Shown in pieces: positions 1 through 64,000 of a stretch of 64,000 nt of DNA. The stretch spans positions 1 to 64,000 of the forward strand of contig QZKW01000072.1 of the NCBI GenBank assembly GCA_003599885.1, in the 5' to 3' direction. Below the pieces are notes generated by a model. The model worked only from the letters and a program-made list of their open reading frames with translations. It made no database searches and was not told the DNA's origin. A program made the translations under genes and the position numbers. Each line of letters opens with the position of its first letter. The stretch's first letter is position 1. The stretch comes from Desulfobacteraceae bacterium. GTDB lineage: Bacteria; Desulfobacterota; Desulfobacteria; Desulfobacterales; Desulfosalsimonadaceae.

Positions 1-157
1 CGTTCAATTCAGCGGCAGCTGTCTCTGCATCACTTGCCGGCGTCAAAAGCGCGATTTTTTTAACAACGCCTTTGATACGGGACTTGACCGCCCGATTGCG
101 CAGGCGCTGATTTAGACTTTGCAGATTTCGTTTAATTGCGGATTTATGGTTTGCCAA
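1..157 (-). CDS. rpsT: 30S ribosomal protein S20 (partial, 3' end beyond window)
   Basis: Primary 16S rRNA-binding protein of the small ribosomal subunit. The visible N-terminus begins (M)ANHKSAIKR and continues with an RLRNRAVKSR segment, the basic Lys/Arg-rich helix typical of S20. The first 52 codons are present and the gene runs off the left edge. The start is a TTG at 157-155, with an AAAGGAG Shine-Dalgarno about 8 nt upstream; no ATG fits both the family start and this RBS. It lies divergent to murJ, a neighbourhood common in proteobacteria. Confidence 0.93.
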   Translation of the reverse strand, partial: MANHKSAIKRNLQSLNQRLRNRAVKSRIKGVVKKIALLTPASDAETAAAELN

Positions 158-201
158 TGCTCAGACTCCTTTAAACTGGTTTTTAAAAAATATAAATGCT
201 A

Positions 202-230
202 TTGATATCCGCTTGAAGCGGTTGTGTCAA
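202..230 (-). promoter_or_regulatory. Probable sigma-70 promoter of rpsT
   Basis: On the minus strand a perfect -35 TTGACA (230-225) is followed after 17 nt by TATCAA (207-202), giving a leader of about 37 nt before the rpsT start. The spacer contains the palindrome CCGCTT-G-AAGCGG (209-221), which could be an operator or chance. Called from sequence only. Confidence 0.6.
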
Positions 231-310
231 GTTTTTTATATAGATATAATTTTTCAACCGATTCCCGGAGCCTGATCGATTATCCTTCACTTTTATGATG
301 AAAAAAGACG

Positions 311-1906
311 TTGACACCGATTTTGAAGACACAACAACCCGCCCGCCCCGCAGCTACAGATGAAAATAAACGGTTCACCAAAGCCGCCGGGGTGGTTGGC
401 CTCTACACCCTACTTAGCCGCATTCTGGGTTTTATCCGGGATATGGTAATTGCATGGTTTTTCGGTGCGGGAATGCTGTCCGATGCCTTTTTCGTGGCAT
501 TCCGGCTCCCGAATCTTTTTCGGCGGCTGTTTGGCGAAGGTTCCCTGACCATCGCCTTTATTCCGGTTTTTTCCGCGCATATGGCGGCCCATGGAAAAGA
601 AGAGGCGTTTGACCTGGCCCGGTCCGCGCTGCGGATGCTGTCGATGATCCTGGTTCTCATCGTCATTATCGGCATCATCGCTGCACCGGGAATTGTCCGA
701 ATCATCGCCCCGGGATTTCACGGGGTCCAGTTTTCCCTCACCGTCACCCTGACCCAGGTGATGTTTCCCTATGTCTTTCTGATCTGCCTGGTCGCCCTGT
801 GCATGGGTATACTGAACGCCATGGGCCATTTTGCAGCCCCTGCCCTTGCACCGGTTTTATTGAACCTGTCCATTATTATATCTGTGCTGTTTCTTTCCCC
901 CCATTTACCGGAACCGGTCTTAGGCCTTGCCATCGGCGTTTTGATCGGTGGGGTATTGCAACTGGGCCTGCAAGTGCCTTTTATGATGCAAAAAGGATTC
1001 TATTTCTGGCACCCGGCAAAAATCTATCACCCGGCGCTCAAACGCATCGGAAGCATGATGATTCCGTCGGTCTTCGGCGCCGCGGTCTATCAAATCAGTA
1101 TTCTCATCGGCACGCTGCTGGCATCTTTTCTGCCTGAAGGCAGTGTGTCATATCTGTATTATGCCGACCGCGTCGTACAGTTTCCCCTCGGGGTTTTTGC
1201 GGTGTCCATGTCGGTTGCCGTTCTGCCCAGCCTTTCCCGGCAGGCAGCGGACGGCAATATGGCGGATCTGAAAGACACCTTTGCCTATGCCGTCAAAATG
1301 ATCTTTTTCATTACTGCCCCTGCATCCATTGGACTCATGGCGCTGCGGCAACCCATCGTAAATCTTCTGTTTCAAAGAGGTGCATTTGATGCGGCAAGCG
1401 CTGCAATGACCGCAGACGCCTTGTTATGCTTCAGCATCGGCCTGTGTGCATTTTCAGCGGTTCGCATCGTCGTCTCCATATTTTACGCCCTTGGAGACGC
1501 ACAGACACCGGTAAAAATTGCCATCATCTCAATTCTTGCCAATATCATTGCAGGGATCACCCTGATGGGGCCTCTCGGCCACTCCGGCCTGGCCTTGGCC
1601 ACCTCTCTGTCTTCCTTCCTGAATGTCGGGCTTTTAACTCTGGCGCTCAGAAAAAAATTGGGCGGGTTTGGCGGGAAAAAGATCGTTGAGTCTGTTCTAA
1701 AGTCTGTGATATGTTCTTTTGTCATGGGCAGTTGCCTGTGGACGCTTGCTGAACTCATGCCGGCCACAGGCGCCCCTTCTTCTTTCCAAAGCCTGCTGAT
1801 CGTGGCCACGGGTATTGGTTCCGGCATTTTTATTTACTGCCTGAGTGCTTATTTTTTAAAAAGCCGGGAGCTGAAAGAAATTTTAACCTTTGCCAGAAAA
1901 GGGTAA
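311..1906 (+). CDS. murJ: Lipid II flippase MurJ (MviN family)
   Basis: Integral inner-membrane flippase of the MOP superfamily that moves lipid-linked peptidoglycan precursor to the periplasmic face. The 531 residues fit the family length. The N-terminus has the hallmark TLLSRILGFIRDMVIAWFFG segment, followed by the SDAFFVAFRLPNLFRRLFGEG region, and the protein shows about 14 hydrophobic segments. The start used is TTG at 311; an overlapping ATG at 298 is in another frame and stops after about 21 codons. It is followed after 11 nt by an ftsB-like gene, so a small envelope/division operon is plausible. Confidence 0.93.
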   Translation: MTPILKTQQPARPAATDENKRFTKAAGVVGLYTLLSRILGFIRDMVIAWFFGAGMLSDAFFVAFRLPNLFRRLFGEGSLTIAFIPVFSAHMAAHGKEEAFDLARSALRMLSMILVLIVIIGIIAAPGIVRIIAPGFHGVQFSLTVTLTQVMFPYVFLICLVALCMGILNAMGHFAAPALAPVLLNLSIIISVLFLSPHLPEPVLGLAIGVLIGGVLQLGLQVPFMMQKGFYFWHPAKIYHPALKRIGSMMIPSVFGAAVYQISILIGTLLASFLPEGSVSYLYYADRVVQFPLGVFAVSMSVAVLPSLSRQAADGNMADLKDTFAYAVKMIFFITAPASIGLMALRQPIVNLLFQRGAFDAASAAMTADALLCFSIGLCAFSAVRIVVSIFYALGDAQTPVKIAIISILANIIAGITLMGPLGHSGLALATSLSSFLNVGLLTLALRKKLGGFGGKKIVESVLKSVICSFVMGSCLWTLAELMPATGAPSSFQSLLIVATGIGSGIFIYCLSAYFLKSRELKEILTFARKG

Positions 1907-1917
1907 ACTGTGTTGAC

Positions 1918-2223
1918 GTGAAATTATATCAATCGATCATCGCTTTTATTATCGGCTCAATGATAATTATCATTTTCTTTTTTCTCGTCATCCAGGGAGA
2001 CAATGGCTGGAACGAATTAAATGCCATGAAACAGGAAGTGCAAACCCTAAAAGCTCAAAATGAGACGCTTTCCAGAAAGAACATGGAACTGCAGCAAAAG
2101 GTCAACCGCTTGAAAAACGACCCTGAATTTCTGGAGGATGTCGCCCGCCAGGAACTCAATGTCATTGCCAAGGATGAAATCGTCTTTAAATTCAAAAAAG
2201 AGGAGACCGGCAGTCATGAATAA
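1918..2223 (+). CDS. ftsB: FtsB/DivIC-like septum formation initiator
   Basis: A small bitopic division protein of 101 residues: a short cytoplasmic start, one transmembrane helix (about residues 7-27), then a coiled coil (about 33-70) and a C-terminal segment ending DEIVFKF, characteristic of the FtsB/DivIC family that bridges FtsL and FtsQ in the divisome. The start codon is GTG. It follows murJ closely and its 3' end overlaps the next gene by 8 nt, so the three genes are probably co-transcribed. The symbol is by family resemblance and could equally be a generic septum initiator. Confidence 0.75.
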   Translation: MKLYQSIIAFIIGSMIIIIFFFLVIQGDNGWNELNAMKQEVQTLKAQNETLSRKNMELQQKVNRLKNDPEFLEDVARQELNVIAKDEIVFKFKKEETGSHE

Positions 2224-2473
2224 CCCATCCTACCCCTACACCCGGACACTGGCCAAACTGTATGCCGATCAAGGTTATCATGACAAAGCATTTGAAGTGT
2301 ATCAGTATCTGATGCAAAAATTTCCAGGGCGGAAAGATATTGCGGATGAATGTTCAGAGGTCAAAACGAAGATGCAGCAGGTGAAAACCACCAACGAACC
2401 GAAACTCACTCTCTTGTTTCAAGAATGGCTGGATTTGCTGACCAAATACAAACAGGTGCGGTCTCCCCGGTAA
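2216..2473 (+). CDS. Small TPR-like protein
   Basis: An 85-residue protein starting at ATG 2216, inside the last codons of the ftsB-like gene and preceded by GAGGAGA. The frame is open further upstream, but that portion is only the shadow of ftsB. Residues about 8-35 (TLAKLYADQGYHDKAFEVYQ) match a tetratricopeptide helix pair with the usual small and aromatic positions, followed by a charged tail. Its overlap with ftsB implies translational coupling, so a role near the division or envelope machinery is possible, but the function is unknown. Confidence 0.65.
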   Translation: MNNPSYPYTRTLAKLYADQGYHDKAFEVYQYLMQKFPGRKDIADECSEVKTKMQQVKTTNEPKLTLLFQEWLDLLTKYKQVRSPR

Positions 2474-2511
2474 AACAGTTCCCATTTCAAACAGACGCTT
2501 CAGGATCTCAA

Positions 2512-3357
2512 TTATAAAGGAACCACCTGATCCATCACAATCTTCTGCCCATCTTTCCGGACGCTGGCCGCTGCTGTCAGCGGGTCGTGCTCAAAACACA
2601 AAATCCAGTTTTCATCAACCGCACAGCTCAGCAATGCCGCTTTTTCATCCATAATATCAATGGGATGATTATCATAGGCCATATGCCAGGCGATGGGAAG
2701 ATGTGCAGATGTAGGAATCAAATCCGCGCAGAAAAAAAGCGACCGGTCCTGTCCGGCGATCAGCGGATGCTGCTGGCCGGGAGTATGGCCGTTTGTCACG
2801 ATCAGATGAATGTCTTCAAAAAAGTCATCCACCGGTCCATCCAGCAAATGCAATACGTTGTGTTCCAGAAGCGGCAAAAAATTGTCCGGAATATAGCTGG
2901 ACCTGTCTCTGAGGGACGGGTGACAGGCAAGCTCCCACTGGGTCTTTTGCACATGGTAGGTTGCGTTGGGAAATGCCGGCCTTACATTGCCGCCCGCAAG
3001 GGTGGTGGAGCCGCCGGCATGATCAAAGTGCAGGTGGGTGAGGATCACATCCGTGATATCATGAGCAGACAGGTTGAGAGGTGCAAGCCGTTCGTCCATT
3101 GAATGGGAGGATGTGTCAATGCCATATATTTCTTTAAATTTATCCGGAAGCTTGTCCCCTATCCCGGTATCCACCAGAATCACCCGGCCGTTGCCACTGA
3201 TGACAAGAGATCGGGATGTCATGGGAATTCGGTTTTCAGGGTCGGCAGGAATCGCCTTTCCCCACAAATTTTTCGGCACCACCCCAAACATGGCACCGCC
3301 GTCGAGCAAAAACCTGTCCATCAAAACTGTGGAACAATCGTAATCGCCGAAACGCAT
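2512..3357 (-). CDS. MBL-fold metallo-hydrolase
   Basis: A cytoplasmic metallo-beta-lactamase-fold hydrolase of 281 residues. The metal-binding signature THLHFDH, a later NGHTPGQ histidine and a FCAD aspartate indicate a di-metal site of the lactonase/glyoxalase II/AttM type; the substrate cannot be told. I place the start at ATG 3357 (MRFGDYD), preceded by AGAGG, because an upstream in-frame start at 3387 would overlap hicA. It lies 4 nt after the hicA stop, so it is probably transcribed with hicBA, although it is not a known part of that system. Confidence 0.82.
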   Translation of the reverse strand: MRFGDYDCSTVLMDRFLLDGGAMFGVVPKNLWGKAIPADPENRIPMTSRSLVISGNGRVILVDTGIGDKLPDKFKEIYGIDTSSHSMDERLAPLNLSAHDITDVILTHLHFDHAGGSTTLAGGNVRPAFPNATYHVQKTQWELACHPSLRDRSSYIPDNFLPLLEHNVLHLLDGPVDDFFEDIHLIVTNGHTPGQQHPLIAGQDRSLFFCADLIPTSAHLPIAWHMAYDNHPIDIMDEKAALLSCAVDENWILCFEHDPLTAAASVRKDGQKIVMDQVVPL

Positions 3358-3361
3358 GTCA

Positions 3362-3583
3362 TCAGCCTCTCTTCCCATATTTCTCAAATTCAGAAAATGT
3401 AAGGCCAGCTGAACGTATCAGGCTGCGAAGTGTCCCTTTTGCAATTTCTTTATGATTTGGAATCGATAATGTTATCGCCCCATCATCTTTGATCATAATG
3501 ATATGACTACCTTTTTGACGGGCAATTTTCCATCCGATTTTTTCAAATATTCTTACAACCTCTTTTCCGCTTAAAACCCACAT
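3362..3583 (-). CDS. hicA: HicA-family mRNA interferase toxin
   Basis: A 73-residue HicA/YcfA-type toxin with a double-stranded RNA-binding-like fold, which cleaves mRNA when not neutralised by HicB. The key GSHIIM segment with the catalytic histidine (H27) is present, as is the typical SGKEVVRIFEKIGW start. The start codon overlaps the hicB stop by one base (TGATG), so translation is coupled and the order is antitoxin-toxin. An MBL hydrolase gene follows 4 nt later. Confidence 0.9.
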   Translation of the reverse strand: MWVLSGKEVVRIFEKIGWKIARQKGSHIIMIKDDGAITLSIPNHKEIAKGTLRSLIRSAGLTFSEFEKYGKRG

Positions 3584-3789
3584 CAGACGGCGATCTCCAC
3601 CTGTCTCGTCTCGATTGTAAGAGGCAGACCTCTTTCAGCCCGCACTTCCAGACAAAGATGAATAGCCTCTGTTACATTTTTTATGGCTTCTTCTTTTGTT
3701 GCCCCCTGGCTGACACATCCCGGCACAGAAGGACATTCCGCAATCCATACACCGTCTTCATCTCTGTCAAGCGTTACCATAAATTTCAT
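3583..3789 (-). CDS. hicB: HicB-family antitoxin (short form)
   Basis: A 68-residue HicB-like protein with the partial RNase-H-like fold: a VTLDRDEDGVWIAECPSVPGC opening split by the usual turn, then a helix with KEEAIKNVTEAI. It should bind and block HicA. It ends soon after that domain and I see no C-terminal HTH or ribbon-helix-helix, unlike longer HicB proteins that bind their own operator. A candidate operator lies upstream at 3825-3851. Confidence 0.87.
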   Translation of the reverse strand: MKFMVTLDRDEDGVWIAECPSVPGCVSQGATKEEAIKNVTEAIHLCLEVRAERGLPLTIETRQVEIAV

Positions 3790-3824
3790 TCCAACACCCT
3801 TTATTTGCTATCTAGCTTCAACGG

Positions 3825-3851
3825 GTTTGGCATAGTCATTAAGTGCCAAAC
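3825..3851 (-). promoter_or_regulatory. Inverted repeat upstream of hicBA (candidate operator)
   Basis: Perfect 8-bp arms GTTTGGCA (3825-3832) and TGCCAAAC (3844-3851) are separated by 11 nt, 36 nt upstream of hicB. A weak promoter overlaps it on the minus strand (TTGGCT, 17 nt, TATGCC), so binding would block transcription. The binding protein is not evident. Confidence 0.45.
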
Positions 3852-3971
3852 AGCCAATGAAAAAAAAATTGACACCGGCTTGCTCATAGTAAATGATGTG
3901 AAGAACGTTGTCCTTTAATTCGGTTGCCCGTTTTAGCGGCCTCAGCTTGTCAAAACCATTTCAAAACCGCC

Positions 3972-4361
3972 TTACAGGGGTTTCTTTTTCTTGAAAGAAT
4001 TTAAAATATCCCGGATGGATTCCGAGCCGTCCTCTGACTGAAGGTGTTTAACAATCTTCAAGGCTGTCTTACCGATAACCGGAATACGCCAGATATAAGG
4101 TACTGTAAAATCAAAATTCAACAGATTGGAAGCGCCGGGGCGGAGATTTTTTTCATTGGTTGTCAGCGTGTCTCGTTCAGAGATCAGCGCATCCAGTGAA
4201 AATTTGACCTGAAGGCCTGAACGTTTCCCTTTGCTGTCGCCGGCCGCCTTCTTGTGATTCGGCTTTTTGGCGGCATCCTCTTTTTTTTCAGATTTTTCCA
4301 AGCCTTCAATCACTTCAAAGGCCCGATCAACCTTTTTGTCACGCGGATTATTTGCTGTCAT
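3972..4361 (-). CDS. Hypothetical Lys-rich protein, partner of ParA-like ATPase
   Basis: A 129-residue protein of no family I recognise. Residues about 25-60 are a low-complexity Lys/Asp/Glu-rich segment, probably disordered, followed by a more ordered C-terminal half (about 80-125) with hydrophobic and aromatic residues (NFDFTVPYIWRIPVIG) and a charged tail. ATG 4361 is preferred over GTG 4364 because of the GGAAGG upstream. The start lies inside the end of the ParA-like gene (14-nt overlap), so the two are translationally coupled. A plausible but unproven role is an adaptor between the ATPase and its cargo. Confidence 0.65.
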   Translation of the reverse strand: MTANNPRDKKVDRAFEVIEGLEKSEKKEDAAKKPNHKKAAGDSKGKRSGLQVKFSLDALISERDTLTTNEKNLRPGASNLLNFDFTVPYIWRIPVIGKTALKIVKHLQSEDGSESIRDILNSFKKKKPL

Positions 4362-5076
4362 CACATTCCTTCCCTATTGAAATAATGGTTTGCGATATTT
4401 TTTCAATATCCTCTATGGCCTTGGTGACCTGATGGGTATACTTTTTATTGGATTCCACCAGTTTCGCATATTCATTGAGATTGAACCCTTTGCGGTTAAA
4501 ATTCTCATACACCGTGCGGGCGGGAAAAACAGCCGGCAGGCAGGAGATCTGAGGGGGCAGGATATCCTCAAAATAATCAAAACAATGCCGGGAGTTTAAC
4601 AGCGGATGGGTAAATACCGGAAGCACATGGAATTGTCCTTTTTTTTCGGGAACCGCCCGAATGATTTCTTTGATGATCGGGTACAAATTGCTCATAAAAG
4701 CGGATTCATCATTGGTGGACATACGCATGGGGATGATCACCAGATCACAAAACGCGCAGGCAAACCGCGTGTGCAGTTTGCCCGTGCTCTCTCCGGGAAT
4801 ATCCATGATCATCAATTCATTAAAATCAGATATGGATTTGATTCCCTGCTGAAACACTTCTTTCTGGGTGCTGGAGATGTGATGAAAAGAGACCTTTCCG
4901 GGATCTAGCCCCATGTCATCGCGTTCTTCCCACCAGCTCTTTAGTGTGCCCTGGGGATCCAGTTCCACCAGCGCAATGGACGGAAATTGCCGGTTCATAC
5001 TTTCTGAGAACGCCGTATTAACGGCCAGCGTACTTTTCCCGGTCCCTCCCTTTGTCTGCACAAAACCAATAATCAT
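4348..5076 (-). CDS. ParA/MinD-like P-loop ATPase
   Basis: A 242-residue ParA-superfamily ATPase with the deviant Walker A KGGTGKST (signature lysine K9, P-loop lysine K14), a LVELDPQG switch and a MIMDIPGE Walker B-like segment. Such proteins position plasmids, chromosomes or large protein cargos by dynamic nucleoid binding. No ParB gene or parS-like repeats are nearby; instead it lies between a fused dehydrogenase and a Lys-rich protein, which suggests a cargo-positioning or regulatory role rather than plasmid partition. It starts at ATG 5076 with a weak RBS. Confidence 0.8.
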   Translation of the reverse strand: MIIGFVQTKGGTGKSTLAVNTAFSESMNRQFPSIALVELDPQGTLKSWWEERDDMGLDPGKVSFHHISSTQKEVFQQGIKSISDFNELMIMDIPGESTGKLHTRFACAFCDLVIIPMRMSTNDESAFMSNLYPIIKEIIRAVPEKKGQFHVLPVFTHPLLNSRHCFDYFEDILPPQISCLPAVFPARTVYENFNRKGFNLNEYAKLVESNKKYTHQVTKAIEDIEKISQTIISIGKECDDSK

Positions 5077-5121
5077 AAATTATCTCAATTTCCCATCAAA
5101 TGAATAAGAGCTTCCCGCCTT

Positions 5122-7236
5122 CTACTTTCCGCCGGATGACCGTTTCTTTTTAGGAGTTTTAACCTCTGTCTGTTGCTGCTGCCGGGCTTCCCTCGCCAGT
5201 CTCGCGACTTCGGCAATATCCGAATCCGAATAAACCCCATTCACACCGGATATGGCGGCAAGCCGCATTCCGTGTTTCAGCCCCAGCTTGTAAATCTCTT
5301 TTACTTTCTGCCACTCAATATCACGGCCGATGGTAAAAATTTCATAGCGCCCCTCCAGGGCCAGAACTATCGTTTCCGCCAGACAGGCATAGGCGACTTT
5401 CGGGGGCAGGCCGATATCTTTCATTTCCACGTTTTTGCCCGGCAGCAGGATTTCACCGGATTCGATGACCAGCACATCCGGACGTTTTGCGACATCTTCC
5501 GCACTGAGATCCAGGGGTCTTGCCACGTCGGTGATGACGCACCCGGGTTTGACTTTCATAATGTCAATAACGCTTTTGCCGCCGCCCGCAGACGTCGCCG
5601 TTACAATCACGTCCATATCCGCCAGATACTTATCCGCCCGGGTAGAAATTTCTATATTGGTGTCGGGTGTTTCATCCAGGATAGATTCTTTTAAAGCAAG
5701 CAACTTCGAATGACGGACATCAATCATGTATAAATCCGTAAACGCCATGGCCAGCAGACGGCAGCAGACGGACCCGATTGCGCCCGTGGCGCCCACCACC
5801 ATGGTTTTGGCTTTGAGCCGTTTGCCTTTTTCCACATTGATCAGTCCCATACGCCGGACTGCATCCGCCGCAGCCCAGAGCGCACCGGATGCGCTGTAGC
5901 TGTTGCCGGTGGTGATGGGAATATCCGCCAGTTTGGCAACGGTCTTACCGGCATCTCCCACCACTTTGGTGAACGCGCCCAGGCCCATAATCTGTGCGCC
6001 CAGCCGTTTGGCCATTTTAGCCGCCTGCAGAAGCCGTTTATAGGTGAATTCCGCATCATGGGCGAGCATCTGTTTCGGGGTTCCGCCCACGGTGATCAGC
6101 CAGCCTTCGGTTTCAACACCGGTCGGGGATTTGATCCCGGTGACCTTGGAATAGATAAAAGGCGGCGAATAGGCGATAATCTTTTCCACTGCGTCCATAA
6201 AACCCGATGGCGCGTATCTGGCTGCCAGCTGAATCATCGGGTCTTTTTTTAACTGTTCCTGGGACAGGGGATGAATGACAAACGCAAACCGGTTGACCCG
6301 TCGGAACTCGCCCTGGGGATAAATGACCCGCGGGTCCAGGTGCTGTACGCTGATGACTTCCAGCAGATCGTCCTCGCTGATTTCATCAAGAGGGACATCC
6401 AGAGCTGCCGAAATCATGGATTCCAAGACATTGAATCCTACAACCTGTTCAAGAATTTTAGGGGTGCAGTCAATAATAACGTCCACTCCCCGTTCCTGCA
6501 GAAACTGAATGCGGTCCTCATAAACCGTTGCCGTGATGATGGTTTTTCCGCCCAGCTCCTCAAGGCCGCAGCCTTTCAGGTAATCATAAAAATTATAAGT
6601 GGGCACAACGATAATGTTGGCCTTCTGGATGGCCTTGCGGCGCAAATAATCATTCCACTGGCGGATGGGCGTTGTTGAGGAAGCGAACCGCTTGCTGGGC
6701 ACCCATTCCAGAACATCATGCACACCCTTTGCATACATTTCAAGGTCTGCAATGGAATTCAAGAACTTGGGGATTCCGTTTTCAAACAGGGGATCCGCGA
6801 ATGTCATGTTGTCCGTATATTCGGAAATCACTTTGGCGATGTTGTAGTTGAGGAGCCCGGACAGAAAGAGCACTTTGGTGTGATTAAAATAATTATTGCC
6901 AAAAGAAAACTGCAGATGACGAATGGCCCATTCAAAAGATACCCGCCGCAGTTTCTCTCCGGTGGTCACCGGCGACTTAATCTGCGATTTCAGTCTCTCC
7001 ACCCGCTGCGCCTGCTTTTCAATGGCACGGCTCGAACCAATGGAGTAATTAAAATTCAACCCCCCCAGACTGATGGCGTCAGCTTCCGCATCCCATTGTT
7101 TCAGGAGATCCGCTGCAATGTCCACATCCCCATCCGTGCCGATACGCTTAATCGTAAATTGTTGGTCCATAAATTCGGTGGCAAATTCGTAATCATCTTT
7201 ACTGTTGCCAAGACTGATGCTGATTATCTGCTTCAC
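5122..7236 (-). CDS. Fused dehydrogenase: quinate-5-dehydrogenase-like N-half plus AAR-like (COG5322) C-half
   Basis: A cytoplasmic protein of 704 residues. The N-terminal ~330 residues (IISISLGNSK, RIGTDGD, AISLGGL, then an IIDCTPK turn) resemble proteins annotated as quinate 5-dehydrogenase. The C-terminal ~370 residues resemble the cyanobacterial acyl-ACP reductase/COG5322 'predicted amino acid dehydrogenase' group: GLGAFTKVVGDAG, TTGNSYSASGALWAA (about 440) and the Rossmann motif VVGATGAIGS (about 478). The tail is Lys/Gln-rich. The start is GTG with AGGAGGTT upstream. A ferredoxin gene lies 14 nt upstream and a ParA-like gene downstream, all co-directional. The substrate is unknown; both half-assignments are from memory of family motifs. 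Confidence 0.68.
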   Translation of the reverse strand: MKQIISISLGNSKDDYEFATEFMDQQFTIKRIGTDGDVDIAADLLKQWDAEADAISLGGLNFNYSIGSSRAIEKQAQRVERLKSQIKSPVTTGEKLRRVSFEWAIRHLQFSFGNNYFNHTKVLFLSGLLNYNIAKVISEYTDNMTFADPLFENGIPKFLNSIADLEMYAKGVHDVLEWVPSKRFASSTTPIRQWNDYLRRKAIQKANIIVVPTYNFYDYLKGCGLEELGGKTIITATVYEDRIQFLQERGVDVIIDCTPKILEQVVGFNVLESMISAALDVPLDEISEDDLLEVISVQHLDPRVIYPQGEFRRVNRFAFVIHPLSQEQLKKDPMIQLAARYAPSGFMDAVEKIIAYSPPFIYSKVTGIKSPTGVETEGWLITVGGTPKQMLAHDAEFTYKRLLQAAKMAKRLGAQIMGLGAFTKVVGDAGKTVAKLADIPITTGNSYSASGALWAAADAVRRMGLINVEKGKRLKAKTMVVGATGAIGSVCCRLLAMAFTDLYMIDVRHSKLLALKESILDETPDTNIEISTRADKYLADMDVIVTATSAGGGKSVIDIMKVKPGCVITDVARPLDLSAEDVAKRPDVLVIESGEILLPGKNVEMKDIGLPPKVAYACLAETIVLALEGRYEIFTIGRDIEWQKVKEIYKLGLKHGMRLAAISGVNGVYSDSDIAEVARLAREARQQQQTEVKTPKKKRSSGGK

Positions 7237-7250
7237 GGAACCTCCTGTAT

Positions 7251-7502
7251 CTAATTGCTTAATCCATTATTGCAAATGGCGCTTGCCGGGCAAACTTCCA
7301 TTGCTTCTATACATAACCCTTCCTGTGTTTCATTTTCCGGCTGTCTGTATACATAGCTGTTTCCCACAGCCAGTTCCATATCATCATTTTCCCTGAAGTT
7401 GTCCGGGGCAATGGCAGTGCACAGGCAGCAGCCGATACAGAGCTTGGCCACATAATACCTGCCGGGCACATTTTCCATAAACCGATCCGTTAGGTCCGAC
7501 AT
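7251..7502 (-). CDS. Single-cluster 4Fe-4S/3Fe-4S ferredoxin
   Basis: An 83-residue small electron carrier. The motif CIGCCLCTAIAPDNF near residue 22 and a distal CPASAI give four cluster ligands in the monocluster ferredoxin arrangement; an additional adjacent cysteine makes the first motif CxxCCxC. It lies 14 nt upstream of the fused dehydrogenase gene and is probably its redox partner or at least co-transcribed with it. The RBS at ATG 7502 is weak. Confidence 0.83.
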   Translation of the reverse strand: MSDLTDRFMENVPGRYYVAKLCIGCCLCTAIAPDNFRENDDMELAVGNSYVYRQPENETQEGLCIEAMEVCPASAICNNGLSN

Positions 7503-7764
7503 ACAAACTATTGCCTTCCATGCTGTTTTTGTGTCAAGCGGATGAACCGAAAATGATCATATTCACGACAGGCAAAACGATGTTCATGTTGATGGTCATT
7601 GTTTTTTGCCGTCAATTATACGGATTAAAAAAATTTAAGTCAATAACAGCATTGATTCTGCTTGTCAAATAGAAAAACTTAACGTTTTCGTAATGTTTCA
7701 ATAAGTTAAACAGGGCTTAAAGAGAACGGTAAACAAGTGTTCATAGATGCGGCGAAGCCTTTTT

Positions 7765-9267
7765 CTATGTATAACTGCGGCGCACGGCCTTTATCCATCC
7801 GTCATACAGGGCCTGGCGCTCTTGCTCGGCCATCCGGCTTTCCCAGGTTTTATGGACTGCCCACTGGGTTTTCAGTTCCGACTGATCTTTCCAGAACCCC
7901 ACCGCTAGGCCAGCGGCATAAGCGGCCCCGAGCACAGATGTCTCCCGGTTTTTGGGACAAATAACAGGGATATTTAAAATATCAGCCTGAAATTGCATCA
8001 GCAGTTCGTTCTGGACCATACCGCCGTCCACTTTCAAAGCCGTCAGATGAATGCCCGAGTCTTTTTCCATGGCCTCAAAAATTTCCCGGGCCTGATACGC
8101 ACTGGCCTCAATCACAGCACGGGCAATATGGCCTTTGTGAATGTAGTGGGTCAGACCGGTGATAATCCCCCTGGCGTCGCTGCGCCAGTGGGGGGCGAAA
8201 AGCCCTGAAAAAGCGGGCACAAAATAAATGCCGCCGTTATCGTCCACGGTTCCGGCCAATTCTTCAATATCATTAGACTCTTTGATAAGCCCGAGGTTGT
8301 CCCTGAACCACTGGACCAGGGAACCGGCAATGGCGATAGACCCTTCCAGAGCATAGACCGCGGGCTGCTTCCCGATTTTATATCCCACCGTGGTCAACAG
8401 CCCGAACTTGGACTGAACACTCTTTTCGCCCGTATTGAGCAGCATAAAACACCCGGTGCCATAAGTGTTTTTGGCTTCTCCCGGTGTAAAACAGGTTTGT
8501 CCGAAAAGCGCTGCCTGCTGATCTCCCAAATCGCCGGAAACCGGAATTTTATCCCCGAAAGGCCCCGAAGTGCTGGTGTAGCCATAGATTTCACTGGAAG
8601 ATTTGATATCCGGCAGCATTTGCCTCGGAATGCCCATTACCTTTAACATGTCCGGGTCCCAGTTCAGGGTTTCCAGATTCATGAGCATGGTCCGGCTGGC
8701 GTTGGTGACGTCCGTCACATGAACCCCACCGTCAGGGCCGCCGGTCAGCCACCAGATCAGCCAGGTATCCATGGTGCCGAAAATGGCATCTCCTGCCTCG
8801 ATCCCCTGCTTCACGCCTTCCACATTCTCAACTACCCACTTGATTTTGGGGCCTGAAAAATAGGTGGCCAGGGGTAAGCCGACTTTCTCACGGAAACAAC
8901 CCATATCTCCACCTGCGGCCATAGCCTTGCATATCTCTTCTGTACGGGTGTCCTGCCACACAATGGCATTATAGTATGGCTGGCCGGTTCTGCGATTCCA
9001 GATCACCGTGGTTTCCCGCTGGTTGGTAATCCCGATCGCCGAGAGCTGGTCCCGGTTGATGGCAGCTTTCTGGAGCCCCATTTTAACGACGTCATTCACC
9101 CGGTCCCGTATTTCAACCGGATCATGTTCCACCCAGCCGGGCCGGGGATAGATCTGCCGGTGCTCCAGTTGATGCATGGCAACAACAGCGCCCTGAAAAT
9201 TAAAAATAAAAAATCGCGAACTGGTCGTTCCCTGGTCTATGGCTCCGATATACTTTCCTGTTGGCAT
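7765..9267 (-). CDS. glpK: Glycerol kinase
   Basis: An FGGY-family sugar kinase that phosphorylates glycerol to sn-glycerol 3-phosphate. The 500-residue length is standard. The N-terminal phosphate motif [11 protein letters not shown], the [11 protein letters not shown] segment (the WQDxR glycerol-binding motif) and the C-terminal [23 protein letters not shown] signature all match GlpK rather than xylulo- or gluconokinases. A strong GGAGG precedes ATG 9267. No glpF, glpD or glpR lies next to it, so it seems to be a single-gene unit; 262 nt with no clear gene separate it from the ferredoxin. Confidence 0.95.
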
Positions 9268-9643
9268 TCGGCTTTGTCCTCCTTCAGCGCCCGATTCGTT
9301 AATGATGAATTGTTTTCCGATTGTCTAAATTCACATATCCTTCCAAAATCGTAAAGAATTATTTTCAGGGAGACTTATCCTACCCGATCCCTGTGACCAT
9401 TGATCCATGAGAAGCACCTGTTGAACGGCCTTATTTCGCATGAACCTATGCAATGAAAGGTTTTACGCAAGAATTCAAGCGGATATGAAATCACAAAATT
9501 TGATTGGTTGTATATTGCTTTCTCTAAAATTAAATGATAAAAATAGGAAACAGTTAAATTTATAAAAAAATATTTATTTTTATTTTAAATAGTTATGAGA
9601 ATTTAAGCAGAAAATCAGCTTTTAATAAATTAAGGGAACCGGA
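9268..9643. other. Intergenic region between divergent glpK and alpha/beta hydrolase genes
   Basis: 376 nt with no supportable gene. The right half (9480-9610) is markedly A+T-rich and probably holds the promoter of the plus-strand hydrolase gene, while the left half should hold the glpK promoter. I see no convincing -35/-10 pair, riboswitch or long inverted repeat. Confidence 0.5.
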
Positions 9644-11557
9644 ATGAAAGACACCAAGGCACTCAAAGCTCAGATCTCCCCCCCCATCCCCCAACCTGCG
9701 GCTGCGCAAAACACTCCCCAGATATCGGCAACTCCAATTGCCATGCCAACCACAACCCAGACCCCCGCTCCTAAATCCATCAACCATCGGTTGTCTGTGC
9801 TTCCGGGCCTCCCATGGCAGATTGCGGCCACTGCCGCAGACCGGCTAAAGTCCGTCGGGAAATCTTCCGTCCGTTTTCTTACCAATGACCTGATCACCCG
9901 ATGGTTCAACATCACATACAATTCCTACAGCCGGTTCTATGAAGGCCAGTTGCGGCTGGGCCTCCCGGTTTCCAGGGAGCTGATCAAAACCCAGGAGGAG
10001 TTACGGTCCGTGGCTGCCGGAAAACTCGCCCTGACCCTGTATCACATTTTCCTCCGGGTGACCGGCACCCGGATACCCCGTCATCATATTAAATATACCC
10101 TGATCAGTGACATTGAGGCCGGAAATATCAAATTAACCGAAAACGTCATTATGCTGACCCGAAAACAGCTCAATTTTCTCACGGTCAATCGGTTTAAGAT
10201 TCCCGCCTATTTTTTCACGGATATTTTGGAAGAGGCCACCCGGCGGCGCATCCTCATAGAAACGCTGAAAACCAACCGCCTGCCGGCCTACTTTGACAGT
10301 GAAATTGAAGAAAACACACAAACCGGTCGCGGCGACTACGAAACCGTCTATTACCGGGATTACACGGACGAAGGAAAAGAAATTAAATTCCGGCGTCTGG
10401 TCAGCATTGAAGATGTGACTTCCGGAGACACGCGCCCGTCCCTCGTACTCGTGCCCGGCTTTACCAACAACAGCAACTGTTATGATTTAACCAACCATCA
10501 GTCCCTGGCCAAGGATTTTGCCGACAAAGGCCATTGGGTCTACCTGTTTGACCCCCGTGGCATGGGCATCAACCAGGGAAAATTTGACCCCCTGTATACA
10601 GTGGACACCCTCATCGACCACGACCTGCCGACAGTGCTGAATTTTATTTACACCCGAAGCAAAAATAAACCGTCGATTCTTGTCGGACACAGCATGGGCG
10701 GCATTATTTCTGAAAATATGGTATTGACCTGGAGTGTCCGGCAACATTTAAACAGCATCGACAGCCTGACCAGCCAGCAAAAGGCTTTGTTGAACCAGAT
10801 CCTGCCGTCCTCAGAGGTTGCCGCCGAAAATTTAAAACAGGTCCGGGCCATTATTTCTTTAGGGTCTCCCAAGTTTTTCAACAGATCGTCCCACGCCATT
10901 TTTCCGTTAATGCTCTGGCTCAACCATTTGGCCCGTGTTTTTCATCTCCGGCAGGTGCCAGTCAAAAATTTTCTCCAGACCATGATGCGCTATCCCGGGC
11001 TCAGCGACGTGACCCAAAAACTTTTAAACAGTGACATCGGAGATTTAAACTTCATCCTGTGCCCGGAAAACCATCGCACCAATAAAGTTTTTACCAAGCA
11101 GTATGTCAATAAGGTTCTTGAATCCGTGCCGCTGGGTCTGGGATTTCAATTTTTAAAAGCAATTTATAACGGCGAAGGATTCAAACGCATGGACCAGAGC
11201 CGCTTCAATTATTCCGCACATCTCCACCTGTTTCCAAAAAATATTCCGGTGTTTCACTTCTGGGGTTCCAAGGATCCTTTGGCTTCCACGGATAACATCC
11301 AGTTCAGCAAACACTATCCCCACCGGTCCAAAAAGATTTTTTATATAGAAAAGCCTCAAGACATTGAAAAAATAGAAATTTCTTCAAGAAGAAGTCAGGT
11401 TGTGGATTTTGTGATCGAAGGGGCCAACCACCTGGATCTCTTGTATGGAAAACTCGCGGAAGAAATTGTGAAACCGCTCTTGATGAAAATTGTCGAGCAA
11501 GCCTGGGACAACTGGTCGTATGAAGACAATACAATCGAATCACCTGAAGAGGAATAA
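9644..11557 (+). CDS. Large alpha/beta-hydrolase
   Basis: A 637-residue protein. The first ~60 residues are Pro/Ala/Thr/Gln-rich and probably disordered; a helical region follows (about 60-235). The hydrolase core begins near 265 with SLVLVPGFTNNS, then DPRGMGINQG and the nucleophile elbow GHSMGG (about 347-352), and ends with the catalytic-His-type segment EGANHLDLLYG near 605. A long insert sits between elbow and histidine. There is no signal peptide. Size and architecture recall PHA synthase/depolymerase-like or lipase-type hydrolases, but the nucleophile is Ser, not Cys, so PHA synthase is unlikely. A DUF2804 gene follows 18 nt later; a lipid-related role is a guess. Confidence 0.75.
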   Translation: MKDTKALKAQISPPIPQPAAAQNTPQISATPIAMPTTTQTPAPKSINHRLSVLPGLPWQIAATAADRLKSVGKSSVRFLTNDLITRWFNITYNSYSRFYEGQLRLGLPVSRELIKTQEELRSVAAGKLALTLYHIFLRVTGTRIPRHHIKYTLISDIEAGNIKLTENVIMLTRKQLNFLTVNRFKIPAYFFTDILEEATRRRILIETLKTNRLPAYFDSEIEENTQTGRGDYETVYYRDYTDEGKEIKFRRLVSIEDVTSGDTRPSLVLVPGFTNNSNCYDLTNHQSLAKDFADKGHWVYLFDPRGMGINQGKFDPLYTVDTLIDHDLPTVLNFIYTRSKNKPSILVGHSMGGIISENMVLTWSVRQHLNSIDSLTSQQKALLNQILPSSEVAAENLKQVRAIISLGSPKFFNRSSHAIFPLMLWLNHLARVFHLRQVPVKNFLQTMMRYPGLSDVTQKLLNSDIGDLNFILCPENHRTNKVFTKQYVNKVLESVPLGLGFQFLKAIYNGEGFKRMDQSRFNYSAHLHLFPKNIPVFHFWGSKDPLASTDNIQFSKHYPHRSKKIFYIEKPQDIEKIEISSRRSQVVDFVIEGANHLDLLYGKLAEEIVKPLLMKIVEQAWDNWSYEDNTIESPEEE

Positions 11558-11575
11558 GGTAAAACAAGGAACCCC

Positions 11576-12571
11576 ATGCAACGTTTAATCAATGATGCGG
11601 GCCGCGTAGCTTTCGGCGTCTTCGATTCGCCGGTGGATGAAATCAACTATAAGGACTACCCGCTGACATCCCCCATGGGCTTCAAATGGCCGGGCCTGTT
11701 TAATGGTTTAAAATTCAATCAGTTTGTGTTTTTCGGCCTCACGGGTCCGGATGTAATGGTCGGGCTGGCAGTGGTGGATTTAAAATTCCTGTCCAATGCC
11801 TTCCTCTATGTATATGACCGGAAACAGGGATTGGTGGTGGAAGTCAATAAAACCATCGTGCCGATCAGCCGCAAAATCTTTATCACCCCGACTCCGGAGA
11901 ACCTCTCCTGCGGATTTTCTTTCGGAGGGCTCGATGCTTCCATGCAAGGCAACAAAATCTCCGCCGCTTCCAAAAACATCGAACTGGACATCACGATGGA
12001 CTTGCAGAAAACCACGCCATTGCGTGTCTGTACCCGTGCCGGTTATAAAGGCTGGACCTTCACCCGGAAAACCTCACCCATCCGCCTGACCGGAACCGTT
12101 GCATATAACGGTCAGCGTATAGACGTTTCGTCCCCGGCGCACATGGGCCTGATGGACTGGACCGCGGGTTTCATGCGCCGGGAAACGTTCTGGAACTGGG
12201 CGGCCATCGCAGCCACTCTGCCGGATGGCCGCCCGCTGGGCCTGAATCTGTCATGCGGGGTCAATGAAACAAGCTTTACGGAAAATGCGTTCTGGGTTGA
12301 CGGGCGCATGACCAAAGTCAGCACGGTTCTTTTCGAATTTGACCCGGAGAATTTTTACGCTCCCTGGACCATCACCTCCCCTGACGGAAAAATCAATTTG
12401 ATCTTTAAGGCCGGTCAGCACCGGGCGGAAAACATCAATGCCGGCGTGGTGGCCACAAAATTCAACCAGATGATGGGGGTATTTAATGGAACGCTCACCG
12501 CTGAAGACGGCGAAGTCGTTGCCATCACCGACTGCCCCGGCTGGACCGAAGACCATTACGCCAAATGGTAA
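11576..12571 (+). CDS. DUF2804 family protein
   Basis: A 331-residue cytoplasmic protein with features of DUF2804: a beta-rich N-terminus, and a central MDWTAGFMRRETFWNWA segment (about 190-206) followed by GLNLSCG. The biochemical role of the family is not known to me. It has a clear AAGGAA RBS and follows the hydrolase gene closely, so the pair is probably one operon. The rest of the 12572-12708 gap before htpX shows no gene. Confidence 0.72.
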   Translation: MQRLINDAGRVAFGVFDSPVDEINYKDYPLTSPMGFKWPGLFNGLKFNQFVFFGLTGPDVMVGLAVVDLKFLSNAFLYVYDRKQGLVVEVNKTIVPISRKIFITPTPENLSCGFSFGGLDASMQGNKISAASKNIELDITMDLQKTTPLRVCTRAGYKGWTFTRKTSPIRLTGTVAYNGQRIDVSSPAHMGLMDWTAGFMRRETFWNWAAIAATLPDGRPLGLNLSCGVNETSFTENAFWVDGRMTKVSTVLFEFDPENFYAPWTITSPDGKINLIFKAGQHRAENINAGVVATKFNQMMGVFNGTLTAEDGEVVAITDCPGWTEDHYAKW

Positions 12572-12708
12572 TTGCAAATCCAGGCGAGCATCCTGCTTGT
12601 TATCCCTGTTAAAAAATCCCTGCCACTCCCTTGCTTTTTTGAAGATCGTTTTTATTTTGTTTGCGAACAACTTCACCAATTTTTAATTCACAGCAGGGAG
12701 CAAACAAA

Positions 12709-13638
12709 ATGGGGAATCAACTTCGGACCACCGTTCTTCTGGCCGCCATGACGGCGGTGATCATGTGGGTGGGCAACATGCTCGGGGGCCGAGGCGGTAT
12801 GATGATCGCCCTGATCTTTGCCGGGGGCATGAACTTTTTTTCCTACTGGTATTCGGATAAAATCGTCCTGAAAATGTACCGGGCCACGGAAGCGTCTCCG
12901 GAACAAGCGCCGATGGTGTACCGCATCGTGGAAGTGCTGGCCAGAGAAGCAGAACTTCCCATGCCCAAGGTCTATGTGATTCCCCAGGATTCACCCAACG
13001 CTTTTGCCACCGGCCGCAATCCGGAGAATGCGGTGGTCGCGGTAACGGAAGGCCTGCTTCGCACCATGAACCCGGATGAACTGGCCGGAGTTCTGGCCCA
13101 TGAACTGGGACACATCAAAAACCGGGATATCCTCATCGGGACCATTGCCGCCACCATGGCCGGGGCCATCATGATGATCGCCAGCATGGCCAGATGGTCG
13201 GCTATTTTCGGCGGGTTCCGAGGCAATGACGAGGAAGGCGGAGGGGGCGGCGCTTTCGGAATGATCGCCATGGCCATTATCGCGCCCATTGCCGCCATGC
13301 TGATTCAAATGGCGATTTCCAGATCCCGGGAATATCTGGCCGACAGCACGGCGGCAACTATCACCGGAAACTCTGAGGGACTGGCCAGCGCCCTTGAAAA
13401 ACTCGGGGCTTATTCCCGGCAGATTCCCATGCAGGCGGAACCGGCCACAGCCCATATGTTTATCATCAACCCGCTGGCAGGGCAAGGCCTCATGAACCTG
13501 TTTTCCACGCATCCGCCCATTGAAGAGCGGGTGGCCCGTCTGCGGGGCGCAAAAATCGTCCGGCCGGATAACGCACCCCCGTCATCCGGCTCATCCATGT
13601 CCGATCAGGCCAAAAATTTCTGGGATAATCTGAAATAA
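12709..13638 (+). CDS. htpX: Zinc metalloprotease HtpX homologue
   Basis: An M48-family membrane protease that degrades misfolded inner-membrane proteins. The 309 residues include two N-terminal hydrophobic segments (about 7-48), the zinc motif HELGH (H131, E132, H135), two further membrane segments (about 145-165 and 185-205) and the downstream SREYLAD segment with the third zinc-ligand glutamate. A Gly-rich loop (GGGGGAF) separates the last two membrane segments. ATG 12709, preceded by AGGGAG, is chosen over an upstream in-frame start at 12661. The stop overlaps the next start (TAATG), so the thioesterase is translationally coupled. Confidence 0.93.
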
Positions 13639-14096
13639 TGAATGAAAAACTGAAACAAGCCATATTCAATGCGGTTGCAAGCGAACCGTTTGCACAGAAA
13701 ATGGGGATGCGGCTGGTTGATCTGAAAACCGGATACTCAAAAGTGGAAATGGATTATCTGCCCGAATCCATGAACAATATTTATGACCGGGCCCACGGGG
13801 GCGCCATCTACGCCCTGATCGACGAAGCTTTTGAAACTTCCTGCCAGACCCATGGGACCGTTGCCGTGGCATTAAACGTCAGCGTCTCGTACACCGCCAG
13901 TCCGGAACCCGGTGTCCGTCTAATCGCCGAAGCCAGAGAAATCAGCCGGACCAAAAAAATCGCCCACTACGATATCCAGGTTACCGATTCAGACGGCAAC
14001 CTGATTGCCACCAGCCGCACCATCGCCTTCCGCACCGGCAAACCCATTCCGTTTTTTAATAAATCTGATGATGATGCCCGACATCCACAAGAATGA
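13638..14096 (+). CDS. PaaI-type hotdog-fold thioesterase
   Basis: A 152-residue single hotdog-domain acyl-CoA thioesterase. The diagnostic AHGGAIYALIDEAFE segment (about 53-67) carries the catalytic acidic residue on the hotdog helix, followed by the beta-strand pattern ALNVSVSYTASP. Such enzymes hydrolyse aryl- or medium-chain acyl-CoA. It is translationally coupled to htpX (TAATG). Its last 41 nt overlap, on the opposite strand, the 3' end of the RelE-like gene. Confidence 0.85.
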   Translation: MNEKLKQAIFNAVASEPFAQKMGMRLVDLKTGYSKVEMDYLPESMNNIYDRAHGGAIYALIDEAFETSCQTHGTVAVALNVSVSYTASPEPGVRLIAEAREISRTKKIAHYDIQVTDSDGNLIATSRTIAFRTGKPIPFFNKSDDDARHPQE

Positions 14097-14331
14097 TCTC
14101 TTTTTCAAAAATGATCATCTCAATCGTGATGCGATATGAAATATTGATGGAAACAGAGTGCAACGCCTCAAGCTTTCCTTTCAAGGCATGCAACCGTAAA
14201 GAAGGATGGTAAGGGTTTAATTCAAGAAGCTTTAGTGTCTTTTCATACTGAGCTGTCATATCTGGATGCTGCTTTAGAAATTTCGCCGCTCTCTTATTAT
14301 AACTATTTGTATAAATAAGTTTATATCGCAT
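14056..14331 (-). CDS. RelE/YafQ-like toxin
   Basis: A 91-residue protein starting at ATG 14331 (MRYKLIYTNSY), with the RelE-superfamily pattern: NKRAAKFLKQHPDM helix, LELNPYHPSLRLHALKG strand/turn, and a terminal LVDVGHHHQIY that carries histidines where catalytic or RNA-contacting residues sit in RelE/YafQ proteins. These are ribosome-dependent mRNA interferases. Its start lies 11 nt inside the end of the antitoxin gene, so the antitoxin is made first. The 3' end overlaps the convergent thioesterase gene. Confidence 0.82.
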   Translation of the reverse strand: MRYKLIYTNSYNKRAAKFLKQHPDMTAQYEKTLKLLELNPYHPSLRLHALKGKLEALHSVSINISYRITIEMIIFEKEIILVDVGHHHQIY

Positions 14332-14575
14332 CTGTAACCCGTTTGATATGCTCATCCACACTTTCGACAACCGCATTGCCCGACGCCACATCCTCCCTTG
14401 CCTGACGTAATGCCGCTTCCAGTTCGCATTCCCTCAGATAATGGTAATGTTCCACACCCATGACGACAAACCGTTCTTTGCCGCGAACCGTTATGATTGC
14501 CTCCCCGGTCTGTCCAAGCCCGTCTTCAATGGCTGAAACACCTTTTGTTTTTAAATCATTCGCGGAAATATGCAT
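14321..14575 (-). CDS. Phd/YefM-like antitoxin
   Basis: An 84-residue protein with the Phd/YefM pattern: an N-terminal DNA-binding part (MHISANDLKTKGVSAIEDGL, then GEAIITVRGKERFVVMGVEHY) and a C-terminal helical toxin-wrapping part (LEAALRQAREDVASG). It should neutralise the downstream RelE-like toxin and repress the shared promoter. A good promoter (14600-14629) and GGGAGGGG RBS lie just upstream. Confidence 0.82.
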   Translation of the reverse strand: MHISANDLKTKGVSAIEDGLGQTGEAIITVRGKERFVVMGVEHYHYLRECELEAALRQAREDVASGNAVVESVDEHIKRVTDAI

Positions 14576-14599
14576 TGTGTCCCCTCCCTATCCCACAAA

Positions 14600-14629
14600 A
14601 TTATATCCATTTCGTCATTAATTTAACAA
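14600..14629 (-). promoter_or_regulatory. Probable promoter of the Phd/RelE-like pair
   Basis: The minus strand reads TTGTTA (14629-14624), 18 nt, then a perfect TATAAT (14605-14600). The predicted start is near 14593, leaving a leader of about 18 nt that is largely the GGGAGGGG ribosome-binding site before ATG 14575. Confidence 0.6.
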
Positions 14630-14768
14630 CACTTTATATCGCATTATTTTAAATACTGTTTATAATTCGGTCAAGCCATTAATTAGAGGGCCATAAATTA
14701 GAGGATATGACAGACAAAAGCTGTCTGCCTGTGTCCGGAACAGGGTTGCGATCGGTATCAGTAAAGTG

Positions 14769-15467
14769 CTAAAAATTGATGACCTTGAAAAGATATTTCA
14801 AGCAGAAATAGACACCCACCAGCACAAACAACGCCCCGGTAATGCGTCGGAACCAGCGCTCAAAAACCGCCAGCCGGTTTAAGAACAACCCGGCGATCCT
14901 TGCGCTGTATGCAATGATAACCGCAAATCCGATGACCGGCGCGGCTGTGCCGATCCCGTAAAACAGCGGCAGAATAAAACGGGACTGGAATTCCAGGGAC
15001 AACGGGATCACGCCCCCGAAAAAAAGCGCGGCTGATACCGGGCAAAATGCCAGGGCGAACAAAAACCCAAGGGCCACCGCGCCACCAATGCCGCTATCTG
15101 CCAGCCGTTTATGCAGGTTCGCATTCACATTAAAGGACGGCAGCTTTATCGGTATCAGCTCCAGAATAAACAGCCCCGTGACAAACAAAATGGGCCCCAG
15201 AATTTTGTTCATGTGGGCCTGAAGAAAATTGGACACAAAAGGGATGGAAATGAGCCCCGCGATAATGGCGGTGGCAATCATGACATAGGCGATGGTCCGG
15301 CCAAGGGTGTAAGCAATCGCGGCCCAGACCGTGGCGTAAGGCGAGTTGATCTGGCGGCCGATATACGTGGTTGCCGCGATATTGGTGGCCATCGGGCAGG
15401 GGCTGATGGAAGTCAGGATGCCGAGCCAGACCACGGACAGGATTTGCGCGGAAGCAAATTCCATCAT
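14769..15467 (-). CDS. arsG: ArsG-like permease (DsbD/CcdA-type membrane protein)
   Basis: A polytopic membrane protein of 232 residues with about six TM helices of the CcdA/DsbD transmembrane type. Conserved cysteines sit in two pseudo-symmetric motifs, TSISPCPMATN and ALAFCPVSAALFFGG. In arsenic operons such proteins are called ArsG-family organoarsenical efflux permeases. I place the start at ATG 15467, overlapping the arsF-like stop by one base (TAATG). It is the last gene of the ars operon. If not an exporter, it could be a thiol electron-transfer protein serving the upstream thioredoxin-like partner. Confidence 0.75.
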   Translation of the reverse strand: MMEFASAQILSVVWLGILTSISPCPMATNIAATTYIGRQINSPYATVWAAIAYTLGRTIAYVMIATAIIAGLISIPFVSNFLQAHMNKILGPILFVTGLFILELIPIKLPSFNVNANLHKRLADSGIGGAVALGFLFALAFCPVSAALFFGGVIPLSLEFQSRFILPLFYGIGTAAPVIGFAVIIAYSARIAGLFLNRLAVFERWFRRITGALFVLVGVYFCLKYLFKVINF

Positions 15468-15940
15468 TATTCCTTCAGCCACCCGGCAATTTCGGCATTC
15501 ACGTATTGATCGAATTGCGCCTCATCCCTGACAAATACCCAGATTTTTTCAAGGTTCTTCCACCGGACTTCCTTGCCGTCTTTGACTTCGGAAACGATCA
15601 GGGACTTGGTGTAAAGCTGGTAATCCTTGTTGTAATGGGCGTTTTCCGGCTCATCCACATTGATGGTCCGCCAGACCACTTTTCCAGACTTCAGCTCATT
15701 TTCAAAATGCGACTTGACCGCCTGGGAGGACAATTCCTCGATCTTATGACAGGTGGGGCAGCGCACACTGGTATAAAAATAGGTAACGACCATCGAATGA
15801 GCCGGTTTTGAAACTTCTGTTTTGGCGGGTTCGACTGTGGCAGGCACGGACTCAACCGCAGAAAAAGCCGGCACTGACATCATCACCAGAAAAATCATAC
15901 CGAGTGTTAAAGAATAAATGCTTTTATTAATCAATTGCAT
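15467..15940 (-). CDS. arsF: ArsF-like periplasmic thioredoxin-fold protein
   Basis: A 157-residue secreted protein with a signal peptide (about residues 1-28, MQLINKSIYSLTLGMIF... to AFSA) and a thioredoxin-like domain whose CPTC motif (YTSVRCPTCHKIEEL) is the redox centre. It matches the family named ArsF that accompanies ArsG. ATG 15940 is preferred over GTG 15946 on RBS spacing (GGAG, 9 nt). Family literature, from memory, links ArsE/ArsF/ArsG to reduction and export of aromatic arsenicals. Confidence 0.72.
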   Translation of the reverse strand: MQLINKSIYSLTLGMIFLVMMSVPAFSAVESVPATVEPAKTEVSKPAHSMVVTYFYTSVRCPTCHKIEELSSQAVKSHFENELKSGKVVWRTINVDEPENAHYNKDYQLYTKSLIVSEVKDGKEVRWKNLEKIWVFVRDEAQFDQYVNAEIAGWLKE

Positions 15941-15972
15941 GAACACGATCTCCTCGCTCTTAAAAAAAATAA

Positions 15973-17160
15973 TTAACTGCGCTCAAACCAGCTTCTGGTT
16001 CCTAAACAGATTTTAACCAGCATCAACATGACCGGGACTTCAATAAGCACCCCGACGACCGTCGCGAGGGCTGCTCCCGAGGACAGGCCGAACAACATGG
16101 TGGATGTAGCGATGGCAACCTCAAAATGATTGGATGCCCCGATCATGGCTGCCGGCGCAGCATCTTCATATCGAAGCCGCATTATTCGGGCAAGGCCATA
16201 TCCCAAACTGAAAATCATTATGGTCTGAATAAATAAAGGAACGGCGATCCAGAGAATAGTTAACGGGTTGCCAAGAATGACCTCGCCCTTGAAACTAAAC
16301 AGCAAAAGCAGGGTAATCAGAAGTGCAATAATCGTTACCGGTGTCAGGACATGAAGAAATTTTGTCTTAAACCATTCTTCTCCTTTGGCATTGATGATCC
16401 ATTTTCTGGATAAATATCCTGCCACCAGGGGCAGAGCTACATAAATACTAATCGAAAGAAGCAATGCCTGCCAAGGCACGGGAAGACGCCCCACGCCTAA
16501 CAGAAAACCGCCCAAAAGTCCATAAAGCAAAAGCATGGTCAAAGAATTGATGGCTACCATCACCAGGGTCAAACTGTCATTCCCCCGGGACAGATAACCC
16601 CAGACCAGCACCATGGCTGTGCAGGGCGCAACACCCAGAAGAATGCAACCGGCCAGATAACTTCGCCATAGCGGGATTTCAAGCATTTTGATACCGTTCG
16701 CCAGCACAACCGTCCCGGCGCCGTGCTGTGCACCCACCGGCAGGTCTAAACCAAAGGGCATTTTCACCAAATCCATTGCGTCAATTCCGATAAAGCCTTT
16801 GAAAAGGAACCCTAAAAACAAAATCGCAATTGCATACATGGTAAACGGTTTAATGCACCAGTTGATAATAAGCGTCAAAAATACCGGCTTACCGCTTTTT
16901 CCGGCCTTAATCACAGAACCGAAATCAATCTTGACCATGATGGGGTACATCATGAAAAAAAGACAAATGGCAATGGGAATCGACACCACGGGCGCACCGT
17001 CTACAGATATAGCCATTCCATCCAAATATTGGGCCACTTCCGGAGCGATCTTCCCAAGAATCATTCCGCCGATGATACATAAAAATACCCAGAGCGTGAG
17101 AAATCTTTCGAACACATTCGTCATTTTCCGGTCGTTGGCTGTCAGATCATCACATTCCAT
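15973..17160 (-). CDS. acr3: Arsenite efflux permease Acr3
   Basis: An ACR3-family arsenite(III)/H+ antiporter of the bile/arsenite/riboflavin transporter superfamily: 395 residues with about ten TM helices. The family hallmark [20 protein letters not shown] contains the essential cysteine of TM4, and the opening [13 protein letters not shown] is also typical. ATG 17160 has AAGGAG 10 nt upstream. It lies between arsP and the arsF-like gene with short gaps, so it is part of the same operon. Confidence 0.92.
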
Positions 17161-17187
17161 AAATGATTTGCTCCTTAATCACATATT

Positions 17188-18240
17188 TTAGACCACCATG
17201 TTAAACAAATAACCCACCATCAGAATGCCGCCGGCCACCACACCAATAAATATCCATATTAACTGTATTTTCAAAATTTTGCGCAAAATAACCATTTCCG
17301 GCAGAGACAAGGCGATCACCGACATCATAAATGCCAGCACGGTCCCGAGCGCCGCTCCCTTGCCGAGCAGGGCTTCAACCACGGGAATAATTCCTGCTGC
17401 ATTGGAATACATGGGCACACCGATCAGGACGGCCACCGGCACACTCCACCAGTTCCCCTTGCCCATAATGGACGCCATGAATTCCTGGGGGACAAACCCG
17501 TGAATACCCGCGCCCACGGCAATACCGATCATCACATAAATCCATACCCTTCCAACGATCTCCCGGACCGCGTCTTTTCCATAAAGGACACGGTCCTGAA
17601 AGGTCATCGGCCCTTCTTCCATATCAACCGCATTGACCTGGATTTCCCGGACCCAATCTTCAATATAATTTTCCAGCTTCAAACGCCCGATGACCCATCC
17701 GCCGACAATCGCAACCGTCAACCCGGTTCCCATATATACAGCGGCGATTTTCCATCCCAAAAGACCAAACAGCATCCCAACGGCAATTTCATTGACCATG
17801 GGCGCAGAGATCAGGAACGAGAAGGTCACCCCCAGCGGCACTCCGGCCCCCACAAATCCGATGAACAAGGGAACCGCCGAACATGAACAGAACGGCGTCA
17901 CAATGCCCAGCAGCGCGGCCAGCACATTGCCGGCAAATTCGCGCCTGCCGGCCAGTAAGGACCGTGTTTTATCCGGCGTGAAAAAACTCCGGACAATGCC
18001 CATGGCAAACACCACCAGGGTCAGGAGCATCAATACTTTTGGGGTTTCATAAATAAAAAACGCGATGGTTTCCCCCAAATGGCTCCCCTGACGCAGACCC
18101 ATCAGATCAAACGTCAGAAATGAGGACATCGCCATCAGACGGGTGTATATCGCCCACCATGCATAAAGACCGACAGCAAATATAAAAAGATAAACCGGAA
18201 GCGGTATGGACCTTCCTTTGATTTCTATGGTTTCAGCCAC
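17188..18240 (-). CDS. arsP: ArsP-type permease (DUF318 family)
   Basis: A 350-residue membrane permease with about eight to ten TM helices. The diagnostic TPFCSCSAVPLFIGF motif carries the paired cysteines needed in ArsP for trivalent organoarsenical export, and a second family motif GVPMYSNAAG is present in the C-terminal half. The start is GTG 18240, 16 nt inside the end of the thioredoxin-like gene, with AAGGATG upstream, so the two are coupled. General DUF318 permeases also exist outside arsenic operons, but this context supports ArsP. Confidence 0.85.
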   Translation of the reverse strand: MAETIEIKGRSIPLPVYLFIFAVGLYAWWAIYTRLMAMSSFLTFDLMGLRQGSHLGETIAFFIYETPKVLMLLTLVVFAMGIVRSFFTPDKTRSLLAGRREFAGNVLAALLGIVTPFCSCSAVPLFIGFVGAGVPLGVTFSFLISAPMVNEIAVGMLFGLLGWKIAAVYMGTGLTVAIVGGWVIGRLKLENYIEDWVREIQVNAVDMEEGPMTFQDRVLYGKDAVREIVGRVWIYVMIGIAVGAGIHGFVPQEFMASIMGKGNWWSVPVAVLIGVPMYSNAAGIIPVVEALLGKGAALGTVLAFMMSVIALSLPEMVILRKILKIQLIWIFIGVVAGGILMVGYLFNMVV

Positions 18241-18464
18241 TGGATGACATCCTTTTTCACAGGAATCTTTCCCACGGACTTCACTTTTCCGTCGATCACC
18301 ACCGCCGGTGTGCCAAACACACCATAACCGGCAATTTCCATGATATCCGTCACTTTTTCCACGTTGGCGGCCACACCGGATTCGGCGACAGCTTCCCTGA
18401 CGATAGTCTCAGTTTGTTTGCACTTCGGGCATCCGGGCCCAAGGACTTTGATTTCCATCTGCAT
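18225..18464 (-). CDS. Small thioredoxin-like protein (TM0996/MTH895 type), ars-associated
   Basis: A 79-residue redox protein with the motif GPGCPKCKQTE (CPKC) near residue 10, a VTDIMEIAGYGV segment and cis-Pro TPAVVIDGK. This is the short glutaredoxin-like thioredoxin-2 family frequently found beside ArsP-type permeases; by position it may correspond to ArsE. It probably transfers electrons to, or binds metal for, the coupled permease. ATG 18458 is an alternative start with better RBS spacing. Confidence 0.83.
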   Translation of the reverse strand: MQMEIKVLGPGCPKCKQTETIVREAVAESGVAANVEKVTDIMEIAGYGVFGTPAVVIDGKVKSVGKIPVKKDVIQWLKP

Positions 18465-18537
18465 CTTCCTTTCACAGGTTTTGTTTCAATACCATTATAA
18501 CGACATATCCTTTTATGGCGATATATCCTTTAACCCA

Positions 18538-18882
18538 TCACCGGCCGCAAATCGTTTCCCGCCGGATATTCGGCAGGGCATCCACCAGCAGCTGAACTTC
18601 CGGATCATTGTCCATCCAGTGCCGCAGGTTCCCTATCATGGAGGCGGCATAAGGGCTTTGGCTGCCGTCGGCCACCATGTAATTGACCCACAGGCCGTCT
18701 TTACGAGATACGATGAGTCCGGCATCTTCAAGAATTTGAAGATGTTTGCTCGCGGTCGATTGGGCCACCTGCAATGCCGCCTGAATCTCGCACACGCACA
18801 TGACACGATTCTGAATCATTTTCATAATCTTGACCCGGCCGGGATCAGACAGGGCCTTCATGACTTTTAAAAAAAATTTCAT
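18538..18882 (-). CDS. arsR: ArsR-family arsenic-responsive repressor
   Basis: A 114-residue winged-helix SmtB/ArsR repressor. The As(III)-sensing motif VMCVCEI (residues about 28-34) at the start of the recognition-helix region, then VAQSTASKHLQILEDAGLI, are diagnostic. Arsenite binding should release it from the operator and induce the operon. AAGGAG precedes ATG 18882. A tandem GATAT-type repeat (18498-18530; CGACATATCC and GCGATATATCC) lies between this gene and the thioredoxin gene and may be a second site. Confidence 0.9.
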   Translation of the reverse strand: MKFFLKVMKALSDPGRVKIMKMIQNRVMCVCEIQAALQVAQSTASKHLQILEDAGLIVSRKDGLWVNYMVADGSQSPYAASMIGNLRHWMDNDPEVQLLVDALPNIRRETICGR

Positions 18883-18911
18883 TGCTGCTCCTTAATTTTG
18901 CGCATGTTTTT

Positions 18912-18947
18912 ATATATCGCAATATAACGATATATTAAACCTGTCAA
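18912..18947 (-). promoter_or_regulatory. arsR promoter with palindromic operator
   Basis: The minus strand has a perfect -35 TTGACA (18947-18942), with -10 candidates TATTGC (17-nt spacing) or TATATT (15 nt). The palindrome ATATATCG-8nt-CGATATAT (18912-18935) covers the -10 and transcription start and ends 30 nt before the arsR start, the expected place for an ArsR operator. Confidence 0.7.
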
Positions 18948-18960
18948 CCGTTTTTTAAGA

Positions 18961-19004
18961 AATAAAAAAACCTGCCGGCTGAGACATCTATCTCAACCGG
19001 CAGG
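18961..19004 (-). terminator. Rho-independent terminator of the giant surface-protein gene
   Basis: The stem (CCTGCCGG / CCGGCAGG extended by TGAGA / TCTCA around a 6-nt loop, 18971-19004) is followed on the minus strand by TTTTTTTATT. It lies about 100 nt past the stop of the 3966-residue gene; a short run of TCATT/ATCAC repeats (19063-19092) sits between. Confidence 0.8.
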
Positions 19005-19101
19005 CCTTTTCATTTTTTAACTTTTTTTACGAACAAGGAATCAGGCTATCGCCCCCCTGCCCTTTCATCATTTCTCATTCATCACTCATCATTTTCTTTT
19101 T

Positions 19102-22100
19102 TTACCACTCGTTTAAGGAATTAATAAAGCAATTCTTATCGTTCCCTCCCCTGGCCGACTGGGCGGCGGTGACAGTTTCCGATACGGGGCCGATGGGACC
19201 ATGCATATTATCGGATCCAACGCTGTCGATCTCAACTTCTTCCAGCATGTAATAATATTTTTTTCCGCTTGAAAAATCCACGCCGCAATCCGTGAAGGTG
19301 TATTTTGCGCCCATGGTTTCGATCATTGACTTGGATGCAATCAACCCATTATTGACGCGGACGAATCCGGTCAACGGATTATCAGAGCGCCATACATGGA
19401 ATCCGGCGGCGTTGATTTCCGTGGCGGTTTCCCAGTCGACGTCGACACAGCCGTCCGAAGCCATAGCCGTAAAGGACGCCAGGGTGATGGCCAGCGGCGC
19501 GGTCTTTCCTCCCAGGATGTATTCCGGGTTTTGCTTAGGGAGACCATTCTGGGTGTCGCCGCCAAAGGTCAAGGTATTGGCCACCGTATTCAATGTGACG
19601 GAAGCGCCGGGGTCTCCCCACGTCCGGTCGCAGAATTCATCGCGCCGGGCCAGGCCCAACACGGAATCGTCGGTCGGAGCCATTGGATTGGCGTTATAAT
19701 TATAAACCACGTCATATATCGGACCGCCCACGGAATTGGGGTCTGTGACAAACGCCCCGAAATACCGGTAATAGTCCACGGATGACCAGTTGGCCGGCGG
19801 TGGAACCGCAGTAACCGGAGGTGTCAGACCGTTGGGGCTTGTGTAAGGGGTATCTGAAATATCCGGCCCATACACCGGCGCTTCGTCCAGCCGATACACA
19901 TGAATGCCGGAACCGGCGGCCCAGGCCCCGCCGTTTGCCGTGGCCCGGAAGGGGTCGCCGGTGGGGTTCAAGGTGACGGTGGATGCGCCTGCGCCGTAAT
20001 TATAGGCGCTGTAATCGCCGATGGGGGCGGAGGAGCAGATTCGCGCATCGATAACAGCCGCGACAAAAGCAGTCATAGTCCCGTCATTAGTGTTGCTGGA
20101 ATAATCCGGGCAGATTGCGCTGATCGTCTCCTCGTCAAACCGCCAGTATCCGCCCAGATCATTGCTGCCTGCGCCGTCCCAGTTCGGATGGCCGTTGGTG
20201 ACGGCGGGCGGGTTGTTGTAAATGAGCTTTTTGCACATCCACTCATCAATGGTCGCCACATCCAGAGCCACATCTTTCCATACCCGGACTTCATCGATCC
20301 GGCCCAAGAAGTAATTTCCGGCTCCGATGCTGCCGATGGTCAGATTTCCGGTTGGTGTTCCTGATATTTGAGCAACCGGGTTGGTGTTATCCAGCACACC
20401 ATTGACATACATGCGCATATTGACGCCGTCCCAGGTGGCGGCGATATGATACCAGGCGGCGCGGTTTAATACTGTTGTGCTTGTAACTGAATTTGATACG
20501 CCGCCGTTATATAATGTTAAAACAATTTGATTGCCCGTTACCCCGTCTGTCGTGAGCCGGTACCCGTCTGTCGTATTTCCCTTGCTGATGATGCCTGCAG
20601 TGAGAACCAGCGGGGCGGGCGCTGCGGGGAGATACACCCAGGCTTCCAACGTTCCGTCAGTCGTCAGATCAAGGGAAGCATCGTCGATTACATCCACATA
20701 CCCGCTCGCACCGTCAAATTCAATAGCATTCCTCGGGTCCACGTTCTTGCCCAGAATAAATTCCGTGCCGGCAAGTCCGGTTTTAGAGAGAGTGTTGGAC
20801 AAAATGGGCGCAATGTTATCAGGCACTGCGTTCAAATCCATCCAAGGCGCACACCCCTGGTGCCGGTACATCAAATCCAGGTTATTTTCATCTCCGATAC
20901 CTGCCAGTCCATAAGTATATTTTACATAGTAGGTCGGTTTTTCAATGAGGGGATTGGCTATGGTATCCACATCTCCCGTAACAAACACACCCCAATAACC
21001 TCTTGAACCGAAGAGTTTTGTTCCATTCGGCCCGTTCCCGGGTTCCGGCGCATCGTCCACCCGATACATCTGAATGCCGGATTTTAACGCTGGAGTCCAT
21101 GAACCAAGAGCAGGCTCATACGCGGCGAAGAATGTATCGCTTCCGGCAGTCATGGTTACCGTGTAAGAGGCGGCATAATCATGAACGCTGTCATCTCCCA
21201 GCGGCGCTTCCGAGCAGACATGAAACGCATCGAAAAGGGTTCCATTCGCGCCTCCAGCCGCATCCGTCACAGCGGAGCCGCCATATTCATTGTACTGAAG
21301 GTAGGAAACCAGATTGCCGGGCAATGCCCCAAGGTCCAGAGTCCGGCACATGTCATTCCGGATATCCCCGATTGCCCTTGCCGTATTCCATACGCGGAAC
21401 TCCTCCACATTCCCGTAATACTGACCGGGTGTAGCGGAGACATGCTGTATGCCGATGGTCAGAGGAACCGCATTGGCCGCGGCAACGCTGGCAGGACCCG
21501 TGGCTTCAAGTATGCCGTTAATGTAAATATTCATTCCCCCGGCATCCCATGTGCAGGCAACATGATACCACTTTCCGGCCGTCAATGCATGGCCGGTGGC
21601 CACCAGCACGGTATTGCCCACCCGGAACCCGATATTCTGGGCAGATCCGGATGGCGCCGCGGTGTCAAAAACAGATCCTCCCGCAAGACCAAACCCATAC
21701 GCCGCACCGGACACATTGTCGCCCTTCATGACGATGCCCGCATCCGAATTCTCCGGATTGCAGGACGTGGCCTGAATCCAGGCCTCAATCGTGCCCGAAA
21801 CGGTCAAATCTAAAATACCGCTGTCCGGGACACTGACGTAATGTTCATTCGGGTCCGTGCAGGAAGTATTGCACGCGGTGCAGAATGTATTTTCGAACCG
21901 GATCGCCCGGCGCGCGGGTTTGTATGTTAAAAGGACACTATCAGTGGCCATATAATCATTCAATACTCCGGCAACTCCGTCACTTCCGTTCCGCTCGCCG
22001 GTCGCAGTTCCCGACGCACCCGGCGTGAGGGGCGTGAGAGGCCCTGGGCCATCGGGATCGGTTCCGTTTGTACCCGGCACACTGGTCCAGCGCACATCAG

Positions 22101-25100
22101 CAGTGTATGTCAGGTCGGATTCCGTTTCCGCAGGCGCTGCTTCTACGGTAAATACAATGGTCAGCGCGCCGTTCACCGGGAACGTCCCCACCGTAATATC
22201 CAGACCCGCCGCTGTGCTGCTGTCGGTAATGTTTCCGCCGCCCGCAACGCCACCGGCGGGTATGATATTCGCAACCACCAGATTGCTGTAACCCGCAGGC
22301 AAAAGATCCGTTATATTCACATCATAGCCCGGTCCCACATTGGCTCCGCCGGGGTTGGTAATAACCAAAGTAAATGTAACGGTCCCGCCTTCCGCCGGTA
22401 TTTCGGCCAGATCAGCGCTCAGGGTCATCTGAATATCCGGCTCGGCCACAGTGACCGTGACAGGAAGGGAGGCCGGCAACAAGGTCTGCCCGGCACCCAG
22501 GGCGTCCTGATAGGTCAGGGTCGCGCTGTTGGTGTTGGGGGTTCCCGCCTGGTTGAACACGATATTGGCCACCACCACATCGTACCGCAGCACATATCCT
22601 TCAGCGCCCGCATCCGAATCGGAGTTGATCACATCCCCCAGGAACAGACTGAGATCCTGGCCGCTCTGGGTCAGGGTCACCGGCACAAAAAGGGTGGAAG
22701 CCGCCGCATTGACATTGCCAGGATTGGTCGCGGCCGTGATGCCGGTGGTGAACACCCTCGCAAGCCCGGCGTTTCCGACATATGTCAATCCGGCCGGCAG
22801 CGTATCCTTCAGCGTTGCCTGCCGCAACAATCCTTCCGGCATGGTCACGCTGACTTCATAGGTGAGCACTTCACCGATAAGCACCTGCGGAACAGAAACA
22901 CCGGGCTCTGAGGTGTCGGCTTCCACAAGACCCTTGAGCAGATCGGTAGGTGCGCCTACGGATGAAGCGCCGACGCGAATCGGCGTCAGCGTTGGATCAG
23001 GATTGACACCATCTCCAGGAACGCCGTTGTCGTCGCTGAGAACGCCGCCGGGAAATTCCGTGGAGGTCACATTGGCCTGATTGGAAAGTATCAGACCGTC
23101 AACCACCGCTGCGTTAGGCGGGTTGCTGTCAATCAGCACCCGAAAGCGGACCGTGATCACATTCCCCGGATCCACCGTTCCAATATTGACGATAACCGGA
23201 TCTTCATCCAGCACCGCTCCCTGGCTGGTATAAACCGAGCCGACCACAATGGTGGTATTTACCGGAATGGGATCATCGTCAATCCGCACATCATGGAGCG
23301 GGGATGAACCCGAATTGGTGATGAAAATCTGGTATTCCAGAGTATCGCCCGGAGAGGCGTACCCGTCTCCCCCCCCATCCACGGCCACGGTATAGCGTTT
23401 CTGCACATCCAGATCCGCTGTTCCCGGGATGCCGTCCACAGCGGTGATGGAAGTGGGCTGATAACCGTCAGACGGATCGCCGTTGCCGTCGCTGGGTATC
23501 GGCGTGGTTTCATTGCTGTCCGCCGAACCCTGATTGGTGAAGGTATAGATATTGACGCTGCCTGGCAGCGGCGCGTTAATGGTCACATCAAACACAGCCG
23601 CAGCCCAGGATCCTGCTGTGAGACTTCCTGCGGGCCAGGTCAAATTCTGACCGGCGATGGCGGCATTGGGCGCGACTTCCTGGGTCACGACCAGTGTGCC
23701 GCCCACATAAGTCAGCCCGGCCGGTATCGTGTCTGTGATATTGATGCCGGTCAGCGTCGTGCTGCCCAGATTGTCAACAATCAGGGTGTAGGTCAGCCGG
23801 TCCCCGGGAGTGACGCTCCCGCTGGAGTCGTTGTCGGCTACCCATGCCACGCGTTTTTCCAGATAGAGCGGATTCAAAAGAGACGTCCGGGGGCCCACGA
23901 TAATCTCTGTAGGATCAAGGCCATTGCCGTCTATGTCGTCGTCATCCGTGGGCCGGGGAACCGTCTGGTCCGAATCCACCAGACCCTGATTGGAAATGAT
24001 GGTGCCTTCCGGTGTGCCCGCGTTCACAGTGACCCGGAAGGTGATGGTGACCGTATCCGCCGGATCCATGGTTCCCACATCGACACTCAAAGGATTGCCG
24101 CTATCATCCGTCGATCCTTGGGTTGTTGTCAGTGAAGCCGCCACATAGGTCGTATTGACGGGGATGGCGTCCGTATACACCACGTTCGTGGCCTGGGATA
24201 CGCCGGCATTGCGCAGCACAATGGTATATTCCAGGATGTCGAGGGGGTCAAGCTGGCCAAGCGGGAGAACTGAGTCCACCGCTATGGCCACGGTCTTGGG
24301 TGCCCGGATAAAGGCCGGCGTGGCCGGAGTGACCGACGCATTGCCATCTGTCGCATAGTTATTGAGTACATTTCCGGGCCCGTCATCACCGGTGCGCCCG
24401 TTGTCCGCCGCCCCGGTGGCTCCGGAAAGTCCGGACCATACGAGGTCGATGGTATTGGTCAATGGAACGCCGACTGCGGCGGAATTATCCACGGTCGCAG
24501 AATAATAGAAAGTGATGTCATGTGCCAGAAGCGTCAAGCTGGAAATACGGAATTGAAGATTCTGACCGGCAACAGTCACATCCAGCGCCGGTAGAGTTGC
24601 GGACCCGGGTACATAGGTCATGCCAACCGGCAGCACATCATCCAGCACCAGGTCCCAGGCGTCTTCCGTACTGCCCGCGTCATGCATGACGGTAATTTCA
24701 TAGGTCACCACACTGCCCAGGGCCTGAACGACGGGGACAGCGGTTTTGCTCACCACCAGTTCCGGCTCGGTAAGGGTCAACGGACGGCCCTGGATTCCGG
24801 GTGCGATAGGATCATAATCATAGGTCACTGTGGAAGGTCCCGCTCCATAATTTACAAAGACCGTGCCACTCTCACCGTTTCTCAGGATATCGTTGTTCTG
24901 GTAGGCAATGTTGTTGTCGACCCTGGCCGTAATGGCAATGTCAAAATAATCATCCAAAATATCGCCGTTTGCGGGATTGAATACCGTGCCCAGACCAAAC
25001 CCGACGTCTTGGTCTGCGCCAAGACGGGTATTGTATAAGGCATTGCCGAACGTCATGCCCATATGGCCAACGCTGATGACATGACTGACATAGGTCAGTC

Positions 25101-28100
25101 CGGCGGGCAGTGTGTCATTAACCGAAACGCTCGGAGTTGTGCCCTGAATGACGGACACCCGTATGGTATAGATCACTTCCTCACCGATAGTGGCAGTGGT
25201 CTTGTCCGCCTGTTTGTCGATGGCGATATTGGAACGAATGGTGATCCCGTTGCTGGCTGATTGCGCATAGTCGTTCAATGCGCCGCCAATGCCGTCCGCG
25301 CCGTCACGCACCACATCCGTGCCGCTGGCCCCCGTCTGCTGACTGGCGTAATCGGCCGTTACCACGTTGTTCAGGACCTGGGCCGGCGCCACCGTATTCA
25401 TGACAGTCGCATCGAACTGAATGGTCAGTTCAGAACCGGCAGGAATTCGAATATTGGTTAGGGTAAGCGTATCATCGGCGTTCACGGTGGTGGAAATAGC
25501 AACATCTCCGGAATCCACCGGATTGCCGCCGCTGTCAAGGATCGGCGAACCGGTTGTTGCCAGTGAAAAAAGAACAATATTGTTGATGCCGTTGGGAACC
25601 TGGTCCCGGATATCGGTCTGCCAGGCGGTGGTGGTTCCGGTGTTCTCAACCGTGAATTCCCATCGCACCGTCGTGCCCGCATCCGGATTCACATGCCCGG
25701 ATATGGGCGTTTTGTTCATGACGAGAACAGGTTCTCCCACAGTAACGGTTCTTGACACGTGCGGCGTCGACAATGTGCCGCCGGGAGGAATATTCGGGTT
25801 ATTGTATGTGGCGAACGCGTCATTCGTCAGGTTGACGCCTTCCTGATTGGCGGCGACATTTTCAACCTGGGCATAGTAATCAATGGTGATGGGGCCTGCG
25901 GCGGTGGCTGTGACGGTGCCCAGCGTCACTGTGACCAATCCGCCCGCTTCATTGACCGTATTGCTGGATGTCGTGATGCCGGCAGGCAGCGTGATGACCG
26001 GGACGTAGGCCCCGGCATTTAAAAACGCCAGATCCCCTGGAAGCTGATCGGTAATCACCATGCCGGTGGAGGTACCGACCGGAATATCCATGGTGAGGCG
26101 GTAATGCACGATATCGCCAATGGCATACCGCGCCTGAAGCCCGATCACATCCTTGGCCAGTGTGGGGGTGGAGGTGGTGAGGGGCGCATTGGTGGATGCC
26201 GTTAAATTATTCACGCCGCCCGATCCGTTGCGCTCATTCGCGTCCACGCCCGGCAGGGTGGTGGTTTGCGCGGTTGCAAGGTTGCTCAATGTGGAGGAGA
26301 ATGGCGTGGCCGGATCGATTTGGGCCTGATAGGTGACTTGCACGGATTCTAATTGATCAAGCCGGTCAATGGTGCCGGACAGGGTCCATCCGACCGTGTT
26401 GTCGCCTGAGAAACTGGCATTCATGGTTGCACCGGTACCCCCGGGAAGAAGAACAATGCTTCCGGCATTTTTAAGCTGGAGCGGCAGCACGTCCTGAAAC
26501 GTCCAGTCAAAACCATCGGCGTTGACATTCGCGTTGGTATTGGTGATGGTGAGGGTGTAGGTCACGGTGGCCCCTGCAGCAGGTGCGGCGGGCAGAACGG
26601 ACTTGCCAATAGTCACTATCGGCAGACGGACAGTGACGGTTCGGACAGCAGATGAAATATTCGCCTGAGTATCAACCCCGGATGGCGGATAATAATTGTA
26701 ATAAAGCCTCGCCAGATCCTGGAGCGCGCGGGTGTCAATATTGGTTGCCACATTATCCACCCGCTGAGTGATCGCAAGGGTATAGGTGTCGCCGCCGGCA
26801 GATCCGCCGGAATTGTCGACATTACCCAGGGGCAGGGAAAACATTCTTGCCGCCGGACAGTTGGGCAATGATGCTATTGGACATGTCTGTATCTGGGGCA
26901 AAACATCGACGGGGACACCTGCGCCGGCAGTATTGATACTATTCGGATTGTTGACTGAACTTAAGGAGACGTTGCTGCGGGCCAGCGTCGCTGCCACCAG
27001 CGTCACACCCGCCCAACTGTTGGCGTTGTTCATGATATCCGAAAGAATGACGTTCCGGGTGAGGGCTTTGGGCAGGGTAAATGTCAGGCGGTAAGTGAAC
27101 GTTTCCCCGATGGCGACGTTGGCGTTTGCTGTATGGGCCTGGGAGGTGTCGGCGCTGACAACTGTGGATTTTGCAATTGCCGGACCCGCAATGGTGACCG
27201 CCGTCATGGCGCCGGTATTGGAGGTGTCCCGATCCTCGGGAACCGCATTCTCCTGACTGTCGCCGGTAACCGCCGCGGTGTTGGTGTAGGTTGAACTGCT
27301 CACCGCAGAATTGCTGACATTGGCGGTAAAGGTAAAGGTGACGCTGCCGCCTGCTGCCAGGCTGGTTCCGTCATTCTGGGTGTAAGTGACGGTGGGATTG
27401 GCATAATTATAGGTATAGCCTGCCGGGGTACTGAGTGCCGAAACTGTGGAAAGATCCAGCAGAGCGTTGCTTGCCGCCCCTTCATTTAATACATCTGTCA
27501 CCACCACATCAAATGCCGGGGCGGTACCGGTGTTTTGCACGGTCAGGGAAAAAGTGAGCAGGTCCCCCGATCGAAATGGCGGCGCGGGATTGGTGATGGC
27601 CTTGGTAATGGTCAGGCGGGGTTCGCCGAACTGGAGGGTGCGGGTGGAGGTGATGGCGCCACCGGGGTTGCCGGTGAAGGTCAGGGCTGCAGTATTGGTT
27701 TTATTTGCGAGGGGAATCCCGGAACCGGAAGTTGCGTCCATCACACGAACATTATACGTCAGGACAAAAGAATTGTTGGCGGTTCCATTGGTGCTGGTGA
27801 CGGTAACATTGCCGAAACTAAATACAGGGACTTGCGCGGTGCCCCCGACTCCAGGAGGATTGGGCAAGGCGGGGCTGAATCCGGAACCCTGGCTGGCCAC
27901 GGCAACCGTGCCGGCCACATATTGGAATCCTGCCGGCAGGATGTCTGTAATCGTTACGCCCGGCGAATCGCCTTCAGGAATGGTGACATCCAGCCGGTAG
28001 GTGATGACATCGCCGGGGACCACATTGGGGGTTGCCGGTCCCGGAACGATAGCGGTGACACTCTTGGTCAAAATGGCCGGAGGTGCAATTGTGACGGTGG

Positions 28101-31002
28101 CGGTATCAAAGATTTCTCCGAATTTAGGTCTGCCGGGCCACGCGGCCCAGTCCATATAGGCGGTGTTGGTGAGCACACTGCGGGGGGTCACGGTGTCGGC
28201 CAAGGTACAGGTGTATACAATTGAAATAATGGCGTCTTCAGGAACAGGATCATCAAGAATAAGATCCGTTGGAACCCCTGTAAAAAGATTGCCGGTATAA
28301 GTGGCCGCTGCAGGCAAACCCGGCCCCGCTCCGTCCGGATCCACGGTAACCGAACTGATGGCAAAGGATCCGACGACGAACCCGGCCACGGCCGGATCGC
28401 GGAAAGTGACGTCATATGCCGGAGCGTCGCCGGTGTTTTCAGAGGTGATGGTAAAGGTGATCACATCTCCGGCATCGGAATTGGTAATATTGCCGCCGGC
28501 GATGACACTGGCGGGGTTTGTGCTGCCGGTGACCGATTTGCTGATAGTGAGAACGGGTTCATCCAGGACGATCTGTTTGATGGCAGAGGTGGCGGTTGTG
28601 GTTCCCGCTGTGGAGCTTTCCGATGCCGCAGCCTGGTTGGTCAGAAGCAGGCCCGTGGCATAGGGGTCTGTAGTGACCGTCACGGTAAATAAAACATCAA
28701 TGGTGAGCGGACCGTCCGGCGGCTGCAGCGGAGGGGCGGTGTAGAAATCGCCATACGTAAAGACCACGGTGTTTTGGGAGGCGCTGGTGGTGAGCACGGG
28801 ATAAAGGTCAGGACCGGGCGTATCCGGCAGCGTCAGGGTTTGGGCCACAAGATAGGCCCGTAGCGTATCCGAAGGGCCGAATTTTGCGAACCCTGCCGCA
28901 GGCGCTGCCGCGCTGGCCACGCCGTCAACAAATGTAACAACTTCTGTCGCGTCAAAAACCGGCAGGGGCAGGTAGTCGGTAAGGAAAAGATCCTCAAAAT
29001 TGTGAGTGGGAAGCGCATAAGTGATACGGTACGTGACTTCATCCCCCGGCTCAATCGTTGCGCCGGGCAGCGGGGCCACGCCATTGATGGCGTAAAGTTC
29101 CTTGCTCAGCAAGCCGACGGCGATCTGGACCTGGGCGGCGGCGGCATCCTGCTCGGTAAAGCCATTGGGGGTCAGGTTTGAAACGTTCAACACGTTGCCC
29201 GTGGCCGTGGCCGCGTTGTTCAGAATATCCCCCTGGTCCACCGCAGAATTACCCGGATAGAGAGGGGGGGTATTAAAAGTGTCGCTGAAGTATTCCTGAA
29301 TCTCGGTGTAATAAATAATGGTGACGCTGGCGGGCCGCAGCGGTGAAGGAGCCCCGCAGCCGCCCGCAAAGGTGCAGCCGCAGTTCGCGGGAGGTCCGCC
29401 GGTGCCGCCTGCAGGCACACATCCGCCCAGCATCTTGCCATCGGTGGAGGCGCGCCGGGTTTTCAGTTCTTCCGACACCCGGAACTGAAAATCCGTGGTG
29501 CCGTCCGTTGCGTCAGCCGGATTGCCGTCGCCGGTGTCCGTGTCGCCAAAGGCGCTGTAATGGGGCGTTACGGTATAATTAGCCGCAGTCATGGCGGCTG
29601 AAGCAAGGTCTCCGCGATGCTCCACCAGAATAAGCTTGGGCGTATAGATTCCACCCGTAAGCCAACGGTGACCATCATTGATGGTGTCGTCAATAACAAA
29701 ATCTTCAAACGCGAAATAATCGGATACGCCGATGGTCAGGGTATGCTCCAGGATCGCGCCGGGAATCACCGCCCCGCCGCCGACTACGCTCACGCCTTTA
29801 TTCAGAATCATGGACATATCCGTCCGGGTGATGCCGCCGACGGTGGTGTCGATGGGAAGGCTGCCGTCCCGTGGATCGGTGGGGGTGGTCCATGTTCCCT
29901 GAACCCTCACGCTGTTGGGGTCGCTGGTAGCATCATCAGCAGGCGCACGGAAAATGACCGGGTTGCCGGCATAATCCGCTTCCGGAACATAAAAATCCAC
30001 TGTGATAACGTGTGGTCCGCCCGTTAAGGAAGCATAAGTCACGCTCAGGGTGTTATTTGTAGGCGGAACATTGTCCACAATCGCGCTTACCGTCGGCTGA
30101 AGCGTTATGGTGCCTAAGGCTGCGGTGGCCCCCAGATAAACCATGTCTGACGGCAGGGTGTCGGTAACCGTGATACCGTCAACGGTCTCTCCGGGCGCGA
30201 TATTGATGGTGATGGTGTATTGACGGTGAAAATTATCGCCGGTCAGCCCGCCCTCGGCGGTCTTGTCAACTGTGACCACCTGGGGGATGACGGCCTGGGA
30301 GGGCGCCCAGGTGGTGCTGTTGGCGCTGGCCTGGCTCAGAATCGTTGGATCCGGAAGGGTGGGATTGTTCAAGGCGTCCGCACCATACTGAAATCCGGCC
30401 CGGGCGCGAAAGGTCAACGGCGCACCCACATCCGCCATATCACTGACGTTGGCGGTGAAAACCACGGGGGCCGGGGGTTGATCCGTTACAAAGGAGCCAA
30501 ATGGCAGGGCCGCCACCACCAGGGTGTCGCCGGCATTACCGGTGACTGTGAGCGGAACACCCAGATTGTTCACAGCCAGAGGATGAATCACGGTTCCGAC
30601 AATCAATGGCCCGGTGCCGTCGGGATCCGGAAAGGTCAACGTATAAGTGGTCACCGGAACGCCCATGTAAGTGGCAGTGCCGAAACTGATGCCGTCGACA
30701 GGTTGCACTGGCGTCGTTGCCCCCGGATCACCGTCCGCACCCCGGCGGGGGAACACCAGGTCGATAAACGGTCCAAATCCGGTATCGCCCGCCGGGCCCG
30801 TATTGTCGAAGGTCGCTGTCACTGTGAAAGAATTGCCGATAAACGGCGTTGTGGTAGAAGCTGAAAGTGTGACTGCTGGAACCGGAGCAGCCAGCGCAGG
30901 GGATGCAAAAAGAACGGCAAGAAACCAAAAGCAAAGGGCCGAAATGCAGATGAACGCGATTTTCCTTCTACCTGACACATTCAAATTAGATGGTGTGATC
31001 AT
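19102..31002 (-). CDS. Giant secreted DUF11-repeat / LamG surface protein (3966 aa)
   Basis: A secreted, probably extracellular structural or adhesive protein. A signal peptide covers about residues 1-39 (hydrophobic core CISALCFWFLAVLFA, ending ALA-A). From about 40 to 3030 there are roughly 17 Ig-like DUF11 'conserved repeat domain' units of 150-180 residues, recognised by recurring DTLPAGLTYVG-like segments. Two LamG/concanavalin-like domains follow (about 3033-3260 and 3425-3650), each trailed by a similar domain of ~160-180 residues that I do not recognise. A fibronectin-III-like domain (about 3837-3940) and a short tail ending CFINSLNEW close the protein. I see no LPxTG, PEP-CTERM, autotransporter barrel or RTX repeats. 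Codon use looks like that of its neighbours. The start has GGA 9 nt upstream. Confidence 0.85.
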   Translation of the reverse strand: MITPSNLNVSGRRKIAFICISALCFWFLAVLFASPALAAPVPAVTLSASTTTPFIGNSFTVTATFDNTGPAGDTGFGPFIDLVFPRRGADGDPGATTPVQPVDGISFGTATYMGVPVTTYTLTFPDPDGTGPLIVGTVIHPLAVNNLGVPLTVTGNAGDTLVVAALPFGSFVTDQPPAPVVFTANVSDMADVGAPLTFRARAGFQYGADALNNPTLPDPTILSQASANSTTWAPSQAVIPQVVTVDKTAEGGLTGDNFHRQYTITINIAPGETVDGITVTDTLPSDMVYLGATAALGTITLQPTVSAIVDNVPPTNNTLSVTYASLTGGPHVITVDFYVPEADYAGNPVIFRAPADDATSDPNSVRVQGTWTTPTDPRDGSLPIDTTVGGITRTDMSMILNKGVSVVGGGAVIPGAILEHTLTIGVSDYFAFEDFVIDDTINDGHRWLTGGIYTPKLILVEHRGDLASAAMTAANYTVTPHYSAFGDTDTGDGNPADATDGTTDFQFRVSEELKTRRASTDGKMLGGCVPAGGTGGPPANCGCTFAGGCGAPSPLRPASVTIIYYTEIQEYFSDTFNTPPLYPGNSAVDQGDILNNAATATGNVLNVSNLTPNGFTEQDAAAAQVQIAVGLLSKELYAINGVAPLPGATIEPGDEVTYRITYALPTHNFEDLFLTDYLPLPVFDATEVVTFVDGVASAAAPAAGFAKFGPSDTLRAYLVAQTLTLPDTPGPDLYPVLTTSASQNTVVFTYGDFYTAPPLQPPDGPLTIDVLFTVTVTTDPYATGLLLTNQAAASESSTAGTTTATSAIKQIVLDEPVLTISKSVTGSTNPASVIAGGNITNSDAGDVITFTITSENTGDAPAYDVTFRDPAVAGFVVGSFAISSVTVDPDGAGPGLPAAATYTGNLFTGVPTDLILDDPVPEDAIISIVYTCTLADTVTPRSVLTNTAYMDWAAWPGRPKFGEIFDTATVTIAPPAILTKSVTAIVPGPATPNVVPGDVITYRLDVTIPEGDSPGVTITDILPAGFQYVAGTVAVASQGSGFSPALPNPPGVGGTAQVPVFSFGNVTVTSTNGTANNSFVLTYNVRVMDATSGSGIPLANKTNTAALTFTGNPGGAITSTRTLQFGEPRLTITKAITNPAPPFRSGDLLTFSLTVQNTGTAPAFDVVVTDVLNEGAASNALLDLSTVSALSTPAGYTYNYANPTVTYTQNDGTSLAAGGSVTFTFTANVSNSAVSSSTYTNTAAVTGDSQENAVPEDRDTSNTGAMTAVTIAGPAIAKSTVVSADTSQAHTANANVAIGETFTYRLTFTLPKALTRNVILSDIMNNANSWAGVTLVAATLARSNVSLSSVNNPNSINTAGAGVPVDVLPQIQTCPIASLPNCPAARMFSLPLGNVDNSGGSAGGDTYTLAITQRVDNVATNIDTRALQDLARLYYNYYPPSGVDTQANISSAVRTVTVRLPIVTIGKSVLPAAPAAGATVTYTLTITNTNANVNADGFDWTFQDVLPLQLKNAGSIVLLPGGTGATMNASFSGDNTVGWTLSGTIDRLDQLESVQVTYQAQIDPATPFSSTLSNLATAQTTTLPGVDANERNGSGGVNNLTASTNAPLTTSTPTLAKDVIGLQARYAIGDIVHYRLTMDIPVGTSTGMVITDQLPGDLAFLNAGAYVPVITLPAGITTSSNTVNEAGGLVTVTLGTVTATAAGPITIDYYAQVENVAANQEGVNLTNDAFATYNNPNIPPGGTLSTPHVSRTVTVGEPVLVMNKTPISGHVNPDAGTTVRWEFTVENTGTTTAWQTDIRDQVPNGINNIVLFSLATTGSPILDSGGNPVDSGDVAISTTVNADDTLTLTNIRIPAGSELTIQFDATVMNTVAPAQVLNNVVTADYASQQTGASGTDVVRDGADGIGGALNDYAQSASNGITIRSNIAIDKQADKTTATIGEEVIYTIRVSVIQGTTPSVSVNDTLPAGLTYVSHVISVGHMGMTFGNALYNTRLGADQDVGFGLGTVFNPANGDILDDYFDIAITARVDNNIAYQNNDILRNGESGTVFVNYGAGPSTVTYDYDPIAPGIQGRPLTLTEPELVVSKTAVPVVQALGSVVTYEITVMHDAGSTEDAWDLVLDDVLPVGMTYVPGSATLPALDVTVAGQNLQFRISSLTLLAHDITFYYSATVDNSAAVGVPLTNTIDLVWSGLSGATGAADNGRTGDDGPGNVLNNYATDGNASVTPATPAFIRAPKTVAIAVDSVLPLGQLDPLDILEYTIVLRNAGVSQATNVVYTDAIPVNTTYVAASLTTTQGSTDDSGNPLSVDVGTMDPADTVTITFRVTVNAGTPEGTIISNQGLVDSDQTVPRPTDDDDIDGNGLDPTEIIVGPRTSLLNPLYLEKRVAWVADNDSSGSVTPGDRLTYTLIVDNLGSTTLTGINITDTIPAGLTYVGGTLVVTQEVAPNAAIAGQNLTWPAGSLTAGSWAAAVFDVTINAPLPGSVNIYTFTNQGSADSNETTPIPSDGNGDPSDGYQPTSITAVDGIPGTADLDVQKRYTVAVDGGGDGYASPGDTLEYQIFITNSGSSPLHDVRIDDDPIPVNTTIVVGSVYTSQGAVLDEDPVIVNIGTVDPGNVITVRFRVLIDSNPPNAAVVDGLILSNQANVTSTEFPGGVLSDDNGVPGDGVNPDPTLTPIRVGASSVGAPTDLLKGLVEADTSEPGVSVPQVLIGEVLTYEVSVTMPEGLLRQATLKDTLPAGLTYVGNAGLARVFTTGITAATNPGNVNAAASTLFVPVTLTQSGQDLSLFLGDVINSDSDAGAEGYVLRYDVVVANIVFNQAGTPNTNSATLTYQDALGAGQTLLPASLPVTVTVAEPDIQMTLSADLAEIPAEGGTVTFTLVITNPGGANVGPGYDVNITDLLPAGYSNLVVANIIPAGGVAGGGNITDSSTAAGLDITVGTFPVNGALTIVFTVEAAPAETESDLTYTADVRWTSVPGTNGTDPDGPGPLTPLTPGASGTATGERNGSDGVAGVLNDYMATDSVLLTYKPARRAIRFENTFCTACNTSCTDPNEHYVSVPDSGILDLTVSGTIEAWIQATSCNPENSDAGIVMKGDNVSGAAYGFGLAGGSVFDTAAPSGSAQNIGFRVGNTVLVATGHALTAGKWYHVACTWDAGGMNIYINGILEATGPASVAAANAVPLTIGIQHVSATPGQYYGNVEEFRVWNTARAIGDIRNDMCRTLDLGALPGNLVSYLQYNEYGGSAVTDAAGGANGTLFDAFHVCSEAPLGDDSVHDYAASYTVTMTAGSDTFFAAYEPALGSWTPALKSGIQMYRVDDAPEPGNGPNGTKLFGSRGYWGVFVTGDVDTIANPLIEKPTYYVKYTYGLAGIGDENNLDLMYRHQGCAPWMDLNAVPDNIAPILSNTLSKTGLAGTEFILGKNVDPRNAIEFDGASGYVDVIDDASLDLTTDGTLEAWVYLPAAPAPLVLTAGIISKGNTTDGYRLTTDGVTGNQIVLTLYNGGVSNSVTSTTVLNRAAWYHIAATWDGVNMRMYVNGVLDNTNPVAQISGTPTGNLTIGSIGAGNYFLGRIDEVRVWKDVALDVATIDEWMCKKLIYNNPPAVTNGHPNWDGAGSNDLGGYWRFDEETISAICPDYSSNTNDGTMTAFVAAVIDARICSSAPIGDYSAYNYGAGASTVTLNPTGDPFRATANGGAWAAGSGIHVYRLDEAPVYGPDISDTPYTSPNGLTPPVTAVPPPANWSSVDYYRYFGAFVTDPNSVGGPIYDVVYNYNANPMAPTDDSVLGLARRDEFCDRTWGDPGASVTLNTVANTLTFGGDTQNGLPKQNPEYILGGKTAPLAITLASFTAMASDGCVDVDWETATEINAAGFHVWRSDNPLTGFVRVNNGLIASKSMIETMGAKYTFTDCGVDFSSGKKYYYMLEEVEIDSVGSDNMHGPIGPVSETVTAAQSARGGNDKNCFINSLNEW

Positions 31003-31260
31003 GCGTTTTCCTTTTGATTTTTCAGCGTTTTACCGGGTAAATGTTGCTGAATGAGTTCTTTTCAGGAACTGTCAGTTGATGGCCTCATAAAAAAACTAAA
31101 ATACAGGAAAGGAGCGGCGTCATTTCCCGACCGTTTTTTTTATTGTCAAATAGAGGCAACCATAACGATAATAATTTTATTTTTCAAGCAGTTTGTCTTT
31201 TTTAGCCAGAGTAAAATAAATAAACCCAAAATTTTAAAATATGCCCACCTGGAATGAGTA

Positions 31261-31297
31261 AATTGAAGCTGCAGGATTCCCGCAGCTTCAATTTTAA
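31261..31297 (+). terminator. Orphan terminator-like hairpin
   Basis: Perfect 12-bp stem AATTGAAGCTGC / GCAGCTTCAATT (31261-31272 and 31282-31293) with a 9-nt loop, followed by TTAATAAAA. The T-tract is short. No called gene ends here on the plus strand, so it may terminate a small RNA or act as a roadblock between the divergent genes. Confidence 0.45.
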
Positions 31298-31306
31298 TAA
31301 AAGGCA

Positions 31307-31386
31307 GATGCTCCGGTTTGGGAGGCGGCATTTTGCCTGGATTGCATCCCAATTAATCACCGGCAAACGGTGCCGAAACCCGCATC
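31307..31386. other. Cloverleaf-like structured intergenic element
   Basis: Outer pairs GATGC/GCATC (31307-31311, 31382-31386) and GGTTT/AAACC (31315-31319, 31376-31380) enclose three small hairpins: GGCA-TTT-TGCC (31327-31337), GGAT-TGC-ATCC (31339-31349) and CACCG-GCAAA-CGGTG (31358-31372). It could fold on either strand. No tRNA T-loop or known riboswitch core is visible. Confidence 0.4.
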
Positions 31387-31559
31387 ATTAAAAATTTTCA
31401 GTGAAAAAAAACTTGTATGTGTTATACTAATTCATATTTAAAATCCATAAATCAAAAGGATACGACGCATCCATTTGATTATTTTATATATAGAACGGAT
31501 TGGTCCGTAATTGTGGCGGACAGAAAAATCTGAAAAAATAAAATTTATAAGGAGGAAAA

Positions 31560-33200
31560 ATGAAAAAGGTTTATCTTTTATGGCTGATGCTTTTCCTGTT
31601 GTCGACAAATCTTCAGGCAGCATCAGGTGATGCAGTTTTATTCGAGGGAGAAGGCCAGATCACACCGAGTCCGAAATCCCAGGAGTTACTGGATACGAAT
31701 CTTTTAAACCAGAACGCCGGTGATATTTCCGTGAACATTGTTTCAGGGGAATTTCCGGACATCGTTCTGCATATCACGATCCCGGACAGCAATGGAAAAC
31801 CCATCGAAGACCTGACAGCGTCTGATTTTGTAATTACTGAGCAGTCGGGCACGGGTGCGCCTGTGGCGCAAACCCAGACCTGCTTCAGTGAGAGCAACAC
31901 AGATACACCGATCTCTATCGCCATGGTGTTTGATATCAGCCTCAGCATGAGCTTTAACGACAGCCTGCAGGAAGCCAAAGTCGCAGCCATCAATTTTTTG
32001 GATGACTCTCAGCCCGGCGACAGAGCTTCCCTGGTCACTTTTTCAGGATGCAATCAGGGCGGGATTGTCCTTCCAGCCAATGACATAGATACTGACAGCA
32101 ACCAAAACGGAACACCGGATATTAGCGAGGCCATCACGGCCCTGACGACCGTCCGCAAAACCGCTGTTTATGACGGCATCGGCAACGGCGTCGACAGCAT
32201 CATCCAGGAAGCATTTCCTAAAGGCGTCATTGTTTTCACCGACGGGGAATCCAATGATGACTGTCATTACAGCATTAACGAAGTCATCCAGAAAGCAAAA
32301 GACAATGGAATCCCTGTTTATACCATCGGCCTGAACAGCGCCATGGGCGCCCAGCTCGAGGCCATCGCCACACAGACCGGCGGATATTACACGGAAGCCC
32401 CGACCGCTGCAGATATGGAACAAATTTATAAAGACATCGCCGAAAGCATAAGGGGCCAGTATACGATTTGCTATACCACTAAAAACCCGGTCGAGGACGG
32501 CACACTGCGAACTGTAACGGTTAATGCTGATAGCAAAACCGGTTCCGGAACATATACCGCACCCCAGGCGCCCGCGCAGCCGCCTGTTGCGAATGCAGGA
32601 TCGGATATGAGCGTGAACGAAGGCGGCCTTGTAACGTTGAACGGTTCAGCTTCCTCCGCTTCCACCCCTGACGGACAACTCTCCTTCATGTGGGCTCAGC
32701 TTTCAGGAACAGCCGTCGAACTTTCCGATCCGCAGAGCGTCAGCCCCGTATTCACAGCGCCCATGACAGGACCGGAAGGCGTGAACCTGGTTTTTGAACT
32801 GACGGTGACGGACAGTACCAGCAGCAGCGCTTCCGACACCGTAACCATTGCCGTAAACGACTCCCTGGCTCCGGAAGCGGATTTCACCTGGTCTCCGGCA
32901 GCTCCTGAAGCCGGAGAAATGATCACTTTCACCGATGACTCCGAACCCAAGGGCGGCGACATCGTATCATGGGACTGGGACTTTGATGGAGAAGGCACCT
33001 CAACGCTTCAGAACCCGGCGTTCACCTTTGCGGAAAGCGGCACCTATTCTGTCCGGATGATCGTCCGGGATGAATTCGGCTCTGTGGGAACAGCAATCAA
33101 AACCATAACGGTCTCTGAGCCGAAATGCCCCGGCGGCAATTGCAGCGGCAGCGGCGGATGTTTTATCGGGTCAGCAGGCGATGCATTCATGATGGAATAA
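31560..33200 (+). CDS. Secreted VWA-PKD protein with CFI-box-like C-terminus
   Basis: A 546-residue exported protein: signal peptide (1-21), then a von Willebrand factor A domain (about 117-300) with the MIDAS motif D125-I-S127-L-S129 and a later GVIVFTDGESND, then two PKD-type Ig-like domains (about 343-430 and 437-522, the second with WDWDFDGEG). A Gly/Ser/Cys linker leads to C534-F-I-G-S and a short tail ending FMME, a reduced form of the CFI-box-CTERM seen on many deltaproteobacterial secreted proteins. It probably mediates adhesion or protein-protein contact at the cell surface. GGAGG precedes ATG 31560. It is followed 107 nt later by an ompA-like gene, possibly in one transcript. Confidence 0.85.
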   Translation: MKKVYLLWLMLFLLSTNLQAASGDAVLFEGEGQITPSPKSQELLDTNLLNQNAGDISVNIVSGEFPDIVLHITIPDSNGKPIEDLTASDFVITEQSGTGAPVAQTQTCFSESNTDTPISIAMVFDISLSMSFNDSLQEAKVAAINFLDDSQPGDRASLVTFSGCNQGGIVLPANDIDTDSNQNGTPDISEAITALTTVRKTAVYDGIGNGVDSIIQEAFPKGVIVFTDGESNDDCHYSINEVIQKAKDNGIPVYTIGLNSAMGAQLEAIATQTGGYYTEAPTAADMEQIYKDIAESIRGQYTICYTTKNPVEDGTLRTVTVNADSKTGSGTYTAPQAPAQPPVANAGSDMSVNEGGLVTLNGSASSASTPDGQLSFMWAQLSGTAVELSDPQSVSPVFTAPMTGPEGVNLVFELTVTDSTSSSASDTVTIAVNDSLAPEADFTWSPAAPEAGEMITFTDDSEPKGGDIVSWDWDFDGEGTSTLQNPAFTFAESGTYSVRMIVRDEFGSVGTAIKTITVSEPKCPGGNCSGSGGCFIGSAGDAFMME

Positions 33201-33307
33201 ACAAATAATCGGCTGGAAATAATCGCTTACGTTCTCCCCTCAATTTAAAAAAAAGGAAGGACAAAGCGTTGAATTCAGACAGAAACACTATCAGGAAGGT
33301 TAAAAAT

Positions 33308-34318
33308 ATGAAAATTATGATTAAGTATATTATTGTTTCCGTGTTCCTCCTTGTGCAGATGCTGCCCCTAAGCGCATTTGCCGAAGAAAGGGCAGGCGAA
33401 GTCAGCATCAGTCCAATGGTGGGCGCATATGTATTTGACAATGACCAGGATATAGAAAAAGACGTTATCGGCGCACTTGGCCTTGGCTATAATTTCACGG
33501 AACACTGGGCCACTGAATTTATGGCCAGCTACGGGAGATTCGACCATAAATATTTCAATCTCAACTCCTGCCGCTGCGAAGAGGAAAGAATTACCGGATG
33601 GGCCATGCACATGGACATGCTGTACAATTTCTGTCCGGATAAAAAGCTGGTTCCCTATGTGGCGGCGGGTTTTGGCGGGGTCATGCTGGACACCGGCCAT
33701 ATGAAGAATGATGATTACACGGCAGCAAACTACGGCGGGGGCGTGAAATATTTTCTCAATGAAAACATGGCGCTCAGGGCAGATGCCCGTCACATTATCG
33801 ATCTGGAGTATGGCAACAATAACGCCGCTTTTACGGTGGGGATGACTTTTCAGTTCGGCGGAGAAGAAAAAGTCGTGCCGCCGCCTCCACCGGCACCGGA
33901 AGTAGTGCCTATTGAAGCCCTCAAACCAGCTCCGGTCAAGGAAAAAATTACGATTGACCTGAAAGTTCAGTTTGACCTGGACAAGGCCAAAGTCAAACCC
34001 CAGTATCATGAAAACATCAAGAAACTGGCCGATTTCATGAAAAAGTATCCCGACACAGATGTAGAACTCGAAGGCCATACCTGCAAAATCGGAACAGCCG
34101 CTTATAATATGGATCTGTCCATACGCCGTGCAGATGCCGTGAAGGCTTATCTGGTCAAGCATTTCGGCATCGACCCGGCAAGAATCACCACAAAAGGTTA
34201 CGGCCTCACCAAGCCCATTGCGGACAACAGCACAAGACAGGGCCGGATCAAAAACCGCCGGGTGTATGCCATTGTATCCGAAGAAGTGATAGTGGAACAA
34301 CCGGCAACGATGAAATAG
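33308..34318 (+). CDS. OmpA-family outer-membrane porin/anchor protein
   Basis: A 336-residue outer-membrane protein. The signal peptide covers about 1-25 (MKIMIKYIIVSVFLL ... SAFA). The N-terminal domain (about 30-185) is an OmpA-like eight-strand barrel with alternating residues ending TVGMTFQFGG. A proline hinge (PPPPPAPEVVP) leads to a periplasmic OmpA C-terminal domain (about 215-320) with LEGHTCKIGT, the NMDLSIRRADAVKAYL helix and NRRV, which bind peptidoglycan. ATG 33308, preceded by GGAAGG, is preferred over TTG 33269 (39 nt upstream), because it gives a standard signal peptide. A terminator follows. Confidence 0.88.
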   Translation: MKIMIKYIIVSVFLLVQMLPLSAFAEERAGEVSISPMVGAYVFDNDQDIEKDVIGALGLGYNFTEHWATEFMASYGRFDHKYFNLNSCRCEEERITGWAMHMDMLYNFCPDKKLVPYVAAGFGGVMLDTGHMKNDDYTAANYGGGVKYFLNENMALRADARHIIDLEYGNNNAAFTVGMTFQFGGEEKVVPPPPPAPEVVPIEALKPAPVKEKITIDLKVQFDLDKAKVKPQYHENIKKLADFMKKYPDTDVELEGHTCKIGTAAYNMDLSIRRADAVKAYLVKHFGIDPARITTKGYGLTKPIADNSTRQGRIKNRRVYAIVSEEVIVEQPATMK

Positions 34319-34368
34319 AAAAACCGGACTCCTGGTATCAGGAGCATGCAAACGTTCAAAACCATAAA

Positions 34369-34406
34369 GGGGGCTGCGGATGATTGATTTCCGTCGCCCC
34401 CTTTTT
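34369..34406 (+). terminator. Rho-independent terminator after the ompA-like gene
   Basis: GC-rich stem GGGGGC...GCGGA / TCCG...GCCCCC with one mismatch and one wobble (34369-34401), followed by TTTTTGTTT. It closes the VWA-OmpA transcript and separates it from the convergent histidine kinase gene. Confidence 0.8.
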
Positions 34407-34459
34407 GTTTCACATAATATAATGATGCCCGGCCAGGGGAACCATCCTTTGCTCCCGGC

Positions 34460-36289
34460 TCATTCCGTCTTTTCAGAACTGACCTCCGGCAGGGAAATGG
34501 TGAAGGCTGCGCCTTCTCCGGGCGCGCTGTCCACGCGGATATCGCCGCCGTGGTCCTTTATAAATCCGTAACACACGGACAACCCGAGCCCTACCCCTTT
34601 GACGCTGGATTTGGTGGTAAAAAAACTGTCAAAAATCCGGCCTATATTTTCCTGCTTGATGCCCACGCCCGTATCTGCAAATTGCATGTTCACAAAGCCT
34701 TTCGCCATAAAACTTTTGACTGTCAGTGTGCCGCCTTCCGGCATGGCGTCTCTGGCGTTGGACACCATATTGAGAAATACCTGGCGCAGTTGGTTGGTGG
34801 AGGCATGGACCTGCGGAATGCCGGGGTCAAAGTCCGTCTTGATGATAATATTGTGTTCCTTGAGCTGCTTTTCATGGAGCATCAGTATTTCATCGGCAAT
34901 GGTGTTCACATCCACCGGCTTTTTGATCTCCTGTTCAGGCTTTGAAAAGGACAGCATTTTTTTCAGCATGTCCGCCAGCCGGACGATTTCGGACAGGGAC
35001 ATATCGAGCAGTTTTCGCCGTTTATTCCCCTCCGGCACCTCGGACTTCAGGAGTTCCAGGGTGTTCATGATGCCATACAGGGGGTTGTTCAGCTCATGGG
35101 CCACCTGGGAGGTCAACCGCCCCATGGCCGCGAGCTTTTCGGAGTGGAGAAGTTGCTGCTGGGTGCGGCTCAAGGCGCGCTCCATGTCGATGCGTTCCGT
35201 CAGGTCCACAAACGAACCCACTGTGGCGGTCTCGTTTCCGTCGTCGTCATAGATCATGGCCGCCGACAGATTGCCTTCGATGATTTTGCCGTCCTGGCGC
35301 ACATACAGAACCGGTTGGGGCGGGAATACGCCCACGCCTCCCTGCTCGCGGCTCCGCAGGGTTTTCATAATTTCATAAGCCTTTCCTTCCGGATAGACCT
35401 TTGTGATGTGCAGCTTGCCGATCACTTCTTCCGCTGAATATCCCAGCGTTTTCTCAGCCATCTTGTTCCAGATGATGATATTGCCGTTCAGGTCCGCCGC
35501 CATGATGGAGATAGGGGCGCTGCCGATAATTTTATTCATGAAATCATGGGCTTCTCTGAGTTTGCGTTCCATCTGGTAGCGTTGGGATTGGTCCACATTG
35601 ATCCCTTCGTACCCGATGACATTGCCCTGGTGGTCATACCGGACATGGCTGGTCATGAGTACAGGAATGGCGTTACCGTCCTTGCGCTTAAACTGGACCT
35701 CATAATCCACCACCCGCCCGTCGCGTTCGATCATGGCCTGAAAACGCTGCCGGTCATCCGGGAAAAGATACAAATCCCGGATGATGTCAATTTTCAGGAA
35801 TTCCTCTTTGCTGGCGTATCCGAGCATGTCGACCAACGCCTGATTCGCATCCACGAACTTGCCTTCTTTTGTGCTGATATAGACGCCAACCGCCACATGT
35901 TCGAAAATGGTCCGGTAATCCTCCACCGTTGCCTTCAGTCTGGCTTCCCGCTGCTTGCGATGGGTGATGTCCTGATAGATACTCAGCTTGGAAAGGGTCC
36001 CGTCCGGCATCCGGACCGGCGACTCATCTATTTCAAAGGTTCTGTCGGCTTTGGGAACATACACTTCGCGGCGGCCCGATTCGCCCTCCAGTATCTGGCT
36101 GCACCGGCACCAGGGACACAGCGCCCTGCTGCTATTGATCACTTCATGGCATTTTTTCCCGACCCCGTCCCCAAACCAGCCGATCATGGTCCGGTTCATA
36201 TAAAGAACCTTGTAATCTTCCGAAACCACATAAATCCCGTTTGTGAGGGTATCGAGAATCGTGGTCAGTATAAATGTGTCTCTGTGCAT
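34460..36289 (-). CDS. Soluble PAS-PAS-PAS sensor histidine kinase
   Basis: A 609-residue cytoplasmic kinase with no TM helix. It has three PAS domains (about 8-115, 118-240 and 245-370), then a HisKA dimerisation domain with the phospho-acceptor H398 in QVAHELNNPLYG, and a HATPase_c domain with N (SNARDAMPEGG), G1 (DTGVGI) and G2 (GVGLGLSV) boxes. The first PAS domain carries a cysteine cluster (C47 and C58-PW-C61-R-C63) that could bind metal or sense redox. No response regulator is adjacent, so it is an orphan kinase. GAGGTG precedes ATG 36289. Confidence 0.9.
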   Translation of the reverse strand: MHRDTFILTTILDTLTNGIYVVSEDYKVLYMNRTMIGWFGDGVGKKCHEVINSSRALCPWCRCSQILEGESGRREVYVPKADRTFEIDESPVRMPDGTLSKLSIYQDITHRKQREARLKATVEDYRTIFEHVAVGVYISTKEGKFVDANQALVDMLGYASKEEFLKIDIIRDLYLFPDDRQRFQAMIERDGRVVDYEVQFKRKDGNAIPVLMTSHVRYDHQGNVIGYEGINVDQSQRYQMERKLREAHDFMNKIIGSAPISIMAADLNGNIIIWNKMAEKTLGYSAEEVIGKLHITKVYPEGKAYEIMKTLRSREQGGVGVFPPQPVLYVRQDGKIIEGNLSAAMIYDDDGNETATVGSFVDLTERIDMERALSRTQQQLLHSEKLAAMGRLTSQVAHELNNPLYGIMNTLELLKSEVPEGNKRRKLLDMSLSEIVRLADMLKKMLSFSKPEQEIKKPVDVNTIADEILMLHEKQLKEHNIIIKTDFDPGIPQVHASTNQLRQVFLNMVSNARDAMPEGGTLTVKSFMAKGFVNMQFADTGVGIKQENIGRIFDSFFTTKSSVKGVGLGLSVCYGFIKDHGGDIRVDSAPGEGAAFTISLPEVSSEKTE

Positions 36290-36707
36290 GGTTCACCTCG
36301 TCAAAGGTTGCGATTTCTGTTTCCGGCATCTCACGCAACACAGGCTTCCGGGAAAAAATGCGTAATCCGGGCACGATCAATAGTGATCGCCAGCATAGCA
36401 TATTTTGCGCTCAACCGACAGACAAAACACGTAAATAATTGATCCATAAGTGACAGTTTCGTTCAACCCATAAACCCACGAATCGTCAATTTCATCTCTG
36501 GCGCAGAAAGATCTATTTCCGGCTCTGGGCTTGAACCCTGATTTTTCATTAGAAGGATGCCGTTCTGTCTTTATCATTCCTTCAACATGCTTTTTTAATT
36601 GACTTTACCATTGATTCAAAATATAGACTTCTGAACTTATACTTATAAAAAGACCGGTAAATTCAACTTCATATCAATCAGAATCGAGAAAAATCAGGGA
36701 GGGCACT
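36290..36707. other. Intergenic region between the histidine kinase and IPTL-CTERM genes
   Basis: 418 nt between divergent genes. It contains a good plus-strand promoter (36599-36627, listed separately) and presumably a minus-strand promoter for the kinase that I cannot locate. No supportable gene, repeat or RNA is seen; the short minus-strand frame at 36377-36577 has no RBS or family features. Confidence 0.5.
36599..36627 (+). promoter_or_regulatory. Probable promoter of the IPTL-CTERM gene
   Basis: TTGACT (36599-36604), a 17-nt spacer, then TATAGA (36622-36627), close to the sigma-70 consensus. The predicted start near 36634 gives a leader of about 74 nt to ATG 36708. Confidence 0.6.
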
Positions 36708-37502
36708 ATGATCAATTGTTTTCTAAGAAATTTGTTATACGGATTTTTGTTGTTTATTTTGGTTGTAAGCATTCCCCTTTCTGCTCAAGCGGCAAGACCC
36801 GGATTGACCAGTCATGAGATTACGGGCAATGCACCGACAATTGACGGGGTTATGGGGCCTGGAGAGTATGCGGGACTGCCACAAATCGTCTTTGATGAAA
36901 GCTCGCCGGCAACCCAAGGATTCGCCTATATTGTGCCGACGTATGTTCATTTTTGCAATGATCAAAACAACATCTATGTAATAGTAGACGCCGTGGGAGA
37001 TGAGACCCAAGATGGCGGCGATGAATGCCTCCTCATATTTGCCAATGGTGAGGATTATATCCTGGCCGAAGGCTTTGCCGATGGGAACAGTTGTCCTGAA
37101 GGTATTACTTATGCCAGCGGCTTCAGTTCAAGCAAGTATAGCGCCACCTCTCACCGGATCCATGAATGGCGGATACCTCTCTCTAAGATCAACGCCGGTC
37201 CAGGCCAGCTGATCGACTTCTGTTCACCCAATGATTCCAAGTATAAATGTTTAAGAGCGGCTGGCAGACCAGGAGGCAGTCTGGGTTATGATGAAACTAC
37301 TGGACAAGACAACATATGGCCTCCAGGCTTGATTAGCGTTCACAGCATGGTGGATCGGACACTGTGGGGCACTCTTCAGTTGCAGCCCACCCAGCATCAG
37401 AGCATCCCCACTTTGAGTGAGTGGGGCATGATTCTGATGGGCCTTGTTCTGGCCTGTGCCGCCGCCTGGACCCTAAAACGCAAGGATACGGTTTCCATGT
37501 AA
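36708..37502 (+). CDS. Exported protein with IPTL-CTERM sorting signal
   Basis: A 264-residue secreted protein of no other recognised family. The signal peptide spans about 1-27 (FLLFILVVSIPLSAQA). The middle (about 30-225) looks beta-rich, with repeated D/N-rich turns and paired cysteines, as in carbohydrate- or surface-associated domains. The C-terminus has the IPTLSEWGMILMG motif (about 235-247), then a TM helix and a basic tail (KRKD), the tripartite IPTL-CTERM sorting signal thought to be handled by exosortase-type enzymes. None is encoded in this window. GGGAGGG precedes ATG 36708, and a strong terminator follows. Confidence 0.8.
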   Translation: MINCFLRNLLYGFLLFILVVSIPLSAQAARPGLTSHEITGNAPTIDGVMGPGEYAGLPQIVFDESSPATQGFAYIVPTYVHFCNDQNNIYVIVDAVGDETQDGGDECLLIFANGEDYILAEGFADGNSCPEGITYASGFSSSKYSATSHRIHEWRIPLSKINAGPGQLIDFCSPNDSKYKCLRAAGRPGGSLGYDETTGQDNIWPPGLISVHSMVDRTLWGTLQLQPTQHQSIPTLSEWGMILMGLVLACAAAWTLKRKDTVSM

Positions 37503-37520
37503 AAACATAATAGTATTTAA

Positions 37521-37553
37521 AAAAAAATCCCGGTGAAAACCGGGATTTTTTTT
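37521..37553. terminator. Bidirectional terminator
   Basis: Perfect stem AAAAAAATCCCGGT / ACCGGGATTTTTTT (37521-37534, 37539-37552) with a GAAA tetraloop. The A- and T-tracts let it act in both directions, serving the IPTL-CTERM gene on plus and the convergent activase gene on minus (stop 37566). Confidence 0.88.
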
Positions 37554-37565
37554 GTCCAGAGTGAA

Positions 37566-40500
37566 TCAGAAGCCAACCGCATATTTCATCTTCGCTTCCT
37601 GCCGGTGCAGACCGTAGGCGAACCGGCTGACCCGCCGGGTATCGAGCGGGGTGCCGTCGTCATAGAAAAAATAGAACGGAATATCCCGGTAATGTCGCAG
37701 CAGGCTTTCTTCAATAAGGGAGTTGTCGCACCCCCAGCAGCTTGTCATCAGTACGCCGTCATAGGCCCCGGTTTCCCAGTAATACAAAACGCTTCCAACG
37801 ACCTGACCCACTCCGCCCAGGGTATTGGGATCAACAATGCCGGACGACCGCCGCAACACCTGCGGCATATCGGGCATGGGCAGCCAGGGATGGAGTTTGG
37901 CCGTCATTTTGTAAAGGTTTTCCCTGATCATCACCATCACCTTTAAATACATGGCATTTTGGCGGGCGGTGGATTTCCGGCCAAAAATCAGGGGCGGATG
38001 CACACGGGCCAAAAACTCCAGAAAATCACACATGGGTTCGGCCACAGACCGGATCTTTTGCTCGCTCAACCGGTCAAAAAGTCCGCAGTTGGCCACATCA
38101 TTACCCTTGGCCATGGGATCTCCGGAAACAAATACCGTCCGGAAGTCCGACGTGTCCCCAGCCTGCCGGTCCATGCGATAAAACGCCTGGGCCGCCTGTT
38201 TGATGATTTTTCTGAGCTGCGCCCAGTGAAACCCTTTCTGAAGCGTCCCCTTGATACCGGTCACCGAAACCCGCTCAACAAGTTCGACAATAGCTTCCGC
38301 ATGTTTTTGGTAGATCTCTCGGGCAGCGCCTTTATGCGGCTCAACCGCCTGATGATACAGAAACAATTGACGCAGAATATCCATGCCGGTGAGTCCGGAG
38401 ACCAAGCGGGCCGCCATGCCCGGACCGCCTGCAATCATGAGCGAAGCCACGGAAATTCTGTCGTGCAGTCCCATGCGGTTCACCGAAAGCCGGTCCTTGA
38501 TCCCATACATGCCTGCCCGGCAGATCTGTCCGGACAACTGCACCAGCCGGATATGTTTGGGCTCGTCCCCTTCTCCGGAAGGTTTTTCGTCCCTGACGGA
38601 TTCCAGGTACTCCCGGAACGCACCCCAGATCAACTGATAGGACATGCATTCCTTTCCTGAACAGTCCGGCTTCCCCATCCGGTAGTTTTTTTCTGACACC
38701 GGCGGGGCCGAAACAGCATCATACCCGTAGGAACGGTAAACTCCGGCAAACAGGTCCCCAAGATAATCCAGACTGCTGAAAAATACATACCGGATGTTTT
38801 TATCCAGGTATTTTCCCCGGTGGACCCCTGATTCCACATAGGAAACCACGCGGTCATGGTCCATTGGCGCTGTTTTGCCCTCCTCATCCCTATATTGCTT
38901 TACGGATTGCAAAAACGCCTGGATGCGGGTAACAAATCCAGCTGCGCCGCCATGCCCGTCGCTTTCCAGAATGGTATGGGGATATCCTTCAAGCAGGGCC
39001 TGAAAGACCTGTTCGGTAAAAGATGCCGGACCGCACCCAAAAGAGGAAAGCATCAGGGGAAAAGCGGTTTGGGATTCCTTTGCCGAAAGGGCCGCCCGCA
39101 GGTAACGATTGGCATCCCCCCAGTAAATCCGCTTCATTTCCGGCGTATCTCTGGCAATCGGGAAACAGTCCATGGGAATGGCCATGGCCCCGTTTTGACG
39201 CAATATGTCGGGGATTTTCGAGTTCGCCGCCCGGTCATGAATCACATGCTGCGAACCGCAGACCACCACCGGGGGGATCTTGTTTGCAGCAGCATAATCC
39301 AGCGCCTTTTGACCGATGTCTCTTAAGGCAACTTCAAATATTTTTTGCGCTGCCGCCCCTTTTTCCACGGCTGCGGAAAGCTTAGAGGCATCTGCGCCCA
39401 AAACTGCGGCCAATGATCTCAGGCTTTCAATTACGGAGGATTCTGTGAGCCCTTTTTGAAAATACAGCCGGGGACGGATCACCGTGACTTTTTTGCCACG
39501 GGCCTTTAAGGATTGTTCAATCACTTCCGGCATGGCCTGCTCGGTCACGCAGGCAATTCCTCCCGGTCCTTCAGGGTCATAAAATTCCATGATTTTAGGG
39601 AAAAATAAATACGGATCATCCGTATCACAGATGGAATGGGCGATTTTCACCGGGCCGCAGGAGTCAAAGCTGTTGCACAAATGCTCTCCCCTGGCCAGTG
39701 ATGTTGAATGAGATTTTAACACCCTTACCGAAAACCCGAGTTCCGTCACAATGGTTGCCAGAAACGGCAGGAATCCGCCGACCGGTCCGATCATGGGGAT
39801 GGCGACCATTGGTTTCTCGGGTCCGGGCGTTTCGAAAGCGGCAAGGAGCCGGGCCCGCTCTTCAAATGGATTGGGAGCGTCCTTTTCCAGTTTCTGCCGG
39901 GCCTGACTGCTGATTTCGTATTTGGGGCAGGCCCCGCCGGAAAGCGCCGTTTTTTGAATATCACCGAACCGGATCGTTGTCTGTTCAATGGGGCACATGG
40001 TCCGGCAGCTCCCGTCCTTGCAGGCGAATTCCGACCGGTCGATGATTTCAGCATCCAGAAAATCGTTTAATTCCAGGCCGGGGGCTGACATCAGGACGTC
40101 TTTGCCGATCTCATCAATGCCGCACAGACCGATTCCCCATGCGCCCATGGCCCCGGGATTGGGCGGCACGACAATATCGCGGCCGGTCACTGCTGCCAGG
40201 GTCCAGGCCAGGGATTCATTGGCGGCGGGCTTGCCCTGAAAAAATATTTTTTTGCCCAGATGGCGCTGCCCCATGACCCGATTCAAATAATTCTGAATCA
40301 CCGAATACTGGAACCCCGCAAAGATATCCCCCAGTTCAAACCCTTCTTTCAGGGCCTCAGCTCCGGATTCGGCAATATAGACCGTACACATCTGTCCCAG
40401 ATCCGGCGGCCGCAGGGCGCCTTTTGCCATTTCCGCAAATCGGGAAATATCAAATATATCATAACAGTTCGCCTGCTCTTCCAGAAATGATCCGGTACCG

Positions 40501-41921
40501 GCGCTGCAGGCCTTATTCATGTCACTTTCAATGATCCGCCCGCCGCTGATGCGGACATATTTGGCATCCTGACCCCCGATTTCAATAATGGACATGTCCC
40601 TGCCCTTATCCGGGTCACAGAAAATAGCGGCAGTGGCATGAGCGACGATTTCGTTTAACACACACACTTTTGTACCAGCGATTCCCGCACCTTCTCCTGA
40701 ATCCGGAAACACCGTCCGGGCAAGGGTTGCCACCGCCTCACGCCCGGAACCGGTCAGACCTACAGCCCGAACATCCGGCCGCCCTTTTTCAAGAATGGCT
40801 GACACCAGACGCCGGGCCGCATCCACTGGATTGCCTTTGGTCCGGTCATACACATCCAGCAGGGGTTCGCCGGTTTCAATGGATGTCAACACCGCTTTTG
40901 CGCCGGTAGAGCCCAGGTCCAGGCCCAAAATAACCGGGGATTCTTCCCAGTTCTCTGAAGCAGAGATCTCCGGCATCACCAGCACCTTGTCTCTGGATGC
41001 AACCGCCGGTTTAAACACGGTAAACCGCTTTCCCCGGATATTAATCAAATCATCCGGATTTTCCGGCAAAGAAGTCGCTGCGCTTGTCTTCATCCGGCCC
41101 GTCGCCCTGGCCTTTAGCTGACCGGCTGCAATCCAGGCTGCGCCTTCAGCTTCAAGGGTGAGGCAATTTTCAGGAAGCCTCGCTTCCTCACCGATGGCTT
41201 CTGCAAACGCCGCCACAAATGAAGCCATGCGTGTCAATCCGCCCGCCAGATATACCGGACCATCCACCCTGTTTTTGGACAGCAGGGCGCCCACATTGCG
41301 CGCAACAGATCCGAAAAACCCGTTAAACAGGTCACTGACCGGTTTCCCCTGATTGGCGTAATGGGTCATTTCGCTCTTGGCAAACACGGAGCACCGGGCG
41401 GTAATGGGGATGGTATCCCCGGCAGACAGGGCCAGGCGGTCCGCCTCTTCGACTCCTAAGCCAAACCGGCCTGCGATTTTAACGACATTTTCGCCAGCGC
41501 CGGATGAACACTTATCGTTTTCCAGAAAGTGAACCAAAAACCGCGGGCCGCCATTTTTTGATCTTTCACCTTCGGCCGGACGCCGGGACAAAACACTGTA
41601 GCCCCGTGCGCCGATACTGACAAGATTCATTGTATCCGGAAACGCCGGATTTGCCTCCAGAGCCGCTTCCTGACAGGCGTCTTCAGGGAAAATCAGTGCG
41701 GGCGCAGCCAGCTCATCCGCATAAAGCCCGGTGGCTCCGAGAGCGGCGCAGCCGGAAATATGGTTTTCCCTGTACCATTTTTTAAACACGTCAAAGGGCT
41801 TCCCGTCATGGGGAATAATGGTTGATTTTTCCACTTCAATGACGCCGTCATCCTTAACGAACACGGTCACAAAACAGGCTGAAGCCTTGCCCAGATCACA
41901 TCCTGCAACTCTTATTGTCAT
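37566..41921 (-). CDS. Large acyl-CoA dehydratase activase / HgdB-like fusion (1451 aa)
   Basis: A cytoplasmic protein of 1451 residues related to the archerase-type activators of 2-hydroxyacyl-CoA dehydratases and benzoyl-CoA reductases. It has two ASKHA (BadF/BadG-type) ATPase domains: a degenerate one (about 4-265; [18 protein letters not shown]) and a canonical one (about 330-610; [32 protein letters not shown] with the Fe-S ligand cysteines). A DUF2229/HgdB-like region (about 690-1451) has many cysteines ([34 protein letters not shown]). No dehydratase subunits lie nearby, so the reductase it serves, if any, is unknown. GGGAGGG precedes ATG 41921. Confidence 0.85.
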
Positions 41922-41936
41922 TATGCCCTCCCTTAG

Positions 41937-42044
41937 TATGCCTCTTGTTTATGGTTCCGATATATACATCCGGCAAATCCGGATTATTTTTCTAACCTCT
42001 GACTTGTTTTATACATCTTGACAGCTTCAACCAAAAGAGGCATA
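41937..42044. promoter_or_regulatory. Widely spaced 10-bp inverted repeat between divergent activase and GlxA-type genes
   Basis: TATGCCTCTT (41937-41946), 16 nt upstream of the activase start, is repeated in inverted orientation as AAGAGGCATA (42035-42044), which overlaps the -10 region of the regulator gene. The two copies could be bound by one regulator, possibly the GlxA-type protein, controlling both divergent genes. Confidence 0.45.
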
Positions 42045-42048
42045 TATG
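42018..42048 (+). promoter_or_regulatory. Probable promoter of the GlxA-type regulator
   Basis: Perfect -35 TTGACA (42018-42023), with -10 candidates CATATA (17-nt spacing) or TATATG (19 nt), about 60 nt before ATG 42108. The -10 overlaps one arm of the inverted repeat at 42035-42044. Confidence 0.5.
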
Positions 42049-42107
42049 ACTTATTTCATGCTGAAAGTGACAAAAAATTTAAAAATGGATTTAAAAAGGA
42101 AGGCATC

Positions 42108-43106
42108 ATGGCAAGAATCACCCTGCTCGCGGAAAACACCTGCGTGGCATCCGCCATTGCCGGCTTTATGGATGCGATGAGCATCGCCAGCCTGTGGTGG
42201 CAGTTTATGAAAAATGACGGCGGCGGACCGCTGTTTGAAACTGAAATCGTTACCATTGACGGGCAACCTGTGACAACCACCGGCGGCATCATCCTGAGCC
42301 CGTCAAAATCCATTTATGAAGTGAAAAAAACAGATCTGATCCTGCTTCCGGCGTTTCTGCCGCCATTTGACTTAAAAAGCGATAGAATACAAACTATTTG
42401 TGAATGGGTCAGGGAAAATCATTCCCGTGGAAAAGACATTGCCTGCACCTGCACCGGCACGTTTCTGCTTGCGGAAACCGGACTGCTGGACGGCAAAACA
42501 GCCACAACGAACTGGCAGTTCGCAGACATGTTCAAACGGCAATTCCCCAAAGTGAATCTATCGATTGACAAAATTTTGACCGAGGATAGCGGGCTTTACT
42601 GCACAGGGGCGGCAACGGCATTTATGACTCTCTGCCTGCATCTCATTGAAAAATACGGCTCAAAAGCCCTGGCCTCCCGCTGCGCCAGGGCACTCCTGGT
42701 GGACACGGACCGGTACAGCCAGTCACCGTATATTATTTATGATTTCTGGAAGAACCATTCGGATGAACAGATTTTAAAAGTGCAGCAATGGATGGAAAAA
42801 AATTATGAAACCCGGTTTTCCATTGATGCCGTGGCCGAATCCGCCGGGATCAGTCCGCGGCATTTCAAACGGCGGTTCAAAAACGCCACCGGCGAATCGC
42901 CCCTTGCATACCTTCAGCGCCTGCGGATTGAGAACGCCAAACGCTTTCTGGAACGCACCCTGGAATCCGTCAATGAAATCACCTGGAAAGTCGGGTACGA
43001 GGACATCAACTCCTTCCGGCGGCTGTTTATCAAACACACCGGATTATCGCCTAAAAATTACCGGAACAAATTCTCAAACGCCGTCCGGGATGAAGTAGTT
43101 CAGTAA
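42108..43106 (+). CDS. GlxA-family transcriptional regulator (DJ-1/PfpI + AraC HTH)
   Basis: A 332-residue regulator. The N-terminal DJ-1/PfpI-like domain (about 1-190) contains the elbow segment IACTCTGTFLLAETGLLDG, where an active cysteine sits in enzymatic relatives. The C-terminal AraC-type double HTH (about 225-325) has AVAESAGISPRHFKRRFKN and the classical GYEDINSFRRLFIKHTG signature. The domain order is typical of GlxA regulators, which sense a small metabolite. ATG 42108, with AAGGAAGG upstream, is preferred over an in-frame start at 42018. It is divergent from the activase gene; control of that gene is plausible. Confidence 0.9.
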   Translation: MARITLLAENTCVASAIAGFMDAMSIASLWWQFMKNDGGGPLFETEIVTIDGQPVTTTGGIILSPSKSIYEVKKTDLILLPAFLPPFDLKSDRIQTICEWVRENHSRGKDIACTCTGTFLLAETGLLDGKTATTNWQFADMFKRQFPKVNLSIDKILTEDSGLYCTGAATAFMTLCLHLIEKYGSKALASRCARALLVDTDRYSQSPYIIYDFWKNHSDEQILKVQQWMEKNYETRFSIDAVAESAGISPRHFKRRFKNATGESPLAYLQRLRIENAKRFLERTLESVNEITWKVGYEDINSFRRLFIKHTGLSPKNYRNKFSNAVRDEVVQ

Positions 43107-43204
43107 CCGCATCGGGACCGGCTATCCATTTTTTATCGGGCTATTCGATTTTGGCCCCAGAATCCGACGATTATATAATTGACAATTAAACGGCCAAAAA
43201 ACCA

Positions 43205-44866
43205 ATGAATCTCAACGAATTACTCGAAATATCCAAAAAAAAATCGGAGGCCCGGCTCCGGGAAATCCGTGAGCAGCTCACCATCCCCTTTTTCCGCACC
43301 AAAGACCAGAGCCTCTGGAATGGCGCTTCCCGGAACATCGTGGTGGTGGGCTCCGGCATCGGAGGCATGGCATCCGGCGCATTGTTTGCAAAAATCGGCC
43401 ACAAGGTCACGGTTCTGGAACTAAACGATAATCTTATCGGCGGCCATGGGCGGTGCGTCAGCCATGGCGATTTAAAATTCTCCATGGGTCCTCAATATGT
43501 CTGGGAATTTGGAGACGGACAAATCGGAGACCGGTTTTTACGCTTTTTGGGACTTAAGGAATCCAATCCGTTTCTGCCCATGCAGAGGGATGGATTTGAA
43601 CGCATTTTCATCGGCGGACAAAAGAATTCAAAAAATTACTGCTGCGTGAATTTCAGGGTTCCCCTGGGGTTGAACCCTTTCCGATGGGAGTTGATCGCTC
43701 TCTTTCCTGAAGAGAAAGATGCCATCCATTCCTTATTCGATGACATGATTGATATCTTTGATGTCTACAAATCCTATTTCAGAAGGCACTACGCTACTGA
43801 GGGAAGATTTCTGCTGGCCACCAAATTTCTTCTGACCAGCCGGGTGAATATGGAAACAAAAATCAAACTCGGACGGTCCATTTCCATGTCCGTGAAGGAT
43901 TTGTTTGACCAGCACCGGATCAGTCCTCTGGTCCGCCGGATTCTCTATGGCCACGGCGGGATCTTCGCCGAAAGCGAATCTGACATGTCGGCCATCGCAT
44001 ATATTGTGGGCACCGGCAATTACCATGCCGGAGCCTGGTATCCGAAAAACGGATTTTACCATTTTTTTAATTCCCTGGCATCCGTTATCCAGTCTTCCGG
44101 CGGCTCCGTTGAAACCGGAAAACGCGTGGTCCGCCTAAAAACCGAGGCGGGGATTGTTACAAAAGCCGTATGCGCGGATGGGTCTGTTTACAACTGTGAT
44201 TTTCTGTTCAGTGACATCTCTCCGCGGCTGACCGCCAAACTGTTGGGACAGGAAAGTGAGGATTTTGATTATAATCCTTCTCACAGCATTCCCACCTGCT
44301 GCATCGGCGTTAAAGGCGGTCTTCCGGCAATTGCGGACATGAAAGGCCGCAATTACTGGTGGCAGGATGGCAATGAGGTCAATTACACCGCTCCGGACAT
44401 TACCCGTCCGCCCCGGATGCTGTTCATCGGGTCCCCCACCGCCAATGGGTTTGGCCGGGAAATCGAAACAGAAGATGATGGCTTGGTGATTTTTTGTCCG
44501 GGTAATTACGATCAGGAAAAACAAATTTATGAAAAAGGACCGGAAGCCGTAAAGTCTTATAAGCAGCGACTGGCGGCAGATATTGTCGACATACTGGAAA
44601 ATCATGTGTTTCCGGGAATCCACTCCCGGCTCGCGTTTGCTGAAATCATTTCATCCATCGACATTGAACGGGACACAGGGGGCGAATCCGGCAACGCCTA
44701 TGGCCGCCGACTGACGGCGGACGAGATCCTCAAAGGGCCCATTAAAGAGGAAAATTGCCCGGCAAATCTCTATAATGTATCCGCCACCAAAAACAGTCCT
44801 GGGATCGCCGCCGGCATTTTTACGGCGGAATTGATCTTTGAGGAATTGACAGGCCAGGCTATATAG
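43205..44866 (+). CDS. Phytoene-desaturase-like FAD-dependent oxidoreductase
   Basis: A 553-residue flavoprotein of the phytoene desaturase/carotenoid isomerase/retinol saturase superfamily (CrtI-like fold). The FAD-binding motif NIVVVGSGIGGMASG (about 46-60) and the GGHGR turn are canonical, with a C-terminal NLYNVSATKNSPGIAAG segment that fits the second FAD-contact motif. There is no signal peptide. No carotenoid genes are nearby, so it could act on lipids or polyketides; the substrate cannot be read from sequence. A weak RBS precedes ATG 43205, and a strong terminator follows at 44946. Confidence 0.8.
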   Translation: MNLNELLEISKKKSEARLREIREQLTIPFFRTKDQSLWNGASRNIVVVGSGIGGMASGALFAKIGHKVTVLELNDNLIGGHGRCVSHGDLKFSMGPQYVWEFGDGQIGDRFLRFLGLKESNPFLPMQRDGFERIFIGGQKNSKNYCCVNFRVPLGLNPFRWELIALFPEEKDAIHSLFDDMIDIFDVYKSYFRRHYATEGRFLLATKFLLTSRVNMETKIKLGRSISMSVKDLFDQHRISPLVRRILYGHGGIFAESESDMSAIAYIVGTGNYHAGAWYPKNGFYHFFNSLASVIQSSGGSVETGKRVVRLKTEAGIVTKAVCADGSVYNCDFLFSDISPRLTAKLLGQESEDFDYNPSHSIPTCCIGVKGGLPAIADMKGRNYWWQDGNEVNYTAPDITRPPRMLFIGSPTANGFGREIETEDDGLVIFCPGNYDQEKQIYEKGPEAVKSYKQRLAADIVDILENHVFPGIHSRLAFAEIISSIDIERDTGGESGNAYGRRLTADEILKGPIKEENCPANLYNVSATKNSPGIAAGIFTAELIFEELTGQAI

Positions 44867-44945
44867 AGAGAAAGAGTCAGCGTGCAATCCGAACGGGGCC
44901 TGATCCCGTCCGGAGAGAATGCCGTCGATAAAGCATATTCCAATT

Positions 44946-44978
44946 AAAAAAGGCGGGGAAGAAACCCCCGCCTTTTTT
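44946..44978. terminator. Bidirectional terminator
   Basis: Perfect 13-bp stem AAAAAAGGCGGGG / CCCCGCCTTTTTT (44946-44958, 44966-44978) with a 7-nt loop. It lies between the convergent FAD oxidoreductase (plus) and acyl-CoA dehydrogenase (minus) genes. Confidence 0.9.
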
Positions 44979-44999
44979 AATTGCCTTCCACCTTATTTT

Positions 45000-46706
45000 C
45001 TAAGGATTCATTTCATACACATCCACCAGCGAATATACATGCTCTTTGAGTACTTTTTCAAACCGGTCCTTGTTGGCATCCGGCCGTTTAATCATTTTCT
45101 GGCATGAGGCCTGCTGTTTTTCATTGGATGAGGGCTTGCTATAGAGTTCCAGTCCATAAGCGGAAAAATCACGGACCATGAAATCAAAGATCTGGTCAAG
45201 CAGGGCGTCGTCAATTTTCTCCATGGCCGCGCTCTCGATGATCAACTGGCCGTAGGCAATGATGGTGAAGATTTCCCCCACGCACAGGAGAAAATCAAAA
45301 TCATTCATCATCTGCTCACCGAGTTCCATGCCTGAAACCATCAGAAACTCTTCATACGCTTTGATCTGTTCCTTAAATATTTCGATATTCGGCGTATTTT
45401 TGGTTGCATAGGTTTTGCGGAAATCATGGAACTGGGTTTTGGCATATCCCCGGGTTTTTCCCTGCTTAAACAGGTATTCATCGTTTTGGTTGCCGTTCAG
45501 TCTCGGCACTTCGGGGAATTCTTTCGGGTTGAACATGTAGCTGGGGATCAGCTTGGCGATCAGCGCCATGTTGACATGACGGGTGCCTTCCAGTTTCGGA
45601 AAGCCCCTGAGTTCCACAACCGCCTGGCTGAAGTAATTGTCTTTTTCAAAGCCCTTGGCGGCAATAATGTCCCAGAGCATTTCATGAACGACTTCACCCT
45701 GAATAGCGACCTTCATTTTCATGATGGGGTTAAATAAAAGATAGCGTTTATCTTCTTCGGAAGCGGCCCGCATATAATCCGTGGCGCGAAGGCCGAACAG
45801 TTTCATGGCTGCCAGACGGCAGAAAGAGTCCACAAACAGACGTTTAACATGGGGAAAATCCGTAACGCTTTTTCCATAAAGATTTCTATGGGCCGCATGG
45901 TTTAATGCTTCATAAAGCGAATGGGTGACAATCCCGATGGCGCCTGAACCGATGTTGAATTTGCAGATATTGATGGTGTTCAGCATGTCGTCCCAGGCTT
46001 TGGGGCCTCTGCAGGAGATATCCGCGTCGGTGATGGGATAATCATGCAGGGCAAATTCAGACACATAATTCTGGGCGTGAATGACATTCTGGATGCATTC
46101 ATATTTTTCGTGCTTTGAGTTCACAACAAAAAAGACATAATCATCCGTGCCGTCGACTTTTCCGAAAACCGTGATCACCCCGGCTTCGTTGCCGTTGCCG
46201 ATGTAATATTTGGTCCCCCGGGCAAGATAGGTGCCGTCCGCCTGCGGATACAGTTTCATGTCCGACGAATAGATGTCCGCGCCATGCTCTTTTTCTGAAA
46301 GTCCGAAGGCGCACAGCGGGTTTTCCCTGAGAGCTTCCACCGCTTTGTGTTTCAGTTCTTCATTATCCCCCAGAAAGACCGGATCAAGGCCCAGAGTGGA
46401 CACGTGATACATGTACCAGTATGCGCATCCATAAAACCCGCAGATTTCTGAAAATTCAAACATGCGGTATGTGCTGTAATACTGGTCTTTATCACCATAT
46501 CCAGAGGGCAGAAAAAGGGTTTCAAAAATTTTCTCTTTCTTGATGAACTCCGCAAAATCATAGGTGAACTCAGCGGCAAACGTATCTTCCTTCATTTTTT
46601 TCATGCCCTTGTTTTCAAACCACTCGATGGTTTTGAGCATGATTTCCTTTGAGCGGGCGTCTGGGTAATTCCGGTCCTGGTATTTTTTGGGGTTTAAAAG
46701 CAACAT
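45000..46706 (-). CDS. Acyl-CoA dehydrogenase family protein
   Basis: A 568-residue flavoprotein. The middle domain shows LCAFGLSEKEHGADIYSSDM, the acyl-CoA dehydrogenase signature region, followed by beta strands (ARGTKYYIGNGNEAGVITVFG) and a C-terminal helical bundle (ISCRGPKAWDDMLNTIN through ELRGFPKLEGTRHVNMALIAK). It is longer than short-chain ACADs (~380 aa), with ~40 extra N-terminal and ~130 extra C-terminal residues, like longer FadE-type proteins. ATG 46706, preceded by AAGGAG, is preferred over an upstream in-frame start at 46760. It is divergent from the tetR operon and may be co-regulated; no tetR-type palindrome was seen at its own start. Confidence 0.88.
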   Translation of the reverse strand: MLLLNPKKYQDRNYPDARSKEIMLKTIEWFENKGMKKMKEDTFAAEFTYDFAEFIKKEKIFETLFLPSGYGDKDQYYSTYRMFEFSEICGFYGCAYWYMYHVSTLGLDPVFLGDNEELKHKAVEALRENPLCAFGLSEKEHGADIYSSDMKLYPQADGTYLARGTKYYIGNGNEAGVITVFGKVDGTDDYVFFVVNSKHEKYECIQNVIHAQNYVSEFALHDYPITDADISCRGPKAWDDMLNTINICKFNIGSGAIGIVTHSLYEALNHAAHRNLYGKSVTDFPHVKRLFVDSFCRLAAMKLFGLRATDYMRAASEEDKRYLLFNPIMKMKVAIQGEVVHEMLWDIIAAKGFEKDNYFSQAVVELRGFPKLEGTRHVNMALIAKLIPSYMFNPKEFPEVPRLNGNQNDEYLFKQGKTRGYAKTQFHDFRKTYATKNTPNIEIFKEQIKAYEEFLMVSGMELGEQMMNDFDFLLCVGEIFTIIAYGQLIIESAAMEKIDDALLDQIFDFMVRDFSAYGLELYSKPSSNEKQQASCQKMIKRPDANKDRFEKVLKEHVYSLVDVYEMNP

Positions 46707-47031
46707 GTGGGTTCTCCTTATTAAATTATAATTTTTGTTCAGCAGGTTTAAATCCGGCAAAATTTAGTTTGTATACATACTATGTGCTGAATAAAAAAAC
46801 AAATATTTTTTTAATAGGCTGATATAATACGTTTTTAATGAAAATTAATCCGATTGCGCTCCTTTTCCCGGCTCCACAACACCCAGTTTCCCGATGCTGA
46901 TATACCACCAAAACCCGCTTGCGTTTCTCATCTTCGGGAAAATTTCAGGTGCGAATGGCTTGTATCAGAGCAAAATTTAAATTCGCAACTTTTCCCTTGA
47001 CGAAAAATATACCAATCGGTATATTTTTACC
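46707..47031. other. Intergenic region between acyl-CoA dehydrogenase and tetR genes
   Basis: 325 nt between divergent genes. The right end holds the tetR promoter and operator (46997-47028). On the minus strand near 46725 there is a TATAAT-like box, but no -35 at normal spacing. No gene is supported here. Confidence 0.5.
46997..47028 (+). promoter_or_regulatory. tetR promoter with operator in the -35/-10 spacer
   Basis: TTGACG (46997-47002), 17 nt, then TATATT (47020-47025). A perfect palindrome with 11-nt arms (AAAAATATACC / GGTATATTTTT, 47003-47013 and 47018-47028, 4-nt spacer) fills the spacer and overlaps the -10. The downstream ATG at 47032 sits at the expected transcription start, and there is no Shine-Dalgarno. 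Confidence 0.72.
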
Positions 47032-47643
47032 ATGAAAAATTTACCCCCTACCAAATCGGAACGTACCCGCCGGTTTATCATCGAAAAGGCCGCGCCGATA
47101 TTCAACAAAAAAGGCATTACCGGCACCACCCTGTCGGACCTGACAGAAGCCACCGGCCTGACCAAGGGCGGCATTTACGGCAATTTCAAAGACAAGGATG
47201 CGGTTGCTGTTGCTGTGTTCCAGTACCACGTTGAAAACCTGACCGCATTTCTGCAAAGAGAAATCGACCAGGGAACCACCAGTATCGAAAAACTGCTCGC
47301 CATTCCAAAAGCATACCGGAAACTATACAGCACCATGATGGCTTACGGCGGATGCCCTATTTTAAACACAGCTGCTGAAGCCGACGACACCCACCAGGCC
47401 CTCTGCCGATTGACGGTGGATGCCATTGAAAGCATGAAGAAAATCATCGTCAGTCTGGTCGGAAACGGCCAAATCTTTGGCGAAATCAGACATACAACAG
47501 ACCCGGAAACGTTCGCCGACATTCTCATCGCCCTGATTGAAGGGGGCACGTTGCTGTCCAAAGCCACCGGGCAGGACACCTATATGATGCATTGCCTGGA
47601 TCATATGGAGGGGCTGATTCACGATATTCGAATAACAGAATAA
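47032..47643 (+). CDS. TetR-family transcriptional repressor
   Basis: A 203-residue repressor. The N-terminal HTH spans about 10-55 (RRFIIEKAAPIFNKKGITGTTLSDL then GLTKGGIYGNFKDKDAV). The ligand-binding helical domain follows and has few obvious ligand cues. It sits first in a four-gene plus-strand cluster and almost certainly binds the palindrome in its own promoter (46997-47028), so the whole operon is probably self-repressed and induced by a hydrophobic or CoA-type ligand. OYE, which follows 25 nt later, fits a substrate-linked inducer. No SD precedes ATG 47032, consistent with a leaderless transcript. Confidence 0.88.
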   Translation: MKNLPPTKSERTRRFIIEKAAPIFNKKGITGTTLSDLTEATGLTKGGIYGNFKDKDAVAVAVFQYHVENLTAFLQREIDQGTTSIEKLLAIPKAYRKLYSTMMAYGGCPILNTAAEADDTHQALCRLTVDAIESMKKIIVSLVGNGQIFGEIRHTTDPETFADILIALIEGGTLLSKATGQDTYMMHCLDHMEGLIHDIRITE

Positions 47644-47668
47644 TCTTTTTATAACAGGAGGAAGCACA

Positions 47669-48775
47669 ATGAGCAGTTTATTTGAAGCCAGCCAAATCAA
47701 CGGTATGACTTTGGCCAACCGGTTTGTCCGTTCCGCCACATGGGAAGGCATGGCCGCTGATGACGGCGCGGTGACGCCAAGATTAACCCAGACCATGATC
47801 GATTTGGCCAAAGGTGGCGTGGGGTTGATCATCTCCGGCCATGCTTTCGTGCAGCCGGAAGGTCAGGCAGGGCCCTGGCAGCTCGGAATCTATAAAGATG
47901 AACTGGTGGACGGATTAAAGTCAATGACCGATGCAGTGCATGGAGCCGGTGGAAAAATCGTGGCCCAACTGGCCCATGCCGGACATTTTGCACCCAAAGC
48001 CCTGACCGGAAAGCCGCCATGTGTCGCCTCGGATTTTGAGGGTCTGGCAAAATCCCCTCGCCACGAACTGACCAAAGAAGATATCGCCCGCCTTGTAATG
48101 GCGTTTGCGGCCGCCGCCGGCCGCGCAAAAACAGCCGGTTTTGACGGGGTGCAGATCCATTCCGGCCACGGGTACCTGCTCTCCCAGTTCCTGTCCCCGG
48201 CATACAACAGAAGATCGGATGAGTACGGAGGAGATATCGGAAACCGCGTTCATCTGGAAATACTGGCCGCCATCCGGCAAACCGTTGGCACAGACTATCC
48301 GGTGCTGATCAAAATCAACAGCGAGGATTGTATTGAAAATGGGCTGACCCGGGAAGATTCCCTGATCACCTGCAAACTGCTGGCAGACGCGGGACTTGAT
48401 GCCATCGAGCTCTCCGGCGGCACCCTGGCCAGCGGCAAGTTGTCCCCCAGCCGGTCCGGCATCAAGACCGAGGACAAGGAAGCTTATTTTCAGATAGCTG
48501 CCAGAATGTTAAAAAAAGAAATTTCCATACCGCTGATTCTGGTGGGCGGTGTCCGGTCCATAAGTGTCGCGGAAAATCTGGTAAAAACCGGGGTTGCGGA
48601 TTTTCTTTCCATGTGTCGGCCATTTATCCGTGAGCCCGACTTGGTCAAGCGGTGGAAATCCGGGGATCTTCGCCCTGCCTTGTGCAAATCCGACAACCTG
48701 TGCTTTGGCCCGGCCATGGAGGGCAAAGGCATTTATTGTGTTGTTGAAGAGCAGGAACAAAAAAAATCAAAATAA
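47669..48775 (+). CDS. Old Yellow Enzyme family NADH:flavin oxidoreductase
   Basis: A single-domain FMN (beta/alpha)8 barrel enzyme of 368 residues that reduces activated C=C bonds. The signature VQIHSGHGYLLSQFLSP followed by NRRSDEYGG contains the catalytic His pair and the FMN-binding arginine/aspartate positions typical of OYE/12-oxophytodienoate reductase-like proteins. It lacks the C-terminal Fe-S/FAD part of FadH (2,4-dienoyl-CoA reductase), so it needs an external electron source. Strong GGAGG upstream. The next two genes encode an Fe-S protein and a molybdopterin oxidoreductase. Confidence 0.9.
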   Translation: MSSLFEASQINGMTLANRFVRSATWEGMAADDGAVTPRLTQTMIDLAKGGVGLIISGHAFVQPEGQAGPWQLGIYKDELVDGLKSMTDAVHGAGGKIVAQLAHAGHFAPKALTGKPPCVASDFEGLAKSPRHELTKEDIARLVMAFAAAAGRAKTAGFDGVQIHSGHGYLLSQFLSPAYNRRSDEYGGDIGNRVHLEILAAIRQTVGTDYPVLIKINSEDCIENGLTREDSLITCKLLADAGLDAIELSGGTLASGKLSPSRSGIKTEDKEAYFQIAARMLKKEISIPLILVGGVRSISVAENLVKTGVADFLSMCRPFIREPDLVKRWKSGDLRPALCKSDNLCFGPAMEGKGIYCVVEEQEQKKSK

Positions 48776-48822
48776 TTATTCAGCCATTATCGTTATAAAC
48801 AAAATTTAAGGAGAGAACATTC

Positions 48823-49893
48823 ATGACCACCGACATCTACCGCCAGCTTCAGGAACGCCTGGACAAATACTCCGTTGGGTTTCCGGCCACGGATTCCGGT
48901 ATCGAAATCACCATTTTAAAAGCCATGTTTTCCGAACAAGATGCGGATCTTTTCCTGAACGTGTCTCCCCTGCTGGAGACGCCTGCATCCATTGCCGAAA
49001 GAATCAAGCAACCGGTAAACGAAACCGCATCCCGGCTTGAAGACATGGCCAAACGGGGGTTGCTTTTCCGGATGAAAAAAGGAGACGCCGTTAAATACGG
49101 GGCAATCCCGTTTGTGCATGGCTTGTTTGAATTTCAGGTCAAACGTCTGGATAAGGACTTTGCCAAACTGGTTGAACAGTATTTTGATTCTGACTTTTAT
49201 CATACAATGGCCCAAAACGCCGGAGGATTTCTGCGTACCATCCCGATTCAGCACGCCATTGATTCCACCCAGAATATCGCCGCGTATGATGATGCCGTTG
49301 AAATACTCAAAAAGCAAAAACTGATTGTTATCACCGACTGCATCTGCCGGAAAATGCGGGAAACAGTTCAAACAGGGTGCGGCAAACCCATGGAAGCCTG
49401 CTTTATGTTCGGCTCCATGGCCCAGTATTATATCGATCATGAAATGGGCCGACAGATTGATGTTGAGGAAGGCATCCGGATCCTGACCCAAGCCCAGGAA
49501 GCCGGACTGGTTACACAGCCGGCCACAGCCCAGAATCCGGGCGGCATGTGCAACTGCTGCGGTGACTGCTGCGGGGTGCTCAAATCCCTTAATGAATATC
49601 CGAAACCTGCGGAACTGGTATTTTCAAATTATTTTGCTGCCATTGACACAGAGGAATGTGTCGGATGCGAGGCCTGCATCGACCGCTGCCAGATGGGGGC
49701 GCTGACCATGAATGAAGATGAAAAGGCAGTAGTAAATGAAGACCGGTGCATTGGATGCGGTCTGTGCGTCACCACCTGCCCGTCGGACGCCATCACCCTG
49801 GTTCTAAAACCTGAAGAAAGCCGGCAAACACCTCCGGTGACCAGCGGAGAACAAATGATGAACATGGCCATTAAACGGGGCATTACGTTTTAA
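48823..49893 (+). CDS. 4Fe-4S protein with N-terminal winged-helix-like region
   Basis: A 356-residue cytoplasmic protein. Residues about 25-90 look like a small winged helix (LLETPASIAERIKQPVNETA then LEDMAKRGLL). The middle contains CICRKMRETVQTGC..E.CFMFG (about 170-190), which may hold a cluster, and a cysteine-dense MCNCCGDCCG (about 244-253). The C-terminus has two classical [4Fe-4S] motifs, CVGCEACIDRC and CIGCGLCVTTCP (about 280-325). It sits between OYE and the Mo oxidoreductase with short gaps and good RBSs, so it is the likely electron relay. AAGGAG precedes ATG 48823. Confidence 0.82.
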   Translation: MTTDIYRQLQERLDKYSVGFPATDSGIEITILKAMFSEQDADLFLNVSPLLETPASIAERIKQPVNETASRLEDMAKRGLLFRMKKGDAVKYGAIPFVHGLFEFQVKRLDKDFAKLVEQYFDSDFYHTMAQNAGGFLRTIPIQHAIDSTQNIAAYDDAVEILKKQKLIVITDCICRKMRETVQTGCGKPMEACFMFGSMAQYYIDHEMGRQIDVEEGIRILTQAQEAGLVTQPATAQNPGGMCNCCGDCCGVLKSLNEYPKPAELVFSNYFAAIDTEECVGCEACIDRCQMGALTMNEDEKAVVNEDRCIGCGLCVTTCPSDAITLVLKPEESRQTPPVTSGEQMMNMAIKRGITF

Positions 49894-49911
49894 GCTTGAA
49901 GGAGATAAATC

Positions 49912-52155
49912 ATGGGACAATGGCATAAAACCGGATGTGTGTTGTGTGCGCAAAACTGCGGCCTTGAGGTTTTTGTGGAAGACAACCGCATGGTCAAGGT
50001 CAGGCCGGACAAATCGAACCTGCGCAGCGAAGGCTATGCCTGCCGCAAGGGTCTAAACGTGATTTATCACCAATATCCCAAAGACCGGATAACGGAACCT
50101 TTAAAGCGCGTGGGAGACCGTTTTGAACCCATATCCTGGGACCAGGCAATCAGCGAAATTGCCCAAAAATTGAAAGGGCTTGTGGATCAATACGGCCCCC
50201 GTTGCTTGGCATATATGGGAGCCTGCGCCCAGGGCGGCCATTGTGAAGGGGCTTTCGGACTGTCCATTTTAAAGGCCCTCGGCTCCCAATATTTCTACAA
50301 CTCTGCCGGACAGGAGTTTTCCGGCATCTGGTGGCTGTTCGGCCGCATGCTGGGCAAACAGTATAATGTCGCCGTTCCGGATGAACATAGCACCGAAATG
50401 CTGGTGGGATGGGGCTGGAACGGCATGGAAAGTCATCAGATGCCGCAGGCACCGAAAGTACTCATGGAATTTTCAAAAGATCCCGACCGGTTGCTCGTCA
50501 TCATTGACCCCAGAAAAAGTGAAACTGCAGCTATCGCCAACATCCACCTGCCCGTGAGGCCCGGGACCGACGCCCTGCTGATCAAGGCCATGATCGCCAT
50601 CATTGCAGAGAAGGGATGGGAAAACAAAGATTATCTCAATCAATACGTCGAAGGATGGGACATGATCCGCCCATGGTTTGAAAACTTTGACATAAAAGCG
50701 GCTCTTGACGTCTGTGAGCTGAATCTTGATCAGGTGGTTGAATTATGCCGGCTCATGACAACAAAACGCTGGTGCATGCATCCGGATCTGGGCATTTACA
50801 TGGGCCGTCACAGCACCCTCAATACTTATCTGATGAACATTCTCGGAACCATCTGCGGTATTTTCTGCGTGCGAGGCGGCAACGTCATCCCCGGCATGGT
50901 CGTACCCATGGGATATCACGCGGACGAGCGGGACCCAAAAACATGGCGAACCATCAAAACCCATATGCCGCCGGCAGCTGCAGGGTCCTTTCCCCCGTCT
51001 GTAATGCCTGAGGAAATTCTAAACGACCACCCCGAACGGCTACGGGCGGTTTTTATCAGCGCATGCAACCCCCTGCGATCTTACCCGGACACCACAGCCT
51101 ACGAAAAAGCCTTTGACAAACTGGATCTCCTGGTGGTCAACGATATCGTGATGAGTGAAACCGCAAGACTTGCCCATTATGTGCTGCCATGCCGGACCTA
51201 TTATGAGTCCTGGGACGGCACTTTCTTCCCATGGACCTTTCCCGGTGTTTTTTTCCAGATGCGACGCCCGATTGTTCCTCCGCCGGGAAAATGCCTGGAA
51301 GCATCCCAGATTTTCACCCTCATGGCAGACAAACTGGGACTGATTCCAGATATCCCGGACGTGCTCTATGAGGCCGCCAAAGGCGACCGTCTGACTTTCG
51401 GCGCTAAACTCATGGAATGGGCGGCCACCGAACCGAAATCTCTGGCTGCCATGCCCTTTGTGCTGGCAAAAACCCTGGGGAAGGAATGGAACAGCGCGGC
51501 GTTGGCTGGTCTGTGGGGTGTACTTATGACCGCACCCAAGTCATTCAGAAAAAACGCCGCCCGTGCCGGATTCGCCACCGGTATAGATCAGGGCGACCGG
51601 ATCTTTCAGGCCCTTCTGGACACCCCCCAGGGTCTGTGGGTGGGCCAGATGGACCCGGATGAAAATTTTAAAGCCATCAAGACCCCTTCCGGTAAGATTG
51701 AGGTCTATATTCCCGAACTTGAAGCAGAAACGAAAAAACTGGACGCAACCAGCGAAGCCGAAGACATTAAAATGCCGGAAGCATTTCCGCTGGTTTTAAA
51801 TGCAGGCCGACACACTCGTTATAATATCAACACATTAATCCGCGGTCAGGAATGGAACAAAGGCAAAAGGGCGTGCACGGTCTCTATTAACCCGGCGGAT
51901 GCTGAATCAATGGGCTTTAACGATGGCCAGCAGGTAAAAGTCACTACCGAGGCGGGCAGTGAAGTGGGAGAATTGCAGATATCTGATCAGATCCGTCAAG
52001 GAACCGTGCTGATTCCCCACGGGTTCGGGCTGATTTACGACGGCAGCGTATACGGCATTAACGTCAATCGTTTGACGAAAAACACCCATCGAGACCCCTT
52101 GGGCACACCCATGCACCGGTTTGTTCCCTGCCGGTTGGAAGCTGCAATCGGGTAG
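49912..52155 (+). CDS. Molybdopterin (bis-MGD) oxidoreductase
   Basis: A DMSO-reductase-family Mo/W enzyme of 747 residues. An N-terminal [4Fe-4S] ligand set C-x2-C-x3-C-...-CRKG lies in the first ~45 residues (TGCVLCAQNCGLEVF, EGYACRKG). Bis-MGD-binding segments follow: LVIIDPRKSETA (about 200), HLPVRPGTDALL (about 215-225), and the C-terminal domain FPLVLNAGRHTRYNIN then GFNDGQQVKVTT. There is no Tat signal, so it acts in the cytoplasm. The metal ligand cannot be assigned confidently from sequence. Fed by the upstream Fe-S protein, it may be a CoA-thioester or aldehyde redox enzyme; the substrate is unknown. GGAG precedes ATG 49912. Confidence 0.9.
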   Translation: MGQWHKTGCVLCAQNCGLEVFVEDNRMVKVRPDKSNLRSEGYACRKGLNVIYHQYPKDRITEPLKRVGDRFEPISWDQAISEIAQKLKGLVDQYGPRCLAYMGACAQGGHCEGAFGLSILKALGSQYFYNSAGQEFSGIWWLFGRMLGKQYNVAVPDEHSTEMLVGWGWNGMESHQMPQAPKVLMEFSKDPDRLLVIIDPRKSETAAIANIHLPVRPGTDALLIKAMIAIIAEKGWENKDYLNQYVEGWDMIRPWFENFDIKAALDVCELNLDQVVELCRLMTTKRWCMHPDLGIYMGRHSTLNTYLMNILGTICGIFCVRGGNVIPGMVVPMGYHADERDPKTWRTIKTHMPPAAAGSFPPSVMPEEILNDHPERLRAVFISACNPLRSYPDTTAYEKAFDKLDLLVVNDIVMSETARLAHYVLPCRTYYESWDGTFFPWTFPGVFFQMRRPIVPPPGKCLEASQIFTLMADKLGLIPDIPDVLYEAAKGDRLTFGAKLMEWAATEPKSLAAMPFVLAKTLGKEWNSAALAGLWGVLMTAPKSFRKNAARAGFATGIDQGDRIFQALLDTPQGLWVGQMDPDENFKAIKTPSGKIEVYIPELEAETKKLDATSEAEDIKMPEAFPLVLNAGRHTRYNINTLIRGQEWNKGKRACTVSINPADAESMGFNDGQQVKVTTEAGSEVGELQISDQIRQGTVLIPHGFGLIYDGSVYGINVNRLTKNTHRDPLGTPMHRFVPCRLEAAIG

Positions 52156-52244
52156 GAGGAGGGTTTGCGCCCTCCAAGTGGGCACACCCTGCCGGGCGCA
52201 CAACCTTATACAAAAATGAGGGATTAACCCCTTTCTTTCTCAAC

Positions 52245-52913
52245 TTAAACCGATTCTGATTCACCCGGCAATGTACGCACCACCTTCACCTTAAACTGCC
52301 GGGAAATAATATCCGCAAGGGGCCGCCCAAACAGAAAATCCATCATTTCTGATAGCAAATTCCCTTTTTGTATCAAGATTTCCCTGTAATGCAGGTCATA
52401 GCGCACCAGTTCCGAAAGACGAGGGCCGGCATCCGGATCGGCAGATTCACGCCTCTCGACCAGGGCCTGCACAATACCTATCGCACATTCAGCTTCATGG
52501 GTGATCACCAGCTCCAGCAACCAGGGGATATTCGCGAATACCCTCTCCCGCGTCAGCCGGCTGCGGGCGTACAAACTCTCAATAGCACCCGTGTTCCAGC
52601 ATTCAAGTGTCCGGCATTCTATGGGTCGACCGTCATAGTTGCCGCAACTTTTATTCGTCTCGTCAAAATACATACAGGCAGGAGACCCGGGCCGGGTCTT
52701 TATCTTGACAATTTCCGACGGCAGCCGGATCAGCCCTCCCACAACATTGTCATGGGCCAGCTCGCCTTTCCGGATGGTATAGAGGGACGCCATGGGAAGA
52801 ATACCGCTTTCAACCAAGTCTTTGTCTTCGTCGTGCAGGGCCGGGCCGCCTTTGCTGCAACAGACGCCGCATCGCGCACATGCCGTTATCTGAGCTGATA
52901 TTTTCTGGTCCAT
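52245..52913 (-). CDS. YkgJ-type Cys-cluster Fe-S protein
   Basis: A 222-residue protein. The N-terminal CARCGVCC motif and later CMYFDETNKSCGNYDGRPIECRTLECW cysteines match the YkgJ/Fe-S-oxidoreductase-like Zn/Fe-binding family. The C-terminal half is helical, with no recognised domain. The function is unknown. The start is uncertain: ATG 52913 is used; a TTG start at 52922 is possible, and neither has a strong RBS. It is convergent with the Mo oxidoreductase, 89 nt away; that gap has a small GGAGGG/CCCTCC hairpin without a T-tract. Confidence 0.75.
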   Translation of the reverse strand: MDQKISAQITACARCGVCCSKGGPALHDEDKDLVESGILPMASLYTIRKGELAHDNVVGGLIRLPSEIVKIKTRPGSPACMYFDETNKSCGNYDGRPIECRTLECWNTGAIESLYARSRLTRERVFANIPWLLELVITHEAECAIGIVQALVERRESADPDAGPRLSELVRYDLHYREILIQKGNLLSEMMDFLFGRPLADIISRQFKVKVVRTLPGESESV

Positions 52914-52968
52914 AAATTTCAATACTTTATCTAATATTATGCCATACGACGCTTATCACAATAAAAGA

Positions 52969-52992
52969 GGCCGTTTGAAAGTTCAAACGGCC
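52969..52992 (-). terminator. Terminator of nifJ
   Basis: Perfect 11-bp stem GGCCGTTTGAA / TTCAAACGGCC with a 2-nt loop, followed on the minus strand by TCTTTTATT. It lies 27 nt past the nifJ stop and before the YkgJ-like gene. Confidence 0.8.
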
Positions 52993-53019
52993 CCGGATTA
53001 TCGATGAATCATTTAAAAT

Positions 53020-56619
<3,600 letters not shown>

Positions 56620-56683
56620 CTAGTTAACATGGCGACCTGTTTATTTTAAGCAAGTTTGTTACTTTATTTGAAACTGCGCCACA

Positions 56684-56712
56684 AGTAAAGCAGAAAATAT
56701 ACGGACGGTCAA
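56684..56712 (-). promoter_or_regulatory. Candidate promoter of nifJ
   Basis: The minus strand has TTGACC (56712-56707), a 17-nt spacer, then TTTACT (56689-56684). This gives a ~100-nt leader to ATG 56577. The rest of 56578-56842 shows no supportable gene; a minus frame at 56624-56827 has no RBS or recognisable family. Confidence 0.45.
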
Positions 56713-56842
56713 TTGCAATCGAAGCTCCCTTACAAGCGTAAACTTTACCATGTTGAAAAAGGACATTTATCAGCAGGCAAAAGGCAAATGCTGCTGGCGG
56801 ATCGCCATCTCCTGAACTTTCGGACACATGCGGGACTAAAAC

Positions 56843-57691
56843 CTAAGTGATCGCTTTGTAAAAAGAATTGGAGAGAGTTACAAATTCGCTGACTGAAAGC
56901 GTTTCCGCCCGCCGGGACGGATCAATGCCCGCCTCATCCAGTACGCGAATGAAGGTATCGCCGTCAATATTGACCTCCATATTCATCAGGGCGTTCTTTA
57001 GCGTTTTCCTTCGGGTGGAAAAAGCAGCCTTGACCACCGCAGACAGGAGCTTTTCATCGGCTGCCGGTTCCTCAATAAAATTTTTAAAACAAATCTCAAT
57101 CACTTCGGAAGCCACTTTGGGTCTGGGTAAAAACAGATGGGGGCCGACAGTGGCCACCTTTTTCACATCCGCGCAATACTGCAGCATGACCGACAAGCGC
57201 CCGTAATCCTTGCTGCCCGGTCCGACCGCAAGCCGCTGGGCCACTTCCTTCTGAAACATCAGCACCGCCCTGTCAATCGACTGCCGGGCATGAATGAGGG
57301 CAATGATGATCTGGGAGGAGATATTATAGGGAAGATTACCGAGCACGATGAATTTCTGGCCTTCCTTTGCGCTGATGGCTTGAATGTCAAGCAGCAGGAT
57401 ATCCTGATTTAATAGCATCACATTCCCGACAGCCTGAGCTGCCAGCTCCGTTTCCAGAACACCCGCAATTTGAGGGTCTTTTTCCACAGCCACCACCCGC
57501 CTCACCTGCCTGGCTGCCGGAATCGTCAACGCGCCCAGACCTGCCCCTATTTCAAGAACCAGATCATCGGAAGAGAGCTTTGCTCTGTCGACAATCATCC
57601 GGGCCGTGGACGGGTCCATCAGAAAATTCTGGCCGTACTGTTTTTTGGGATGTAAGTCCCGTGATGCGAGAAGGGTTCGCGGTGAAGTCAT
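56843..57691 (-). CDS. rsmA: 16S rRNA dimethyladenosine transferase RsmA/KsgA
   Basis: A 282-residue SAM-dependent methyltransferase that dimethylates two adjacent adenosines in the 3' helix of 16S rRNA. The start KKQYGQNFLMD, SAM motif VLEIGAGLGALTIP and the catalytic/target motif LGNLPYNISS are all present. ATG 57691, with AGGTG upstream, is preferred over GTG 57700. No partner genes (pdxA, apaG) are adjacent. Confidence 0.95.
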   Translation of the reverse strand: MTSPRTLLASRDLHPKKQYGQNFLMDPSTARMIVDRAKLSSDDLVLEIGAGLGALTIPAARQVRRVVAVEKDPQIAGVLETELAAQAVGNVMLLNQDILLLDIQAISAKEGQKFIVLGNLPYNISSQIIIALIHARQSIDRAVLMFQKEVAQRLAVGPGSKDYGRLSVMLQYCADVKKVATVGPHLFLPRPKVASEVIEICFKNFIEEPAADEKLLSAVVKAAFSTRRKTLKNALMNMEVNIDGDTFIRVLDEAGIDPSRRAETLSVSEFVTLSNSFYKAIT

Positions 57692-57976
57692 GTTAGACAC
57701 CTGAATGGGAAATGTTGAAGTTTGCTTCTTGTTCTAAAAAAATCAACCGCCGATAAGCGGCATTGGTTTCAGAATAACTGAAAAAAGACAAAAATGGTCA
57801 GAATTTTTCTCTTTTATTATTAACTCTTTAAATATACAATAAAATATTAGAAAAATAACGGACTGCTGACTGTATATCTTGCCATGAACGGGCGAAAATG
57901 GTAATCGCTCAACGCATGGTTTTTTCATATCACGCCGCCCCGAAACCCATCATCTTATTTTTAAAGGAAACGATAT

Positions 57977-60952
57977 ATGGACCCACAAAATCCCGGCTTG
58001 AAAACCGGCGACCGCATCAGCGGCTTTGAAATTACCAAAATTGTTGAACTGCCGGAAATCCGCGCTTTTTTTTATGAACTGTTCCATCCGGCTTCGGGCG
58101 CACGCCATATTCACATCAGCAATAAAGACCAGGACAATACCTTTTCCGTGGCCTTTAAAACCGTTCCGGCGGACTCCACCGGCGTGGCCCACATTCTGGA
58201 ACATACGGTGCTGTGCGGGTCCCGGAAATATCCGGTGCGCGATCCGTTTTTCTCGATGATCAAGCGCAGCCTCAATACCTTCATGAACGCCCTGACTGCG
58301 TCCGACTGGACCATGTATCCGTTTTCCACCCACAACCAGAAGGATTATTTTAATTTAATGAGTGTTTATCTGGACGCCGCGTTTTTCCCGAAAATCGATC
58401 CGCTCAGTTTTAAGCAGGAAGGTCACCGGCTGGAGTTTGAACCGGTTGAGGCATCCGGCGGACCGGGTCGGCTCGTCTATAAAGGCGTGGTATACAATGA
58501 AATGAAAGGTGCCATGTCTTCTCCGGACCAGGTCATGTCCCGGTCGATTTTAAACGCCCTGTACCCGGACACCACCTATGGATTCAATTCCGGCGGCGAA
58601 CCGGCAGAAATTCCCAAACTGACCCACGACCAATTGATCGCTTTTCACCGGCACCATTACCATCCCAGCAATGCGTTTTTTTATACTTACGGCAACCTGC
58701 CCCTTGAGACCACTCTAAAATTTATTGAAGAAAACGCGCTGGTCCATTTTGACCGCATGGATCCGAAAACCGATGTGATGTCCCAGCCCCGATGGGAACG
58801 CCCCAGGACTGCCACCTATTATTATCCGGTGGATGAAAACGATGATTCGGCCAAAAAATGTCAGGTATGCCTGGCCTGGCTAACCTCTGATATCCGGGAG
58901 GCGTTTGACGTTCTGGTTCTGAACGTTCTTGAACAGGTGCTGGTCGGAAATGCGGGCTCCCCCCTGCGCCAGGCCCTGATCGAATCGGAACTTGGCAGCA
59001 CGCTCTCGGACGGCACTGGGTTTGACGGGGAAAACAAAGACACCATGTTCGCCTGCGGCCTGAAAGACGTGGACCTGTCCTCTGCTGACGCCATTGAAAA
59101 AATCATTCTGGACACACTGGCCGGACTGGTGAAAAATGGCGTGGATCGTGAAATGGTTGAATCCGCCATCCACCAGATTGAATTTCATCACAAGGAGGTC
59201 AGCAATTCCCCCTACCCATACGGCATCAAGCTGCTTCTGCGCCTGTCCGGCAGCTGGTTCCATCATGGCGATCCCATGGCCGCGCTGAAATTCGATGCTC
59301 TCATCCAGCGGCTGTTTGAAGAACTGGACAAAGGACCGTTTCTGGAAAACCAGATTCAAAAACATTTTCTGGACAATCCCCACCGCATTCGGCTGACCCT
59401 TGCACCGGACCCGATGCTTGCGGAAAAGGAAGCCCTTCGCGTCCAAAAAGAGCTGGAAATCATCCAAAACCGGTTGACCGAACCTGAAATTGACGCCATC
59501 ACCGCCGAGGCCGAGGCCCTGGTCAACCTTCAGGAGTCCAGGGAAGACATAGACTGCCTGCCGACGCTTCAAATCACCGATATCCCGCCTGACATTCCAA
59601 CGGTGAGCGAATCGGATGGATACACCATATCCGCCACCTGTTATGAATTGCCGACATCCGGTATTTTTTACCTCACCGCCGCCATCGGCCTCGGCCCTTT
59701 GCCGGCTGATCTGATGCCGCTGATGCCGGTGTTCTGCCATTCCCTGTTAAGGTGCGGCACAGCCAAACACACCTATGCCGAAATCGCGCATCTACTGGAC
59801 CTTTATACCGGCGGCATGGGCCTGTCAGTTGTTGCAGGCACCCGTTTCGACAAACCCCAGGGAAACGACTGCCTTCCCATGATCTCGTTTTCAGCCAAGT
59901 GCCTCTCCCGGAACATCGAAAAAATGGTTGAACTGGTCCGGGAACTCCTGTGTGAATTCGCGTTTACCGACCATCAGCGCCTGAAGCACCTGCTCCTGGA
60001 ATACCGTTCGGACATGGAATCCGCTGTTGTGTCCAACGGCCACCGGTACGCCATATCGCTGGCATCACGCACGTTTTCCGAGGCCGGTGCGCTGAATGAA
60101 AACTGGCACGGCATCCACCAGTTAAAATCCCTGAAAAAAATGACCGATGGCCTGACCGACGAGACAATTACCGCCATTGCCACTGACCTGTCGCGCATTG
60201 CCGCCTGCCTGCTCAAAGCAAACAACATGCGGATCGGACTTATCGGCGAAGCCGGTGACCTGAAAAAAGCCGTTGAACTGACGAAAAATCTGGAAAACCA
60301 TTTAGGCGCCACTCAAAATGCCGGATTTACGGCGCCTGTCATCCCCTTTCAGAACGCCCCGGTCAGGGAAGGATGGAGCACGTCATCCAGCGTGTCTTTT
60401 GTCGCCTCGGTATTTGAAACCAAACCCCTGACCCACGAACACGCGCCGGCCCTTGCCGCCATCAGCAAAATGCTCCGGTCCCTGTTTCTCCATCGGGAAA
60501 TCCGGGAAAAAGGCGGCGCCTACGGCGGGTTTGCGTCCTATCAGCCGGAAAACGGGCTGTTCTGTTTCGGGTCCTATCGCGATCCGCATATTGTCAATAC
60601 ATTGAATGTCTATGACGCGGCCGCCCGCTTCATCACCTCAGGAGATTTTAATGCGGAAGATATCAAGGAAGCGATCCTTCAGGTCTGTGCGGACATTGAC
60701 CGCCCGGATACACCGAATTCGGCGGCCCAGAAAGCCTTTTACCGAAAACTGACCGGCCTGACCGACGATATCCGCAAAACCTTTAAAGAGCGCTTGCTCA
60801 TGCTTGACCAGGAAAAAGTCCTGAAAGTGGCCCAATTGTATTTCGGTCCGGATAAAGCCCCGTCATCGGTGGCTGTTATTTCCAGTGAAGACGCCCTGAA
60901 AAACGCCGTTGCCCGGATGACGGACAGACCGCTTTCCCTGCACAGGATATGA
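57977..60952 (+). CDS. M16C zinc metalloprotease (presequence protease family)
   Basis: A 991-residue insulinase/PreP-type peptidase with four homologous M16 domains. The inverted zinc motif HILEH (H72, E75, H76) and the downstream VVYNEMKGAMSSP with its third ligand glutamate are in place. M16C proteins degrade small peptides, such as signal peptides, inside a closing chamber. There is no signal peptide, so it is cytoplasmic here. AAAGGAA precedes ATG 57977. Its regulation is not visible. Confidence 0.92.
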   Translation: MDPQNPGLKTGDRISGFEITKIVELPEIRAFFYELFHPASGARHIHISNKDQDNTFSVAFKTVPADSTGVAHILEHTVLCGSRKYPVRDPFFSMIKRSLNTFMNALTASDWTMYPFSTHNQKDYFNLMSVYLDAAFFPKIDPLSFKQEGHRLEFEPVEASGGPGRLVYKGVVYNEMKGAMSSPDQVMSRSILNALYPDTTYGFNSGGEPAEIPKLTHDQLIAFHRHHYHPSNAFFYTYGNLPLETTLKFIEENALVHFDRMDPKTDVMSQPRWERPRTATYYYPVDENDDSAKKCQVCLAWLTSDIREAFDVLVLNVLEQVLVGNAGSPLRQALIESELGSTLSDGTGFDGENKDTMFACGLKDVDLSSADAIEKIILDTLAGLVKNGVDREMVESAIHQIEFHHKEVSNSPYPYGIKLLLRLSGSWFHHGDPMAALKFDALIQRLFEELDKGPFLENQIQKHFLDNPHRIRLTLAPDPMLAEKEALRVQKELEIIQNRLTEPEIDAITAEAEALVNLQESREDIDCLPTLQITDIPPDIPTVSESDGYTISATCYELPTSGIFYLTAAIGLGPLPADLMPLMPVFCHSLLRCGTAKHTYAEIAHLLDLYTGGMGLSVVAGTRFDKPQGNDCLPMISFSAKCLSRNIEKMVELVRELLCEFAFTDHQRLKHLLLEYRSDMESAVVSNGHRYAISLASRTFSEAGALNENWHGIHQLKSLKKMTDGLTDETITAIATDLSRIAACLLKANNMRIGLIGEAGDLKKAVELTKNLENHLGATQNAGFTAPVIPFQNAPVREGWSTSSSVSFVASVFETKPLTHEHAPALAAISKMLRSLFLHREIREKGGAYGGFASYQPENGLFCFGSYRDPHIVNTLNVYDAAARFITSGDFNAEDIKEAILQVCADIDRPDTPNSAAQKAFYRKLTGLTDDIRKTFKERLLMLDQEKVLKVAQLYFGPDKAPSSVAVISSEDALKNAVARMTDRPLSLHRI

Positions 60953-60979
60953 AAAATGATGAAAATGCTACAAACTGAT

Positions 60980-61007
60980 TTGACCGTTTGCTGGACTATT
61001 ATATAAT
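60980..61007 (+). promoter_or_regulatory. Probable promoter of the tandem-7TM sensor gene
   Basis: TTGACC (60980-60985), 16 nt, then a perfect TATAAT (61002-61007). The predicted start is near 61014, with an ~89-nt leader that contains a small TGTCTT/AAGACA hairpin before ATG 61103. Confidence 0.62.
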
Positions 61008-61102
61008 GCCAAACTATCACTGATACTAAACAGCTCTAATCCAACCGGAGAAAACATATTTCCTTGTCTTTCAAGACAGATCTGAAATGAGGGTTTCATA
61101 AA

Positions 61103-64000
61103 ATGAATTCATTATTTCAACTCGATTTATTTTTTCCTTATGCCATTCCGCCGTTTCTTTCCTCTCTTGTATGTTTTTTTCTGGCATCACTCACCATTCA
61201 GACTGGAAAAACTAAGGCTGAAAACAGGCTTTTTACGGTTTATTGCCTGCTGCAGGCATTTTTAAACCTGGATATCACACTGGCAACAATCTTCAGTTCA
61301 AGCACGGTTGCATTATCCATCAGCCGGTTCAATCAAATGTTTTACGTCTTCATCATTCCGGTTGGCGTCCATTTTATTCATAAAATGGCCGGCATTTATG
61401 ATCGGAATAAACTCGTCCGGAGTTTATACATTTTTAGCCTGATTTTGGTCCCCTTTACACAGACCGAATATTACTTTTATGACATAAAAAAGTATTTCTT
61501 TGGGTTTGGCGCTCAGGGTGGTCCGGTTTTTCAAATTTTCGGATGCATCGCTTTGATAGCAACGATTTACATCACGCACATCCTCTGGATGATGTCAAAA
61601 CGCGCTACAGATCCCCGCCAAAAGTTAAAGGCCCAGTTTATTCTGTATGGTTTTTGCGCCAATGCAGTTCTGACCGTCGGCGACATATTACCAATACTTG
61701 GTGTCGAGGTTTATCCACTGGGCAACTTCGGCTTTATCCCCATGTTGCTGATGGCTTATGGCCTTCTTCAGCACGAGTTTATCGAGGTAACGAAAAAAGG
61801 AATATCCAAAGACTTCATCCTAAAACTCCTGATCCTGTTCGTATGGCTTCCCCTGATCTCAAGTATTATTTTATGGTTTTTCACCAAACAACATTTATTT
61901 TATCCGAACCTTTATGATCGTATTGTTCCTTATGCGATTCCGCCTGTTGTGTCTTTTCTTGCCTGTTTTATTATCGCCACCATTTGTTTCTCCCAGAGGG
62001 CATTGAGGCCGACAACGATTCTGTTCGGCCTGATTTCAACGCTCTGGGGTTTTCTTAATCTTGACATCACATTAAACATGCTGGTTTTCGATAAAAATCT
62101 TGGACTATACCTGAACCGGATCGACCATTCTTTTTTAGTTTTTCAATTGGGGCTCTCCGCCCATTTTGTCTATTCAGTGATTGGGCGGCGGCAACGATGG
62201 ACTTTTGTATATCCTATGTATGCAATAGGTTTCTTTCTGATGCCCTTCACTCATACCGACTGTTATTTTCAAGGGAACAAAGAATTTTTCTGGGGTTTTT
62301 ACTCTCAAAAAAACTTTCTTTTCGATGTATTCAGTTTTTTCTCATCTGTTTCCGTTGCATGGGGAACGATATTGCTCTTTCAGGCAACTTGGGGGGAGAA
62401 AGACATCGATCTGAAAAAAAAATATCACTATGTGCTGAGCGGCGTCATGATAACCGGTTTTTTGAATTTGCTCAGCATTCCCCCATTGTATGGCATTGAA
62501 TTATACCCCATTGGCAACTTTACATTTATTCCAATCCTCATCATGGGATATGGAATATTCCGTCATGACATTATGCGCCTGAACAGGTATTCCATAAAGC
62601 GAATCATAGGATCTATTGTTCATGTCGTGATTTTTCTGGGCCTGGCTTCCCTGTCGGCGGTGGTCTACTGGGCGATCGGCGATTTTGAATTCAATTACAT
62701 CATCAACCGGATGATTCCATACGGCATCCCTCCTTTGTTGAGCGTCATCAGCTTCACTTTTTTTATGTTTCTTTCTTTAAAATTGGGCCAGAACCGAAAT
62801 GAGGCCCTGCTTTTCAGCCTGTTCAGCCTACTTTATGTCTTTTTAAATACGGATATTTTCCTCAACAGCATTATTGTTGATGAGGCGGTCGGCCTTCAGC
62901 TCAACCGGTGGGACCATGCCTTTTTTGTTTTTTGTCCTGCTTTAACTCTTCATTTCGTCTTTCTGGTTTTGCGGAGACAAAACAAGTGGTGGATTGTCTG
63001 GTTTTTTTATGGCCTTGCGGGTATTTTTTCTCTCTTCACTCAGACCAATTTGTATTTCCAAGGGATGCATCACTACTCCTGGGGTTTTTTCGCCAAAAAC
63101 GGTCCTGTTTTTGACGCATTCGGCATTTACTGTTTACTCCTTACAATCTACATGAGTTACCTGCTTTTTGATGGGTATCGTCGGACGGACAACCTGTTTC
63201 AAAAACGCCGTATTTTACTCATAGGATTGGGGTTCGGGATAGCTGAAGTCCTGGTCCTTTTTGATCTGCCGCCAATCTATGGGTATGACATTTACCCACC
63301 CGGAAATTTTGCATTTTTACCTATGCTTCTGGTCGCATTCGGCTTATTTAAAGATAATATCAAGGAATCATTAAAAATATTAAAAACGTGGCTCTTATGG
63401 GCCGGTTTGTTTGGCATTGTTCTGGGCATCTCCGCAATCTATAAAAAGATATACCCGACGGATAAGTCACTCACATTCTATTGGGCAGGATTAATCGCGG
63501 TGATTTTCTCCTATAAATTCATCCATCGCGCCTGGGATATGACCCTGTCGTTATTCATCGGTTCTGAAAAAGACAGGTTAGACACATTGTTCCTTTCACT
63601 GACAAATGACCTTTCCAGATCGCGCACCATCTATTCCATTTTTCAGGCCATTATTGACAAAATTTTTCCGGAATTATTGAGTACCCACTGTAAAATTCTT
63701 GTCAGATCAACTCAGGATTCTTTGCAAACCACCCCGGTCAGCTTTACCGGGTGGGAAGCGTGGAACCCCCGCAATATATTGTTTTTTGATAAGGGTCGGC
63801 CTTTAAGTCTGGATAACGCTATTCACCTGGAAGCTTCTCACCCATTGTTATTAATGTTTCAAAAATACCGACTGCCCGCTACGATTGAAAATGTTGGGGA
63901 GTGGATGATGGAAAAAGACTTATTCCTGCCCCCCCAAGATCATCTCCTTCAAGCAGAGCTGATTCTTCCGGTTTACCAAGAAGACACCCTGATCTGCCTG
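61103..64000 (+). CDS. Membrane sensor with three tandem 7TM-type modules and a GAF-like domain (partial)
   Basis: A 966-codon reading frame, open at the right edge; the RBS is GAGGG. Residues ~1-265, ~270-530 and ~535-765 are three copies of one module. Each begins with a PYAIPP/PYGIPP motif (residues 12, 276 and 539; spacing 264 and 263), followed by NLDITL/NTDIFL, LNR(I/W)DH(S/A)F in copies 2 and 3 (diverged to SRFNQMF in copy 1), FTxTxxYF, and an ending xYPxGNFxFxPML/IL...G(L/I)(L/F) like the histidine-kinase 7TM (PF16927) consensus. Two further TM helices follow, then a signalling helix (about 815-830) and a GAF-like domain from about 830, cut at the window edge. The output domain (kinase, phosphatase or cyclase) is not visible. 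It looks more A+T-rich than its neighbour. Confidence 0.75.
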   Translation, partial: MNSLFQLDLFFPYAIPPFLSSLVCFFLASLTIQTGKTKAENRLFTVYCLLQAFLNLDITLATIFSSSTVALSISRFNQMFYVFIIPVGVHFIHKMAGIYDRNKLVRSLYIFSLILVPFTQTEYYFYDIKKYFFGFGAQGGPVFQIFGCIALIATIYITHILWMMSKRATDPRQKLKAQFILYGFCANAVLTVGDILPILGVEVYPLGNFGFIPMLLMAYGLLQHEFIEVTKKGISKDFILKLLILFVWLPLISSIILWFFTKQHLFYPNLYDRIVPYAIPPVVSFLACFIIATICFSQRALRPTTILFGLISTLWGFLNLDITLNMLVFDKNLGLYLNRIDHSFLVFQLGLSAHFVYSVIGRRQRWTFVYPMYAIGFFLMPFTHTDCYFQGNKEFFWGFYSQKNFLFDVFSFFSSVSVAWGTILLFQATWGEKDIDLKKKYHYVLSGVMITGFLNLLSIPPLYGIELYPIGNFTFIPILIMGYGIFRHDIMRLNRYSIKRIIGSIVHVVIFLGLASLSAVVYWAIGDFEFNYIINRMIPYGIPPLLSVISFTFFMFLSLKLGQNRNEALLFSLFSLLYVFLNTDIFLNSIIVDEAVGLQLNRWDHAFFVFCPALTLHFVFLVLRRQNKWWIVWFFYGLAGIFSLFTQTNLYFQGMHHYSWGFFAKNGPVFDAFGIYCLLLTIYMSYLLFDGYRRTDNLFQKRRILLIGLGFGIAEVLVLFDLPPIYGYDIYPPGNFAFLPMLLVAFGLFKDNIKESLKILKTWLLWAGLFGIVLGISAIYKKIYPTDKSLTFYWAGLIAVIFSYKFIHRAWDMTLSLFIGSEKDRLDTLFLSLTNDLSRSRTIYSIFQAIIDKIFPELLSTHCKILVRSTQDSLQTTPVSFTGWEAWNPRNILFFDKGRPLSLDNAIHLEASHPLLLMFQKYRLPATIENVGEWMMEKDLFLPPQDHLLQAELILPVYQEDTLICL

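Follow-up and report, generated by a model that had tools for sequence, protein, structure and literature searches.

The window, i.e. the whole 64,000-nucleotide stretch of DNA that was analysed, corresponds to positions 1–64000 of contig C18 (70398 bases). It ends within a sensor kinase gene (C18 61103–66682, + strand, 1859 aa), of which it holds the 5′ part, 966 of 1859 residues (Table 1). The reading frame is uninterrupted across three membrane modules, which are followed by a region without Pfam domain. The sequence downstream of the window, which the earlier note had asked for in order to see the output domain, supplies by Pfam a GAF domain (residues 1045–1194), HisKA (1216–1281), HATPase (1328–1439), two REC and one Hpt. 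The residues of a phosphorelay are present: His1226 in HisKA, Asp1514 in DLETP, Asp1655 in DIEMP and His1802 in GHGLKG. With the HisKA histidine, the HATPase, the REC aspartates and the Hpt histidine all found, the protein is classed as a hybrid histidine kinase with phosphorelay. The stretch at the window edge had been called GAF-like, but residues 808–1044 have no Pfam match and lie ahead of the Pfam GAF. This stretch aligns with residues 856–1041 of L076 (45% over 186) and with residues 31–160 of the kinase piece L077 (55% over 130), in both cases upstream of the Pfam GAF of the homologue; the name is thus unsupported. The gene directly downstream of the kinase gene encodes a REC-GGDEF protein, assigned as a diguanylate cyclase response regulator by its REC domain and its GGDEF domain with GG[DE]EF signature (here GGEEF, with RxxD five residues before). 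If this gene starts at its first ATG, 38 bases of it lie within the kinase gene; an inner ATG, matching the start printed for the G003 gene, would give a short gap instead.

Table 1. Features of the sensor kinase gene inside the window (positions are those of the window).
Feature	Position	Strand	Remarks
Hybrid histidine kinase gene, 5′ part	61103..64000	+	966 of 1859 residues; runs on to C18 66682
Module 1: 7TM module + return helix	61103..61894	+	residues 1–264
Module 2: 7TM module + return helix	61895..62686	+	residues 265–528; single-module model pLDDT 84.9
Module 3	62687..63502	+	residues 529–800; PF16927 38.6 bits (cut-off 28.6)
Return helix TM8 of module 1	61817..61882	+	residues 239–260; ends set by hand
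Return helix TM8 of module 2	62600..62674	+	residues 500–524; ends set by hand; relic precedes the family's single-module diguanylate cyclases
Extra helices TM8, TM9 of module 3	63380..63523	+	residues 760–807; lead into cytoplasmic part
Region without Pfam domain, kept in homologues	63590..64000	+	from about residue 830; extends past window
55-nt direct repeat, module 1 copy	61131..61185	+	PYAIPP segment
55-nt direct repeat, module 2 copy	61923..61977	+	76% identical; spacing 792 nt

The earlier note had claimed that a set of landmarks recurs three times, in order and at near-constant spacing, and this is what the protein displays: PY[AG]IPP at residues 12, 276 and 539, N[LT]DI[TF]L at 55, 319 and 582, FTxTxxYF at 118, 382 and 645, and YPxGNFxFxP at 204, 468 and 731, with a period of 264 and then 263 residues for every landmark. 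LNRxDH is, as claimed, clear in copies 2 and 3 (LNRIDH 337, LNRWDH 600) and diverged in copy 1 (ISRFNQ 73). Compared by blastp, modules 1 and 2 are 31% identical over 252 residues (E 1.2e-49), and module 3 is 35% identical to module 1 over 243 residues (E 5.3e-47) and 34% to module 2 over 221 residues (E 1.8e-51), each E being that of a two-sequence comparison with the low-complexity filter and composition correction off. Judged from these alignments, the resemblance of the modules is far beyond chance. The sole direct repeat of at least 20 bases found in the window lies at the PYAIPP motif region of modules 1 and 2 (55 nt, Table 1).

The membrane part had been described as ~21 TM helices plus two. 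From the models and hydropathy, we count instead by hand eight helices per repeat (the seven of the bundle and a return helix) and one more after the third repeat, i.e. 25 in all; where the module 2 model and module 3 of the full model close with one long helix, hydropathy was used to divide it into helices 7 and 8. With helix ends chosen by hand from hydropathy and the full-length model, the number of K+R per loop residue is 0.30 on the predicted inner side (35/116) and 0.07 outside (13/185). By this charge pattern the N-terminus is predicted to be outside and all three 7-helix bundles face the same way. The eighth helix returns the chain outward, so that an odd-numbered bundle can be repeated in line in the same orientation.

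Seven helices N-terminal to a signalling output are found in the model of module 2 (made from an alignment of 17 sequences), the low-confidence full model and the charge pattern, together with the kinase output. The 846-residue full model (mean pLDDT 56, pTM 0.41) is too uncertain for bundle packing, so the case for three equivalent bundles is built on the sequence and one single-module model. Foldseek searches with the module 2 model gave a best E of 3.6e-3 and no match at E≤0.001, with TM-scores by query of 0.32–0.58 among the best 50 matches. VIA gave Z 13.6–15.7 over 205–233 residues at 4–14% identity, values barely higher than the background that the tool states for helical bundles; by title, 49 of the best 50 matches are GPCR-kind 7TM receptors and one is a rhodopsin. 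The resemblance of module 2 to GPCR-type 7TM bundles is suggestive only.

Each copy had been likened to the N-terminal 7TM sensor of histidine kinases. This agrees with what we find, i.e. modules of HisKA_7TM kind (PF16927), three per chain and ahead of a kinase. In a genome search module 3 of the window protein exceeds the PF16927 gathering cut-off (38.6 bits vs 28.6, model 6–218), while a filtered hmmscan of the whole protein and of its separate modules did not match PF16927, the module 3 stretch included. Modules 1 and 2 alone have no PF16927 match, either by hmmscan or by the genome search at E≤1e-5; they fall with the first and second copies of proteins showing three PF16927 stretches. 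Among nine kinase-form tandem proteins scanned whole, four exceed the cut-off (L045 52.2, L046 50.2, L047 59.2 and L076 61.6 bits) with three stretches each, these scores being those of the whole protein and the single stretches passing E 0.5 or 0.1, not necessarily the cut-off. The other five did not match PF16927 in this whole-protein scan (the window protein, and G003, G052a, G102 and G116; loci L044, L050, L073 and L074). As for the cyclase forms, two remain under the cut-off (L052 19.9 bits, L084 24.3 bits) and L053, L054–L058, L075, L082, L083, L086, L087 and L088 do not match PF16927; the single-copy kinases L089, L090 and L092 give 31.5 bits, 27.1 bits and no match, respectively. At E≤0.01 PF16927 matches 10 of the 48 subfamily modules, and 38 are unmatched. 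On these scores the module is filed as HisKA_7TM-type and lies mostly outside the reach of the PF16927 model. HisKA_7TM is listed among the sensor domains of archaeal kinases, in passages that do not mention tandem copies (PMC5847659, PMC6944256).

That one copy is the norm was borne out by the phylum survey: PF16927 was found in 82 of 297 genomes, with two matches per frame only in G425, by a model insensitive enough to show only one of the three modules of the window protein. The two copies of G425 are mutual sisters (100/100) and so represent an independent duplication; in its order one of six genomes matches at all. With our own profile, 35 of the 98 genomes of relatives match. Six frames in five genomes (G000, G003, G004, G015 and twice G018) have three matches over most of the model, G079:C327 has two and a partial one, and G015:C115, G052:C9 and G079:C205 have two each. 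At the level of the order at least 151 of 389 genomes match, with an additional three-copy frame in G102; at most six candidates were scored per genome, so these counts are lower bounds. On inspection G116 and both G079 proteins have three copies, the first of them weak. Across the phylum, 66 of 297 genomes match; three matches per frame were found in G000 and, with a partial third one, in one frame each of G566, G589, G611 and G631. For family f105, 15 of the 24 genomes searched are positive and nine have a frame with three matches, of which the third is often partial; in G679 three pieces occur in a frame reaching the contig end. The triple architecture is therefore not unique, three-copy frames occurring in other genera and families. 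The expectation that tandem copies would be unusual stands for HisKA_7TM at large, where they look rare, but fails for family f105, where they look frequent (9/15 positive genomes). Some parts of this phylum thus seem to have tandem copies as an established feature. Tandem HisKA_7TM modules were not named in any title or abstract opening found in a literature scope without most subscription papers and all bioRxiv preprints, which says little about what is in print.

In a tree of 50 modules, with tandem proteins from four families (f1, f18, f45 and f68), the copies form clades according to position, with supports of 100/100 for copy 1 and 99/99 for both copy 2 and copy 3. The copy 2 clade includes the first copies of the two-copy proteins G015b and G052a; the copy 3 clade includes their second copies and the f1 single-copy proteins. 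Grouping of the three copies of the window protein in one clade was rejected by the AU test (delta lnL 682, p 2.4e-45), a hypothesis named after the tree had been seen. A tree of 72 modules retains copies 2 (96/96) and 3 (98/100), the latter divided into a kinase branch (95/89) and a cyclase branch (99/96); the fast cyclase-form copies 1, which like G541s are on long branches, stand apart from the kinase-form copies 1. Set A2 comprised 32 hand-chosen loci, matches under 200 residues being excluded. Read from these trees, the triplication is old and was followed by loss of copies. That all tandem copies derive from one triplication is not firmly supported, the branch uniting them against the other single copies having 91/59.

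The losses left traces. The N-terminal helix of G052a, which has copies 2 and 3, scores 17.5 bits with a model of the copy-1 return helix, while 2200 shuffles reach 8.7 bits and 776 single-module windows reach 10.7; this helix is read as the return helix of the lost copy 1. For 15 f1 single-copy proteins a profile of the N-terminal helix matches the copy-2 return helix (E 2.8e-5, probability 48%), and the other two return helices at E 0.34 and 0.42. By this comparison the single-copy diguanylate cyclases retain the return helix of the lost copy 2. The claim is drawn from the 15-protein profile because single-sequence scores are weak. When eight f1 single-copy extensions were scored with the copy-2 helix model (extensions under 23 residues, i.e. 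four single-copy proteins, being excluded), six were reached by only 0–4 of 200 of their own shuffles; G000s (9/200) and G018s (63/200) are not outstanding, and the highest real score is 11.5 bits, which is also the maximum among the 2200 shuffles. The first 16–20 residues of G015b are copy-1-like (mean identity 0.61, vs 0.43 to copy 2) and the sequence is copy-2-like after PYAIPP; the simple reading of this short stretch is that one unit may have been lost by recombination at the PYAIPP motif, the place where modules 1 and 2 of the window protein share the 55-nt direct repeat. In G516 one degenerate module, its last part matching copy 2, precedes copy 3, and G420 has a short stretch only. With clade models, the first modules of the cyclase forms L082–L085 score 39–69 bits with the copy-1 model and at most 42 with the others. 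That of G670 scores only 10 bits with the copy-1 model, and that of G516 24.5, under the 41.7 of the copy-2 model for its last part. G018a was considered as a split gene: its 869-codon frame ends at unknown bases (X) and a kinase frame follows, which was read as an assembly gap, the two pieces being searched separately.

The outputs associated with these sensors were compared. A REC-GGDEF gene lies directly downstream in G000, G003, G004 and G018b, i.e. four of the eight kinase genes whose 3′ side is visible (the gene ends of G015a and G015b are cut). Elsewhere the neighbours are a lone REC (G018a), a REC gene cut by the contig end (G102) and an upstream REC-sigma54 activator (G052a); for G116, blastp with the REC-GGDEF of the window protein's neighbour matched only the kinase itself. 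The GGDEF domain is part of the sensor chain itself in the six complete f1 single-copy frames, both G079 proteins and six f105 proteins (L082, L083, L084, L086, L087 and L088, the cut L085 being left out). Among the 15 f1 single-copy frames it is detected by Pfam in six, all of the complete ones, and by signature in three more; the six others run off the locus and show no GGDEF signature. These neighbours and same-chain domains, with their exceptions, indicate that the output is probably c-di-GMP in most cases, not all.

We then compared the conservation of the copies. Between the window gene and G003, which is of the same genus, dN/dS is 0.24, 0.20 and 0.16 for modules 1–3 (one pair). The kinase-form modules are old, distinct paralogues, each under purifying selection. 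Identities (%) to the window protein for copies 1/2/3 are 76/86/80 in G003, 62/64/45 in G004, 74/60/52 in G018a, 56/58/41 in G018b, 51/56/38 in G015a, 47/45/40 in G102 and 33/36/35 in G116. In five of these seven pairs copy 3 is less conserved than either of the others; in the pairs with G003 and G116 module 1 is the least conserved. For cyclase forms, where some module borders were placed manually, distant pairs show copy 3 as much the best conserved (G611-G631 26/36/56, G611-G670 18/24/54, G611-G079a 16/23/47, G079a-G079b 19/28/36), close pairs giving 78/82/86 (G611-G566) and 84/95/94 (G611-G589). R75, G134, G200 and Y204-P-x-G are invariant or near-invariant across all three kinase-form copies. 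In a per-position table, whose groups exclude the G079 modules and the first module of G015b, the copy-specific positions include 51 (copy 1 Q, copy 2 W), 84–86 and 133 (copy 1 F, copies 2 and 3 W). This suggests that the copies have different jobs, and that these may have shifted where the output is a cyclase.

The architecture, the charge-based orientation, the position-specific clades, the loss of copies, the relay residues and the adjoining REC-GGDEF gene are all read from sequence. We consider it rather probable that the protein is a receptor kinase with three serial, same-facing modules of HisKA_7TM kind, which would divide the labour between them and relay to the REC-GGDEF protein. Every bundle would present the same face to the periplasm, the return helix taking the chain back out. 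Modules 1 and 2 would most likely sense or stabilise, with one or two cues or with a pocket or interface shared between bundles; module 3, adjoining the output, would use its two additional helices to transmit a conformational change to the cytoplasmic part and to the kinase. Copy-specific conservation fits such specialised copies. The phosphoryl group would pass from His1226 to a receiver aspartate (1514 or 1655), then to His1802 of Hpt and to the REC-GGDEF protein of the next gene, altering c-di-GMP. The direction of this relay, its partner and the division of labour are what we infer. A bolder version, which we regard as doubtful, sees the chain as GPCR-like 7TM receptors joined in an obligate hetero-trimer, whose three specialised bundles, fused by return helices in the same orientation, would give one output from up to three cues. 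Its single origin would predate the split of several families of the phylum, and it would then have been dismantled module by module where the output went from phosphorelay to direct cyclase.

The chief competitor assigns signalling to module 3 only, with modules 1 and 2 as a membrane scaffold, either an intramolecular oligomer or a docking site for a partner. The far stronger divergence of modules 1 and 2 than of module 3 in the distant cyclase-form pairs, the retention of only a copy-3-kind module by the single-copy cyclase relatives and the fixed period, which would suit a packed array, all speak for it. But in the kinase forms most pairs show module 3 as less conserved than either of the other two, and modules 1 and 2 keep R75, G134, G200 and the YPxG motif, all of them outer-side positions by the charge pattern; we hold a scaffold to be unlikely. 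Far less credit is due to a recent tandem duplication whose copies would have no separate roles. A direct repeat does persist in modules 1 and 2, its two copies spaced by exactly one unit, but the copies are only 31–35% identical, and the position-specific clades and the AU test lead us to reject it. Equally improbable is that the modules are retinal proteins, i.e. light sensors of rhodopsin type. Gloeobacter rhodopsin is among the best 50 VIA matches (Z 13.8), and a search of PDB sequences with the profile gave a single entry at E≤1, 8h87 (HcKCR2; E 0.32), which we take to be a channelrhodopsin. In rhodopsins a helix-7 lysine anchors the retinal, and a microbial rhodopsin was rejected as no helix-7 core lysine occurs in the three copies (residues 209–226, 473–490 and 736–749).

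Proteins with three, two and one modules, marked by the leftover return helix, amount to a natural deletion series. It can be used to ask what number of receptor bundles a signalling chain requires and what is gained from each, and signal integration by serial 7TM sensors becomes directly testable.

Several known systems can be set beside the window protein. With HisKA_7TM proteins it shares the N-terminal position of the module ahead of GAF and kinase, module 3 and four orthologues being over the PF16927 cut-off; it differs by its three copies and return helices where one copy is normal. The single-copy GGDEF proteins of its own family f1, e.g. the paralogue of its own genome (G000:C4, 879 aa), have a module that falls in the copy-3 clade and, by the domain content of the six complete frames scanned, would synthesise c-di-GMP. 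They differ in having one copy preceded by the relic of the module-2 return helix, a GGDEF in the same chain and no phosphorelay. Hybrid kinases of the BarA/TorS/ArcB type have a similar kinase, receiver and Hpt part, but the window protein is far under their NCBIfam cut-offs (418 vs 890 bits for BarA), and we know of no 7TM arrays among them. BtsS, of LytS type, is like the window protein a 7TM sensor kinase, from a different 7TM family and with one copy. BtsS acts as the receptor of a small molecule, pyruvate (PMC10653868).

The two HisKA_7TM copies of the G425 protein, which precede a GAF-HisKA-HATPase, are each other's sisters in the module tree. Thus the HisKA_7TM sensor was duplicated in tandem more than once. 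The copies of G018a, a three-copy kinase (locus L045), have differing partners: in the 50-module tree copy 3 pairs with the second copy of the two-copy protein G015b (locus L049; support 100/99), while copy 1 joins the window and G003 copies in the module trees (support 99/97). These differing partners may hint that single modules were exchanged between genes. The very start of the first module of G015b resembles copy 1 and, past the PYAIPP motif, the module resembles copy 2.

The two frames found 5' of the three-module kinase of G004 comprise 315 and 383 codons, are separated by one stop and are in identical phase. The second has an H-box at its start and a 39% match to the window kinase. Together they make up a second hybrid kinase that has apparently been interrupted. 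Upstream of the two-copy kinase on the contig titled Desulforapulum autotrophicum, and overlapping it, Pfam identifies a REC-sigma54 activator-Fis HTH gene in place of REC-GGDEF; one output may have replaced the other in the family to which this host and G116 belong. A G116 frame was also judged by eye to be sigma54 activator-like.

Features of the window and of the related loci
Feature	Location	Strand	Remark
Protein with HisKA_7TM tandem pair	L072:1732-4587	+	G425
Two-copy protein G015b	L049:2-2266	-	Output end lost at contig end
Two same-phase frames	L039:3455-5551	+	G004
REC-sigma54 activator-Fis HTH gene	L043:2760-4202	+	D. autotrophicum contig
Sigma54 activator-like frame	L074:2-853		G116
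Module 2 of the window kinase	window 61895-62686	+	Structure predicted
Open frame, 3966 codons	window 19102-31002	-	Giant protein predicted

In the predicted structure of module 2 a beta hairpin (residues 125-139 in module numbering) lies between helices 4 and 5, the position that the second extracellular loop occupies in class A GPCRs.
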